Source of the DNA: Prorocentrum cordatum
Lineage: Eukaryota; Sar; Dinophyceae; Prorocentrales; Prorocentraceae
Direction of reading: 5' to 3'
Assembly: GCA_963575745.1 (NCBI GenBank)
Contig: CAUYUJ010017976.1
Span: 89,245-153,244 of the forward strand
DNA: 64,000 nt
Below the pieces are notes generated by a model that saw nothing but the letters and a program-made list of their open reading frames with translations, did not search any database and was not told the origin of the DNA. The position numbers were made by a program, and so were the translations under genes. This document shows positions 1-64,000 of this stretch, one piece after another. Each line of letters starts with the position of its first letter. Within the stretch, counting starts at the first letter, position 1.

Positions 1-1
1 C

Positions 2-295
2 ACAAGCAAGCTCGACAAGGGCACGGGCACGGGTCAGCTCGACAAGGGCAAGGACACGAAGCAGCCCGACAAGGGCACGGGCACGGGAGACCTCGACACG
101 GGCAAGGGCACGGCGCAGTTCGACAAGGGCAAGGGCACAGGCAAGGAGCAGCAACCCCGCGCGCGCTACGAGACGAGGCGCGGCATCTTGGAGGCCAGCT
201 CGCAGGCGAACTTCGAGCAGGTGGCAGACGAGCTGGAGACCGACGACGACAGCCCTACGTCGCCGTTCCACATCGTGGACCACGGGGTGTGCTGA
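2..295 (+). CDS. 3' end of a repetitive Lys/Gly/Thr-rich protein (partial)
   Basis: A frame is open from base 2 to a TGA at 293-295 (97 codons). Its start lies outside the window, so it has no in-window ATG. Residues 4-48 form five imperfect nine-residue repeats of the type [LPF]D[KT]GKGTxQ. Residues 49-97 are non-repetitive, with an acidic stretch (ELETDDD) and a C-terminus ending DHGVC. The change from repeat to complex sequence, with a stop directly before simple-repeat DNA, is what a real 3' end looks like. Function is not recognisable. The nine-residue repeat could be an extended or surface segment, but that is inference. Confidence 0.55.
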   Translation, partial: TSKLDKGTGTGQLDKGKDTKQPDKGTGTGDLDTGKGTAQFDKGKGTGKEQQPRARYETRRGILEASSQANFEQVADELETDDDSPTSPFHIVDHGVC

Positions 296-1400
296 TCAAA
301 CGTGGTGGGTGATGATGTGAACGTGGTGGCATCGATGCGTCATCGATGCGTCATCGATGACGCACCGATGACACCATGAACTAGTGCCGACGACGACAAA
401 TACGATGGACGTAACGGCTAACACGGGCGACTGCGACGACGGAGACGACGGGCATGACCACGACGACGACGACAACGACAACGATCGACGGCGGCCCGAC
501 GACCGGTGGTGGCCGACGAAATCAATCCGACCCAACGGCCCAGGAGGAGGAGGAGGAGGAGGAGGGGGAGGAGGAGGGGGAGGATGGGAAAAGAGGAGGA
601 GGAGGAGAAGGAGGAGGAGAAGACGGAGGAGACAGAGGAGGAGGGGGAGGGGGATGGGGAGGAGCAGGAGGATAAGGAAGAGGAGGAGAAAGAAGAGGAG
701 GAGGCGGAGGAGGAGGAAGATGAGGAGGAGGTGGTGGAGGAGGAGGAGGAGGGGGAGGAGGAGGTGGAGGAGGAGGAGGAGGAGGAGGAGGAGGATGGGG
801 AGCATGAGGAGGAGGACGACGACGACGACAGATACAACAGATGCGACGATTACGACAACGACGACATAAGTCGACGGCGGCCCGACGACCGGTGGCAGCC
901 GATGGCGCCGATCCGAAACAAGAGCCCAGAAAGAGGGGGGGGAGGAGAAGGAGGATGGGGAGATGGATAAGGTCAGAAGGAGGACAAGGAGGAGGACGAG
1001 GAGGAGGAGGAGGATAAGGAAAAGGAGGAGGAGGAGGCGTAGAAAGAGGGGGAGGAGGGCGAAGAGAAGGAGAAGGAGGAGGGGGATGAGGATTAGAGGA
1101 GGAGAGGAGCAGGAAGAGAAGCAGGAAGCGGACGAGGAGGATGAAGGATCCTTGCCGCCTCCCTCCCTGAGGACTTGAGGTGGAGGAAGCTCTGAGGCAC
1201 TGGCGCGCCGCGCGGTGCCTGAGCCACTGCGGCGCGCCGCCAGTGGCAAGGATGACGAGGGGGAATGATGGGGCATAAGAGGTGGAGGAGAGAAAGGACG
1301 AGAGGAGCGAGGATGAGGGGGAGAAGGGATGAAGGCGAGGAGGACGAGGAGGACGGATGGAGATACGAGGAGGAGGAGGAAGAGGAGGCGGAGGAGGAGG
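296..1400. repeat. Intergenic DNA dominated by (GGA)n purine tract
   Basis: 296-370 has 11-bp CATCGATGCGT repeats and 380-480 is GAC-rich. From about 538 to 1160 and again 1270-1400 the plus strand is almost entirely GGA/GAG. All frames are open here only because the repeat lacks stops. No gene is supported. The tract runs into the assembly gap. Confidence 0.9.
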
Positions 1401-1500
1401 NNNNNNNNNNNNNNNNNNNNNNNNNNNNNNNNNNNNNNNNNNNNNNNNNNNNNNNNNNNNNNNNNNNNNNNNNNNNNNNNNNNNNNNNNNNNNNNNNNNN
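1401..1500. other. Assembly gap (100 N)
   Basis: Exactly 100 undetermined bases, the usual placeholder for a gap of unknown size. It falls inside a GGA array, a typical place for an assembly to break. Confidence 0.99.
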
Positions 1501-1833
1501 CGCCAGCAAGGACTGCCGGGTCGCGCATTCGGGCCCGAAGTTCGACGCAAGGCCAACGCCGAGGCGAAGCCCGAGACGCAGCCTAAGCCGGCCGCGTCGC
1601 CCAAGCCGCGAGATGAACCGCCGGCTGGCGCAGGCTCTGACGGCGGGCCCGCGAGCAAGGAACAACGCGTGCAGGTTCGGGGACAATTCGTCTTCCGGCA
1701 CTGCTCCGAGCCGCCGCTAAGCGGCGGCCAGAAGGCGATCGAGCTAGGCGAGCCTGCAACGAGGCCACCGCCTTCTCCCCTCTTCCCTCCGCTGCCTAAC
1801 CCAGCGCCTCGGGGGCGCCGAGGAGGCAGATGA
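1501..1833 (+). CDS. Possible coding fragment after the gap
   Basis: The frame starting at 1501 is open to a TGA at 1831-1833. Its first part has non-simple composition (repeated KP/EAKPETQPKP pairs, then EQRVQVRGQFVFRHC). The second part turns Pro/Arg-rich like the other frames. It could be an exon of a gene truncated by the gap, or random open GC-rich sequence. A perfect 8-bp hairpin with loop TAA sits at about 1710-1728. Confidence 0.25.
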   Translation, partial: RQQGLPGRAFGPEVRRKANAEAKPETQPKPAASPKPRDEPPAGAGSDGGPASKEQRVQVRGQFVFRHCSEPPLSGGQKAIELGEPATRPPPSPLFPPLPNPAPRGRRGGR

Positions 1834-2651
1834 TCTGCAGTGTCAGCCCGGCCGCGTTCGACGAGTGGGCGCTGGGCGCAGCCGCCGCGTTGGGCGTCGC
1901 GAGCTCGAGCGTCGGCGGCGCGGAGGGCTGGCGGCGCGTGGCTAACCCTGCGCCGGTGTTAATCGCGCCATTAGGGTCATAATGTTCCGGGCCCTGGGGG
2001 GTGAATAATTTGTTCACGGGGATCTCGAGGTCGAGATGCGCGATGGGTCTAAAATGACATCCGAGCTGATCTGGAGAAGCTTTCCCTTGGAGCTTGTTTG
2101 AAAGAGCTGGGTGGGCGCGAGTCCTAAACGCAGCGCGATGGTAGAATATTGCGCCGGTCGCTCTTGGGGGGCCTGCCTGCCGGGGGAGGAGGGCCAGGGG
2201 GGAATGCAAGAGAAATCAATGGTTCGGACCTATCGCATTCAACGTGTAAAGCTAATGGTTTGTATGTGGTTTTCTACGTGTCGCGCAGGGGTGCTGGTGG
2301 CTCCTCTTTGGGCTGAGGCGACGGGCAAGTTCATCTCGGGCGCGTTCGGCGATGGCGGCGATGAACGGCAGGTTTCCTGTTTCGGTCCCATCCGACTTCT
2401 TTCGTTTACGGGGTCCTATGCTCACCGCGATATAGCAGGCGTAGCACTGGGGCGCCGCGCGGGGCCGCGACCCACGTGAGAGGTGCGTCGGAAAGGGGGT
2501 CTCTGAGAGGGTGGTGATGCCGACGAAGAGTGCTGATGATGATAACAAACGCTCCTCATGATACAATTATTCAGTGCACGATTCGTGTTTCCCCTGGTGG
2601 CGATGAAGTTCGCCCGCGCCGCTCCGCCCGCCTATCACATTTAAGTGCCCC
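1834..2651. other. Region without recognised feature
   Basis: Complex, moderately GC-rich sequence. I see no convincing gene, RNA or repeat. It may hold the decayed 5' part of the adjacent retroelement. Confidence 0.5.
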
Positions 2652-3822
2652 GTGGATAATCGTGACTCAGGGATTGGGGGGGTGCTCTATCGTCGAGGGC
2701 GCGCGGCTGCTGAGGTTTGGGCTGCAGGGGGTGCTATCGGATCAATCGGGGCGGTCGCGACCGACGTGGGCTCGATGGGGGGGGGGGCCGTCGCGGCCGC
2801 TGCGCCGCCGCGCGCGCCGAACTCGCTTGCGCTCGATCGGAGGTGCGCTGCGATTGGCTTCGGCTTTTCTTGGCGCCCGTGCCAGTTGAGGCCAGATTTT
2901 TATTGGCCAGGCGGCCTGCATATCAATTGCGACGTCGACGAGCATTGTGCTCCCTTCGTCCGCTCCCGCGCGTTGGCGGTGGCGGTGGTGGTTGCAGCCG
3001 GGTGGCGGCGCCTGTCGCACTTCCAGACGATTGGCGATTCTGGGCCCGCCGATCCCCCCATGCAGCCTATGCTGTGCGACGGGCCTGCGATCGCCCCGGT
3101 CCCGGGGCCAGCAGATGAGGGTGGCCAATCTCTTTCGGCCGACGTTCAGCGGCTGCCCGGCGAGGCCGAGCGGGCCGCGCGCGACGCCGAGGCGGACGTT
3201 GTCGCCGACGAGTCCAATTTCGCCGTCAAGACAATCGAGCCGAATGACGTGGGGCAGGAGTACAGCGCGCCGTGCAACGACGGCAACTCGGCCGATCATG
3301 AGAGCATGCGCCTGCCGCGGCTCAAGGGCTGTCCCGTCTGCGACAACAGCAAGCATCTGCGCGGGCGCAGGGTGCAGCGCAAGGATCTTATGGTGCACGT
3401 CACTGGCAAGGCCGCGATCGACGGGCCTGTCGGGGCGATGCGCCACGTGGACTGGCCGGGGATCCGCCAGGGCACCCTGGCCTACAAGATCGCGCAGCGT
3501 GCACTCGTGCTTGCCGACAATTTGACGCTGTTCACGGGCGCGGGGCCTTTGAAATTTAAGGAAGCCAAGGTGGTGGTGGAGTTGATTCATCGTTCCGATG
3601 AGCTGCCGCCGGCGATCCTGGCGGCCCGACCGTGCGGCCGATTTTTTGGCGACCGCCCGGATCGTCAGAGTTCAGCGGCCTCTCGCCCACTTCACCCCTG
3701 TGCCGTATAGGCGCGCCTCGAGGGCCGGGCGGTCCAACCGCGCCGCCTCCGAGGGCGCCCGCGCGGCGCTCGTGCAGTCTGGCTTTGGCGAGGCGTGGTG
3801 GCACATAGCGCTGCTGTTCTGA
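2652..3822 (+). pseudogene. Copia pre-integrase and integrase fragment
   Basis: The frame open over 2652-3710 has a Pro/Ala-rich N-terminus, then near 3300-3400 a segment like the copia gag-pre-integrase module: a short Leu-Pro run followed by GCPVC and a basic stretch. A plausible integrase core (LTLFTGAGPLKF, VVVELIHR) follows near 3520-3590. The reading then moves to another frame (3598-3822), which carries the conserved end of the integrase core: NRAASEGARAALVQSG and EAWWHIAL, the alpha-helix and Trp-Trp segment before RT in copia elements. A frameshift between about 3590 and 3730 is needed. The fragment ends at a TGA or TAG near 3820. Confidence 0.75.
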
Positions 3823-4910
3823 ATCTCCTCGTAAAATGGCTTCATTGTCGGGGCCGACGGCGTGGCTCTCTCCACTTGCGACGGCGCAATCGGAGGCCGC
3901 CCTACAGGCAGTGCGCGTTTGGGGGCTGGTGCTCCTGGCCCCGGCGGACCCGGTGGACGTGGCGATTGGTCCAGGGGGGAGGTCGGCGTCCAGCTGCGGC
4001 GCGACGCCGCTCCCCTGGTTCGCGTTTGGGGGCCGATCGGCCAAGGCGGCGGTCAGGGGGGCGTGCGATGTCTTTTCCCCGGAGGACGTCGTGTTCTGGT
4101 TCAAGCAGCGCCTCGCGATGCACGGGGCGACGGTCGACAAGTCGTTGCCAGCGCCGCAGGCGGGCGAGGGCGATGAAGGGAATTGGGGCATGGTGGAGGA
4201 GAAGGAGGGGGGGGGCGGTGTCGAGCATTTCGATGGCAAGTGGGAGGAGAACGCCGCCATATTCGAAGTGTCGGTCCCGTTGGGCCACGCGCTCGCGCTG
4301 GTGCAGGACGTGGGCGGCGATCTCGAGGCAAAGCCCGACGCGGACGGGATCGCAGGTGCGTTTCCGCCCGTCGACGCCGACGGCCAGGGCGCGGGGCAGG
4401 CAGTGGAGGGCATCTAGCTGGAGATCACCGCCGTCGAGGGTGGCCAGGCGCCGCCAGGGTGGGGGGTGGGCCGTTTCGGGGCTGGCGACAAAGGGCGCCT
4501 GGTGCATGTTCCTCCGTGGTCTCGACGTCCGCCGACCTGTGGGCCAGATGTATGGCGCGGCGTCGGGCGGCGCGCTCAGCGAGTTCTTCTCGTCGAGTGG
4601 GATGCGAAGGACGTGTCGGAGTTCAACGGGCAGGAAACGAGAATATCTACGTGGCTTAAGGTGAAAGCAATGGGAATTATCCACCCAACTGTGCCCATGG
4701 CCGCGGTGGTCCGGCAGCCAGTCGGAGGGGCTGCCGTGGGCGCGTCAGAGCTGCGGCCAGAGACGGGCGCGAGAGATGGCGGACATTCCCAGAATTACAT
4801 GCGCGAGCACGGAGCATCTGCGCAGGATTTGGGCGGCAGTTTGGCCGGGGGCCTTGTGCAGCATGTGCGCAACATGATCATTGCTGGCGACTGCATGTTC
4901 GCGCTGATAG

Positions 4911-5774
4911 TTGGGGCGAGATGGCGGCGGCGAGCTAGCTGCGAACGTCCGCGAGCGCGGCCTAGCCGTATGGGTCACTGCCGAAGTGGGCATCGCCAAG
5001 AAGAGCACCAATCAAGCGCAGTGTCGTTGGCTGCGGTCGGCGCGCCCCTCGGGCTCGAGGGCAGGGGCGCGCGCGCCGAGAAGGCGCGGGCGATCGCGGC
5101 GGCGCGCCTGGGCGCCCCCGTCGAGCTGGAGAGGCGCGTCGAGATCGCGGATCACATCCTGGAGTCCGCTTCCGTGGAGTGGTGGGGCCGCTTCGAGGCC
5201 GCCAGCGCGCTGGGCGCGCGGGAACTTGCGAGGTTATTCTGGCGGGCGTTGCGGCCTTTCGTTCCGCGCGTGGCTTCCGAGTGCATTTCTGAGCGCGTGC
5301 TGCCGCTGGGCCCGCCGCATCTCCCCCGAGGACGTTGTCGTCGGCAGCGTCTTCGTCACCTTCGGGCGCAAGAACTTAGATGTCCGGGGCAGATGGAAGT
5401 TCGGTGCGCGCGCAGTGTTTCAAGGGGGGAACGCGTGGGCGAGGACTGTCAGGAACGCCTGCGAGACCACGGAGGGCGCGTCAGATTCTCCCGCCAGCCC
5501 CGCGGCTGCGCGCTGCGCCTTCGCGGTTTCGCTGATGGCGCAAATGGCTCGCGCGCGCCAGGGCTTCTGTCGGGGGCGCCCGGGGGCGGCGATAGGCGCC
5601 GGCGCGGGCCCTGGCGCGGTCGACCTCGTGACGCTCCCGCGGCGTTGGTGGCCCGAGGACAGGTCCTACGACGTGCTCGACACAGCGTTTATCATCGGGC
5701 TCGTCGGCTGGGCGAAGGTCGAGGGCGGGCGCGGCGCGCGGGTGCGCTGCGCCGGGGGCATCGCGGCCATCTAG
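4911..5774 (+). pseudogene. Copia reverse transcriptase fragment
   Basis: Around 5319-5450 the frame reads SPEDVVVGSVFVTFGRKN, then WKFGARAVFQGGN, the fingers motif of copia RT (the usual form is K-A-R-x-V-x-x-G). DSPASPAAARCAF follows, the place of the conserved Pro-x-x-x-x-x-R segment. The catalytic block that should come next has decayed: where a D-x-x-x-A-Y-L motif is expected the frame has a Gly/Arg run. It recovers as DLVTLPRRWWPED near 5620-5660, like the leucine-proline-x-x-trp-trp stretch seen after it in relatives. A stop at 5772-5774 ends it. Upstream, 4911-5310 has no recognisable motif. Confidence 0.75.
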
Positions 5775-5992
5775 GCGGGCGGCTTCATGTTGGCGGCGAC
5801 CGCGGCGAACGCCCTGGAGCGCTGAGGGGGGGGCTCGGCCGCCGCGTCGTCTTTCAGGAGCAATGCGCCGACGTCCTCCTGCACCTCGGGGCGGTCTGTA
5901 ATTTCCAAGAGGTTGGCCTCTGATGTCCGCTGCAGCCGAGGGCGATTGTTGCGAGTGCGGGCAGCTACCTGCTCAACTTTGCCAAGCTAATC

Positions 5993-6399
5993 ATGGGCGA
6001 GAACGCTGGAGCTTTGCGGAGGGCGAGGACGCCGTTCCTTCCGGAAGCCGCGTCGTGGACGCCCGCGGACGACGAGCTGGGGGTCTTCCAGACTTCGGCT
6101 GCTTCGTTCGTTGCTTCTGGACTTTATGCTGGCCTGGTCTGCCGTCCCGACCTCAGCGTGGCGATCCAGCGCGCGTACGACATGGTCCGTGACGGATGAC
6201 GCATGGCCAATCAGGCTTACGGCTTGTATGAGGGAACACCACGACCTGGAGTTGTGTTGCAGTTTAGGCCCGAGCGACCTGGGCAACTTAGAAACGGGAC
6301 CCTGGTCAGACACAGACTGGAGTGGCGATGCTAGTGCCAGGGGTGCGAGCGGTCGATTTTGCGAATTGCGTGTGTGTGTGTTTTTCGGGCTAATTGGCG
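5993..6399 (+). pseudogene. Copia RT C-terminal / RNase H fragment
   Basis: The frame 5993-6199 contains ASFVASGLYAGLVCRPDLSV, matching the copia block that precedes RNase H (form: Y-A-x-x-x-R-P-D-x-x-x-A). Reading then shifts by one frame and continues to about 6399 with a His/Leu-rich helix and WSDTDWSGDA...GASGRFCEL. This is the copia RNase H opening, where an Asp-x-Asp-Trp-x-Gly-Asp is followed by Ser-Gly-Arg-Phe. The first RNase H aspartates are kept. The rest of RNase H is missing, because the sequence passes at 6400-6440 into GGCC-CTTGG repeats. So the element is both frameshifted and 3'-truncated. Confidence 0.75.
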
Positions 6400-6439
6400 C
6401 GCGGTCCTGGACAATCTGGGAGCGCTCTTGGGCCCCTCC

Positions 6440-6735
6440 TGAAACTATCTACGGTCGCCGCTGGGCACCCTGTTGGAGCCCCCCATTGAGCCGTGGGGTA
6501 TGCTGGAGTCCGTTTTGACGCCTTCGTTGAGGCTTCTTCGGGCCCTGTTGGGGCACCTCTTCGGACCATGTTTGCGCAACTCTTGGAGTTCTTCCTGTGC
6601 CCCTTTCGGCCTTCCTTCCTTTGGGGTCTGCTCGTGCCAATTCTTGGAGCCCTCTCCGGCAGTTGCTGTGGGCCACTTCGGAGCATCTTCTTGTTCCCAA
6701 CCATCCTGTGGTGTTGGGTCCTCGTTTTGAAGAGA
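6440..6735. repeat. Degenerate GGCC-CTTGG repeat tract
   Basis: Imperfect short repeats of the kind CTTCGGGCCCTGTTGGGG. The same family recurs at 8581-8765, 45.4-48.9 kb and in both arms of the 52-59 kb inverted repeat. No gene. Confidence 0.6.
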
Positions 6736-6779
6736 CGGTGCCCCGCGTCTCCTTCCTCCTCTCCTCCTCCGCCTCCTCT

Positions 6780-6800
6780 CCCCTCCTATCATCCTCATCG

Positions 6801-6844
<44 letters not shown>

Positions 6845-6960
6845 GTCATGATCATCATTACCATCATCAGTATCATCATCATTCCTCTCCTCTCCTCTCC
6901 TCTCCTCTTCTCTCCTCTCCCCTCCTCTCCTCTCCTCCTCTCCTCTCCTCCTCTCCTCTT
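6780..6960. repeat. (ATC)n then (CCTCT)n microsatellites
   Basis: 6787-6880 is ATC/CAT triplet repeat. 6880-6960 is a CCTCT-type pyrimidine tract. Confidence 0.95.
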
Positions 6961-6976
6961 CACCCACCCAGTACAC

Positions 6977-8494
6977 CGTTTCGTGGCCCCATAGGGAGCT
7001 CCACCGAAGGCCCCAGTGCCCGCGCCCGCATGCGTCACCCACACCCAATTCGGCACACCCCTCACACGTTTCGTGGCTCCATAGGGAGCTCCACCGAAGG
7101 CCCCAGTGCCCGCGCCCGCATGCGTCACCCACACCCATTTCGGCACACCCCTCACACGTTTCGTGGCTCCATAGGGAGCTCCACCGAAGGCCCCAGTGCG
7201 GCCGCATGCGTCACCCACACCCATTTCGGCACACCCCTCACACGTTTCGTGGCCCATAGGGAGCTCCACCGAAGGCCCAGTGCATGCGTCACCCACACCC
7301 ATGCGGCACACCCCTCACACGTTTCGTGGCTCCATAGGGAGCTCCACCGAAGGCCCCAGTGCCCGCGCCCGCATGCGTCACCCACGCCCATTTCGGCACA
7401 CCCCTCACACGTTTCGTGGCTCCATAGGGAGCTCCACCGAAGGCCCCAGTGCCCGCGCCCGCATGCGTCACCCACACCCATTTCGGCACACCCCTCACAC
7501 GCTTCGTGGCTCCATAGAGAGCTCCACCGAAGGCCCCAGTGCCCGCGGCCGCATGCGTCACCCACACCCATTTCGGCACACCCCTCACACGTTTCGTGGC
7601 TCCATAGGGAGCTCCACCGAATGCCCCAGTGCCCGCGCCGCATGCGTCACCCACACCCATTTCGGCACACCCCTCACACGTTTCGTGGCTCCATAGGGAG
7701 CTCCACCGAAGGCCCCAGTGCCCGCGCCCGCATGCGTCACCCACACCCATTTCGGCACACCCCTCACACGTTTCGTGGCTCCATAGGGAGCTCCACCGAA
7801 GGCCCCAGTGCCCGCGCCCGCATGCGTCACCCACACACCATTTCGGCACACCCCTCACACGCTTCGTGGTTCCATAGGGAGCTCCACCGAAGGCCCCAGT
7901 GCCCGCGCCCACATGCATCACCCACACCCATTCGGCACACCCCTCACACGTTTCGTGGCCCATAGGGAGCTCCACCGAAGGCCCCAGTGCCCGCGCCCGC
8001 ATGCGTCCCACCCCATTTCGGCACCCACACGTTTCGTAGCTCGGGAGCTCCACCGAAGGCCCCAGTGCCCGCGCCCGCATGCGTTTTCGGCACACCCCTC
8101 ACACGTTTCGTGGCTCCATAGGGAGCTCCACCGAAGGCCCCAGTGCCCGCGCCCGCATGCGTCAGCCACACCCATGTCGGCACACCCCTCACACGTTTCG
8201 TGGCCCCCGAGGGAGCTCCGCCGAATGCCCCAGTGCCCGCGCCCGCATGCGTCACCCACACCCATTTCGGCACGCCCTTCACGCGTTCCGTGGCCCCATA
8301 AGGAGCTCCGCCGAATGTCCCAGTGGGTGTGCCCGCATGCGTCCCGCACACCCATTTCGGCACACCCCTCACACGTTTCGTGGCCCCATAGGGGGCTCCA
8401 CCGAAGGCCCCAGTGGGTGTGCCCGCATGCGCCCCGCACACCCATTTCGGCACACCCCTCGTACGTTTCGTGGCCCCGTAGGGGGCTCCACCGA
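6977..8494. repeat. 90-bp tandem satellite, 17 units plus a partial
   Basis: The landmark CGTTTCGTGG recurs at 6977, 7067, 7157, 7243, 7320, 7410, 7500 (variant), 7590, 7679, 7769, 7860, 7949, 8030, 8104, 8194, 8284 (variant), 8374 and 8464. Most steps are exactly 90 bp, the others 74, 77, 81, 86, 89 or 91. Conserved blocks include GGAGCTCCACCGAAGGCCCC and CATGCGTCACCCACACCC. The last units (from about 8190) carry shared variants (CGCCGAATG, GTGGGTGTGCC), so the array has an older edge. Confidence 0.95.
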
Positions 8495-9359
8495 GAAGAT
8501 ATTCACAATTGCAGTATTCACAATGGCATATGGTTGGGTCCTTCGCCAGGATAATTTTTTTGCAGGGCGTTTCCCTCGTTTCTCTTGAGGCCACTTGGGA
8601 CCGTCTTCGAGCCCTCTTGGGGCACCTCCCCAGGCGCTCCCGTGCCCGCCCTGGAGCTTCTTGGGGCCCTCTTCGAATCTCGCTTGGGCTCTCGTGGTGC
8701 TCTTGGGATCTTCTTGATCTGCCTGTCGGACTTCTCCTGGTCCCCCATTCAGGCGCTCTTGAGATCTTCGTGCCGCGCTTTGTGTGGAGTCGTCTCTGCT
8801 TGGTTCACGCTCTCAATGTATACTGCTTCTCCCCATGTTCGAGCAAATTGTGGGCTAATCTGGCGGGTGCGTGTGTGCGTGCGCACCTGCACACACTTGT
8901 GAGGCCGTCAAAGATTGAGTGGATCTTGCTAGAACCTAAACGCGCGAAGCACGTGTGGTTTTACTCTATGTAACGTGTGCATGCTTAAATATATGTTGTT
9001 ATTTGAACATCTATATCTAGGCGTTGACCATTAGCTGTGCCGTTGGTAATCACATGGGAAATGTTGCGGTCGACGTTCCAGGGGAACGGTCCGATCGTGG
9101 TCAGATCTGGGACCCAGGATGGGGCCCGAAGCCTTCCTTCGTGTAGCCAGGCTTCGCCTTTGCGACCAACGCCGACGTCGACAATTTATGGCCGCGCACA
9201 CACACATACACATTTTTTATTTGGGTCCCTTTCTTTCCGTATGTATGTACACACTCTTCATGTATACATGTATGTACCAGAGGGAGAGGGGCCGAACGGT
9301 CATTCACCGTCCCTCGGTGCGTGGCTGAAATGGGGTTCCGCGGTAAGGATTGTTGATGC
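8495..9359. other. No gene; short repeats
   Basis: 8581-8765 is again GGCC-CTTGG type repeat. 8870-8900 and 9195-9290 hold TG/CA and TATG-like microsatellite. The rest is unremarkable complex sequence without a supported gene. Confidence 0.5.
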
Positions 9360-9600
9360 GTTGTTGTTGTGACTGTTGTGATTGTTGTTGTCGTTGTTGT
9401 TGTTGCGGTTGTTGTTGTGGTTGTTGTTGCTGCTGTTATTGTTGTCGTTGGTGCTGTGGTTGTTGTGATTGTCGTTGTTGTTGTTGATGTTGAACAAGGC
9501 GGGTTTGAAGGTCGCCCCTACCCGCCAGCAGCCAACAACCAGCAACCCAACCCACACCCATCAACCCAGCAACCCAACAACCCAGCCTTCGACCCCCCCC
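9360..9600. repeat. (GTT)n followed by CAACCCAG repeats
   Basis: 9360-9495 is imperfect GTT/TTG triplet repeat. 9525-9590 is a short CAACCCAG-type array. Confidence 0.9.
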
Positions 9601-9639
9601 CTCTGGGGCCTCTCCCCGCGTAGAGCTAACAATACTAGT

Positions 9640-10107
9640 GCTATCATTGCTAGTACTACACTGCCACTACTAGTGCTAGTATTGCTGCTACTGCTACTAG
9701 TAGTACTACTACTTTTAGTACCACCACTACTAGTATACGTAGTCGTAGTAGTAGTAGTACTACTACTACTACTACTACTACGACGACTACTATTGGTATT
9801 ACGATCACTACTAGTATTACTAGTACTAGTCGTATCAGTACTGGTACTATTACTGGTACGACCACTATTACTTTTCCTTTTACTAGTACTAATAGTACGA
9901 CTACTGGTACTACCAGTACTACTAGTACTACTCGTAGTACGACTACTACTAGCGCTACTAGTACAACTACCACTACCACTACCACTACTACTACTCCTAC
10001 TACTACTACTGCTACTACTCCTATTACTACTACTACTACTACTACAACTACGATTACTCGTACTACTCGTAGTAGTAGTAGTAGTCGTATTAGTAGTAGT
10101 AGTAGTC

Positions 10108-10139
<32 letters not shown>

Positions 10140-10154
10140 CGTAGTCGTAGTCGT

Positions 10155-10186
<32 letters not shown>

Positions 10187-10195
10187 TAGTAATAA

Positions 10196-10234
<39 letters not shown>

Positions 10235-10248
10235 TCGTAGTCGTAGTC

Positions 10249-10331
<83 letters not shown>

Positions 10332-10562
10332 CGTAGTAGTAGTAGTAGTCGTAGTAGTAGTAGTAGTAGTACTACTACTACTACCAACGCCACTCGTACT
10401 ACTAGCACGTACTAGCACTACTAATACTACAGGTACGGCAAGTAGTATGAGTACTACAACTATTCTTACTGCTAGTACTACCAGTACTACTAATTTCATT
10501 ATTACTACTATTTCCACACTTATTACTAGTATTACGACTACTAGTACTCGTACTAGTACTAG

Positions 10563-10621
<59 letters not shown>

Positions 10622-10640
10622 TTATTACCCCTACTCCGAG
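9640..10640. repeat. 1-kb ACT/AGT triplet array with polarity switches
   Basis: About 9640-10065 is ACT/CTA repeat. About 10068-10370 is its complement (AGT, with interspersed CGT). About 10370-10640 is ACT again. Adjacent blocks are reverse complements of one another and could fold. Long frames here are repeat artefacts. Confidence 0.95.
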
Positions 10641-10654
10641 TACTACTTCTACAG

Positions 10655-10885
10655 GGTCTGTATGGGGTCTTCTGTAGGGTTCCAGCAGGGACCGTACAGG
10701 CCCTGCAGGATCTCTCCAGGTTTTCTAGAGGGGTCCTATAGGGACCTCTATAGGGTTTCCATCGGGACCCTGTAGGGACCTTACAGGTTCTGCAGGATTC
10801 TATAGGGTTTCTTTAGTGATCCAATGGGGATCCTGTATGGGGTCTCTATAGGGACCTTGCAGGCCCTGCGTGATTCCCCATATCC
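10655..10885. repeat. Short copy of the 11-bp CTATAGGG array
   Basis: Degenerate repeats such as CCTATAGGGACC and CCCTGCAGG. It is the same family as the long array at 26740-27698, about 16 kb away. Confidence 0.85.
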
Positions 10886-10969
10886 TAAGGATTGGGGTTC
10901 TTGTTATTACTCTGACGCCTCCCACTCCTCCTCCTCCTTCTTCCTCCCGCTCGCGCCTCCCTCCTCCCA

Positions 10970-11299
10970 ATGATAATCACCAGATAAGACAAGACAATAT
11001 AAGATACTACAAGATAAGAAAAGATAGCACAATATATGATACGGTAATATAAGATATATGACAAGGTAGGATAATATATAAGATAAGACAGCCTATGGAG
11101 TAATAAGATAAGACAATATATGATGCGATAAGATGAGTTGATATAAGATAAGCTAAGACAAGATAAGAGATTTCAAGATAAGATAAGATAGAGGGTAATA
11201 AAGGTAAGATAAGATAGGACTCGATAAGATAAGATGAGACTCACTCTCACTCAGACTCACTCACAGTCACATTCACTCACACTCACACTCTCTCATGAT
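10970..11299. repeat. GATAA pentanucleotide and CTCACTCA repeats
   Basis: 10975-11235 is imperfect AAGAT/GATAA repeat. 11236-11299 is ACTCACTCAGACTCAC-type repeat, which reappears at 12215-12350 on the other side of the 152-bp array. Confidence 0.9.
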
Positions 11300-12214
11300 C
11301 ACAAAACGCTGCCAGGGGCATCATTTGGGAGCCCCAAGGGGGAGCCACCCTGGCTGATCTCACGAGCCCGTTCGCGCCGATTTTGGTGGGACGTCTCAGC
11401 TAGAATTGCCGTTTGGCCTCCCCAACATGTATCTCTTGAGAGCCTCATGGTCACAAAACGCTGCCAGGGGCATCATTTGGGAGCCCCAAGGGGGAGCCAC
11501 CCTGGCTGATCTCACGAGCCCGTTCGCGCCGATTTTGGTGGGACGTCTCAGCTAGAATTGCCGTTTGGCCTCCCCAACATGTATCTCTTGAGAGCCTCAT
11601 GGTCACAAAACGCTGCCAGGGGCATCATTTGGGAGCCCCAAGGGGGAGCCACCCTGGCTGATCTCACGAGCCCGTTCGCGCCGATTTTGGTGGGACGTCT
11701 CAGCTAGAATTGCCGTTTGGCCTCCCCAACATGTCTCTCTTGAGAGCCTCATGGTCACAAAACGCTGCCAGGGGCATCATTTGGGAGCCCCAAGGGGGAG
11801 CCACCCTGGCTGATCTCACGAGCCCGTTCGCGCCGATTTTGGTGGGACGTCTCAGCTAAAATTGCCGTTTGGCCTCCCCAACATGTCTCTCTTGAGAGCC
11901 TCATGGTCACAAAACGCTGCCAGGGGCATCATTTGGGAGCCCCAAGGGGGAGCCACCCTGGCTGATCTCACGAGCCCGTTCGCGCCGATTTTGGTGGGAC
12001 GTCTCAGCTAGAATTGCCGTTTGGCCTCCCCAACATGTATCTCTTGAGAGCCTCATGGTCACAAAACGCTGCCAGGGGCATCATTTGGGAGCCCCAGGGG
12101 GGGTCCACCAGGGGCTTCATAGTCACCAAACGCTGCCAGGGGCAGCATTTTGGCTTCCCAAAGAGGAGTCGACCCGGGCCTCCTAGTCGCCAGACACTGC
12201 CAGGGGCACCATTG
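11300..12214. repeat. 152-bp tandem repeat, five nearly identical units
   Basis: The string CACAAAACGCTGCC occurs at 11300, 11452, 11604, 11756, 11908 and 12060, exactly 152 bp apart. Units differ at only a few positions (for example GTATCTC versus GTCTCTC). After about 12097 the sixth unit breaks off. Two shorter, more divergent copies of its first 60 bp follow, near 12120 and 12190. 152 is not a multiple of three, so it is not a coding repeat. Confidence 0.97.
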
Positions 12215-12375
12215 GGATTCAGACTCGCACCCAGACTCACTCATACACAAGCTCACTCACACTCAGATTCATTTCTTCAGAGTCAGGCACACACAGACGT
12301 ACCCATACTCAGACTCACCCACACTCAGGCTCACCTAACCCAGACTCCGTCAGAAGCCAGTAGCGAAGAGAGCAG

Positions 12376-13640
<1,265 letters not shown>

Positions 13641-13671
13641 AAGGTTAACTCAAGATTTGCACATACTACCA

Positions 13672-16600
13672 TCATGCTACGTTCAGTGGTACGCACGGCA
13701 TCTCGGCGCGGAGCGCAGGTGCAGGGACGGTCAGACTGGAGCAGCTCAGGTGGGCGGTGTCCCCAGACGACAGCGTGACGGTCCAGTGGCCGGGGTGCTC
13801 GCTGGACTGCCCCCGTACGATACCTCGGAGGCCGTTGATGGGGTTGTGGACTTGACCCTGGACGATGACCGCTGTGCCCGCGTGGAGCCGTGGTGGGATC
13901 CAAGCGGCCAAACGGCAGTTTACGGCTCGGAGGTGACCGATGGTGGCTGGTTGCGGTCCGAGGAAGCGCTCGAAGTGCCCCCGTACAGTCACGGTGCTAG
14001 TGCTGGCAGTGCTGGTGCTAACACGCGAGGTTGCGAGGGGGCCAGGGCCCAGGGCAGGCGTGTGAGCATGCGAGACGGCCGAGGCTGGCCCCGCTGTCGT
14101 GCTACCAGGTTGTGGCGGGGAGGTCACCCCAGGGCTCGAGGCAGCGTGGGGACCGATGACAGGAATGGCAGGCGTGGTGCCATGCGGGGGGGCTGAAGCC
14201 GCCCCCGCTGGCGTGCTACCAGGTTTTGGCGGGGGGGTCGACTCGAGGCTTGAGGCAGTGTGGGGGCCGATGACAGGAATGGCAGGCGTGGTGCCATGCG
14301 GGGGGGCTGAAGCCGCCCCCGCTGGCGTGCTACCAGGTTTTGGCAGGGGGATCGGCTCGAGGCTCGAGGCAGTGTGAGGGCTGATGCCAGGGCGGCCCTG
14401 GGCGGCCGTCTGGTGGCCTAGAGGGCGTCTGCGGTCGACGTCGCCGCCGCGCTGTCGGCGTCGCCGCCGCGCTGTAGCTGCGCTCCGTCGCCGCCACTCG
14501 TCGCGGAAGCCGATGAATAAGTAGTGCATGACGTACGTGGCGCACAGGGTGGCCCACGTGGGCGGTGACACCACGTTGTACAACTCTATGCCCTCCAACC
14601 ACACACGCTCCACGAACGCTGCCGTGTATGCCGACGTGGGTACCACCTTTGGTGCCGCCGCGGACGACTTAGGGCGTGCTGGCTCTGGCAGGGTTGGCGT
14701 GGGAGTTGGCGTCGGCGATGACGTCTCGGCTGCACTCGGGGCCGGCGTTGGTGCTGGTGTCAACGTTGGTGCCCGCGTAGGCGTGGGCGTGGGTGCTGCC
14801 GCTGGCAATGCTGGTGTCGAAGCTATGGTCGATGCTGCCGTAGATGCGAGCGTCGATGCAGGCGGCGGAGTTGACGTTGATGCTGGCTGCAACTCTGGCG
14901 TGGGTACCGGCGTAGGCGCAGGCGTGGGTGCTGACGCTGGCGGTGCTGGCGTCGGAGCTGTCGTCGGTGCTGGCCTCACTGTTGACGTCGGGGTGGGTGT
15001 CGGGTCTGACGTCGCTGCTGTCTGCGACTCTGGCTTTGGTGCCGGCGTGGTGGGCGCGGCTGCTGGCGCTGGAGGTGCTGGTGTCAGAGCTGTCGTCAGT
15101 GCTGGCGTCGGTGCTGGCGTCGACAGGGACGTCGGTGCTGCCTTCGACGCTGACGTTGCCGTCCAGGGGGCAGGCGTGGATGCTGACGCTGCCGATGCTG
15201 GTGTCGGAGCTGCTGTCAGTGCTGGCGTCGGTGCTCGCGCCTCAACTGACGTCAGTGCTGACTGCGACGCTGACGTTGGCGCCCGCGTAGGCGTAGGCGT
15301 GGGTGCTGCCGCTGGCAGTGCTCGCGTCGACGCTGTGGTAGGTGCTGCCGTCGATGCTAGCGTCGATGCAGCTGTCGAAGCTGGCGTCAATTCTGGCTGC
15401 AACTCTGGCGTGGGTACCGGCATAGGCGCAGGCGAGGGAGCTGACGTCGGCGTTGCTGGCGTCGGAGCTGTCGTCGGTGCTGGCCTCGCTGCTGACGTCG
15501 GGGTGGATGTCGGGTCTGGTGTCGATGCTGACTGCGACACTGGCGTCTGTAGGTCACCATGCTTCGGCGGGCCTGAAGGCGCCGCCGAGCGAGTGGCCAT
15601 ACAGGGAGCACAGGAGTGGCTGTTACTGGTGCTGGCGTCGCTTGCAGCCGAATGCCGATGACAGGATCCTGTGTGGGCGCTTGCGGGTGAGGCCGCCGAT
15701 GGGGCGTATCGCAGTGGGGTGTGGATGTAAGCATGGCCGCTGTATGCGTGCAGACGTGGCTCCCTCTGTTTACGCGGGTCCGCCAACAATGATGTTGTGG
15801 GCGTGGTCGCTGTGGACATCGGAGCCGCCGCTGGCAGTGCTGGCGTCGCTGCCGTCGATGCTGACGTCGGAGCCGGCGAAGCTATCGATGCTGCCGTCAG
15901 AGTCGGTGAAACTGTGGGCGGAGCCGTCGTCGCTGCCGTCGATGCTGCTGTCGGAGCCGGCGATGCTAACGATGCTGACGTCGGAGCCGGCGATGCAAGC
16001 GATGCTGCCGTCGGCGCTGGCAATGCGAACGATGCTAACGGTGCTGCCGTCGGAGCCGTCATCGCTGCCGTTGATGCTGCCGTCGGAGTCGGCGAAGCTG
16101 TGGTCGTTGCTGCCGTCGATGCGAGCGTCGATGCTGACATCGGAGCCGGCGTCGGTGCAGCGTCGTCATGGTCGTCGTGGTCGTCGTCGTCGTCTCCTCC
16201 TCCTCCAGCGGGGCGGGGCGAGGGAGGGGGCGGGGATGGTGTCGAATCTGTGCCCCCCGCTGGCGTCGAGGCTGACTGCAGTGCCGTCGTTAGAGCTGGC
16301 TTCGGTGCTGTCTGCGGTGCTGGGGTGTGGTCCGTCATGGACGTGGGCGTGGGTGCTGCCGAGGACGATGCTGGCGTCGATATTGACGTCGATGCGGGCA
16401 TTGGCACGGACGCTGGTGTCGACAAGGCGGACGGGTCATGGCATGGCAGGGCGGCCCCACTGGCGTCAGGTGCGCCTGAAGACTGCACCCTCGCCAGCGG
16501 CCCTGGGCGAGGCGTCAGGACAGAGGATGTTGAAAGGCTCATCAATGCAGGTGCCGAGGACATGACATATCGTGGCATGGCGGCCCCAGCAGCCGAAGGT

Positions 16601-17523
16601 GCGCCTGAAGACTGCACCCTCGCTGGCGGGCACGGGCGAGGGGACAGGGCAGGTGATGACGGTGGGCTCGTCGGGGCTGGCGTCAATGCGGTCGGCAGTG
16701 CTGGTGTCGATGCTGAGGTCGATGCGACGACAAGCATGACGGCGGCGAAAATGGTGGCCCGTTTGGGGCGGGCCAGGCCCGCCGTGCCCTTGGAGCCGCA
16801 GGCGGTGCCGATGGCGCCGAAGATCATGCTGCCGACCTTGACGGCCCTTTTAGGGTGGGCTGGGCCCGCCGTGCTGGTGGAGTCGGCGATGTTGTTGACG
16901 ACGCTCCTGGTGCCCGCGCCGATGGTGCGCAGGACCGCGTCGACGATGCCGAGAACGATGCCGAAAGTGGGGCCGAGGACGCGCCCGAAGTTCAGCGGGA
17001 TAATGCCGGTGAAGGTGAGGGCGGTGCTGGCGAGGCCGCGGAAGCGCTCCCGGGGGGGGGTCGGGGTCCGGCTGCTTGTCGCGCACGGCGCGACGACGGC
17101 AGGCGTGGGACCAGCCCGACCGCTCTCAGCACCGTCTCCCTCAGCAGTCGGGAGCCCGACCCCCCCCCGATTACCTGGCCGTAGCGGGGTGGGCAAGTGC
17201 TGGACGAAGTCGTCGGTGTCGGCGTTAGTGCCGTGTGGGTGAGCGTGGTGGTCAGCTCGGTGCGCGCGCAGCTCAGCGCGCAGGTGGTACACGTCGTGCT
17301 CTAGAATGCGGAGATCTTCGTGAAGATTCGCTCGAAGCACGCGTGGGGCGTGGCCAGGTGGTTCAAGAAGGTCGCGCCCGTGCAGGACGGGCACGTAGAT
17401 GACAAGGTCCTGGTGCCTATGCTCGATGAATTGGCAGTGGCATTCTCGAAGGGGGCCCGGCAGTAGCTGAGGGTGAAACGAACTGCATGTGCGGGCATTG
17501 CGGCGCTGGGCTGGTGGCTCCAT
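13672..17523 (-). CDS. Gene A: long Pro/Ala/Thr/Ser-rich membrane-type protein with C-terminal SH3-like domain
   Basis: One minus-strand frame of about 1283 codons from an ATG at 17523. I chose this ATG because paralogue B starts at the homologous place (MEPPAQ versus MAPLSA). Further upstream the frame runs into a (CT)n tract and is not credible. In order: a His/Arg-rich N-terminal region with a helix DLRILEHDVYHLRAELRAH; two hydrophobic segments (about residues 150-260); long PTAS repeats; a conserved block FVERVWLE then the membrane-like WATLCATYVMHYLFIGF and a basic run WRRRSAATARRRRR; more Pro/Ala linker with repeated KPGSTPAGAASAPPHGTTPA; and a C-terminal module (last about 95 residues) with VIVQGQVHNPINGLRGIVRG, of the SH3/KOW-like barrel type. 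Function unknown. The PTAS parts also look like a GC minisatellite, so coding is likely but not certain. Confidence 0.55.
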   Translation of the reverse strand: MEPPAQRRNARTCSSFHPQLLPGPLRECHCQFIEHRHQDLVIYVPVLHGRDLLEPPGHAPRVLRANLHEDLRILEHDVYHLRAELRAHRADHHAHPHGTNADTDDFVQHLPTPLRPGNRGGVGLPTAEGDGAESGRAGPTPAVVAPCATSSRTPTPPRERFRGLASTALTFTGIIPLNFGRVLGPTFGIVLGIVDAVLRTIGAGTRSVVNNIADSTSTAGPAHPKRAVKVGSMIFGAIGTACGSKGTAGLARPKRATIFAAVMLVVASTSASTPALPTALTPAPTSPPSSPALSPRPCPPARVQSSGAPSAAGAAMPRYVMSSAPALMSLSTSSVLTPRPGPLARVQSSGAPDASGAALPCHDPSALSTPASVPMPASTSISTPASSSAAPTPTSMTDHTPAPQTAPKPALTTALQSASTPAGGTDSTPSPPPPSPRPAGGGGDDDDDHDDHDDAAPTPAPMSASTLASTAATTTASPTPTAASTAAMTAPTAAPLASFALPAPTAASLASPAPTSASLASPAPTAASTAATTAPPTVSPTLTAASIASPAPTSASTAATPALPAAAPMSTATTPTTSLLADPRKQREPRLHAYSGHAYIHTPLRYAPSAASPASAHTGSCHRHSAASDASTSNSHSCAPCMATRSAAPSGPPKHGDLQTPVSQSASTPDPTSTPTSAARPAPTTAPTPATPTSAPSPAPMPVPTPELQPELTPASTAASTLASTAAPTTASTRALPAAAPTPTPTRAPTSASQSALTSVEARAPTPALTAAPTPASAASASTPAPWTATSASKAAPTSLSTPAPTPALTTALTPAPPAPAAAPTTPAPKPESQTAATSDPTPTPTSTVRPAPTTAPTPAPPASAPTPAPTPVPTPELQPASTSTPPPASTLASTAASTIASTPALPAAAPTPTPTRAPTLTPAPTPAPSAAETSSPTPTPTPTLPEPARPKSSAAAPKVVPTSAYTAAFVERVWLEGIELYNVVSPPTWATLCATYVMHYLFIGFRDEWRRRSAATARRRRRQRGGDVDRRRPLGHQTAAQGRPGISPHTASSLEPIPLPKPGSTPAGAASAPPHGTTPAIPVIGPHTASSLESTPPPKPGSTPAGAASAPPHGTTPAIPVIGPHAASSPGVTSPPQPGSTTAGPASAVSHAHTPALGPGPLATSRVSTSTASTSTVTVRGHFERFLGPQPATIGHLRAVNCRLAAWIPPRLHAGTAVIVQGQVHNPINGLRGIVRGQSSEHPGHWTVTLSSGDTAHLSCSSLTVPAPALRAEMPCVPLNVA

Positions 17524-17589
17524 GGCGGCAGTACCTGCGTAGACTTGGGATGGGGTAGGAGGCATCAGCATGACAGTCTCGCCGCGCGA

Positions 17590-17591
17590 AG

Positions 17592-17671
<80 letters not shown>

Positions 17672-17744
17672 GGAGAGAGCGAGAGAGAGAGAGAGAGAGC
17701 GCGCGAGCGCGAGCGCGAGCGCGAGCGCGAGCGCGAGCGCGAGC

Positions 17745-17778
<34 letters not shown>

Positions 17779-17780
17779 GC

Positions 17781-17811
<31 letters not shown>

Positions 17812-17850
17812 GAAGAGAGAGAGAGAGAGAGAGAGAGGAAGATAGAGAGA
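17590..17850. repeat. (GA)n tract 5' of gene A
   Basis: GA dinucleotide repeat with GCGA/GAGC interruptions (17700-17750). In the sense of gene A it is a (CT)n tract ending about 70 bp upstream of its start. Equivalent tracts lie upstream of gene B and beyond the copy-1 spacer. Confidence 0.95.
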
Positions 17851-19043
17851 GCGGACAAGTAGGCGGACCAGGGTCCGTCCGCGAGGCGCACTGCGGTGCG
17901 ACAACTCGCAAAGCACTGTTAGCGGCGGTGCAGCCTTAAGATACGAGGGCGGGCAACAGGCCCCCTCCCCCGGCGCATTGCGTCTGAAGCTACGGACGGC
18001 GGACAGACTGTGAAGATCTCACCTGTCAGACCGCGTGAAGAAAAAGGCCCCAACGCGAGTGGCGACGTGAAGAACGTGGCTAAGGCGGCTTGGCGGACCG
18101 CCGGTTGGGCGCTTGGCCGCTGCGCGGCGCGCAGAGACGGGGCACCCCCCGCCCCCGCGCCCAGGCCCCGTGGACGCGGTGCCTCGCGGTCGCACGGGCT
18201 GGCGAAAAGAGAAAAGGTGCACCAGCTGGGAGCCGCATGGCCCAGCACAGTGCGCACAGGCCGAGAACCCCAACAGAAGCGGCAAAAGCTAGCCGACAGC
18301 ACAGCGGCACCAGCCACTGCCAGCTAACCTTTAGCCCCCATTGGCGGACCTCGAAAGTGACAGAGCCCGCGGCCAGGCGGCGGACGGCAGAGGGGTGCCA
18401 GACGCGCTGAGGAAAAGGTGCACCAGCTGGGAGCCGTATGGCCCAGCACAGAGCGCACAGAGACAGAGTCCGCGACCAAGCGGCGGACGGCAGAGGGCGC
18501 CAGACGCGCTGAGGAAAAGGTGCACATGCTGGGAGCCGTATGGCCCAGCATGCTCACAGGCAGAGACAGTGCGAGGGTGCAGAGGAGGCCCTCACAGCGG
18601 ATGCACCCGCTACGACATGGCGGACAAGACATGGCGTGATGGCTCGGGTGCGTGGGGTGGGGCTGAAGCCGCCACCCCCGCCAGCAGGCACGGCGCACCA
18701 GGGAACAGCGCCCGGGTGAACAAGGCAGGACGCGCACTTGCGGCGAGGGCGAGGCCGTACCACGCTGGTCAGGATGAGGGCAAAGTGAATGAGAAGCCCC
18801 AGCGTTCTTCGCTCTTGAAAAGTACAACGCATTTTGTCCCACCTGTTTGCTCTGAAAGCCAAGCAGTAGATAACGAAGGTGGCCGGCCGGGTTAACGTCA
18901 CCACATTCAGGAAGGAGGAACAACAAATGCATATATACTGCGTGTGAAGAGTACGCACCAACGACCGAACAACAGGCTTACCAGAAACAAGTATAAACGC
19001 AAGATTGGCACATACAAACAACATGCTGGCCGAACCACGCTGG
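17850..19043. repeat. Duplicated spacer, copy 2 (between genes B and A)
   Basis: Second copy of 12510-13640, a few per cent divergent, with small indels. At its far end a segment of about 50 bp (CCACGCTGGTCAGGATGAGG onward, near 18762) is repeated at about 19034-19085, where the copy joins the C-terminal end of gene B. This marks a recombination joint. Confidence 0.9.
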
Positions 19044-22000
19044 TCAGGATGAGGGCAAAGTGAATGAGAAGCCCCAGCGTTCTTCAAAAGCGTCGGACCA
19101 CGTGAGAAACTGAAGAAGGAAAACAGTATCAGTGCGCAGACGCTTGAGAGTGGCGCGGTGGATGAGGCCTGCTGTGCGGCCGTGCGGGAGGCCGAGGGCC
19201 GCGTCCACGCAGGTTAGGAGCATGTCCGAACTGCGGGCCAGAGTCGGGCGGGGGCCAGGAGCTCTCAGACTCCATAGGCGGAGCTCGATGCATCGGTGGG
19301 CAGTCGGCTGCGCGTCGGCCTTTCTCGGTCCGTCGTACTGTGGTCCAGCTTCGCGGAACCAGTGGGTGTGCCTAGCGGGGCGGCGGTCGGGGACCGCCAC
19401 AAGAGGCGGCAGGTACGCGGCCAACACCCATGACAAGAGGATCCGCTTGGCCCGGCGGAGCGCAGGAGCCGGAGCATCCTGGCAGGGTGGCTCCTCCTGG
19501 GCCTGCGCGGCGTCCCCGCCGCCCCCCTCGGCGGCTGCTGCGGCCTTGCGTTTGGCTCTCAGCCTCCTCAGCCTCCTCCTGTCGGAGCGCTCCTCAGCCT
19601 CCAGTCGTTGGAGCAGGTCCTGCTCCTTCAGGTGCGACAGCGTCTCCGCGACCTCTCGCAGCGTGTCCGCACCATGGAGATTTCGGCCGCTAGGGTCGGC
19701 GTCCTGCATCCCTGCTGCCGTGCTACCAGGTTGTGGCGGGGAGGTCACCCCAGGGCTCAAGGCAGCGTGGGGACCGATGGCAGGAATGGCAGGCGTGGTG
19801 CCATGCGGGGGGGCTGAAGCCGCCCCCGCTGGCGTGCTACCAGGTATTGGCGGGGGGGACGACTCGAGGCTTGAGGCAGTGTGGGGGCCGATGACAGGAG
19901 TGGCAGGGGTGGTGCCATGTGAGGGGGCTGAAGCCGCCCCCGCTGGCGTGCTACCAGGTTTTGGCAGGGGGGTCGGCTCGAGGCTCGAGGCAGTGTGGGG
20001 GCTGGTGCCAGGGCGGCCCTGGGCGGCCGTCTGGTGGCCTAGAGGGCGTCTGCGGTCGCCGTCGCCGCCGCGCTGTCGGCGTCGCCGCCGCGCTGTAGCT
20101 GCGCTCCGTCGCCGCCATTCGTCGCGGAAGCCGGTAAATAAGTAGTACATGACGTACGTGGCGCACAGGGTGGCCCACGTGGACGGTGACACCACGTTGT
20201 ACCACTCGATGACCTCCAACCACACACGCTCCACGAACGCTGCTGTGTAGGCCGACGTGGGTGCCATCTTTGGTGCCGCCGCGGACGACTCAGGGCGTGC
20301 TGAATCTGGCAGGGTGGGCGTGAGAGTTGTCGTCGGCGATGACGTCTCGGCAGCGCTCAGTGCCGGCGTTGGTGCTGGTGTCAACGTTGGTGCCCGCGTA
20401 GGCGTGGGCGTGGGGGCTGCCGCTGGCAGTGCTGGTGTCGAAGCTATGGGCAATGCTGCCATGGAAGCGAGCGTCGATGCAGACGGCGGAGTTGGCGTAG
20501 ATGCTGGCTGCAACTCTGGCGTGGGTACCGGCGTAGGCGCAGGCGTGGGTGGTGACGCTGGCGGTGCTGGCGTCGGAGCTGTCGTCGGTGCTGGCCTCAC
20601 TGTTGACGTCGGGGTGGGTGTCGGGTCTGACGTCGCTGCTGCCTGTGACTTTGGCTTTGGTGCCGGCGTGGTGGGGGCGGCCGCTGGCGCTGGAGGTGCT
20701 GGTGTCAGAACTGTCGTCAGTGCTGGCGTCGGTGCGGGCGTCGACAGGGACGTCGGTGCTGCCTTCGGCTCTGACGTTTGTGGATGAGATCCCATTTCGA
20801 ACGCCGCCGCTCGTGCCGGCAGGGGAGAGACACTGTGTGGCGGCATCCTTGTTTCTGACACATCAGGCTGAGACACTGTGTGGCGGCATCCTTGTTTCTG
20901 ACATAACAGAATAGAGTCAGAGTGAGTGATTGTACGCATGTGAAGCAGGTGTGAACAACAGACACTTGTCTTTTCCACAGACGTTGCCGTCCAGGGGGCA
21001 GGCGGGAGGTCAGCAGGGACAGGCTCCTCCGGGATGTCATGGAGGGGCTCCAGGGCAGTCCCGGGGAAGGGGCGCGGCGACTGGTCGAGGCGCCGCATCA
21101 GTTTCTGCGTGCTGCCTGACAGCTGAAGCCCTGGGTCTTTGCGAACGCGAGTCACATCGGAGCGGCTCCAACCGACGGTGAGACCGCCGGTGAACTGGAC
21201 CACGACGCGGTCGCCAGACAAGTCGATGGTTGTGCCGATGTATCCACGCAGAGGGCTGGTCGGTGCGGTGATCTCGACCTGTACCCCGAGGAAGAGGCCG
21301 TCGTCGTCACCGTCATCGCGTGAGCCACCGAGGCCTTCGTCGTGGCCAGCCGTGTTGTCCGTCTGATCGCGGCTGCTGGCGGCAGGCAGCGAGGCCGACT
21401 TGCAGGGTGCCGCCGCTGTGTCGTCAGGACGCCGTGCCGCCAGACTGCTGCAACTTGTGTACGCTGCGGGGGCAGGCTGGGGGTCCTGGATTGGCGCCCT
21501 CGTGAGTATGCCTGTACTGGTGGGCGGCACCTCGGCGCGCAGCGGAGGTGCTGGGACGGTCAAACTGGAACCGCGGAGGTGGGCAGTGTCACCAGTAGGC
21601 AGCGTGACGGTCCAGAGGCCTGGGTACTCCCTGGACGGCCCTCGTACGATGCCTCGGAGGCCGTTGATGGGGTTGTGGACCTGGCCTTGTACGATAACCT
21701 CGGTGCCGGCGTGGAGCCGCGGTGGAATCCGAGCTGCCAAGCGACGGTTGACGGTTCGGAGGTAACCGATGGTGGCTGGTTGTGGTCCGAGGTAGCGCTC
21801 GAGGTGCTCCCGTACAGTCACAGTGCTAGTGCTGGGAGTGCTAGTGCTAACACGCGAGGTTGCGAGGGAGCCAGGATCCAGGGCAGGCGTGTGAGCATGT
21901 GAGACGGCCGAGGCAGGCCCCGCTGCCATGCTACCAGGTTGTGGCGGGGAGGTCACCCCTGGGCTCGAGGCAGCGTGGGGACCGATGACAGAAACGGCAG

Positions 22001-24980
22001 GCGTAGTGCCATGCGGGGGGGCTGAAGCCGCCCCCGCTGGCGTGCTACCAGGTTTTGGCGGGAGGGTCGACTCGAGGCTTGAGGCCGTGTGGGGGCCGAT
22101 GACAGGAATGGCAGGCGTGGTGCCATGCGGGGGGGCTGAAGCCGCCCCCACTGGCGTGCTCCCAGGTTTTGGCAGGGGGTCGGCTCGAGGCTCGAGGCAG
22201 TGTGGGGGCTGATGCCAGGGCGGCCCTGGGCGGCCGTCTGGTGGCCTAGAGGGCGTCTGCGGTCGACGTCGCCGCCGCACTGTCGGCGTCGGCGCCGCGC
22301 TGTAGCTGCGCTCCGTCGCCGCCGCTCGTCGCGGATGCCGATGAAGAAGTAGTACATGACGTACGTGGCGCACAAGATGGCCCACGTGGACAATGACACC
22401 ACGTTGTACCACTCGATGACCTCCAACCACACACGCTCCACGAACGCTGCCGTGTAGGCCGACGTGGGTGCCACCTTTGGCGCCGCCGCGGACGACTCAG
22501 GGCGTGCTGAATCTGGCAGGGTTGGCGTGAGAGTAGTCGTCGGCGATGACGTCTCGGCTGCGCTCGGTGCCGGTGTTGGTGCTGGTGTCAACGTTGGTGC
22601 CCGCGTAGGCGTGGTCGTGGGAGCTGCCGCTGGCAGTGCTGGTGTCAAAGCTATGGGCGATGCTGCCATGGATGCGAGCGTCGATGCAGACGGCGGGGTT
22701 GGCGTAGATGCTGGCTGCAACTCTGGCGTGGGTACCGGCGTAGTCGTCGATGTTGTCGTCGATGCAGACAGTGCCGCAGACGAAAAAATCGACGAGGCAG
22801 GCGTGTCCTGACATGACATGGCGGTCCCACTAGGGTGCGCCTGAAGACGGCACCCGCGCCAGCGGCCCTAAGCGAGGCGTCAGGACAGTGAATGGTTGAG
22901 GGCTCGTCGAGGCTGGCGTCGATGCGGTCGTCGGTGCTGACGTCGCTGTTGGGGTCGATGCGGGCCGTGGCGCAGGCGTAGGTGTCGACGTGGCGGACGT
23001 GATACGGCGTGGTATGGCGGCCCCAATAGCCGTGGGTGTGCCTGATGGTGTCGATCTCGTCGTCAATGCCGCTGTCGGTGCCGACGATACTGAGGCCGAT
23101 CCTGTCGTCAATGCTGGCGTCGGTGCGGACGTGGGCGCGGGAGCCATGGCCGTGTATGCCACCGTGGATGCAGTCATGAGTGCTATCGTGGATACCGCTG
23201 TGGAGGCCGTTTGGGGAGCTGCCGTAGATGCCACCGTGGGTGGCAACGTTGGTGCCGCCGCCGGCGAGTCTGCCACTGCTGACGTCGAAGGCGGTCGCCC
23301 GAAAGCTGTCGCTGCCGATGCGGACGTCCCAGCTGCCGTCCGTGGTGGCGTCGATGTAGTCGTCGGCGCAGATAGTGACACAGACGATACGGGCGACGAG
23401 GCGGACGTGGCATGACATGACATGGCGGCCCCGCTAGCGGAGAGTGCGCCTGAAGGCTGCACTCCCGCCCGCGGCCATGGACGAGGCGTCAGAGCAGTGA
23501 CTGGCTGAGGACTCATCGAGGCTAGCCTCGATGCGGCCGTCGGTGCTGTCGTTGATGTGGACGTGGGCGCCTCAATGGATGCGGTGGTCGGCGGTGCTAG
23601 CCTAGGGACACCCAGGGTCGTCGGCGGGGTGGGATAAATAGTGGTTGGTGCCGCTGGCGGTGCTGGCATAGGAGCTGTCATCGGTGCTGGCTTCGATGGA
23701 GACGCCGGAGCTGGCGTCGGTGCGGCCTGCAACTCTGGCGTAGGTACCGGCGTAGGCGCAGGCATGGGTGTTGACGCTGGCGGTGCTGTCGTAGGGGCTG
23801 GCGTCGGTGCTGGCCTCGATACGGACGTCGGAGCTGGCGTCGAAGCTGGCTGCAACTCTGAGAGACGATGATGCCGAGGAGAGGTCTGTAGGTCACCAGG
23901 CTTCGGCGGGCCTGAAGGCGCCGCCGAGCGAGTGGCCATACAGGTAGCGCAGGAGTGGCTGATTGTGGTACTGACGTCTCTTGCGGCCGTCGGAGATGTC
24001 GCTGGCAGTACTGGCGTCGCTGCCGTCGATGCTGACGTCGGAGCCGCCGCTGGCAGTGGTGGCGTCGCTGCCGTCGATGCTACCGTCGGAGCCGGCGATG
24101 CTATCGATGCCGCCGTCGGAGTCTGTGATGCTAGCGGTGCTGCCGTCGGAGCCGTCCTCGCCGCCGTCAATGCTGCCGTCGGGGTCAGCGAAACTGTGGT
24201 CGTATCTGCCGTCGGTGGGAGCGTCGGTGCTGACCTCGGCGCCGGCGCCGGTAATGAGTCGTCAAGGTCGTCGTGGTCGTCATCGTCTCCTCCTCCTCCT
24301 GCGGGGCGGGGTGAGGGAGGGGGCGAGGGTGGTGCCGAATCCGTGCCACTCGCTGGCGTCGATGCTGACTGCAGTGCCGCCGTCAGAGCTGGCGTCGATG
24401 CTGTCTGCGGACCGACGGTGCCGAGAACGATGCCGAAGGTGGAGCCGAGGCCGTACCCGAAGTTCAGCAAGATAATGCCGATGAAGTTGAGAGCGGTGCC
24501 TACGTTGCCGCGGGAGCGCTCTCGGGGGGAGGTTGGGGGCCGACTGCTTGTCACGCACGGCGCGACGACGGCAGGCGTGGGAACAGCCCGACCGCACTCA
24601 GCACCGTCACCCTCAGCAGTCGGGAGCCCGACCCCCCCCTGGATACCTGGCCGTACCGAGGTGTGCAGGTGCTGGACGGAGTCGTCTGTGTTGGCGTCGG
24701 TGCCTGGTAGGTGAGCGCGGAGGTCGGCTCGGTAGGCGCGCAGCTCGGCGCGCAGGTGAAACACGTCATGCCCAAGTATACGTAGATCTTCGTGAAGATC
24801 CGCACGCGGCACGTGTGGGGCGTGTCCAGGTGGTACTGGGAGGTCGCGCCCGTGCAGGACGGGCACGCGGAAGACAAGGTCCTGGTGCCTATGTACAGTA
24901 ACATGGCCAGGCAGCTCAGGTAGTACAGCATGGTGAGACGTGAAAGTGCGGTGGCGGCCTGGCGCAGACAGGGGGGCCAT
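19044..24980 (-). pseudogene. Gene B: expanded paralogue of gene A with two compensating frameshifts
   Basis: Minus-strand paralogue of gene A, start at the ATG at 24980. The N-terminal region aligns with A (shared VPVLHGRDL, NLHEDLRIL/DLHEDLRIL, GVGLPTAEGDGAE). The frame stops at a TAG near 22830, where a 5-bp deletion relative to A is seen. The next part continues in another frame (22819 to about 22176), and a missing G in the run at 22175-22179 restores the first frame to a stop at 19044. B carries two copies of the FVERVWLE membrane block (about 22.40 and 20.20 kb), an SH3-like module as in A (about 21.6-21.8 kb), a second one with VQVEITAP and GYIGTTIDLSGDRVVVQF (about 21.2 kb), and its own C-terminus with a basic helix and KRILLSWVLAAYLPPLV. 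It is either a pseudogene or an intact gene with assembly indels. Confidence 0.5.
20777..20980. mobile_element. 204-bp insertion in gene B, MITE-like
   Basis: Gene A reads CTGACG-TTGCCG without interruption at the matching place (near 15160). In B, 204 bp lie between CTGACG and a second ACG. The ends are short inverted repeats (TTTGTGGA ... TCCACAG), and ACG or GACG is duplicated. Inside, a 45-bp piece with GACACTGTGTGGCGGCATCC is present twice in tandem (about 20828 and 20873). The total gain of 207 bp keeps the reading frame. Confidence 0.65.
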
Positions 24981-25124
24981 GGCGGCGGTCGCACTGAGGA
25001 GAGGTGACGCGAATCAGTAGGGTCCTGCTGGGACCCCTCCGGTCTCGCGAGGCCTGGGAGTCTGGCTCCGAGGCGGGGCGCTTCGCGTCGCGGCTGCGGT
25101 CTGAGTGCTGGGCACTCTCGAGCA

Positions 25125-25128
25125 GACT

Positions 25129-25210
<82 letters not shown>

Positions 25211-25255
25211 CAAGAGAGCAGAGAGGAGAGAGGGGAAGCGGAAGAGAGGGAGGTG

Positions 25256-25291
<36 letters not shown>

Positions 25292-25304
25292 GCGAGAGAG
25301 AGGG

Positions 25305-25343
<39 letters not shown>

Positions 25344-25348
25344 CGGAC

Positions 25349-25384
<36 letters not shown>

Positions 25385-25420
25385 GGAGTTGAGAGAGGAG
25401 ACAGGCGAGAGAAAGAGAGA

Positions 25421-25468
<48 letters not shown>

Positions 25469-25646
25469 AGAAGAGAGAAGAGAGAGAGAAGAGAGAAGAG
25501 AGAAGAGAGGAGAGCATAAGAGATGAAGAGAGCAGAGAGGAGGAGAGAGAGAGAGAGAGACGAGAGAGATAGAGAGAAGAAAGTGGGGAGCAGGGGGGGG
25601 GGGGGGGAGAGAGAGAGAGAGACGAGAGAGAAGAGAGCGAGAGATG

Positions 25647-25677
<31 letters not shown>

Positions 25678-25998
25678 CGAGAGAGAAGAGAGAGAGAGAG
25701 ACGAGAGGAGCATTGAGAGAGAGGAGAGCAAGAGAAGCGACGCGAAGAGAAGAGAAGAGAAGAGATTAGAGAGAGAGAGGGAGAGAGAGAGAGAGAGAGT
25801 GAGAGAGAGAGAGAGAGAGGGAGAGGGAGCACGATGACTAGACAGAGAGAGAGAGAGAGAGAGAGCGAGAGACGAGAGAGAGAGAGAGAGAGCAGAGAGA
25901 GAGAGAGAGAGAGAGATGAGAGAGAGGAGAGAGAGAGAGAGAGAGAGCGGGAGAGAGCGAGGGAGAGCGAGAGAGAGCGAGAGAGAGCGAGTGAGAGC

Positions 25999-26031
<33 letters not shown>

Positions 26032-26070
26032 CGACAGAGAGCGAGAGAGAGCAAGAGAGAGCGAGAGAGC

Positions 26071-26122
<52 letters not shown>

Positions 26123-26157
26123 AGAGAGAGAGAGAGAGAGAGATAGAGAGAGAGAAA

Positions 26158-26188
<31 letters not shown>

Positions 26189-26220
26189 AAGAGAAGAGAA
26201 GAGAAGAGAAGAGAGAGAGC

Positions 26221-26253
<33 letters not shown>

Positions 26254-26285
26254 GAGAGAGCAGAGAGAGAATAGAGAGAAGAGAG

Positions 26286-26327
<42 letters not shown>

Positions 26328-26636
26328 AGAGATAGAGGCAGAGAGAGAGAGGCACAGAGAAAGAGGCAGAGAGAGAGAGAGAGAGAGGCAGAGAGAGAGA
26401 GGCAGAGAGAGAGGCAGAGAGAGAGAGAGAGAGGCAGGGAAAGAGAGGCAGAGACAGAGAGAGGAGGCACAGAGAAAGAGGCAGAGAGAGAGAGAGAGAG
26501 AGGCAGAGAGAGAGAGGCAGAGAGAGAGGCAGAGAGAGAGAGAGAGAGGCAGGGAAAGAGAGGCAGAGACAGAGAGAGGGCAGAGAGAGAGAGAGAGAGG
26601 CAGAGAGAGCAGAGAGAGAGAGAGAGAGAGAGGCAG
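25125..26636. repeat. 1.5-kb (GA)n-rich purine tract upstream of gene B
   Basis: Almost uninterrupted purines on the plus strand: GA dinucleotides with GAGAA, GAGCGA and GGCAGA variants, and a G15 run near 25593. 26330-26630 contains a duplicated segment of GGCAGAGA-type repeats of about 150 bp. No gene. Confidence 0.97.
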
Positions 26637-26739
26637 CTCAGTCACACTTAAATCCAGATTCGTCCTCACCGAGTCCCACCACCAAGGGGGCGCCAGCAAG
26701 GAGATGCACATATGGGGATCCCCACGCAGTGAATAATCT

Positions 26740-27698
26740 GTTTTGGGTTTATTCAGGGATCCTTAGCGGATCCTGTAGGGATCCTATAGGGACCGCTCAG
26801 GCCCGGCAGGATCTCTATAAGGATCTGCTAAGGGGTCCTGTAGGGATCTTATAGGGGTCCTACGGGGATCTTATAGGGTCTGCATAGGGACCCTGAAGGG
26901 ATCCTAGCGGGATCCCGTCGGGAGCTTACAGGCCCTGCATCACCTATGGGGTCTCTATAGGGTCTCTGTAGGGGCCCTGCAGGGATCCTAGCGGGATCGT
27001 AGAGGGACTTGACAGGTCCTGCATGATCTCTGTAGGGTCTCCGTAGGGATCCTTTTAGGTTTTCTATAGGGTGTCTATAGGATTCCTAGAAAAGGGATCC
27101 GATAAGGATCCTGTAGGTCCTGCAGGGTATCCGTCGGGTTTCAAAAGAGATCCTGTAGGCCCTGCAGGGTTTCCATAGATCTTATGGGGATCCGACCTGC
27201 CCTGTAGGGTTTTCCATCGAGATCCTAAAGGGGTCCTATAGGGCCTGCAGGGTACCCATAGGGATTCTATAGGGACCTTATTGGCCCTGCAGGTTTTCCC
27301 TTGGGATCCCATTGGGACCTTGCAGGCCCTGCGGGATCTCTATAGGGTCTCTATGCGGACCCTATAGGGATCTCTGTAGGGTCTCTATAGGCTTCCAAAC
27401 GGGACCCTATCAGGATTTCTATAGGGTCCCTCAGGGATCCGACAAGGGATCTGATAGGAATCTCTAACGGGTCTCTATCGGGTTCCTAGAGGGCCCCCAT
27501 AGGGATCTCTATATGGTCTCGAACGGCTTCCTAAAGGGACCCAATCGGGATTTCTATCGGGTCTCTGTAGGGTTCCCGAAGGGACTCGGTAGGGATCTCT
27601 ATAGGGTCATTATAGGGTTCCTAAAGAGACCCTCTAGGGATCTCTTCAGGGTTTCTGTCGGGATCCTGTGGGGCCCTATAGGGATCCTGAAGGGACCC
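26740..27698. repeat. Degenerate 11-bp CTATAGGG array, left part
   Basis: Runs of units such as TCTCTATAGGG and CCCTATAGGGA follow each other every 11 bp, with GGATCC and CCTGCAGG variants. The array is interrupted at 27699 by the TIR element and continues after it at 37065-37190. Confidence 0.9.
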
Positions 27699-27700
27699 TA

Positions 27701-27745
27701 CCTTGGGACTCCAAGGTCGATCTATAGTGCGGGGTCGAACTATAA
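27701..27745 (+). repeat. Left terminal inverted repeat and subterminal repeats
   Basis: The 45-bp TIR begins with a self-complementary CCTTGG...CCAAGG. From 27717 an 18-bp unit of the form TCGATCTATAGTGCGG recurs at 27717, 27735, 27753 and 27770. The last two lie inside the TIR boundary, and an inverted copy (ATAGTTCGACCC) follows near 27798. Such repeats are usual transposase-binding sites (inference). Confidence 0.85.
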
Positions 27746-27928
27746 TGCGGGGTCATACTTTTCTGCGGGTCGATCTATAGTTCGGGCGCGCCGAAAATAG
27801 TTCGACCCGCCGGTTTGGGGCAAACGGGGCTTCAGCACCCATGCTCGCGCTCACCCCACTGGGAGGGGTCCAACATATACTTGAGCCGACAGCAATGAAT
27901 GACAACGATACACACAGAAGCGTTCTTT

Positions 27929-30141
27929 TCAATGCATGCGCACAATCGGCTGGCCGCAGAACTTAGAGATGCATGCCACTGAAAACACTCTCATGGACCT
28001 CCTTTGGCCCCTCCTTCGACCAAATGCAGCTACAGATCCACCAAAATCCTCATCCCTATAGTTCCAGTGCTTCGCTGGTTCACCGCCGCCCATGGACAGT
28101 TCTAAAAACATGTGCATTTTAGGCTTGACTTTAAAATGGGCAGGAAGCGCGTCTTGCAAAGCGGCCGTCTGCGTGGCAGACTTACTTGAATGCTCTCTAA
28201 GAGTGTCCACAGCAAATGGGTGATTGTCAGAGAGTGCCTCGTAACACCGAGATAAGCTTTTCATCCCTGCGTGAATGGACGATTCTACAGCTGCCCGCTC
28301 GTCGACGCCATTCCTCCTATCAAGGAAAGCCTCCGCCATCTCCAATGCCCATGGAACCATGTGCCTGAACATCCCCGCGCCGCACCTCATCTTAGCCGTC
28401 GTTGCTTTATTTCCTTTCACAACGCCCCGCGTCAGTCTCGATAGGCGGCTGGTCTTCTCACCTGGCGGCTGCCTGTCGTAGAACGCCATCAAATGACCAT
28501 GCAGTGTGGAGACGCGGCCTTTCTGGGTAGTTCCAGCCACCTTTTTGTGCGTTACAAGATACCATATCAAGCCCCCTATGAAGTCAGCCGCTACTCCAAG
28601 ATCAACAACGTGTAACCAATCTAGCTTCAGCAACTTTTCGTTCGCATACGGCACTTGGAAGAGAGGGCGCACCTGCTCGCCTGAAGCGATAATCTTCGCA
28701 AGGACTTCTGGCCATGTGCGTCGGTGCGTTCTCCGCGGCGCGTCTCTGCCAGTCTGCGATTTCACCTGCGGGGACCTCCTCCTCCTCCTCCTCCTCCTCC
28801 TCCACCCCTCCTCCTCCTCCTCCTCCACCCCCCCTGGAAGGGGCCGCAAAACGACGACGACGCACCCCCTCCCAGAGGGGATTTCCATCCTCCCCTGATG
28901 TGTTGCGCTCCCAGGGCCTCGTCCTTCTTGATGTTGCACAGGAAGCATACTTCGTCATCTTGCCAGCCAGGTAGCTTGAGCACCTCCTTCATCATCTTCC
29001 AGTCCCCTTTGATCTGGCAAAGCACTCTGCCAATTGGTATGGTAGCATCGGCCACTTGTCGGCGCTTCCTCCATGCGTCCTGCGCGCCGAAGGGAGAGCC
29101 GTCGCGCCGTGCCGTCGGCCAGCGCATCGCAGCCAAGTGAACAAAGCTCCACTGCACCACTGCAAAAACATCATCAAATGTGTTGGGGCCCACGTGCTCT
29201 TTGAGGAACGCTGTGATTGGGGCCCGCAGGTTTTTCCAGCGCCCCGCAGCCCCTGGCAACATGAGGCTGATGATCTCTGCGCTCATCGATCGGTCCCAGA
29301 AGCAAGGGGCCCCGTCCTGCCACGCGCCCAGGGCCACCAGGTCGTTGCGACCACTCTCCGCCCTTGCTCTTTGCACGTGGCGCAGAGACACGCCGTCGAG
29401 ACTCGACGTCTCCAGTAGCACGCTCCGCTCGCCAAAATGATGAAGTTGATGAAGTATTTCGTGAGGAAGCAGCATCGCTAAGTCCATCAGTTGTTCTGTT
29501 TCAGACTTGGGGCCCCAGCCCCTCACCTGGCAGTGATAGAGCGGAGGCCACCCTTTCCTGAAGAAATCCCGCCTGAACTTCCTGGCAGCGTTTTTCGTGC
29601 CCGACGTTGACTCCGTAGTCTGCAGGTCGGAGAGACCTGTCGCAGATGCAGAGACGCAGTCATTGATCAGCTGAGCGCCGCGCTGCCCGCTGACCACGTT
29701 GCTGCTTATCAGGTCCTGCACGTTCGCTCTCAGCCGCCTCTCCAGCGGCAAGCCCAACCTGTCATAACGCAACCGCCGTCTGGAAAACATCCCGCGGGGC
29801 CCGCGGGAGACGGGCGCGAGCGCGGCGGCCTTGAGCCAGTGGCTGCGAACATGCGCGGCTGAGGCAAGGAGCCCTTGCCCTTTCCCGCGCCCCTCCTCCG
29901 CGCCCTCCTTCAATCCCTTTCGTGCCCCTCCCCTCCTGCTAGTCCCTCCGTCAATGCAGTTACTGCCGATGATACCGAGCCCCCCTCCCCCCCGCCCCCC
30001 TCCCCCCATTCCCCCCTGCGATGAGGGGGGCTTCTTTACTGGCAAACCCAGAAACATGCGGCCCCTCACGAAGGGGCACCCCTGGCAGAGGAAGCGGCAA
30101 GTTCTCGTTTTCCCATGGGCGTCGGAAAGGCAGCGCTGCAT
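27929..30141 (-). CDS. Transposase-like protein of a dinoflagellate-wide family (probable DDE enzyme), two exons
   Basis: Exon 1 is about 30141-28918 and exon 2 is 28765-27929, giving 408 + 278 residues. The intron (28766-28917, GC-AG; a GA donor six bases upstream is also possible) keeps frame and holds a GGA tract and a CCCCT...AGGGG hairpin. Conserved wording: LLPHEILHQL; LDGVSLRHVQRA; WQDGAPCFWDRSMSAEI then LMLPG; QIKGDWKMMKEVL; a CFLCNIKK cysteine pair; after the intron KLDWLHVVDLGVAADFIGGL; and a C-terminal WNYRDEDFGGSVAAF. I recognise this as a high-copy family in dinoflagellate genomes. The order DG..P, GD, CxxC, D-x-x-H...LG, then an acidic motif resembles Tnp2/CACTA-type DDE transposases (inference). 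The N-terminal 90 residues include hairpin DNA and may be wrong. Confidence 0.75.
28766..28917 (-). other. Intron of the transposase-like gene with hairpin and GGA tract
   Basis: Needed because the two conserved halves lie in different frames. The acceptor CCCCGCAG/GTG fits the AG/G rule of dinoflagellate introns. The donor is GC (or GA at 28923), not GT. It contains hairpin 28866-28880 (loop CCCAG) and (GGA)n on the sense strand. Confidence 0.55.
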
Positions 30142-30225
30142 GCGTGTCGTCGGGCGAGGCAGAGCATCTCAAACCCTACTGCGTATATGCATGTAAATAC
30201 TGATATGTAGATGTAGGGCCGCAGC

Positions 30226-31500
30226 TCAATTGAGGAACTTCTTGAAGCGCTTGACCGAGAGCTGAATGCCCTCGAACATGTGCTCGTGTGTGCTGTAGGC
30301 GGCCTGGACCTCAGTCTTCAGCTTATCGTACATGTCCGTGTCCTTGCCGACAGAATCAGCGCCCTCAATTTTCGCAATCAGAACCTCCATCTCCGTCTCG
30401 TGCTGGTCCGCATTGTCCACGCACTTCTTGCACTCATCGGCCCAGTTCTGGAAGCTCTGACGGTCCTTCTGATCCTGATCCCCAGCCTTCGCGAGCAACT
30501 GATTCTTCGTGTGCTTCAGGACCTTCAGCTCCTTCTGATACTTGACCAGCGTTTGCCTTGGTAGAGATCATAAACAAGCAATGCGCCGACATGCTTTTCA
30601 ACGCAAACAACGCACGACAGAACGGATACGAACCAGTTTCTATCGCCATCCCCTCCAGGAGGGGCGGCGGGGGCGTGGCGGGGGAGAGGGCCCCCCTCTG
30701 GGAGGGGTCTGGCAGAGCACCAGAGATGGAAGGGCAGGGGGCGGCTGCCGAGGACGGCGCGCGATCTCGTCCTTCTTACTCACGATCTCTGGCCAGTGCG
30801 GATTCTCGATCTTCACCTCGCCGCCCCCACCCGACCCCGAAGCGCTGGACGACGGGAGCTCGGCCATCCTGATGCCTGCAGCTTCGAGTTGCTTCAGGTT
30901 CTTCAGGTTGGACGTCCCCTTGAAGGTGCGCGAGTCCTTCGTCGCCAGCTGGTCATCGTCCATGTTGCGCTCGACGAAGTACCACTCCTTCCACAGAGGC
31001 CTGTCCTTGGCATCTTCCTTGATGGGGAATTCTTCTTTGGTGCCATGCTCTTCGCTGTTCTCCTCCCACCATTCCTGCGCGAAGGCAGTGGCTTCCTGGA
31101 TGTCCGCAAAGTCTTTGATGGTGAGGTTCTTGAGGGCCAGTGCCTGCGATGCATCCCGGTACCCTCTCTTGGCAGAGCGCGTGTGCACCTCTTCATTCGT
31201 GCATCTCTCTTCGAAGGTGGCCAACCAGTCAAGTGTCTTGTCCTTGTCACTCGCGAAGGTCTGCAAGAACCGCTTCCGGTCGGCTGGGTCCTTCATCCCG
31301 TTCCACAGCGCCTGGGCTGCTCTGGCGGATTCTGCGGTGCTCGTAAGTTTCCCGCTGCCGTCCTTCTTCTCCGACTGGTACCTGAGCCACGCCCTCGTCT
31401 TGTCGGCCTCCTCCTTGTCGAGCCCGTGCCCCTTCGGGGCCGCCTTCGACTTCTTCGCCGCTGGTGCGCCATGGCCCTCGATCTTCTTCTTCGGTGCCAT
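30226..31500 (-). CDS. Lys-rich accessory protein of the transposon
   Basis: Starts at the ATG at 31500 (MAPKKKIEGHGAPAAKKSKA, a likely nuclear localisation signal) and is open through a Trp- and Lys-rich helical region (TRAWLRYQSEKKDGSGKL, WLATFEERC, AQEWWEENSEEHG, RPLWKEWYFVERNMDDDQ) to about 30790 (ENPHWPEIV). A second coding segment, about 30552-30226, has helical, charged sequence (VKYQKELKVLKHTKNQLL; QNWADECKKC) and ends RFKKFLN. An intron of about 0.2 kb with two hairpins (30650-30664, 30693-30707) must join them. The acceptor CTACCAAG/G is clear. The obvious GT donors do not keep frame, so its 5' border is unsettled. Function unknown; it may be a DNA-binding partner of the transposase. 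Confidence 0.6.
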
Positions 31501-31659
31501 GCTGCACAACGGTGTGAGGAGAGTGCCCAGCAGGAGCAGAGGAGGGACTACTCCTGGGGCGGGCATGGCTGCCGCGGAACTGACCCCTGAAATTTGGGAT
31601 ACAGCAGCAAACTCGAAATGCCCTGCGGCAGCCGAAACGCCTGCGAATGGCAAGTAGAT

Positions 31660-32290
31660 CGTCGGGGGCCTTCCCCGCGCACTTCAGTGGTGCGTGTGGG
31701 TGTGGTGTGGTGCTGTGGGTGTGGCGTGTGTGGTGGTGCATTTCAGTATCGTCGAGCCTTCCCCTCAGCCAGGGGTTCGTTTCTCTCCCCTCGAAGGGGC
31801 TCGGCACCCACGCGGTCGTCTCCTCCCCCTCGAAGAGAGGGGGTGCTACCTCATCAGCGGTGAGGCGGGGAGGGGGGGGGGTGGTGTGTCAGGGCCCCCC
31901 CCTCAGTAAGGGGTGCGCGCCCCCTCAAAAAGGGGCACCCCCCTCTCTGGATTGCTTTGCGCGGCAGGCAAGCACAGGGGCCCGAACGACTCACCCATGA
32001 TGCAATGCTACTGCTCCCCCCTGCTGCCCCTGCTCACACTGCCCCCCCTCATTAAAGGGGCTCACCCTCAGTAAAGGACGGTGGTGCCCCTCCGCAAGGG
32101 GCCCGTCAAAGATGTTTCAGGGGCCCCCCTCAATCAGGAACACCGCGCCCCCCAACCCCCCTAGGGGGCCCGTCAGATACGGCCCAGCCCCGCCCCCTCC
32201 CCCCCCACCCTCAGCCAGGGGCGTTTCGCCCCTCAGCGGGACTCGTCTGGCCCCCATGCAGCGAGGGGGGGTGCACTGCAAGCGACCTTT
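31660..32290. repeat. Intergenic hairpin cluster (CCCCT...AGGGG)
   Basis: Hairpins with identical stems and different loops at 31762-31776, 31788-31800, 31826-31842, 31899-31913, 31921-31935, 32045-32060 and 32087-32101, plus weaker ones near 32209. No gene is supported in this stretch. Confidence 0.8.
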
Positions 32291-32300
32291 ACGAGAGAGA

Positions 32301-32456
32301 TTCTCTTAAGAGAATTCTCTTAAGAGAATTCTCTTAAGAGAATTCTCTTAAGAGAATTGTTGGTTTTGCCTGAGACATCCACACAATTCTCTTAAGAGAA
32401 TTCTCTTAAGAGAATTCTCTTAAGAGAATTCTCTTAAGAGAATTCTCCAAAGAGAA
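32301..32456. repeat. Tandem perfect 14-bp palindromes in two blocks
   Basis: TTCTCTTAAGAGAA, which is its own reverse complement, occurs four times head to tail at 32301-32356. After a 30-bp spacer (32357-32386, itself with weakly complementary ends TTGTTGG/CCACACAA) it occurs four times again at 32387-32442, with one degenerate copy at 32443-32456. The whole block is one large inverted repeat. It lies between two genes of the transposon. Confidence 0.97.
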
Positions 32457-32645
32457 TTTCCCCTTAAGATAATCGGTTTCGTGATCGCCCGTCCCCTCTG
32501 CCAGGGGCAGCCGCGCGCGCCCCTGCAATGAAGGGGCCGCAGTCAAGCCGAGTTCCCTTAACCCGTCCCGCCTCTATTCTGGCGCGAGAGGCCGCGCTCT
32601 TGTATATGGATGTCGGCGCCGTCGCCGACGCGGTCGCCCCGCGGC

Positions 32646-33779
32646 TCAGGGCGCGCCGTCCTGGGGCGGATGGGGGTGCAGGAGGAAGATTGACAAGGAG
32701 GAAGAGCATAAGCAAGAGGGATATGGACAAGGAGGAGGGCGGGCGACAAGCAGGAGCAGGAGGAAGAGTGACCAGGAGGATGGAGAAGCGGTCCTAGCCC
32801 CTCTTAGGATTCGCCTTCGGGCGCTTGCCGTTGCCCTTGTCCTTCTCCGTGTCCTAGTCCTCGTCTTTGTCGCCCCTCGCTGCTTTCGAGGGTCTGCCTC
32901 CCGCCTGGTCCGCGCGGGGCCTTTTTTTGCCTTGGGGTCCTTCTTTTTGTTTTCTGCGTTCTGCGTGGCTTCGTCTGCTTTCTCCCCCGCGTCCGCCCTC
33001 GCTGCGTCCGCCGTTGCTGCGCCCGTCTCGGGCTGCTCTGGTGTTGCCGCTTCTGGCGCTGCCGTCTCTGCCGCCTGCCGCTCCTCTGCCTCTCGTTTCT
33101 GTTTATGCTCCGCTTCCTCCTTGGCCCGCGCTGCGTCCTCCGCATCCTTGGCAGCCTTGGCAGCCGCTTCCGCCCTCCGTGCGGCCGCTTCGGCAGCCAG
33201 CAGCCTCGTCCTCGCCTGCGCTTCGGCGGCCTCTGCTGCCCTCTGCAGCTCCAGGCGGGCCTCTGCCTCCCGCCTCAGCGCGGCGTCCCTCTGCTGTTGT
33301 TGCGCCCGCCTCAGGCGGATGATCTCCTGCTCTGCCCTGCGCTCCTGCTCCTGCCGAAGGCGCTCTTTGTGCTTTTCGACGCGCCTCTGTGCCGCCTCCG
33401 CGCGATTCAATGCCCGCAAGAGCCTCCGATGCTGCCTTGCGTGCTCTTCCTCTAGCCTTATCAGCTCATCAGGCTCCTCTGACTCCTCTTCCTCCTCCAT
33501 GCCCTCTTCCTCCTCGCCCTCATCCTCCTCTTCTTCCTCCCCCTCTCGGGCTCCGTCGTCGGAGGCGTCAACCTGCATTGCTTCGGCAGGTGCTGCCGCT
33601 GCTGCTGCTGCTGCGGGCGGGTCTGCTGCCGCTGGCGGCGGTGCTCCTGCGAGCGGTGCTGCTGCGGGGGGTCCAGCCGCTGCTGCTGCTAACAGTGCTG
33701 CGGGTGGCGGGCCTCTCGGTGGCGTTGGCCCCCCCCCTGCGGGGGCGGCAGCTGCGCTGCTGTTTCGCTCTGCTGCTCC
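32646..33779 (-). CDS. Acidic coiled-coil protein of the transposon
   Basis: The frame is open from a likely splice acceptor (CCCCGACAG/GAG at 33779). The first in-frame ATG is at 33578 (MQVDASDD). Composition in order: Ala/Pro-rich segment, strongly acidic stretch (EEEEEDEGEEEE), then about 150 residues of heptad-like Arg/Glu/Ala/Gln sequence (RLEEEHARQHRRLLRALNRA, KHKERLRQEQERRAEQEIIR, RLELQRAAEAAEAQARTRLL), clearly a long coiled coil, then a Lys/Arg tail. The true C-terminus is uncertain. A different frame at 32800-32870 has a more natural tail (DTEKDKGNGKRPKANPKRG then stop) but contains a TAG. The gene may be the 3' part of the zinc-type gene upstream. Function unknown. Confidence 0.5.
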   Translation of the reverse strand, partial: GAAERNSSAAAAPAGGGPTPPRGPPPAALLAAAAAGPPAAAPLAGAPPPAAADPPAAAAAAAAPAEAMQVDASDDGAREGEEEEEDEGEEEEGMEEEEESEEPDELIRLEEEHARQHRRLLRALNRAEAAQRRVEKHKERLRQEQERRAEQEIIRLRRAQQQQRDAALRREAEARLELQRAAEAAEAQARTRLLAAEAAARRAEAAAKAAKDAEDAARAKEEAEHKQKREAEERQAAETAAPEAATPEQPETGAATADAARADAGEKADEATQNAENKKKDPKAKKGPARTRREADPRKQRGATKTRTRTRRRTRATASARRRILRGARTASPSSWSLFLLLLLVARPPPCPYPSCLCSSSLSIFLLHPHPPQDGAP

Positions 33780-34039
33780 TGTCGGGGAACGAAGTAAGCT
33801 CACCCCCATGAGAGGGGCCTCTCCTTGCGTTTATTCGGTCCCCCCTCGTTTATCCCCTCGAACAGGGGCCCTCCCTTCTTGGCAGCGCGGGGCAGGGGGG
33901 GGGGGGCGGTCCTGCAGCAGGCCGACCAAGACCGCCTCCCTGGTATCGCACCTCCGCTGCCAGTGCCTGGCAGGCGCAGAAAACTGACCAGGATAAACAT
34001 TGAGAAAATCAAAACGTCAAACCGACATAACTTCACTCC

Positions 34040-34617
34040 TCAATGTTTGAGGGTTCCCCCCTCCCCACCACTGGCACCCTTGCGTTGCCTGGCTCTGGCG
34101 ACCTCGCTCTTGCCGCCCCTCCACCTCCTCCCGTTGCGGTCGCGGTCGCCGTGCTCGTGGAACCACTGGGTCGCGTGGTGTTCCTGGCACGTCTTGCCAA
34201 CGCACACCGAGAAGAAGGTGTGTTTGCCGCACTGCCAACACTTCTTGCAGTTCATCTTGCGAAGCCACAAGCGGTGGGACGAGCGGGTGTACCGCTTTTT
34301 GGGTCCTGGAAGTCCAGCATGAACTCCTCCTCCGCCTCGCTGTCGTCGTCGTCGACCTCAAAGACAGGCGCGTGCCCGTCCTGCAGGGTGTCTCTGTAAA
34401 TCAATCCCTTCAGGAAGGGTCACGGGTCTCTGTGAATGAATCCCCTCAGGAAGGGGAGGTTCTATCGATAAATCCCCTCTGGCAGGGGTCTCTGTAAACG
34501 AATCCCCCCAGGAAGGGGCGCCTTGACCACTTGTACCCCCAGCTCCTCGTGAGGCCGCTTGCCGCCGCCACCGCCTTCTGGAGGCAGCCCGCCGCCGCAG
34601 CCGCCCGACATCATCAT
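34040..34617 (-). CDS. Small Cys/His-rich zinc-type protein of the transposon, two exons
   Basis: Exon 1, 34617-34522 (32 codons), starts MMMSGGCGGGLPPEGGGGGK and ends LGVQVVK. Exon 2 starts at 34380 with DGHAPVFEVDDDDSEAEEEF. The GC-AG intron 34381-34521 is phase 0, and AG/G holds at both borders. Exon 2 lacks one base: in the A-run on the sense strand (T5 at 34296-34300 on plus) one more A would join LDFQDPK to KRYTRSSHRLWLRK. The C-terminal part has MNCKKCWQCGKHTFF, CVGKTC and HHATQWFHEHG, a plausible C-x-x-C / H zinc-binding module, followed by a basic tail. It could be a DNA- or RNA-binding partner (inference). Confidence 0.55.
34381..34521 (-). other. Intron made of four hairpin units
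   Basis: A 141-bp GC-AG intron. On the plus strand, units of about 30-40 bp with TCTCTGTAAATCAATCCC-type sequence and a CCCCT...AGGGG-type hairpin follow one another four times (34394-34518), with different loops. Almost nothing else is in it. Confidence 0.65.
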
Positions 34618-34619
34618 GC

Positions 34620-35372
34620 CGGAAGCCTGGGGTCCAGAACGGTTGCGGCCGAAAGTTTATAGTCAGACTCAAAAGGCTAACATCTGGGGGCCTCGTGGGA
34701 GGCCCTTCGGGGGGGTGAATGTAATGGAATTTCATAGGAATTCGTCCAATTTTAGACCCCCCTTTTTTTGCTAAAAAAGGTGGGTCTAAAACTCGGCTGC
34801 TGGGTTGATTTTTTATCGCCCAGATGGCCAAACAAGTGGCCGTCACTCTTACTTTTCTCCTCATCCTGCCCCAACTCCCCCCTTGCATTCTGCTTCCGCG
34901 CGGCCTGGGGCGCCGAGAGGCACAGGATGAGCGCCCGCATGGCCGCGAGCTCGGGGCGGGGGGCTGGCCCCCAAGCGCGCTGGGTGTCAGCTCTGTCGAA
35001 CGGTTGCGGATTAAGAACATGAAAGCAGATGGGAGAGGGATGGAACGAGGAGGAAACGCAATGCCATACACATAATGAGTAAGCAGACTGCCGCACCTTT
35101 GATCCCCTCCCAGAGGGGTCCCCTCTCGGAGGGGGCCGTTGCCCTGTCTTATCGCGAGTGTGCTGAAGCCCCTCTTAAGGGGTTCCCCTCTTAAGGGGTT
35201 CCATCACTCGCCAATCCATCGCGCGGTCCCCTCACGGAGGGGCGCCCCTGCGATGAGGGGGTGTCGTCTAGCACTGGAGAGGGCGCTCTGCCAACGGGTA
35301 TGGCGATGGCAATGGCGATGAAGACGGTAAGGATGATGATGGGGATGGATGCGACGATGAGGATGGATGCGA
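34620..35372. other. Intergenic: hairpins and GATG repeat
   Basis: 34620-35100 holds no supported gene. 35104-35118, 35120-35134, 35169-35182, 35185-35198, 35228-35242 and 35245-35260 are CCCCT...AGGGG hairpins, two of them in direct tandem with the same loop (CTTA). 35297-35370 is a GATG-type microsatellite just after the stop of the next gene. Confidence 0.7.
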
Positions 35373-36780
35373 TTAGTCGCCCGAGCGCTGTGCCACGAAG
35401 CGCTCAGCCTCCGCCTTAGCCGCTTCCTTGGTGTCAGCCACGGTGCCGTCGACCAAGGCCTTCTTCAGCTCTGCGCCGATCTCCCTGAGCGTGTCCTCGT
35501 CCAAGGTGTCCTTGTACTTCTTCCCGCCGAAACTCACAAACTGGTTCTTCTCACCGTGCGTCCGCTTCAACCCGATAGCGTGGCCCCTCTTGTAGTACAT
35601 CGCGCTGTGCCCGCGGTCGGCGTGGCCAGCGGGGGGCCCGGCGCCGACCGAGGGCTCATCTGCAGCATCCACGGGCTCATCGGGTTCCAGCTGCTCTTCC
35701 TCCTCCCCCTCATCGTCCTGGTCCGTCTCCGTGTTCGCGGCGGCTGCACTGGGCTTTCTCATTGCAGGCTTCTTTGCCACTACATGTCCTGCTGGCTTCC
35801 CTTTTTTGCGCGCTTTCGCCTTCGCCTGCGCGGCTGCCGCTCTTGCTGCCAGGAGGGCGTTGGGCAGCTCCGTCTTCTCCGTCCTGCCGTCGGGAAACGC
35901 GGCATCCAAGAAACCATCGCCTCCTTTCGTCAGTGTTCCCCGCTCCTCCCTGTCTGCGAACTTCATCGCCATGTACATCGGCTCGGAGTTGAAATCGAAA
36001 TGCGTGGCCAGGGGATCCTGGGGCGGGTCTCTCACTTGCCCCTCCCGAAGGGGCTCCCCTCCCGAAGGGGTTCGGTTACGCCGTGAAAAATCAAAACTGC
36101 TCCCCTCCCCCTCCCACCCTGCCCGCCCCCTCCGATCCTCCTTCGGGGCCGCGGCGGGCGGGTCGGCGAGCTCGACGTCCTCCTGCGACGAGAACGCCAT
36201 CATCGGGCTGGTGGAAACCTTCTGTTTCTTCCCTGCCGGCCTCGGAGGCGGGCTGATGCCGAAGGCGTTCTTGATGACGTTGCGCCTGCTGCCCCCATCT
36301 GCGCTGGGCGGCGCGGCGGCCGTGGAAGATTTCGGAGGGTTCATCTCTATGTCGGAGCTGCTGTCGGCGCGTTTTTTGCTCTCTCCTGTGCTTGGGCTTG
36401 CCCTGCCAGGCTGCAGCCCCATTGCCTCCCCAAGCATTTTTGCGTGCGCCTCCAGCTTCCCCCCCCGTCTTGGCGATGTAGAACTTGTTGCAAACGTGGC
36501 TGAAAGCGTTGGCCACCTCCTGGCAGAAACGCCTACACTCTTCCTGGTGCATGTTCGGCTTCTGCTTCAACACGACATCCTGGAGGTTCTTCCATTTGAC
36601 GCGTGTGGTGAGCTGCGCAAGCGGCGAGAGAAACGGCATGTTGTTCTTCATGAAGTCATCTATGCCCCCTTGCAGTTGGCATTTTTCGATGAGACCAATG
36701 TGCTGTTTCACGAGCGGCTTCAACTGTTCCTCAATCACAGAAGAAGCCCGTATCTTCACCTCCGTCTTGCCCTTGACCAT
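35373..36780 (-). CDS. Accessory protein of the transposon with C-terminal SFGG motif, two exons
   Basis: The ATG at 36780 (MVKGKTEVKIRASSVIEEQL) opens a helical N-terminal region (about residues 1-115; KPNMHQEECRRFCQEVANAF). An extra base in the C8 run at 36459-36466 shifts the frame. With seven it reads on as KTGGKLEAHAKMLGEAMGLQ, and exon 1 (36780-36138) is then exactly 214 codons. Exon 2 (36017-35373) is 214 codons plus TAA. The 120-bp intron holds two hairpins. The C-terminal half has a Lys/Ala-rich segment, an acidic run and KNQFVSFGGKKYKDTLDEDT, then a helix LREIGAELKKALVDG. I have seen similar SFGG-plus-helix tails in dinoflagellate repeat-family proteins (memory, not checked). Function unknown. 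Confidence 0.6.
36018..36137 (-). other. 120-bp intron with two hairpins, possible GA-AG borders
   Basis: The sense sequence GAAGGAG/GATCGG ... CGCCCCAG/GATCCC has the same AGGATC on both sides, like a target duplication. Hairpins 36039-36053 and 36056-36070 share one loop (CCCGA). Because 120 is a multiple of three and has no stop, the frame also reads through unspliced. Confidence 0.5.
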
Positions 36781-37017
36781 TGCCCACCCCCCGCGCAGTG
36801 CGCGCAAGCAAGAGTAGCGCTATGTGCCCTCGAGCCTTCGCAGCTGCGGGATGTTGTAACATGCGCGCAATGTGATGCAGCCGATACCCCTCACTCAGGG
36901 GACGCATTGCCCCCTCACTCAGGGGATCCTTAACAATGCGCGAGCGAAGAAAAGTACGACTTGGCCAAAAATCATGGGTTGGACTATAGTGCGACCCAAG
37001 GAAAGTGCCAGGTCGAG
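36781..37017. other. 5' flank of the gene cluster inside the transposon
   Basis: Contains hairpins 36887-36901 and 36911-36925 (identical loop CACTC) separated by 9 bp, upstream of the first gene. Promoter function is possible. No TATA-like element is evident. Confidence 0.5.
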
Positions 37018-37062
37018 TTATAGTTCGACCCCGCACTATAGATCGACCTTGGAGTCTCAAGG
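37018..37062 (-). repeat. Right terminal inverted repeat
   Basis: Inverted copy of 27701-27745 with one mismatch (position 6, A for G). It contains two 18-bp subterminal units. A third, diverged one (GACTATAGTGCGACCC) lies near 36991. Confidence 0.85.
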
Positions 37063-37064
37063 TA

Positions 37065-37375
37065 TAGGGATCCCATAGGCCCTGCAGGGTTTCCGTGGGG
37101 GCCGTATGGGCATCCTATAGTCCTTCCAGGGTCTCCATAGGGATCCTATTGGACCCCGTTCCGGAGTGTCGCCGGAGCAAATATCGGAATCCGCTTAGGG
37201 TTTCGTCGGGGGAACGTGAGGAGAGTATTTTTTGTTATTGTTTTTTTTCTTTGGGTTGCTGGGTTGCTGGGTTGCTGGGGGGGGGGGGTGCTAGCCACGC
37301 GTCCTTGTGATCCGGTTCGAGTATTAGGGACAGGCGGTTACAGCGAGCGCACGGGACGCGTCCTTCATGGCCGCC
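37065..37375. repeat. 11-bp array, right part, then unassigned DNA
   Basis: 37065-37190 continues the CTATAGGG/CCTGCAGGG array after the transposon. 37190-37375 has a GGGTTGCT short repeat (37250-37285) but no gene. Confidence 0.8.
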
Positions 37376-37381
37376 TTGACC

Positions 37382-37435
<54 letters not shown>

Positions 37436-39947
37436 TTCTTAATTCTTATTTCTGAAAAGAGTAATTATTGTTGATCTCCCCCACCGGTGCATACTATTCT
37501 TTCTCAATCAAAGTGTGCCCCTCAACGCTCGCACCCTGTTTTTGTCAGGGGAAGTCTTCCTGCTCAAACTGGGCCCCTGGCCCCCAGGTTACAACAACAA
37601 CAACGGCTCCCGCCTGAGACTTCCTTACAATTTAGCCAGGACCCCCGCTCCCGCCCGAGATTTCTTTTCATTTTATTCAGGAATCGCGCTCTCGTTTGGG
37701 ACTTCCTTGCAATTTATTCAGGAAACGCTCTCCCGGCGCTCTGGAGTCGCGCTCTTTCATTCGGGCGCCGCGCCCCCGACAATCGGGAATCACGCTCTAG
37801 CCGTGGCCTTTCCCATGATTCATTTTGAAATCGCGCTATCGCTTGAACTCTCGCGGTTCCTGCAGGACTCAGGCTTCCGCGACACGCCTTCTCGACCTGG
37901 CCGCCTGGGCCCGCCTTCCCGACTTGCCCGTCAGGTCTACCCGCCCGATGGACCGATGGACCCGTCTGGTGTTTCCACGTGTATTCTGCTCCTAGCCCCC
38001 CTCATGCACATTCCGTACTCCATCCTCATCCGTTCCCTTTCCACCCGTCCTTTCTTCCCCTGTCTCAGGGGCTGCGCCAATTACTCGCTGCAGGTAAGGA
38101 AGATATACACCCAGGGGGGGTACGGTCGAAGACGGAGAGGGCGGGTACTTAGGGTTTGGGGTATACGCGTTGAGTGGCACGGGAGCAGGTCAGAGCGAAC
38201 AGTCTTAACACGATGGTTGTTGTTGTTGTTGTTGCTGTTGTTTTTGAATGTTATGTTTTAAACAGTTATCATTGTTGGACCCCCCAGGCGCCGTGGCGCT
38301 CTCGCTTCGGCGCTGGCTGCATTTTCATTAAAAATGAGGCTCACGCTCGAGCAGTTTGGGGGGCGCCAACCAACAACGCTCCCGCTCGAGACTTCCTCTT
38401 TTTTTGCCCAGAGCCTGTGCTCTTGCTCGCCGCCGAGAACCGCCGCCCCAACAAAACCACCGCTCCCGCTCGAGACTTCTTCCCGTTTTACCTTGGACTG
38501 GCGCGCTACTCTTTCTCTCATCGGCAACGCTCCCGGCAAGAACAACGCTTCCGCTCGAGACTTCCTCTTTTTTTGCTCAGAGCCGGTGCTTTTGCTCGCC
38601 GCCGGCAACCGCCGCCCCAACAAAAACAGCGCTCCCGCCCGAGACTTCCTCTTTGTTTTTCGCTGGGCTGGCGCCCAACTCTCTTTTGAATTGGCGCCGT
38701 CCTCAGCAAGAACAGCGCTCCCGCTCGAGGGTTCCTCCTTGATTCCTGAAGACGGTACTTCTCCTCGCCGCTGGAAGCCCCCGTCCCGACAAAGCTGCGG
38801 CTCCCGCTCGAGACTTCTCCCATTCTAACTCAAGGCGATGTTCCTCCTCGCCGCCGACAACTGCCGCCCCAACAAAACCAGCGCTCCCGCTCGAAACTTC
38901 GTTATGTTTCACGCTGGACTAGCGCCCTACTCTCTTTTGCATTGGCGCCGCTCCCAGCAACAACAGCACGCCTGCTCGAGACTTCCTCCCTTTCTATTCA
39001 GGGCCAGGTCCTTGCCTCGCCGCCGACAGCCCCCATCCCCACCAAGCCAATCCTGTCGCTCGATCCTTGTGTGTGTGTGGAAGCATCGCGCATGGTGGTA
39101 ACATAATTGATGTCGTTGTCGTTGTTGTTGTGGGTTGTTGTTGTTATTGTTGTTGTTGTTGTTGTTGTTATCGTTGAACTCTCACTGCTGAAGAATAATT
39201 ATAATTGATCCCCCTTTCGGTGACCATTGTGTTTTTCAATTGAAGTGCTTCCCCTGGGGCTCGCACCAGGTTTGTATCCTGGAAAGTCACGGGGCTCAAA
39301 CTACGCTCCTGGCCCCTTGTTTACAACAACAACGGCTCCCGCCTGATACTTCCTCGCAATGTATTTCCAAATCGCGCCCTCGCGCGGGACTTCCTCGCAA
39401 TTCATGTACGCATCGCGCTCTCGCGTGGGACTTCCTTGCAATTTATTCAGACGATGCCCCCTCGGCGCTCAGGAATCACGCTCTCGCTTTGGCTTTTCTC
39501 ATGATTTACTTGGGAATCGCGCTATCGTTCCAGACTTCCTCGCGATTCACGCAGGACCCCCGCTTCAGCAACCCGCCTGCTCGACCTGGTCGCCTGGGCC
39601 AGCCTTCCCGACCTGCCCGCTATGGGTGTGCCCACCCGATCTGCTGGTCTGGTTCTACCACTTATTTTCTGCTCCTTGTCCCCCTCCTGCTAATTTCGCT
39701 CGTGTTCCATTCTTCTCCCTCCCCCTTCCACCCGTCATCTCTTCCCTTGCTTTAGGGGCTGCAGTAAATGCGCGTGGCAGGTAAGGGAGATATACCCCAA
39801 GGGGGTACGATCTAAGACGACGAGGGCGGGTACCGACGGTTTGGGATATACGTATTTCTTGGCACGTGAGCAGAAAGGAACGAACAGTCTTAAGCTGATT
39901 GTTGTTGTTGTTGCTGCTCCTTTTTGTTGAACTCTCACTGTTGAAGA

Positions 39948-39978
<31 letters not shown>

Positions 39979-41033
39979 TTGTTGTTGTTGTTGTTGCTGC
40001 TGATTGTTTTTGTTTTTGTTTTTGTTGTTGTTGAACTTTCGCTACTGAAGAGTAGTTGTTGTTGATCCCCCCTTCCAGTGACTATGGTGTTTTTTCATTG
40101 GAGTGCTCCCCTTGGGGCTCGCACCCTGTTTTTGAATCAGGGAAATTCACTCGGCTCAAACTGCGTTGTTGGCTCCCGGATTGCAGCAACAACGGCCCCG
40201 GCATGACATTTCTTTACAATTTAGCCAGGACCCCCGCTCCCGCTTGAGACTTCGATTTTACGCAGGAATCGCGCTCTCGCTTGGGACTTCAATTTATACA
40301 GGAATCGCTCCCTCGGCGCTCTCGAGTCGCGCTCTCGCTGGAGACTTGCTTGCAATTTACTAAAATATCGCGCCCTTGCGTTGGAACTCCCTGCAATTCA
40401 CTCAAGCGCCGCGCTCACGACACTCAGGCACTCAGGAGTCGCGCTCACCCTTAGGACTCTCTCGCAGCTTATTTCGGAATCGGGATCTCGCTGCCCTTCG
40501 TGGCCCCGTCACGGCCCTTTGTGGCTCCCTCGCTGCCCTTCGTGGCCCCATTGCAGCCCTTCGTGGCCCCCTCCCTGCCGTTCGTGGAGCCGTTGCAGCC
40601 CTTCGTGGCCACCTCGCTGCTCTTCGTGGCGCCGTTGCAGCCCTTCGTGGCCCCCTCGCTGCCCTTCGTTGTGCTCGTTGCCCCCTCGCTGCCCTTCGCA
40701 GCTCCATATACGTATGCCGTGGCCCAAGGTCCTTCGTGCCGTCGTGGCCCCATATGCATGCCCTTCGTTGCCCCGCTGTCGCCCTCCGTGGGCCCCTCGT
40801 TGCCCTACGTGGCCCCGTTGCTACCCTCTGTGGCCCCGTCGTTGCCCCTTGTGGCCCCGCATTATCTGCCCTTCGTGACCCCCGCTCGTGCGCGCCCTTC
40901 GTGGCCCCACACGCATGCCCTTCGTGGCCCCGCTGTCGCCCTTCGTGGCCCCCTTCCTGCCCTTCGTGGCCCCGCTGTCGCTGTCGCTCTCGCTTTCGCT
41001 CTCGCTTTCGCTCGTCGTCGTCGTCGCCGTCGC

Positions 41034-41066
<33 letters not shown>

Positions 41067-41340
41067 TATCGTCGTCGTCGTCGTCGTGGTCGTTGTCGTC
41101 ATGGTCGGCCCCCTGTCCGTCCCTTTTGAGGTCGGGTTGCCGCAGATCAGCGCTGCCGCTGGCTATGCCGACGGTCCGCGGCCGCCCCGCCGCTTGACGG
41201 GGCCCGGCCTGCAGGGACGAAATATATACCCCCCAAAAAGGACAAGAGTGCGGGTATAAAGGGTTTGGGAAATACACGTTGAATGACACTCGAGCAGATA
41301 AGAGCGAACAGTCTTACAATACTTGTTGTTGTTGTTGTTG
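37376..41340. repeat. Family of (TTG)n-joined repeat units
   Basis: Three units share the same order: a (GTT)n tract (37384, 39110, 39895); a head with AATAATTATTGTTGATCCCC-like sequence; GGGGCTCGCACC; a body with GAGACTTCCT and CAATTTA motifs; then a tail of about 125 bp ending GAACAGTCTTA (38205, 39885, 41315), which runs into the next (TTG)n. A head without body is seen again at about 38228-38290 and at 54340-54390. 38380-39000 is an array of about eight 85-bp degenerate repeats with GCTCGAGACTTCCTC. Open frames in the units are not conserved as protein. Confidence 0.75.
40480..41110. repeat. CCCTTCGTGGCCCC array and GTC triplets
   Basis: 40490-40975 has units of about 21-24 bp with CCCTTCGTGGCCCCGTCGCT. 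40975-41110 passes into CTCGCTTTCG and (GTC)n. Confidence 0.9.
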
Positions 41341-41369
41341 TTTTTGTTGTTGTCGTTGTGACTCCACTC

Positions 41370-41580
41370 GCGGCCCCGCCCGCGACCCTCTTGCGACCCA
41401 CCAGCGACCCACCCGCGACCCACCCGCGACCCACCCGCGACCCACTTGCGACCCACCCGCGGCCCACCCACGACCCACCTGCGACCCACCCGCGACCCAC
41501 CCGCGACCCACCCGCGACCCACCCCGCAACCCCTCCGCGACCCACCCGCGGCCCACCCGCGACCCACCCCGCGCCCGCCT
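41370..41580. repeat. 10-bp CGACCCACCC array
   Basis: About twenty copies of a 10-bp unit CGACCCACCC with few changes. Confidence 0.95.
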
Positions 41581-41599
41581 CCTCACTCTTACCCGCAAT

Positions 41600-42157
41600 T
41601 GCGGAGTGCAGTACATACATGTGTACATATGTCTGTCTGTCTGTATGTCTGTCTATCTGTCAGGCTGTATGATTTTTTTTTGTGAATGCCTGTATAGGTA
41701 TCTGTATGCGTACGTATGTAAATGTTTGAATAATCGTATGGGTATGTGGATGCACATGAATACGTAGATGTATGTATGCATGTACGTATGCATAGGCGTG
41801 TATGTACATGTGCATGTGTATGCGCATGTTTATGCATATGTCTATGCATAATTGTGTATATACTTTCGTTTATGTACGTATGTATTTATAAATGTATATG
41901 CGTACATTTATGCATACGTCTATGTAAATGCACACGCATATGTACATATGTACGTGTTTGTACACATATATATATATATATATATATGTGTGCATCTGTC
42001 TATGTACATGTATACATATGCATATGCATATGTATAGGCATGTGTATGTTCATAGGCATAATTATATGTATGCATGCATGTATGCATGCATGCAAGCATG
42101 CATGTACGCATGTATATATGTGTACATGTTTGTATGCATGTATGTATGTATATGCAT
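41600..42157. repeat. TATG/TGCATG tetranucleotide microsatellite
   Basis: Imperfect TATG, GTCT and TGCA repeats. It abuts the left end of the foldback-like element. The same type continues beyond that element's right end. Confidence 0.9.
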
Positions 42158-44803
42158 GGGCGCTGGCGTATCCCCGCCCCCCTGAAGAATCGCAGGATGA
42201 TGCAAAGCCTTTCTTTCTCTTCCTCCTCTTCCCCCTTCCTTTGGAAAGCGCCGCAAAATGATCCCATTGAGGCCTCACAACAGGAATCTTTTGGAAACGC
42301 ACAAAGGGATTCTATTTGACAGCCTCACAACAGGAATCCTTTGGAAAGCGCCACAAAGGGATTCTACTGGAAAGCCTCATAGCAGGAATCCTTTGGAAAG
42401 CGCCACAAAGGTATTCTATTCGAAAGCTTCAGAATCGGACTCCTTTGGGAAGCGCCACCAAGGGATTCTGTTGGAAAGCCTCACGAACGGAATCCTTTGG
42501 AAAGCGCCACACAGGGAATCCATTGGAAAGCCTCACACACGGAATCCTTTGGAAAGCATCACTAATGAATTCTATTGGAAAGCCTCACAAAAAGGAATCC
42601 TTTTGAAAGCGTCACCAAGGGATTCGATTGGAAAGCCGCACAAAGGAATTCTATTGGAAAGCCGCGCAAAAGGAATCCTCTGGAAATCATCACAAAGCGA
42701 TTCTATTGGAAAGCCTCACACATGGAATCATTTGGAAAGCATCACAAAGGAATTCTATTGGAAAACCAAAAAACCCAAAAACCATTCTGAAAAAAACACC
42801 AAAAACCAAAGAAACCAAAGACCCAGGGCTGAAAAACAAACAAAAACATGGAAATAACATAAAACACAAAACAAACACAAAGATTTCAATACTTACTCCA
42901 CCTCTCGTCCTCCTCCTCCCCCGCCTCCTCCTCCTCCTCCTCCTCCTCCTCGCCCCGCACCCCTCAGCCCTCACCCCAGCATCCTTGCCCCGCTTCTATG
43001 GGAGGAGGAGGAGGAGGAGGAGGAGGAGGAGGAGGAGGAGGAGGAGGAGGAGGAGGAGGAGGAGGAGGAAGAGAGGAGGAGGAGGAGCGAGGGGGGGAGG
43101 GGAGGAGGAGGAGGAGGTGGACCACTCCTCCATTCCGCTTCTCCGCCTCCACTTCACTCTTCCATCCCGCTCCTCCACCATCCCACTCTTCCTCAATTCC
43201 GCTCCCTCCTCCCCCCCCCTCCTCCTCCTCTCAGGGCAAGGAGCGCAGGAGGAGGGAGGGGGAGGAGGAGGACGAGGAGGAGTGAAAGGTGAGGGCTAAG
43301 GGGTGGGGGGCGAGGAGGAGGAGGAGGAGGAGGAGGAGGAGGAGGAGGAGGAGGAGGAGGAGGAGGAAGGGGAGGAGGAGAAGGAGGAGGCGGGGGAGGA
43401 GGAGGACGAGAGGTGGAGTAAGTATATAATTTTTTTTTGTTGTTGTTTTTTTTTTCAATGTTTTTTTGGTTTTTCAGCCCTGGGTCTTTTTTTGTTTTGT
43501 TTTTGTTTTTTGCCCCTCTTTTTTTTTGTTTTGGTTTTTTGGTTTTCCAATCGACTCCCTTTGTGACGCTTTCCAAAGGATTCCTTTTGTGCGGCTCTCC
43601 AATAGAATCCTTTTGTGGTGCTTTCCAAAGGATTCCTTTTGTGAGGCTTTCCAATCGAATCCCTTTGTGGCGCTTTCAAAAGGATTCCTTTTGTGCGGCT
43701 CTCCAATAGAATCCCTTTGTTGTGCTTTCCAAAGGATTCCTTTTGTGAGGCTTTCCAATCGAATCCCTGTGTGGCGCTTTCCAAAGGATTCCTTTTGTGA
43801 GGCTTTCCAATAGAATCCCTGTGTGGCGCTTTCCAAAGGATTCCGTGAGGCTTTCCAATCGAATCCCTTTGTTGTGCTTTCCAAAGAATTTTTTTTTTGA
43901 GGCTTTCCAGTAGAATTCCTTTGTGCGGCTTTCCAATAGAATCCCTTTGTGGTGCTTTCCAAAGGAATCCTTTTGTGAGGCTTCCCAAAGGATTCCGATT
44001 GTGAGGCTTTCCAATGGATTCTGTTTGTGAGGATTTCCAATAGAATCTTTTCGTGACGCTTTCCAAAGGATTCCTTTTGTGCGGCTCTCCAATCGAATCC
44101 CTTTGTGGTGCTTTCCAAAGGATTCCTTTTGTGAGGCTTTCCAATAGAATCCCTGGGTGGCGCTTTCCAATAGAATCCCTTTGTGCGGCTCTCCAACATA
44201 ATCACTTTGTGGCGCTTTCAAAAGGATTCCTTTTGTGCGGCTCTCCAATAGAATCCCTTTGTGGTGCTTTCCAAAAGGATTCCCTTTATGAGGCTTTCCA
44301 ATAAAATCCCTTTGTGGCGCTTTCCAAAGGATTCCTTTTGTGCGGCTCTCCAATAGAGTCCCTTTGTGGTGATTTCCAACGGATTCCTTTTCTGAGGCTT
44401 TCCAATAGAATTCCTTTGTGCGGCTTTCCAACAGAATCCCTTTGTGGTGCTTTCCGAAGGAATACTTTTGTGAGGCTTCCCAGAGGATTCCGATTCTGAG
44501 GCTGTCCAATGGATTCCGTTTGTGAGGCTTTCGAATAGAATCCCTTTGTGTGCTTTCCAAAAGATTCCGATTGTGATTCTTTCCAATCGAATCCCTCTGT
44601 AGCGCTTTCCAAAGGATTCCTTTTGTGGGGCTTTCCACTAGGATCCTTCTGTGGCGCTTTCCAAAGGAATTTTTATGGGAGGCTTTCCAATAGAAGCCTT
44701 TTGTTGTGCCTTCCCAAGCAAGGAGTGGAAGCGCAATGGAGTTGGATTGAGGGCTTTGCATCGCCCTGCGATTTTTCACGGGGGCGGGGATACGCCAGCA
44801 CCC
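42158..44803. mobile_element. Foldback-like element with arms of 26/52-bp repeats
   Basis: The left end GGGCGCTGGCGTATCCCCGC and the inverted right end GGGTGCTGGCGTATCCCCGC match over about 53 bp, through ATCGCAGG and ATGCAAAGCC, with about five mismatches. Inside, the left arm (about 42230-42765) has 52-bp repeats made of two 26-bp halves (GGAATCCTTTGGAAAGC and GGATTCTATTGGAAAGCCTC). The right arm (43550-44715) is the same in reverse and longer. Between them lie, inverted, an A-rich block (42765-42895) and T-rich block (43430-43550) and (CCT)n/(GGA)n. Long inverted repeats built of short direct repeats are typical of foldback elements. No protein gene is inside. Confidence 0.8.
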
Positions 44804-45290
44804 ATATGCATGTATATGTTTGTAGATGTATGTATATGTAAGTGCGTGTATGTATGTGTAAGTCCATGTATGCAGATGTAGGTATATGCATGTCTATGTA
44901 GGTCTATGTATGCATGCATGTAGGTATTTATGCATCTATGTATGTATGTGTGTAGGTATGCATGCATGTACGTATGCATGCATGCACGTATGTATGTATG
45001 TATGCATGAATGTATATATATGTATGTATGTTGTATATTTGTCCATATATATATATATATACAAGACTGGATTGGCGCTGCGCGCCATGCACCTTGGTCC
45101 TTTGAGTTCTGCACGCAAGCGGAATGCGTGCGTGCGTACATGCGCGCATGCATGTATACACGCGCACGTGCATGCACGTTCCGTATGTATGTCTAGGTGT
45201 ATACAATATACTTACATGGTTGTATGTGTGTATACAGCGTACATATGTACATATACATTCATGTGTGTAAGGGTATGAACATGCACATGC
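44804..45290. repeat. TATG-type microsatellite
   Basis: Imperfect TATG/TGCA repeats at 44805-45060 and 45125-45270, with about 65 bp of complex DNA between. No gene. Confidence 0.85.
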
Positions 45291-45371
45291 AACTCGTACG
45301 GGGCATCCTCGGGCATGTTCGCTGCATGCCACGAGACCCTCAACGACTGGGTCACAGTGTGAAATGTCATG

Positions 45372-46300
45372 GGAGCAAAATCGATGAATGTTGGCATTCG
45401 GAAACATCGTGGGGGTGTTTTCGGGGCCCTCGTGGGCCGTTTTGGCGCCTTCATGGGCCGTCCTGGGGCCTTCTTGGGCTGTCTTGGGGAGCTTGGGCCC
45501 GCTGGAGCCCCCTTTGGACCCATCTTGGGCACTTCCGGGGGGGGACCTCCCATGGCCCTTTTGGGTCTGTGCTGGGAGCCCTTGGGGGGTCTCTTGGTTA
45601 CATTATGGGCTGTCTTGGGGCTCTCGTGGGCGATCGTGGGGCCCGGCTCGGCCGTCTTGAAGCTTTCTTCGGGGCCTTTTTGCGCGTCTTGAGGCGAGGC
45701 GATCTCGGGGGCTCTGAAACCGTCTCGAAAGCTGATGACATCCGAAACGCGAAAATGCTAAACTTGCAAGTTTTACAGAAGGGAATGGGACGATTTTTGT
45801 GTTTTGAAAGCCCCTTGGAAAGCTTTTTGGGGTGCCTTGGGGGTCTTTATGTTGGCATTCGGAAACAACGTGGGGGTGTTTTCGGGGCCCTCGTGGGCCG
45901 TTTTGGCGCCTTCATGGGCCGTCCTGGGGCCTTCTAGGGCCGTCTTGGGGAGCGTGGGCCCGCTGGAGCCCCCTTTGGACCCATCTTGGGCATTTCCGGG
46001 GACCTCCCATGGCCCTTTTGGGTCTGTGCTGGGAGCCCTTGGGGGTCTCTTGGTTCCATTATGGGCTGTCTTGGGGCTCTCGTGGGCGATCGTGGGGCCC
46101 GTCTCGGCCGTCTTGAAGATTTCTTGGGGGCCTTTTGGGGCGTCTGGAGGCGATCTCGGGGGCTTTGAAACCGTCTTGAAAGCTGATGAAATCCGAAAGG
46201 CGAATATGCTAAAATTGCAAGTTTTACAACGGGAATAGGGCGATTTTTGTATTTTGAAGGCTCTTGGAAAGGTTTTTGGGGTGCCCTGGGGGTCTTGTGG
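45372..46300. repeat. 461-bp higher-order repeat, two copies
   Basis: TTGGCATTCGGAAACA occurs at 45391 and 45852. The intervening order (GGGGGTGTTTTCGGGGCCCT, then CTTGGGG blocks, then GAAACCGTCT and AAAATGCTAAA-like sequence) is the same in both copies. Each is built from degenerate CTTGGGGCC repeats. Confidence 0.85.
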
Positions 46301-46489
46301 GCCGTCCTGACGCAATTGGAGTCCCTCTTGGAGCGCTCTTGTGCTGTCAAGGGCCTCCCTTGAGCCTTTCTGATGACTCCTCGGATCGCTCTGGGTCTGC
46401 TGGCAAGGCGTTTGTGGAGACCCGGAAAGCCGGGTGACCTTTTCCAAGGACGTCCAAGGGAGCCCGAGAACCCCAGATCCCGGGGGTCC

Positions 46490-46620
46490 AGTTTTTTTTG
46501 GGGGGGGGATGGGTTCCCCCCCCCCCCCGGGCTTGTAAAAATATAGGAAGAGGCACACACACACATATATATCTCAGGAACGCCTACGGCGAACCACCGC
46601 CGCCCCCTGCCTTTTTGGAA
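46490..46620. other. T8G9 and C13 homopolymer hairpin, then CA/TA repeat
   Basis: A T-run and G9 are followed, after a short stretch, by C13, which can pair with G9. (CA)n and (TA)n follow. No gene. Confidence 0.8.
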
Positions 46621-46689
46621 GCGCCTGTGTGGCCGAAAGTTGTGTTTGAGCTTTGCCAAGCTATCGGGCCACGCGTTCCCCGCGTGGGT

Positions 46690-48960
46690 TTCGACAGCCT
46701 TCGGGGAACGCCGAGTCGGGCGAGCTATCGGACCTGGTTGTTTCCGGGCTTTCGGGCCTCCTGGGGGGACGTCTTGGAGGGCTCTTAGGCAGTCTTGGAG
46801 GCCCCTGCTGGCCTTTTGGGCAGTCGAAGGCCATCTTCAGGCCATCTGGGGCCGTCTTGGGTGCATCTAGGGGCCATCTTCGCTGTCTTGGAGGCCTTCT
46901 TGGCCGTCTTGGAGGCATCTTGGAGGCCATCTTGGCCGTCTTGGGAGGCCATCTTGGGCGTCTTTGGGGCCTCTTGGGCCGTCTTGGGGCCTTGTTGGGG
47001 CCCTCTTGGGGGCCTGTTGGGCTGTCATTGGGCCATTTTGGGGGCTTCTTAGGCGCTCCTGGTTCGATGTTTGGGGCCTCTTGGGCCGTCTTGGGCCGTC
47101 GGAAAGCTGAAAAGGAGCAAAAGCCCAAATCCTTCAACCACCAGAGGAAATCAATGATTCTGGCCCTTTCGGGCCTTCCTGGAGGACGTCTCGGAGGGCT
47201 CCTGGGCCGTCTTGGAGGCCTCTTGCGGGCCTATCGGGCCGTCTTAGGCCATCTTGAGGCCATCTTGGGCTGTCTTGGGTGCATCTTCGGCGATCTTAGC
47301 CGTCTTGACGGCCATCTTGGGCGTCTTAGAGGCATCTTCGAGGCCATCTTGGCCGTCTTGGAGGCCATCTTGGGCGTCTTGGGGACGTCTTGGGCCGTCT
47401 TGGGGCCTTGTTAGGGCCCTCTTGGGGGCCTCTCGGGCTGTCATGGGGCCATCTTGGAGGCCTCTTGGGCGCTCTTGGGTCGATGTTGGGGGCCGCTTGG
47501 GCCGTCTTGGGCCGTCGGAGAGCTGAAAAGAAGAACATGCCGAAATCCTCCAAAGACGATATGACAATCAATGATTTGAACCCTGTCGGGCCTTCCTGGA
47601 GGACGTCTTGGAGGGCTCTAGGGCCGTCTTGGAGGCCTCTTTCGGGTCTTTTGGGCAGTCTTAGGCCATCTTGAGGCCATCTTGGGCCGTCTTGGGTGCA
47701 TCTTGGGGCCATCTTGGCCGTCTTGGATGCCATCTTGGCCGTCTTGGAGGCATCTTGGAGGCCATCTTGGCAGTCTTGGGAGGCCATCTGGGGCTTCTTG
47801 GGGCTCTCTTTGGCCGTCTTGGGGCCTTGTTGGGGCCCTCTTGGGGGCCTGTTGGGCCGTCCTGGGGCCGTCGTGGATGCCTCTTGGGCGCTCCTGGGGC
47901 GATCTTGATGGCCTCTTGGGCAGTCCTGGGCCGTCGGAATCCGCAAAGGAGCAAAATCCAAAATCCTTCAAACACCAACGGAAAAATGATTTTGGCCCTT
48001 TCGGGCCGTCCTTGAGGACCCTGGAGGGCCTCTTGGAGGCCTCTCGGAGGCCTTTGGGGCCGTCTTGGTCCGTCTTAGAGGTTTCTTGTGCGAACTTGGA
48101 GGCATCTTTGACTCTCTTGGACCGTCTTGGAGGCCATCTTGGACCATTTTGGGCGAACTTGGAGGCCATCTTGGCCATCTTGGAGGCCATCTTGGAGCCG
48201 TCTGGAGCAGGAAAAACCTTTGCAACCATCTTTTGGGAGCTCTCCGGGACCCCGGCGGGACTGGGTGAAGTTGTGGGTTAGAGGTCTCTTGGGTGTTCGT
48301 TTGGTTATCGCGGGAGGTCTCTCGGGGGCCTTTTGGACGCAGTTTTGAAGCCTCTTGCGGGTCGTTGGGGGGCCTCCTGGGGTATCTTTTTGGGTTTTTT
48401 GGGGGCCTCGTGGGGCCTGTTTGGGCACATCTTGAGCTCTCTTGGGGGGCCTGTTAGGGCTTCCTGGGGGCCTCTTGGGGCGGCCGGCTCGAATTGTCGG
48501 TTCGTGTTCCCCCTCTTGGGCCCCTCTCAGGGCCGTCTTGGTTGGTGCCCTCGTGGGCCATCTTGGGCGCTTCTTGGGCCGTCTTGGGGCCCTCTTGGAC
48601 CGTCGTGGGTCCCTCTCGGTGGCCTCGTGGGGCTGTCTGGGGGGCCTCTGGGACCATCTTGAAGCGTCGGACGCCCGAAGCACGAGAACGCGAAACACAT
48701 CGAACAACACAAGGAATATCGATGTGGCTCCTCTTGGGGGTCCTCTTGGAGCGCTCTTGGGGCTTCTTTGGGGCCTCTTGGGCCGTCTCGGGGCCATCTT
48801 CGGCGTCTTGGAGCGCTCTTGGGCTGTCTTGGAGGCCTCTTGGACCTTCTTGGGCGCTTTCTGGGTTCCTCTGGGCCCGTCTTGGAGGCCCTTGGCCTCT
48901 GGAAAAGTCACGCGAGGCAGCCCAGGGGCGCGCGGGAGCGCCCAGGAAATGTGAGAATCT
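46690..48960. repeat. GGCCNTCTTGG tract with about 418-bp higher-order repeat
   Basis: Short degenerate repeats (GGCCGTCTTGGAGGCCATCT) are punctuated by a unique-looking block containing GTCGG-AGCTGAAAAG, AATCCTTCAA and CAATGATT at about 47097, 47512 and 47933 (415 and 421 bp apart), with a distant relative at about 48663. Each block is followed by GGCCTTCCTGGAGGACGTCT. All frames are open over long stretches because of the repeat; none is credible. Confidence 0.85.
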
Positions 48961-49054
48961 GGGGCCCCAGCCCCCAGAACACTAGAATCTCTCAGTTCTG
49001 AGTACAGAGAACAGAGGACGCATGAGAGCCAGGGGGTAACTCCACTTCATGCCT

Positions 49055-49800
49055 CGAGGCACGGCGGCAGGTACATACATACATACGTACGTACATACAT
49101 ACTGGCAGACAGACAGACAGAGAGGCAGACATACATCCATCCTTGCATCTTTACACGCATACCTACATACAGAGGTACATGCACGCATTCATGCATGCAT
49201 ACACATACACATACACATCCACATACATCCACACACGTATACATACATGCATGTATGCATACACACATACATACAAACGTACATACGCACATACGCACAT
49301 ACGTACCTACGCACATACATACACAATTATGCATACTCACATACATACATATGTACATCCAACCATGCACACATTAGTACGTCCATCCTTACATTAATAC
49401 ATACATACATGCATGCATGTGGACATGCATACATACACATGCACACACATACATACATGCACACATACACACACATCCATACACACATACATACATTCAG
49501 ACAGACAGGTATCCATCCACTCATATATGCATACATACATACATGCATACACATACACGTGTCTGCATGCATACCTACATGCATATACGCATGTATACAT
49601 GTATGTATGTACGAAGGTCGATAGGCAGGTATGCATGTATGTGTGTATGTATGCATGCACGTAAGTATGTATGTATGTATGTATGTATGTATGTATGTAT
49701 GTAGGTAGGTAGGTAGGTAGGTAGGTAGGTAGGTAGGTAGGTAGGTAAGCATGTTTGTATGTATTTATGGATGGCTATATCTTTAGATCTATAAATGTAT
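49055..49800. repeat. ACAT then TATG and GTAG tetranucleotide arrays
   Basis: 49060-49560 is ACAT-type. 49590-49700 is its complement TATG. 49700-49750 is pure GTAG. Polarity inverts near 49575. Confidence 0.95.
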
Positions 49801-52421
49801 AAATACATATATGTATATCTATGTCTCCGACGTGCGGTCTTTGCCTTTTTCCAGCGGGGAGGAGTGTGCTCTGGCGCACGGTGCCCAAGCAAGGAGTGTG
49901 CTCTGGCGCTCGGTGCCCAAGCAAAGACTCAGCCGCGCCGCTGCCCACAGCGCTGCATGGCAGCACATGTGCTTGGTTACCTGGCTCGCACTCGTCCGTT
50001 CATCCCTCCTCCGCCTCCCTCCACCACCCTCCTCTCCACCTCCTCCTCCCCCTCCCCATCCTCCAAGCATTTTTCCGTCATTTCGGCCTCTTGGGCCCGT
50101 AAGAGGGTTTGGGACATCCGCGGCCGCGCGTCGAAAAAAGTGCATCGTCGGATGTCCAGCTTTTGTCCCCAGGTTGGGTTTGCGGAAAGCATCGCGTCAG
50201 TGCTTTGGTGCCGACCAGTTTGTTGCGCGCATACATGTAGCGTGAGCCCTGATCATCGTCATGCTCCTCCTCCCTCTCCTGCCTCTACTCCCCGACCCTG
50301 CGCAGGAAGTTCGAGCAGAGCCTGATATCTGACGTTGCGAGAACATGCAGCATCGTGAAACATGACGACCAGATCTGCGGCACTTCGTGAGCCAGATCGA
50401 TCTGTGAGGGCCCTTGAGTCCGAGAATGGGCGAGCACGCCCAGTGCGATCAAAAATGCGACGCCCACATCTCAGGGGATTCGGGCGGAAATGCCTAAGCG
50501 CCTTCCTGCAACTTGAATGCTCTGGGAGGGGCGCGGGGTGGCTTAGGGGGCTGCCTGAGGACCAGAACTGGGCTCCTAGGAGTCAATGGAGGAAAGAACA
50601 CCCCGGCCCCCCCAGAAACTGCATTTGCTCGGCAGTGCTGGGCGTTTACTGGGCCTTGCCCTGTTCAATACCTTCCCTCCTGTGCGTTTACTACAGGGCT
50701 TCTCTGGTGTGGGGTGCTTCTTGTGGGGGTGGTTCTTCTGCCCACCAGGGAGGGTGGGCCGCTCTCCAGAGGCCTCCGTCGGATGGGATGCCCTTGCACC
50801 CTGCCGGCCCAGAATGGGTCAGACGAGATAGGGAGCCTCGAGGCGGGGGTCGATGCAAACGGGGGTCAGCCAGGGCACCGGAGCCTGCAGGATTCTGCGA
50901 AGACCTCCCTTGGCTGACCCAGGTCAGCGAGCCGCTCGTGGCCGCGAGGCGGCCGTGCATATTGGCTGACCCGGGTTTGCGAAGACCTGCGCTGCAGTTT
51001 TTGTTTTCCTGCATTGCAGTTTTTGGTTTCCTGCTGACCCGGGTCTGGATTGACCCGGGTCAGAAGATCCCCGACGCGCCCCAGAAGACCCGATCCGCGA
51101 CCCCAAAGGTTCCTCGGACTTCGATCTCGATAGCCTCGACCTCTCCTTCGACCTCGCGCTTTCTTTCGTGGCGTGGCTCCCTTGGGGATCTCGACCCCTG
51201 CCCCGGGGCCGGCTTTTCACTCGGAGGCGGCCGAGAGTAAGAAGTAGGCCCCAGGGACGATGCCAAGAGTAAAAAGCAGGCCCCAGGCAAGGTGCCAAGG
51301 TCCCCTGGGGCTGGGAAGTAGCCTCCAAGAGGCTTGCAAAGCGGCCTCCAAGAGGCCGGCCTTTCTTGGCACCGCCCAGATCTGAGGGTAACGACCAAGA
51401 GATCAGATGTCTTGACTGCTGCGATGCGGGCCCCCCCGGAAGTCCCGACCCTTTCTCCAAGGGCAGGCTTTCAATTTAGGAGTGTTTGTTCGACGCCCCC
51501 GGGGGGCCCCAGGGGCCCGGGGAGGGCCGCCCTGGGGCCTAACACGGCTGGCATATTGTTCTTTGATTTTTGATGCGTTGGGAGGTCTGGGGATCTCCAT
51601 TGTGTTCATTTCTAAGTCTTCGAAAGTTCTTTGATTTTCTGGGGGGCCTGGATCCTTTCATTTCTAATTCTTCTGTCCTGGGCCTCTTCCTGGCCACTAG
51701 GGAGCCAGGAACAATTAGAAACGAGCACAATTAGAAATGAGCACGATTAGAAATGAACGACGTGTACCCCCGACGTCAGGACTTTTTCAAGACGTCGGCC
51801 CCCAGAGGCCTCGACCCGTTCCGAACCATGTATACTGAGCCGTTTACTGACAGCCCCAGGGCCCGGCGAGGGCCCCCAGCGGCCAGAAGTAGCTCAGAAC
51901 CTTACGCCGTGACTTGATCCGCGACGCGAGCGGGATTGGGTCTGGGGATCGGCTGCTCGTAAGAGTGGCCCTTCGCCAGAGTGACCTTTCGCGCGGGCCC
52001 ACTGGGGGCCCCCGGTCGTTGAACGCGATGCGGTAGCAGCGTCTTGTGCGCTCGCGTTCGGCCTCCCCGCGGTCCCCGAAAGTCGCGCACCAAAGGCCGA
52101 GGAAAGCCTGCCAAGTGGGCTCCGCCCACTTCGCCCATGCCTCTGCCCCCCCTCAAGCAGGTCGCAGCCCCTGCTCTTCTCCATCGCCTGCGGCCGCCGC
52201 CACAGCGCCGTCTCCACCTTCGGCGGCGCGGCCTGGACCTGGGGCCGCGACGTGGCGCTGCCGGCGGCGCCCCCGGAGGAGCGCCGCCGCCGCCGCCTGC
52301 GGCCGCGGGGCTGCTCGGCCGCGGCTTCCCGCCTAGGAGGGAGCTCCCCGTCGGTGTTTGTCGGCCCCAGTCCTCGTGGTGCCCACGGCAGTCGTCCGGC
52401 CATGGGTCTCCCACACTTCGG
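49801..52421. other. Complex sequence without a supported gene
   Basis: 49860-49930 has a 34-bp tandem duplication (GGTGCCCAAGCAAGGAGTGT). 50914-51063 has four TGACCCGGGTCA-like palindromes. 51000-51040 has a tandem TTGCAGTTTTTGTTTTCCTG-like repeat. 51715-51755 has a 16-bp repeat (AATTAGAAATGAGCAC). Several frames are open for 200-290 codons, but none has recognisable domains or natural composition. Confidence 0.5.
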
Positions 52422-52649
52422 AATTCTTTACGCTTCGCGTATCCCCACCAGCCCATCTCACAACAGCAACTCTTGCGAAGCATGCCGACAGTCGTGTTTT
52501 GCAGGCGTGTGTCCGCTTGGCCCCGCAAATCTCCCCTGTTACTCCTTCCTCCCGCCTCCTTGTACATCCTCCTTGTGGGGGAAGCGGGAGAAGGACAAGG
52601 CGGAGGAGGAGGGAGAGGAAGCGCTCCTCGTGGTTAGAGTCGTTTGGGC

Positions 52650-53440
52650 TGTCTCGTCCTGGTGTGAGTCGTTCGGGCCCTTCCTCCTGGTGTGAGTCGT
52701 TGGGGCTCTTCTTGGTGTGAGTCGTTCGGGCTCTTCGTCCTGGTGTGAGTCGTTCGGGCTTCTCGTGGTGTGAGTTGTTCGGGCCCCTCGTCCTGGTGTG
52801 AGTCGTTCGGGCCCCTCCTCCTGGTGTGACTCGTTCGGGCTCCTCGTGGTGTGAGTCGTTCGGGGCCCTCGTCGTGGTGTGAGTCGTTCGGGCTCCTCGT
52901 GGTGTGAGTAGTCGTTCGGGCGCCTCGTCCTGGTGTGAGTCGTTCGGGCCCCTCCTGGTGGTGTGAGTCGTTCGGGCTCTTCGTGGTGTGAGTCGTTCGG
53001 GCCCCTCGTCCTGGTGTGAGTCGTTCGGGCTCCTCGTGGGGCCTGTTGGGGGCCTCTTGGAGCCTCTCGTGGTGTGAGTCGTTGGGGCCCCTCGTCCTGG
53101 GGTGAGTCGTTCGGGCTCCTCCTCCTGGTGTGAGTCGTTCGGGCTCCTTGTGGTGTGAGTCGTTCGGGGTCTCTCGTCCTGGTGTGAGTCGTTCGGGCTC
53201 CTCGTGGGGCTTCTTGGGGGCCTCTTGGAGCCTCTTGGGGCCTCTTGGGGGCCTCTTGAAGGCCTCTTGGGGGCCTCTTGGGGGCCTCTTGGAGCCTCTT
53301 GGGGCCTCTTGGTGGCCTCTTGGGAGCCTCTTGGGGACCTCTTGGGGCCTCTTGGGGGCCTCTTGGGGGCCTCTTGGAGGCCTCTTGGGAGCCTCCTGGG
53401 AGCCTCTTGGAGCCATCTTGGGGCCTCTTGCGACCTCCTC
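52650..53440. repeat. Left-arm arrays: GTGTGAGTCGTTCGG and CTTGGGGGCCT
   Basis: 52650-53210: units of about 25-29 bp (GTGTGAGTCGTTCGGGCTCCTCGT). 53212-53430: 12-bp CTTGGGGGCCT units. The inverted counterparts are 58880-59275 and 58620-58875. Confidence 0.95.
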
Positions 53441-53838
53441 AGAAGCGCAAATGAGCGCTGGCCCCTGAGTAGGACAAAATGAGGCTAAAACCTGCGTAAA
53501 ATCAATGATTTTGCTATGAAGGAAGAGGAGCGCGGCCCCCTCAGAAGGCCAAAATGGCGCCAAAACCGTAGTAAAATCAATGTTTTCTGCTTCAAAGACG
53601 GTCTGAGGCGCCAACCCCCCCCCCCCCTCGGGGCCAGAATCCTCGTGAGGGTCGTCGTTTTTTGGCCCTCCCAGGAGTCAAAAAAGACCCCCCTGACGAC
53701 GCCCCGGACTCCCTCTCCAGGCCCAGGGGGAGGGGGTAGGGGGAGGGGTAAACCCCTCCCCGAAGGGGAAGAAGGGGGGTTGAGGACAGAGCGGGCTCTC
53801 TAAACCACTCACGCCCAAAGGGCTGGTGGGATTCTGGG

Positions 53839-54217
53839 AAGCCTGGGATCAGCTCAGGGAAGGCGGGCTTTCGTGGTGGTTCCAGGTTTCCCAGACTTCG
53901 CAGGCTTTCGGTGCCCAGCCCCTTATCAGCCGAAAAGGTGCAGTCGGACCGAAATCTAAGATCGAGGTCGGTTCGGGGAGGGTGCCCTCATGTTTTCCAT
54001 GCTTGTTGGACGCTCTTGTGCATCCTGGGGAGGGTACCCTTGGATGTTCGGTGCGTTCTGGCCGACGGAGGGTCCCATGTTCTTGAAGGATGGTCTTCTG
54101 GCCTAAGTCCAACTGTATGTAACCAAACAGTCCATGTGCGGAAACGTGCCCGAAGTTGTGATAGTCAACGCAGTGTGACCGAAGCTACGACCAGATTTTG
54201 ACGTTGTTGTTGCTGTT

Positions 54218-54249
<32 letters not shown>

Positions 54250-54303
54250 TGCTGTTGTTGTTGTTGTTGTTGTTGTTGGTATCGTTAATGTTGTTGTTGT
54301 TGC

Positions 54304-54343
<40 letters not shown>

Positions 54344-55349
54344 GAACATTATTAATTCTAAAGAATAATTATTGTTGGGCCCCCTGGTGCGCGCCCCCCC
54401 CGCCGCGCCTAGGCCGCAGCCACGTTTTCATCATTTTCGTGAGGAAGCCTCAGGTAATTCGAGGTGATCAAGATCCGGTTGTTTTGTTGTAATCCGTTTT
54501 CCCTTGCAAAAAACACTATAAAATGACATTTCTTGTTCTAATATAATCAAATTTCAAGAATCCCTTGCAAAAAATAAGGTAAAGTGGACATTCGCGCGCG
54601 CAAGACGAAATCCTTCCAAAAGCTTAGTGTTCGGAGCGATTTTAACATAAAAACATCAAAAAACCAATGGTTTTTCAACAAAAAAATGTCAAAATCTCAT
54701 CCCGCGCGCTCTTGCGGATTCGTAGGAAACCCAACACTTTTTAAACATTTCTGTCAAACGGGCTTTTGCGAGCAACTTTTTCGAACTTCTGCGACAACGG
54801 TTGCGCACCTGCCAGGGCCATCATCCCTGTCAAATAATACCATGCGGGACACATTCGTTTTTTCTTCGCGCGCGCACGCCGAAATCTCCAAAAACCATTG
54901 GGTTCTTAAGAATTTTAGCACCGCGCATCATAAAATCACACGAATCGTCTGCTTAAGTGTATTCCCATCATCCCAGGAACTTGACCCAAAAATGTGACCA
55001 ACTCCGCTCTCTCTGTCTCTCTCTCTGTCTGCTCTCTGTCTCTCTCTCTGTCTCTCTGTATTATGTATTGTATGGCACAATTGCACCATGCTGGGCACAT
55101 GCGCGCCCCGAATAAGTGACCAAGTTCTGTGGGTGTGTACCCCACGCCAGTGTAGTAGCCACGGTCGTCCGCACGCCACGAAGTGAAGTGTCCCAACGTC
55201 ATAGGGCGGGAAGCTGGGTTTGGGTGGTCGCGAAGAGTCGTTTGGATATTTGGTAGAGCTTGTAATGCCCCCCCACGAAGTGGGGGTATTGCCTGGTGTC
55301 GTATGAAAACCCTGGCACTGGGGAGAACACCACGCGTTCGGGTAAAATG

Positions 55350-55382
<33 letters not shown>

Positions 55383-56095
55383 ATCGTTGTCGTTGTTGCT
55401 GCTGCTGCTGCTGCTGTTTCGAGCCTACAGATGAAGCCACACACGCGGGCACGTTCCGAAAAGTTCGGGCGCCAGTTCCGGTCACGCTAGGGCAGTTCTT
55501 CGGGCACAGTTTTGGTCCCCGCCCGACAAGTCAGGCCGCTCAGGAAAAGGGGGAGTGCCTTTGGGAAGATCCCTGGGGGGCAGTTCGGGCGCACCCCCTA
55601 TCGAAGACAGGACGCCCCCCCCTTCGTATATCCCCGCGTTTGGCCTCAAATGTGTCGTCCGTCCCGAAACCCGACGAAGTCGGGGATTGGGGTCGCCATG
55701 CTTGCTGGAAACAGGTCCTGAGGGAACGGGTCCTAAGTTTTTCGCCGTTTTTGGTTCCGCGGGGCCTCCACCAGCCCCGGGACCCTCGACGAACGACTCG
55801 GGATGAAGAACTGACCGTCTGGGGTCCAGGGCCCGTTTCCCTCAGCACCTGGTACCTTCATTCCAAGGTCCCCAGAGCTCGGGGCCCCAGCCGGATGCAC
55901 GTCGGCGATCGTTGTTGGATCGACGCCCCTTGAGATCCAGGAGTCGCAATTTCTTCACGCCTGGCAATTTCACGCTCTACATTTCTGGCCCCAGGACCCC
56001 CGCGGATCGGTCGGGTTCGAAATATGCCGCAGAATGGGGTCTTGGGCTCTGGTCGTCGTTGTTGTTGTAGCTGCTGCTGCTGCTGCTGCTGCTGG

Positions 56096-56147
<52 letters not shown>

Positions 56148-56175
56148 AATGTTGTTGTTGCTGCCGTTGTCGTCG

Positions 56176-56241
<66 letters not shown>

Positions 56242-56262
56242 GTTGCTGCTGCTGCTATTGTT

Positions 56263-56297
<35 letters not shown>

Positions 56298-58215
56298 TGT
56301 TGTTGTTGCTGTTGTTGCTGAGATGCTGTATTTTCCTTGACGCCGGATCTCGGGGAAATCGCACCGATATGGCTAAACACCCTATCTCCTCGTGTTCGCC
56401 TATTTTGGCCGCCCGGGAGGCCCTCGTCGCCATGGCTGGATTCGCCTCGCAGTCCTCGTCGGAACGCAGCCGTCGAATTCTAAAACATTGTTTTTTGAAT
56501 CAAAAAAAGCAGGGGTTTGGTTTTTGAATGTAAAAACTGGTTTGTGAATTCAAAAGCCAGGGGAGTAGCTGTGTCTGTGGCTTTTGGTTTTCCCAGGCGC
56601 TCGTCCGCTGGTCCCGAGCGCTTGGGGTCCCAGCTGTGTGACCTTCGGCGATCGTGGTTGGATCGACGTGGGCGATCGTCCCAGACCTCAGTGTCGTTTG
56701 ACCGACCCCCATCCCCATCCCCATCCCCATCCCCATCCCCATCCCCCTCGAGACCCCCACCAAATTGCCTCCCCCCAGTTGGGGATACACCCCTCGAAAC
56801 CCGAAGGCAACGGCCTACACCCCCATCCAGGGGGGTAAATCGGCCAGTGGGGCCCAGGCCACGCCGCTGGGGATGGGGGTCGGATAAACGATGCTCAAAA
56901 CCCTTCCCGCGTCGCGAAAAAAATCACGGCGCACAGTTTTTGGTGTGATCTCCGACCTCTGGGGCCCCCGCTGGGCCCGAGGGCCGTCAGAGAACGATGC
57001 AGGATGGAACGCCAGTCCCAGGGAACGGGTCGAGACCTCCAGGGGTCCATGTTGTGAGCAAATCACGACGTCGGGGGTCTGGAGCTCGGGGGTCCCACCT
57101 GGATCAACGTCGGTGGTCGTTGTTGGATCGACGTCGGCGATGGTTGTTCGACCCATGCGCCCGTTTGTTTCTTTCGATCGCGGCGCCTTTCCTCAGTTTG
57201 GCCTCCCCGGGGGGCGTTGTTTTCTTTGGCCCCGAGGCCGTCAAGAGTGGATGCGGCGCGGAAGCCTGATCTCGGGCAAAGGGGTCATGGAATTTCTTGG
57301 GGCCACGGATTGAAGCGTTGCGCAGTCGGATGTTTAGGTACGTCTCGGGATGTATGTAAAAAGAAGGCCCGTCAGCGTATTACTCCTTCGCCTTTGTCCG
57401 CAAGCCTGGTGTTCATTCAACCGTGACACACCGATGGATCCCACACGGCGGCGTGTCATTCATGTTGGCAGGGACCGACCACAACGCTGTTTAGCTTGAT
57501 TTTGGCCAGTGTTGATTTTCGTTTCGTTGTTTGTTGCTTCTTGGTTCTTCGTTCGTTTTGGTTTTAAATGCTTGGTTTCGTTGTTTGGTTATTTTGGCGC
57601 TGGTCTCGTTCTGAACGTTATTTTAGACTTCTGGTTTCGTTTCGTTTCGTGTTTCACGCAATCTAGTTTTAAACAACGTTGTGGTCGGTCCTTGGATCTT
57701 GTGCTTGCTCCCCGAACGCATACTGCTGCCACACGCTGTGCGCCAGCGGAGGCAGGTCACGGGTGGCAGAAACCTTGGCTCCAGAGGTTGGGCAGAGTAT
57801 ATCCATGCCGCCACTCCCAGACCGCCAGGCCGCCATGCTGCGCTCTGAAAGGAGTCCTGCAGTTCGACAAACGAAAGGGTGCGGGAACTCTGGACCCCCG
57901 TGCCTTGCCGGCACGGCGGGGACCCTGGCTCAGTCAATGCCAGTGGAAGTGACTTTCGACGCGAATTCCACCCCCGGGCGGGCTTTCACAGGGGGAAAGG
58001 GGGGTCAGCAGCGTTGTCAGTATCTGCTGTCGTACAGGAGCGACCCCCACTGCCCTGATGCCAATTTTCCATGACCGGCCCGCAGCAATTCTTAATATCA
58101 GAACCTACCAGACCACCCCAACCCAACCCGAAGGCCCCTATGTGCCCTGCGTTCCCAGTGGTGGGGAGGCGTCGGGGAACATCGAAAAAACACATGTGGA
58201 GCCCGTACCCCCCCA
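53839..58215. other. Centre of the inverted repeat: no gene, several repeats
   Basis: (GTT)n/(TTGCTG)n at 54200-54345, 55350-55410 and 56055-56325. An AT-richer island at 54400-54990 contains two related CGCGCGCAAGACGAAATCC-like blocks (about 54588 and 54868). CTCTCTGT repeat at 55003-55065. A dispersed block with GATCGTTGTTGGATCGACG at about 55905, 56650 and 57110. A CCCCAT array at 56707-56745. 57300-58070 is complex sequence with nothing recognised. Confidence 0.6.
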
Positions 58216-59485
58216 ACCCGAAATCCCACCAGCCCTTTGGGCGTGAGTGGTTTAGGGAGCTCTCTCTGTCCTCAACCCCCCTTCTTCCCCTTCGGGGAGG
58301 GGTTTACCCCTCCCCCTACCCCCTCCCCCTGGACCTGGAGAGGGAGTTCCGCGGGTCGTCAGGGGGGTCTTTTTCGACGTCTGGGAGGGCCAAAAAACGA
58401 CGACCCTCACGAGGATTCTGGCCCCGAGGGGGGGGGGGAGTTTGGTGCCTCAGCTCGTCTTTGAAGCAAAAATCATTGATTTTACTAGGGTTTTGGGCCC
58501 ATTTTGGGCTTCTGAGGGGGCAGCGCTCATCGTCCTTCATAGCAAAATCATTGATTTTACGAAGGTTTTGGGCTCATTTTGTCCTTCTCAGGGGGCAGCG
58601 CTCATTTGCGCTTCTGAGGAGGTCGCAAGAGGCCCCAAGATGGCCCCAAGAGGCCCCCAGGAGGCTCCCAAGAGGCCCCCAAGAGGCCCCCAAGAGGCCC
58701 CCAAGAGGCCCCCAAGAGGCCCCCAAGAGGCCCCCAAGAGGCCCCCAAGAGGCCCCCAAGAGGCCCCAAGACCCCCAAGAGGCCCCCAAGAGGCCCCCAA
58801 GAGGCCCCCAAGAGGCCCCCAAGAGGCCCCCAAGAGGCCCCAAGAGGCTCCAAGAGGCCCCCAAGAGGCCCCACGAGGAGCCCGAACGACTCACACCAGG
58901 ACGAGGGGCCCGAACGACTCACACCACGAAGAGCCCGAACGACTCACACCACAAGGAGGGGCCCGAACGACTCACACCAGGACGAGGCGCCCGAACGACT
59001 CACACCACGAGGAGCCCGAACGACTCACACCACGACGCGGGCCCCGAACGACTCACACCACGAGGAGCCGGAACGAGTCACACCAGGAGGAGGGGCCCGA
59101 ACGACTCACACCAGGACGAGGGGCCCGAACAACTCACACCACGAGAAGCCCGAACGACTCACACCAGGACGAAGAGCCCGAACGACTCACACCACGAAGA
59201 GCCCGAACGACTCACACCAGGAAGAAGGGCCCGAACGACTCACACCAGGACGAGAAACCCCAAACGACTCAAACCACGAGGAGCGCTTTCTCTCCCTCCT
59301 CCTCCGCCTCGTCCTTCTCCCGCTCCCCCCACAAGGAGGATGTACAAGGAGGCGGGAGGAAGGAGGAACAGGGGAGATATGCGGGGCCAAGCGGACACAC
59401 GCCTGAAAAACACGACTGTCGGCATGCTTCGCAAGAGTTGCTGCTGTGAGATGGGCTGGTGGGGATACGCGAAGCGTAAAGAATT

Positions 59486-60489
59486 TGTGTCTTCGGGTTC
59501 GGTTGGGGTGGTCTGGTAGGTCGTCCTCGAAAGGCTTCAACTACATGCCGGCGACTGCGGGCCGTTCCTCGACCCCCTACGGGAAGACAGGCGGCGGCAA
59601 AGGCGGCGAAAAGTGGGGCCTGGCGGCAAGGGAAAGGGGCGGCCGCGGCGGAGCAGCGGGAGACCGCGCCCACGCACGACGAGGCTGACGTTGCGTAAAT
59701 CTTCTGGGGTAGGGAGGAGGCAGCAGCAGTAAGGGTTTCGAGCGACGGCTCTGGGGAGCAGGGGGGATGTAACTACGGCCGCAGTGGGGTGTTCTGTTAT
59801 CAGATCCACGCAGCGTCGAGACCCCCACGTTGCACTGCGGGAAAGTAGCGTCGCTTTCGCCAGAGTGGTCCGCGCCTCTGATGGATTCCATGGATGACGT
59901 CGGGGTGGAGTACACAGGGGGGTCGGGGACCACTGGGGACGACGTCGCTGGGCGGAACCCCGTTCGCTTCCGCTTCTGGGCCCCGACGTGGTTCGAGATC
60001 CATGAGCCGGCGGTCTACTCGCTGAGGCGCGGCAAGGGCGGCGTCGTGGGCGCGCGGAGCGTGGAGATTGCGCTGCGAGAATGCGCGGGCGCGGGATGGC
60101 AAGGGCAAGTAGGCGGCGCCAGGAGCGTTCGGGCAGGCGCGGCAGGACGGGGGTGCGAGTGGCGGCGGCGGGCTCGATTTCGGCGAAAAAGCTGCCTGCG
60201 TCAGCGAGGATGGGGGGGGGGGCAGGAGGTTCGGGAGGAATTGCGCATGTGGTCGTTGGCTTGCCCTCGATGGTGAGGGGCCTCTTCCGACAAACAAGCC
60301 CGAAGGGGGCAGTCAATGCACGAGGCAGACAAACCCGAGGAAGGCAGCCAAGAAACACGACCGTGCGAACCCGGGAACGCCAGCTGGCGCGGGCCTGACG
60401 GCGCCCGTCAGTTCTGCAAAACAAATCAAGAGAACGCTTCAGGCGAGCTCGACTGAAAACTACACGTCTGTTTTCTTTATTGGCTGTCA
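59486..60489. other. Complex sequence, no supported gene
   Basis: A plus-strand frame, 59830-60276, has a natural-looking middle (RNPVRFRFWAPTWFEIHEPA), but nothing recognisable on either side. The minus frame over 59537-60490 is Arg/Pro-rich. I leave both unassigned. Confidence 0.4.
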
Positions 60490-63125
60490 TCCTCGTGTGG
60501 TTTGTCTGGCTCCTCGGCTGCCTTCTCGGGTTGTTTGGTCTTGGTCCTCGACTGCCTCTCTCGGGTTGCTTTTTATTTACCTGACTAGCTCCCTCGGATT
60601 GCTAGGTCTTGTTTCTCGAGTGCCTTCCTCGGGCTGCTTGGTCATGTTGCTTGACTGCCTGATTCGGTTTGCTAGGCTTTGTTTCTTGGCTGCCCTTCTC
60701 GACTTGCTTAGTCTTGTCTCTTGGCCGCCTTCCTCGGGTTGCTTGGTCTTGTTTTTTTTCTGACTGCCTGTCTCGGGTTGCATGGCCATGTTTCCTGACT
60801 GCCGTCCTCGGGTTCCTTGGCCTTGTTTCTTGACTGCCTTCCTTGGCTAGATTTGTTTTGTTTATTGGTTGCCTTTTTTTTCTGGTCTGCTTGGTCTCAT
60901 TTATTGGCTGCCTGACTCGGGTTTGTCTGCTTTGTGTATTGATGGCATGGCCTTCCTCGGCATGACAGGTCTCGGCTCTTGACCGCATCTCTCGTTTTTT
61001 TTTTTTTTTTTTTTTTTGGGGGGGGGATTGTTTGTTTATATGTAGAGTAAATACTCTCCTCGGTTGGCTTGGTCTTGGTTCTTGACTTCCCTTCTCGGGT
61101 TGCGTGGTCTAGTTTCCTGAATGCCTCCCTCGAGTAGCTAGGTCTTCTTTATCGACTGCGAACTTCTTTCTATCTTTCTCTCTCTCTCTCTCTCTTTCAT
61201 TTTGTGTTGCGTTTGTTTCCTTTCTCTGCCGTCTCTAGGTCGCTCTTTGGGGTTTGCTCGGTCTTGTTTCTTGGCTGATCCCCTCGGGCTGCTTGGTCTT
61301 GTTTTTCTGACTGCCTGTCTCGGGTTGCATGGCCATGTTCCCTGACTGCCTTCCTCGGGCTGCTTGGCTTTGTTTCTTGACTGCCTTCCTTGGCTTGCTT
61401 GGTCTTGTTTCTTGACTGCCTTCATCGGGTTTGTTTCTGCCGTTTCTTGGCTGCCTTCTCGGGTTGCGTGGTTTTGCTCCTTGATTGCCGTCCTCGCGTT
61501 GCTCGTCTTGTTGTCTTGACTGCGCTCTCGGGTTTGCTTGGTCTTGTTTCTTGACTGCCTTCTTCACGTTGTCTGGTCTTGGTCCCTGTGCCTTCCTTAG
61601 CTTGCTTTTTTGTTTGTTTTTTTCGTGGCTGCCATCCTCGGGTTGCTCGGTCTTGTTTCCCTTGTTTCTTGACTGCCCATTCGGGTTGCTGGGCTTTGTT
61701 CGCTTGGCAGATTTCCTCGGGCTGCCTGGTGCTGGCCCTTGACCGCCTTCCTCGGATTGCTTGGTCTTGTTTTTGGTTGCATTCTTCGAGTTTTTGCTAT
61801 CGTTTTATTTTAACAGTTTGTTGTGCTGTTTTTTTGACGGCTCTCTCGGGGTTGTTCGATCTTGTCTCTTGGCCGCCTTCCTCGGGTTGCTTGGCCTTGT
61901 TTTGTTTCTTGGCGGCCGCTCGGATTGCTTGGTCGTGATTCTTGGCTGCCTTCATCGTTTTGCTGGTCTCTTGACTGCCTTCTTCGGGTTGATTGGTCTT
62001 GTCTCTTGGCTTCCTTCCTCGGATTGTCTGCCTTGTTTCTTACCTGCTCTCTCGGGTTGCTTGGCCTTGTTTCTTGAATGCCTTCCTCGAGTTGCCTGGT
62101 CTTGTTTCTTGGCTACCCTACTTGGGTTTGTTGGCATTTTTTTCTTGACTACTTGGTTTCGTTTCTTGAGTGCCTTCCTTGGGTAGCTGGGTCTTGTTTC
62201 TGGACTGCCTTCCTCGAGTTGCTAGGTCTTTATTCTTGACTGCCTTCCTCGGGCTGCTTGGCCTTGTTCCTTGACTGCCTTCCTCGTGTTGCTGGGTCTT
62301 GTTTCTTGGCAGCCTTCGGCATGTTTCTTGTATTGTTCTCTTGGCTGCCCTCCCGGGTCGGGTTGTTTGGTCTTGTTTCTTGACCGCATCCTTTGGTTTG
62401 CTGGGTCCTGTTTCTTGACTGCCTTCCTCGGTTTGGTTCGTGTTGTTCCTTCGCTGCCCTTTCGGGTTGCTTGACCAGCCTCCTCGGGCTTTGTCTGGGC
62501 CCTTGACCGCCTTCCTCGGATTGCTTGGTCTTGTTTCCGACTGCCTCCCTCGAGTTGCTAGGTATTGTTTCTTGATTACCTTCTTGGGGATTGTTTGTGT
62601 AGTTCCTTGACTGCCCTTTCGGGTTGCTGTGTCTTATTTCTTGACCGTCTTCCTCGGTTTGCTTTGTCTTGTTTTTTGATTGTCTTCCTCTGATTGCTTG
62701 GTCTTGGTTCTTGGCTGCCTTCCTCGGGTTGCTTGGTTTCGGTCCTTGGCTGCCTTTCTCGGGTTGCTTGGTCTTGGTTCTTGACTGCCTTCCTCGGGTT
62801 GCTTAGTCTTTGTTCTTGACTGCCCTCTCGGGGTTGCTTGGTCTTGTTTCTTGGCCGGGTCCCTGAGGTTGCTTGGTCTTGTTTTTTGATTCCCTTCCTC
62901 GGGTTGCTTGGTCTTGGTCCTTGATTGCCCCCTCGGGTTGCTTGGTCCTGTTTCTTGAGTGCCTTCCTCGGGTTGCTAGGTTTCGTTTCTTGACTGCCTT
63001 CCTCGGATTGCTTGGCCTTGGTTCATTACATCCTTCCTCGGATTGCTTGGTCTTGTTTCATGACTGCCTTCCTCAGATTGCTTGGTCGTGGCTCTTGACT
63101 GCCCTCCTCGGGTTGCTTGTGGTTC
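60490..63125. repeat. 35-bp minisatellite, about 2.6 kb
   Basis: The unit is TTGCTTGGTCTTG plus TTCTTGACTGCCTTCCTCGGG. Successive copies near 62740-62850 are exactly 35 bp apart. Copies are more degenerate elsewhere. T23 followed by G9 (about 60995-61026) and a CT microsatellite (61175-61198) interrupt the array. Roughly 70 units. Confidence 0.9.
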
Positions 63126-63129
63126 CTCG

Positions 63130-63420
63130 CTGCGTACTTATGCCAAACAATGCTTGCCACTGCCTAGCAATGCCATGCAATGCCAAGCAAGTTCGGCCCA
63201 TGCCAGCCCATATCATTCAATGCCATTCGATGCCGTTCAATGCCAAGCAATGCCAATCAGGTCGAAGGGGTGCCATTCAATGCCAAGCAGCGCCAAGCAA
63301 TGCTGACTAATGCCCAAGCAATGCCAAGCAACGCAAATCTGTGCACAATAATGCTCAGCAATGCCAAGCAACGCCAAGCAACCCCAAGGAGTGCCAAGAA
63401 CATACCGCAATGCAAACGTA
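63130..63420. repeat. AATGCCAAGC decanucleotide repeat
   Basis: Imperfect 10-11 bp units AATGCCAAGC and AATGCCATTC, following on directly from the 35-bp array. Confidence 0.9.
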
Positions 63421-63670
63421 ATGCATTCCTTGCGTGGTTGTCGACATGCTTTTCGCTCATTGGGATCGTGCGGATTTTTGTTATATCGTCTTCGCCAGGG
63501 GCCCCTCCTGCTCCGCACTCTTGTCCCGATTGGCACACTACGACCCACACGCAAACATAAACTGTCGGAGGTCGGCGCCGGCGCGACGCCTTGCGCGCCT
63601 CGCGCGCTGGGGAGGGGGCTCCAGAACCGACCCGAGTAATCCGCGCGGGCATTCGACAGTTGACCTGAAT

Positions 63671-63860
63671 ACTCCAGATTTCGTAATAAAGGGAGGGGGG
63701 TCTCATTTCGGGGGGGGTCTTTTCCAAGCTATCTTGGAGGGCCTGGGGGGGTCTGGGGACGGGGACGATGTTTTGGAGGGTTCTCCCACGGGGGAGAGGT
63801 CTGAAATGGCTTGTCTTGGAGGGTCCAGACCCCCTCCCTTTTATTACGAGATCTGGAGTA
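63671..63860. mobile_element. 190-bp MITE-like element
   Basis: The left end TACTCCAGATTTCGTAATAA and the inverted right end TACTCCAGATCTCGTAATAA match over about 30 bp, into a G-run. No coding capacity. No certain target duplication. Confidence 0.7.
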
Positions 63861-64000
63861 TGCAATGTTTGGCTATTCCGTGCTTCCGCCCCGGAGATCC
63901 ACGGGTCCCTCCCTTTTTGGAATACGGGGCCCCCGAGGTCTCGACCTTGCCTTCAATGGGCTGGCCTTCCCTCCCGAGCTGTTTTTTTCTGACGGTCTCA
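63861..64000. other. Window end, nothing recognised
   Basis: Complex GC-rich sequence up to the window end. No feature seen. Confidence 0.4.

Follow-up and report, generated by a model that had tools for sequence, protein, structure and literature searches.

RAG1 and Transib have been described in animals, Transib having a target duplication of 5 bp, and EnSpm/CACTA elements show a TnpA/TnpD organisation. RAG2 adjoins RAG1 (PMC4411706). The hallmarks given for the CMCT clade (EnSpm/Mirage/Chapaev/Transib) in PMC12730594 are a DDE triad set in a RAG1-type, RNase H-like fold, a C(2)C motif and an H(3-4)H motif between the second D and the last E, termini that are mostly 5'-CA..TG-3', and a target duplication of 2-5 bp. 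The same source describes Plavaka and ESTA as fungal lineages of this clade whose RAG1/EnSpm-like transposases are divergent; PlavakaA has a 2-bp duplication and the termini TGT..ACA, PlavakaB has CATCA..TGATG, ESTA is TA-specific, and both ESTA and Plavaka may bear an extra TET/JBP gene. The duplications stated there are 3 bp for fungal EnSpm, 8 bp for Zisupton and 7 bp for Kyakuja (PMC12730594).

The window, i.e. the whole stretch of 64,000 nucleotides of Prorocentrum cordatum DNA that was analysed, contains a virtually certain DNA transposon (Table 1), proposed in an earlier note as a 9.36-kb unit and borne out by shared ends, convergent pairs of ends and common boundaries. The best overall explanation, with a probability of about 0.87, is membership in a transposon family in which gene 1 encodes a DDE transposase and accessory genes serve the element. 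All five gene regions are present in 10 of 12 two-ended copies (window included), which upholds the earlier view of co-travelling genes and supports a large multigene transposon carrying its own very probable transposase plus other gene regions that travel with it.

Table 1. Features of the transposon and its flanks in the window
Feature	Position	Strand	Remarks
Target duplication, left copy (2 bp)	27699..27700	.	TA at this site
Whole transposon	27701..37062	.	9362 bp; both boundaries common to 11 other two-ended copies
Left terminal inverted repeat	27701..27745	+	outermost 16 bases CCTTGGGACTCCAAGG nearly palindromic
Left subterminal repeats, GGTCGAWCTATAGTKCGGG type	27715..27807	+	starts 27715, 27733, 27751, 27768 in the same orientation; 27789 reversed
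Gene 1, second exon	27929..28765	-	DWLHVVD, KPKMH, E (YRDED)
Gene 1, putative intron	28766..28917	-	two CCCCT..AGGGG hairpins (28831, 28866); boundaries approximate
Gene 1, first exon	28918..29790	-	D (WQDGAP), D (KGDWK), CxxC (CFLC); splice point inferred from relatives
Gene 2, last exon	30226..30555	-	
Gene 2, putative intron	30556..30783	-	two hairpins (30650, 30693); boundaries approximate
Gene 2, first exon	30784..31500	-	MAPKKK...; 58% identical to P0012
Gene 3, acidic Ala/Glu/Arg-rich frame	32829..33809	-	doubtful as a gene
Gene 4, last exon	34040..34389	-	Cys/His-rich; window copy one base short near 34300
Gene 4, putative intron	34390..34521	-	two hairpins (34442, 34474); boundaries approximate
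Gene 4, first exon	34522..34617	-	
Gene 5, last exon	35373..36035	-	
Gene 5, putative intron	36036..36134	-	two hairpins (36039, 36056); boundaries approximate
Gene 5, first exon	36135..36780	-	MVKGKTEVK...; window copy with one extra G between 36455 and 36469
Right subterminal repeats	36977..37048	-	37030, 37011/37012, 36977/36978
Right terminal inverted repeat	37018..37062	-	one mismatch vs left repeat
Target duplication, right copy (2 bp)	37063..37064	.	TA at this site

The claim of 45-bp inverted ends with a single mismatch proved exact, and their coordinates are confirmed by the other copies. Together with the flanking TA the repeats form a 47-base match (97.9%, E about 1e-16); no further copy of the terminal repeat was found within the 64,000-nt window. 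The termini are CCTTG..CAAGG in all 12 two-ended copies, and the 11 copies besides that of the window (identity 97-98%) terminate on identical bases at both boundaries. The subterminal repeats scored 19, 18, 14, 19 and 14 of 19 on the left and 19, 15 and 15 of 19 on the right, scores of 15 or more within the window being confined to both element ends.

The 35-base end core occurred exactly 230 times in the 4.13-Gb assembly of the same Prorocentrum cordatum genome, whereas the control (the pattern read backwards) occurred 0 times in that assembly, which excludes a chance origin of the ends. Division of the 230 cores by two gives a family of roughly 115 transposons, and the high copy number claimed earlier is thus shown for this genome. 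Among the first 100 end cores listed, 74 make up 37 convergent pairs, which removes the refuting condition set in the earlier note (an end that never recurs in inverted pairs), and 26 are without a partner. The length was 9.0-10.0 kb in 33 of the 37 pairs and at least 6.2 kb in the shortest, so that none of these listed pairs is a short, non-autonomous derivative with exact ends. Set aside before two-ended copies and duplications were counted were L025, whose right end is rearranged, seven loci at which the fetched stretch includes only one end, and the pairs L061/62 and L069/70, in which the exact terminal motif is missing. Two copies from separate sites are only 0.55% divergent, which suggests that the element moved recently. 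Flanks are shared beyond the ends at L022/L023, L025/L026, L030/L032 and L033/L034/L035; part of the copies therefore stem from later duplication or redundant contigs.

Of the 30 sites bearing both end motifs, 27 showed a 2-bp duplication and three did not; the first set contributed 11 of its 12 two-ended copies to the 27 and the second 16 of its 18. The duplicated dinucleotides were of 12 different kinds, TA accounting for four of the 27 matching sites, which rules out TA as the specific target: the target duplication is 2 bp of arbitrary sequence. The TA on both flanks given in the earlier note was correct for the window site, and TA duplication as a rule was not. A repeat-phase test was used in place of a true empty allele. 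Its result was clear at L033 (32/36 vs 27) and L039 (35 vs 28), modest at the window site (30 vs 28), L023 (26 vs 24) and L027 (35 vs 34), tied at L031, and near-tied or uninformative at L024, L028, L029, L032 and L038. A first version, applied to the window alone, gave 36/44 with 13 bases removed (2 plus one 11-bp subunit) vs 34/44 with 2 removed.

Gene 1 is very probably the transposase of the element, in line with the earlier claim. D164, D267 and E528 are invariant in six relatives, as are C287xxC290, with CFLC as the window counterpart, and H507; the second H of an H(3-4)H motif occurs in P0007 alone of the six, with E taking its place in the window and in the remaining five. Both exons are open in 9 of 12 two-ended copies, and the stretch of the putative intron remains open in L023 and L031. 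The gene 1 product had no match in Pfam, and the transposase alignment gave nothing credible against Pfam and PDB sequences. The fold was compared through a model (mean pLDDT 64) built for a relative that shares 33% identity with the query. Foldseek returned RAG1 at 2.1e-5, the next unrelated match being at 0.21, and VIA-align matched RAG1 and also Transib, although a middling Z in VIA-align can reflect a common arrangement; whole-length TM-scores were 0.30-0.38. EnSpm, Mirage and Chapaev chains were not among the fold-search matches listed, from which nothing is concluded. The conserved triad and the predicted fold strongly support a DDE transposase with an RNase H fold of the RAG1/Transib kind. 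No relative of the end core or the transposase was found in a viral contig collection, and none was confirmed in prokaryote genomes.

The likeness to RAG1/Transib comprises the predicted fold, the order D, D, E, a CxxC soon after the second D and, for RAG1, accessory genes adjoining the transposase as RAG2 adjoins RAG1. Unlike RAG1/Transib, the element shows no sequence match in Pfam or PDB sequences, has about four accessory genes, ends in termini other than CA..TG and duplicates 2 bp. Of the CMCT features it has the DDE triad on a RAG1-type fold (from conservation and the predicted fold, pLDDT 64), the C(2)C motif and the 2-bp target duplication; H(3-4)H is absent in the window and in five of six relatives, and the termini are CCTTG..CAAGG. 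The element probably works like the EnSpm/Mirage/Chapaev/Transib group, yet it is not placed in it, because two hallmarks, H(3-4)H and CA..TG ends, are lacking.

EnSpm/CACTA elements are likewise large and multigene, with a short duplication and subterminal repeats, but end in CAC..GTG, on which ground EnSpm/CACTA proper was rejected; the element also has no Pfam transposase match, and its duplication of 2 bp differs from the 3 bp of fungal EnSpm. With Plavaka and ESTA it shares a divergent RAG1/EnSpm-like transposase, the 2-bp duplication (PlavakaA) and the possibility of extra genes, whereas its termini differ from those of PlavakaA and PlavakaB and Pfam scans of segments of the element gave no TET/JBP match; ESTA or another TA-specific lineage was rejected on the few TA sites. 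The KDZ group (Kyakuja, Dileera, Zisupton) also consists of large eukaryotic transposons bearing extra genes, but its 7-8 bp duplications exclude membership. The four putative introns of the element each contain two CCCCT..AGGGG hairpins, and introner-bearing introns with such hairpins are described from Prorocentrum cordatum in PMC10666404; the introners, however, are described as non-autonomous, and their hairpins are dissimilar to the element ends.

Frames of genes 1, 2, 4 and 5 are open in most copies, so that the five minus-strand genes of the earlier note stand for these four, gene 3 being weak. In the window copy the frames of genes 4 and 5 are both broken: the base missing from gene 4 is present in 9 of 10 other copies holding the stretch, and the extra G of gene 5 is absent from all 11 others. 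The gene 2 product is basic at its start; its structure model (mean pLDDT 49.6) was left unused. The order GC2 < GC1 < GC3 was seen in 8 of 11 gene segments tested (exceptions G3, G4a and G4c). In a comparison among 10 copies, from which L027 and L029 were excluded, pN/pS came close to 1, with a range of 0.23-1.80 across segments, and wrong-frame controls did not differ clearly from the true frames; purifying selection between copies was therefore rejected as proof of function, and the copies offer no proof that the accessory genes are necessary. Almost every sampled copy retains genes 2, 4 and 5, and perhaps 3, as a set, which makes it more likely that they work for the element than that they are random cargo. 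The chances that at least one gene besides gene 1 is needed for movement are put at even.

Whether the element has four genes or five depends on the frame at 32829-33809, and the four-gene reading falls somewhat short of an even chance. None of the 10 other copies that hold the region keeps this frame intact, and its GC by codon position (0.78, 0.59, 0.65) departs from the pattern of most other segments; against this, L027, L028 and L033 keep a frame of 319-334 aa through the region, with a different end. The element is a TIR-type DNA transposon with several gene regions and four putative introns, its tally being four genes plus one possible, as the third is doubtful. The pN/pS near 1 would likewise be expected if another transposase mobilised the unit in trans and all genes, gene 1 included, were captured passengers. 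That is improbable given the predicted RAG1-type fold and conserved D, D, E of gene 1, its open exons, and the lack of short derivatives among the 37 listed pairs.

Several co-oriented genes between inverted ends could also belong to an integrated virus or polinton-like element, but the 2-bp duplication, the predicted RAG1-type transposase and the lack of matches in the viral contig collection make this very improbable; Pfam scans of the segments scanned showed no polymerase, capsid or integrase, with weak matches below cut-off only, and genes 2-5 are without a resolved fold. Segmental duplication of an ordinary array of co-oriented genes, with inverted repeats that are there by chance, would account for the flanks common to some loci, since duplication does add copies; this reading is refuted by the sharp common boundaries, the different flanks and the 2-bp duplications of differing sequence seen in 27 of the 30 sites, and its probability is negligible.

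For the transposon with its own transposase, the gene 1 product would bind both element ends, excise the unit and insert it at a 2-bp staggered cut in the target. By analogy with En/Spm, where TnpA is found with TnpD, the subterminal repeats may be bound by the transposase or by an accessory protein (from gene 4, Cys/His-rich, or gene 2) that helps to pair the ends.

With these results, a protein family that is abundant in this genome and missed by Pfam acquires a likely function. The modelled fold would place a RAG1-type transposase architecture in a dinoflagellate, far from animals, and provide an independent example of partner genes accompanying a RAG1-like enzyme. It is conceivable, though rather unlikely, that such elements form a separate superfamily of RAG1-fold transposons accounting for several high-copy dinoflagellate protein families, in which a constant set of four or five proteins carries out transposition and the accessory members make it possible on histone-poor, permanently condensed chromosomes; the dependence on accessory proteins would then be likened to the need of RAG1 for RAG2. 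Because recent movement is suggested, the element offers candidate ends and genes for delivering DNA into algae that are hard to manipulate genetically, and gene counts in such genomes may contain transposon-borne genes overlooked by standard transposon libraries.

The 45-bp inverted ends claimed for the element in the earlier note are present and differ at a single base of 45; with the flanking TA included, the terminal inverted repeats comprise 47 bases at 97.9% identity. No further copy of the element end was found elsewhere in the window. The outermost 16 bases (CCTTGRGACTCCAAGG) are almost palindromic, and inward of them lie repeats of approximately 18 bp: the left end has five, of which four share an orientation and the fifth is inverted, and the right end has three. 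Within the window, matches to the consensus of these subterminal repeats at 15 or more of 19 bases are confined to the two element ends; matches of at least 12 of 19 occur at background level. Subterminal arrays of a similar kind in En/Spm are protein-binding sites.

Features of the element and its surroundings (window coordinates unless stated)
Feature	Position	Strand	Remark
Window in assembly	G000:C17127:89245-153244		G+C 59.1%
Element	27701-37062
Left end	27701-27745
Right end	37018-37062
Gene 1	27929-29790	minus
Gene 2	30784-31500 + 30226-30555	minus
Gene 3 (doubtful)	32829-33809	minus
Gene 4	34617-34040	minus	Cys/His-rich stretch at its end
Gene 5	36780-35373	minus	one relative (P0013)
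14-bp near-palindrome AGAGAATTCTCTTA	32294-32458		about 11.6 copies
GGATCCTATAGG-like array holding the element	26700-27698 + 37065-37160		11-bp subunits, periods 42-45 bp
Similar array	10658-10863
Second inverted unit	52422-59485
Arms of second unit	52422-53838; 58217-59485

The assembly (4.128 Gb, 21,875 contigs) was searched for an exact 35-base core of the end; for Prorocentrum cordatum CCMP1329, PMC10666404 gives 4.15 Gb and 59.7% G+C. The core occurred 230 times (116 on one strand, 114 on the other), and the control, the same core read backwards, had no occurrence in this assembly. The proposal that such ends recur in inverted pairs held: among the first 100 listed of the 230 cores, 74 formed 37 convergent pairs, with a median span of 9348 bp, a shortest span of 6184 bp and 33 spans of 9.0-10.0 kb. 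The 26 ends without a partner in these 100 could reflect partner mismatch, contig ends or broken copies.

Nineteen stretches were retrieved, being matches 2-20 of a separate genome search (a 20th region comprised only 92 bases of the same site). Of these, 11 had two clean ends with the same boundaries as the window copy, one (L025) had a rearranged right end and seven had a single end within the retrieved stretch. Over aligned bases, identity between the two-ended copies and the window copy was 97.2-98.2%, and the average pairwise difference among the 12 two-ended copies was 2.2% (minimum 0.55%). Left flanks were common to loci L022/L023, L025/L026, L030/L032 and L033/L034/L035; some copies are therefore later duplications or redundant contigs, and insertions with common flanks were counted once each in the tally of target duplications. 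L035, L034 and L033 (G000:C13477 near 118790, 132815 and 146846) are ends that follow one another at intervals of about 14 kb and have the same left flank, both ends being visible at L033 only; judging from the sequence, this segment was tandemly duplicated together with the element after insertion.

Regarding the flanks, the same two bases stood on both sides in 11 of the 12 two-ended copies (exception L026) and in 16 of 18 further sites (exceptions L059/60 and L079/80), the latter taken from 20 pairs of the end list after two without the exact terminal motif were dropped. The total of 27 matching sites out of 30 corresponds to P ~1e-29 at a chance of 1 in 16 per site. The duplicated dinucleotides were TA, CA and TG (4 each), AA (3), TC, GA, GG and CT (2 each) and GC, AC, CC and GT (1 each). 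The target duplication is thus 2 bp long and does not require TA: the TA noted earlier does flank the window copy, but the implied TA duplications hold for only four of the 27 matching sites. Several copies are surrounded by tandem repeats. When flanks were rejoined with 0-12 right or 1-3 left bases dropped, an internal empty-site test that does not represent a true empty allele, removal of one 2-bp duplicate fitted the repeats best at five copies, by a clear margin at L033 and L039 and by a modest one at the window copy, L023 and L027; the other six were tied, near-tied or uninformative. The element was dispersed as a single unit, bounded by defined ends and accompanied by a target duplication of 2 bp.

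The second large inverted unit in the window has arms of about 1.3-1.4 kb, approximately 90% alike and rich in short tandem repeats, with AATTCTTTACGCTTCGCGTATCC at both outer ends; no matching flank duplication was seen there.

The expectation that other copies carry the same genes was borne out, all five gene regions being kept in 10 of the 12 two-ended copies. In L027, genes 1 and 2 are partly missing, and the stretch absent from L029 reaches from gene 5 (last exon) into gene 3. Several copies have stops or frame changes in single exons, a region held not being equivalent to an intact gene. At 32206, L031 and L032 are longer than the other 10 aligned copies by about 300-337 bp. The identification of gene 1 as a RAG1-type DDE transposase is strongly supported; gene 3 is doubtful as a real gene. 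A Pfam scan of the accessory genes gave weak matches only, all below the cut-off. P0013 is 94% identical to gene 5 across half its length and reads through the site of an extra G in the window gene. Gene 2 has one near copy (P0011) and a relative, P0012, with 58% identity over the first exon and long invariant stretches; this conservation is the sole hint that any accessory gene has been under selection in the longer term. The pN/pS between copies was near 1 (0.23-1.80 by segment), as expected for drift of copies after insertion, and does not demonstrate a need for the accessory genes. CCCCTn2-10AGGGG hairpins, of which 28 of the window's 31 lie inside the element, occur two per inferred intron in its four inferred introns and look like introner marks.

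No description of a multigene unit of this kind, or of a RAG1-type transposase in dinoflagellates, was found in the open literature (titles and abstract openings of the matches listed); an earlier description may exist in subscription journals or Repbase Reports, outside that search. With the EnSpm/Mirage/Chapaev/Transib group, as defined in PMC12730594, the element shares the predicted fold, the C(2)C motif and the duplication length, whereas the second H is found in only one of six relatives (P0007) and the ends are not CA..TG. It probably works like this group but, given these two differences, is not assigned to it as a member. The transposase would bind the element ends and cut, and strand transfer into the target would be staggered by 2 bp; at the subterminal repeats, at least one accessory protein may assist.
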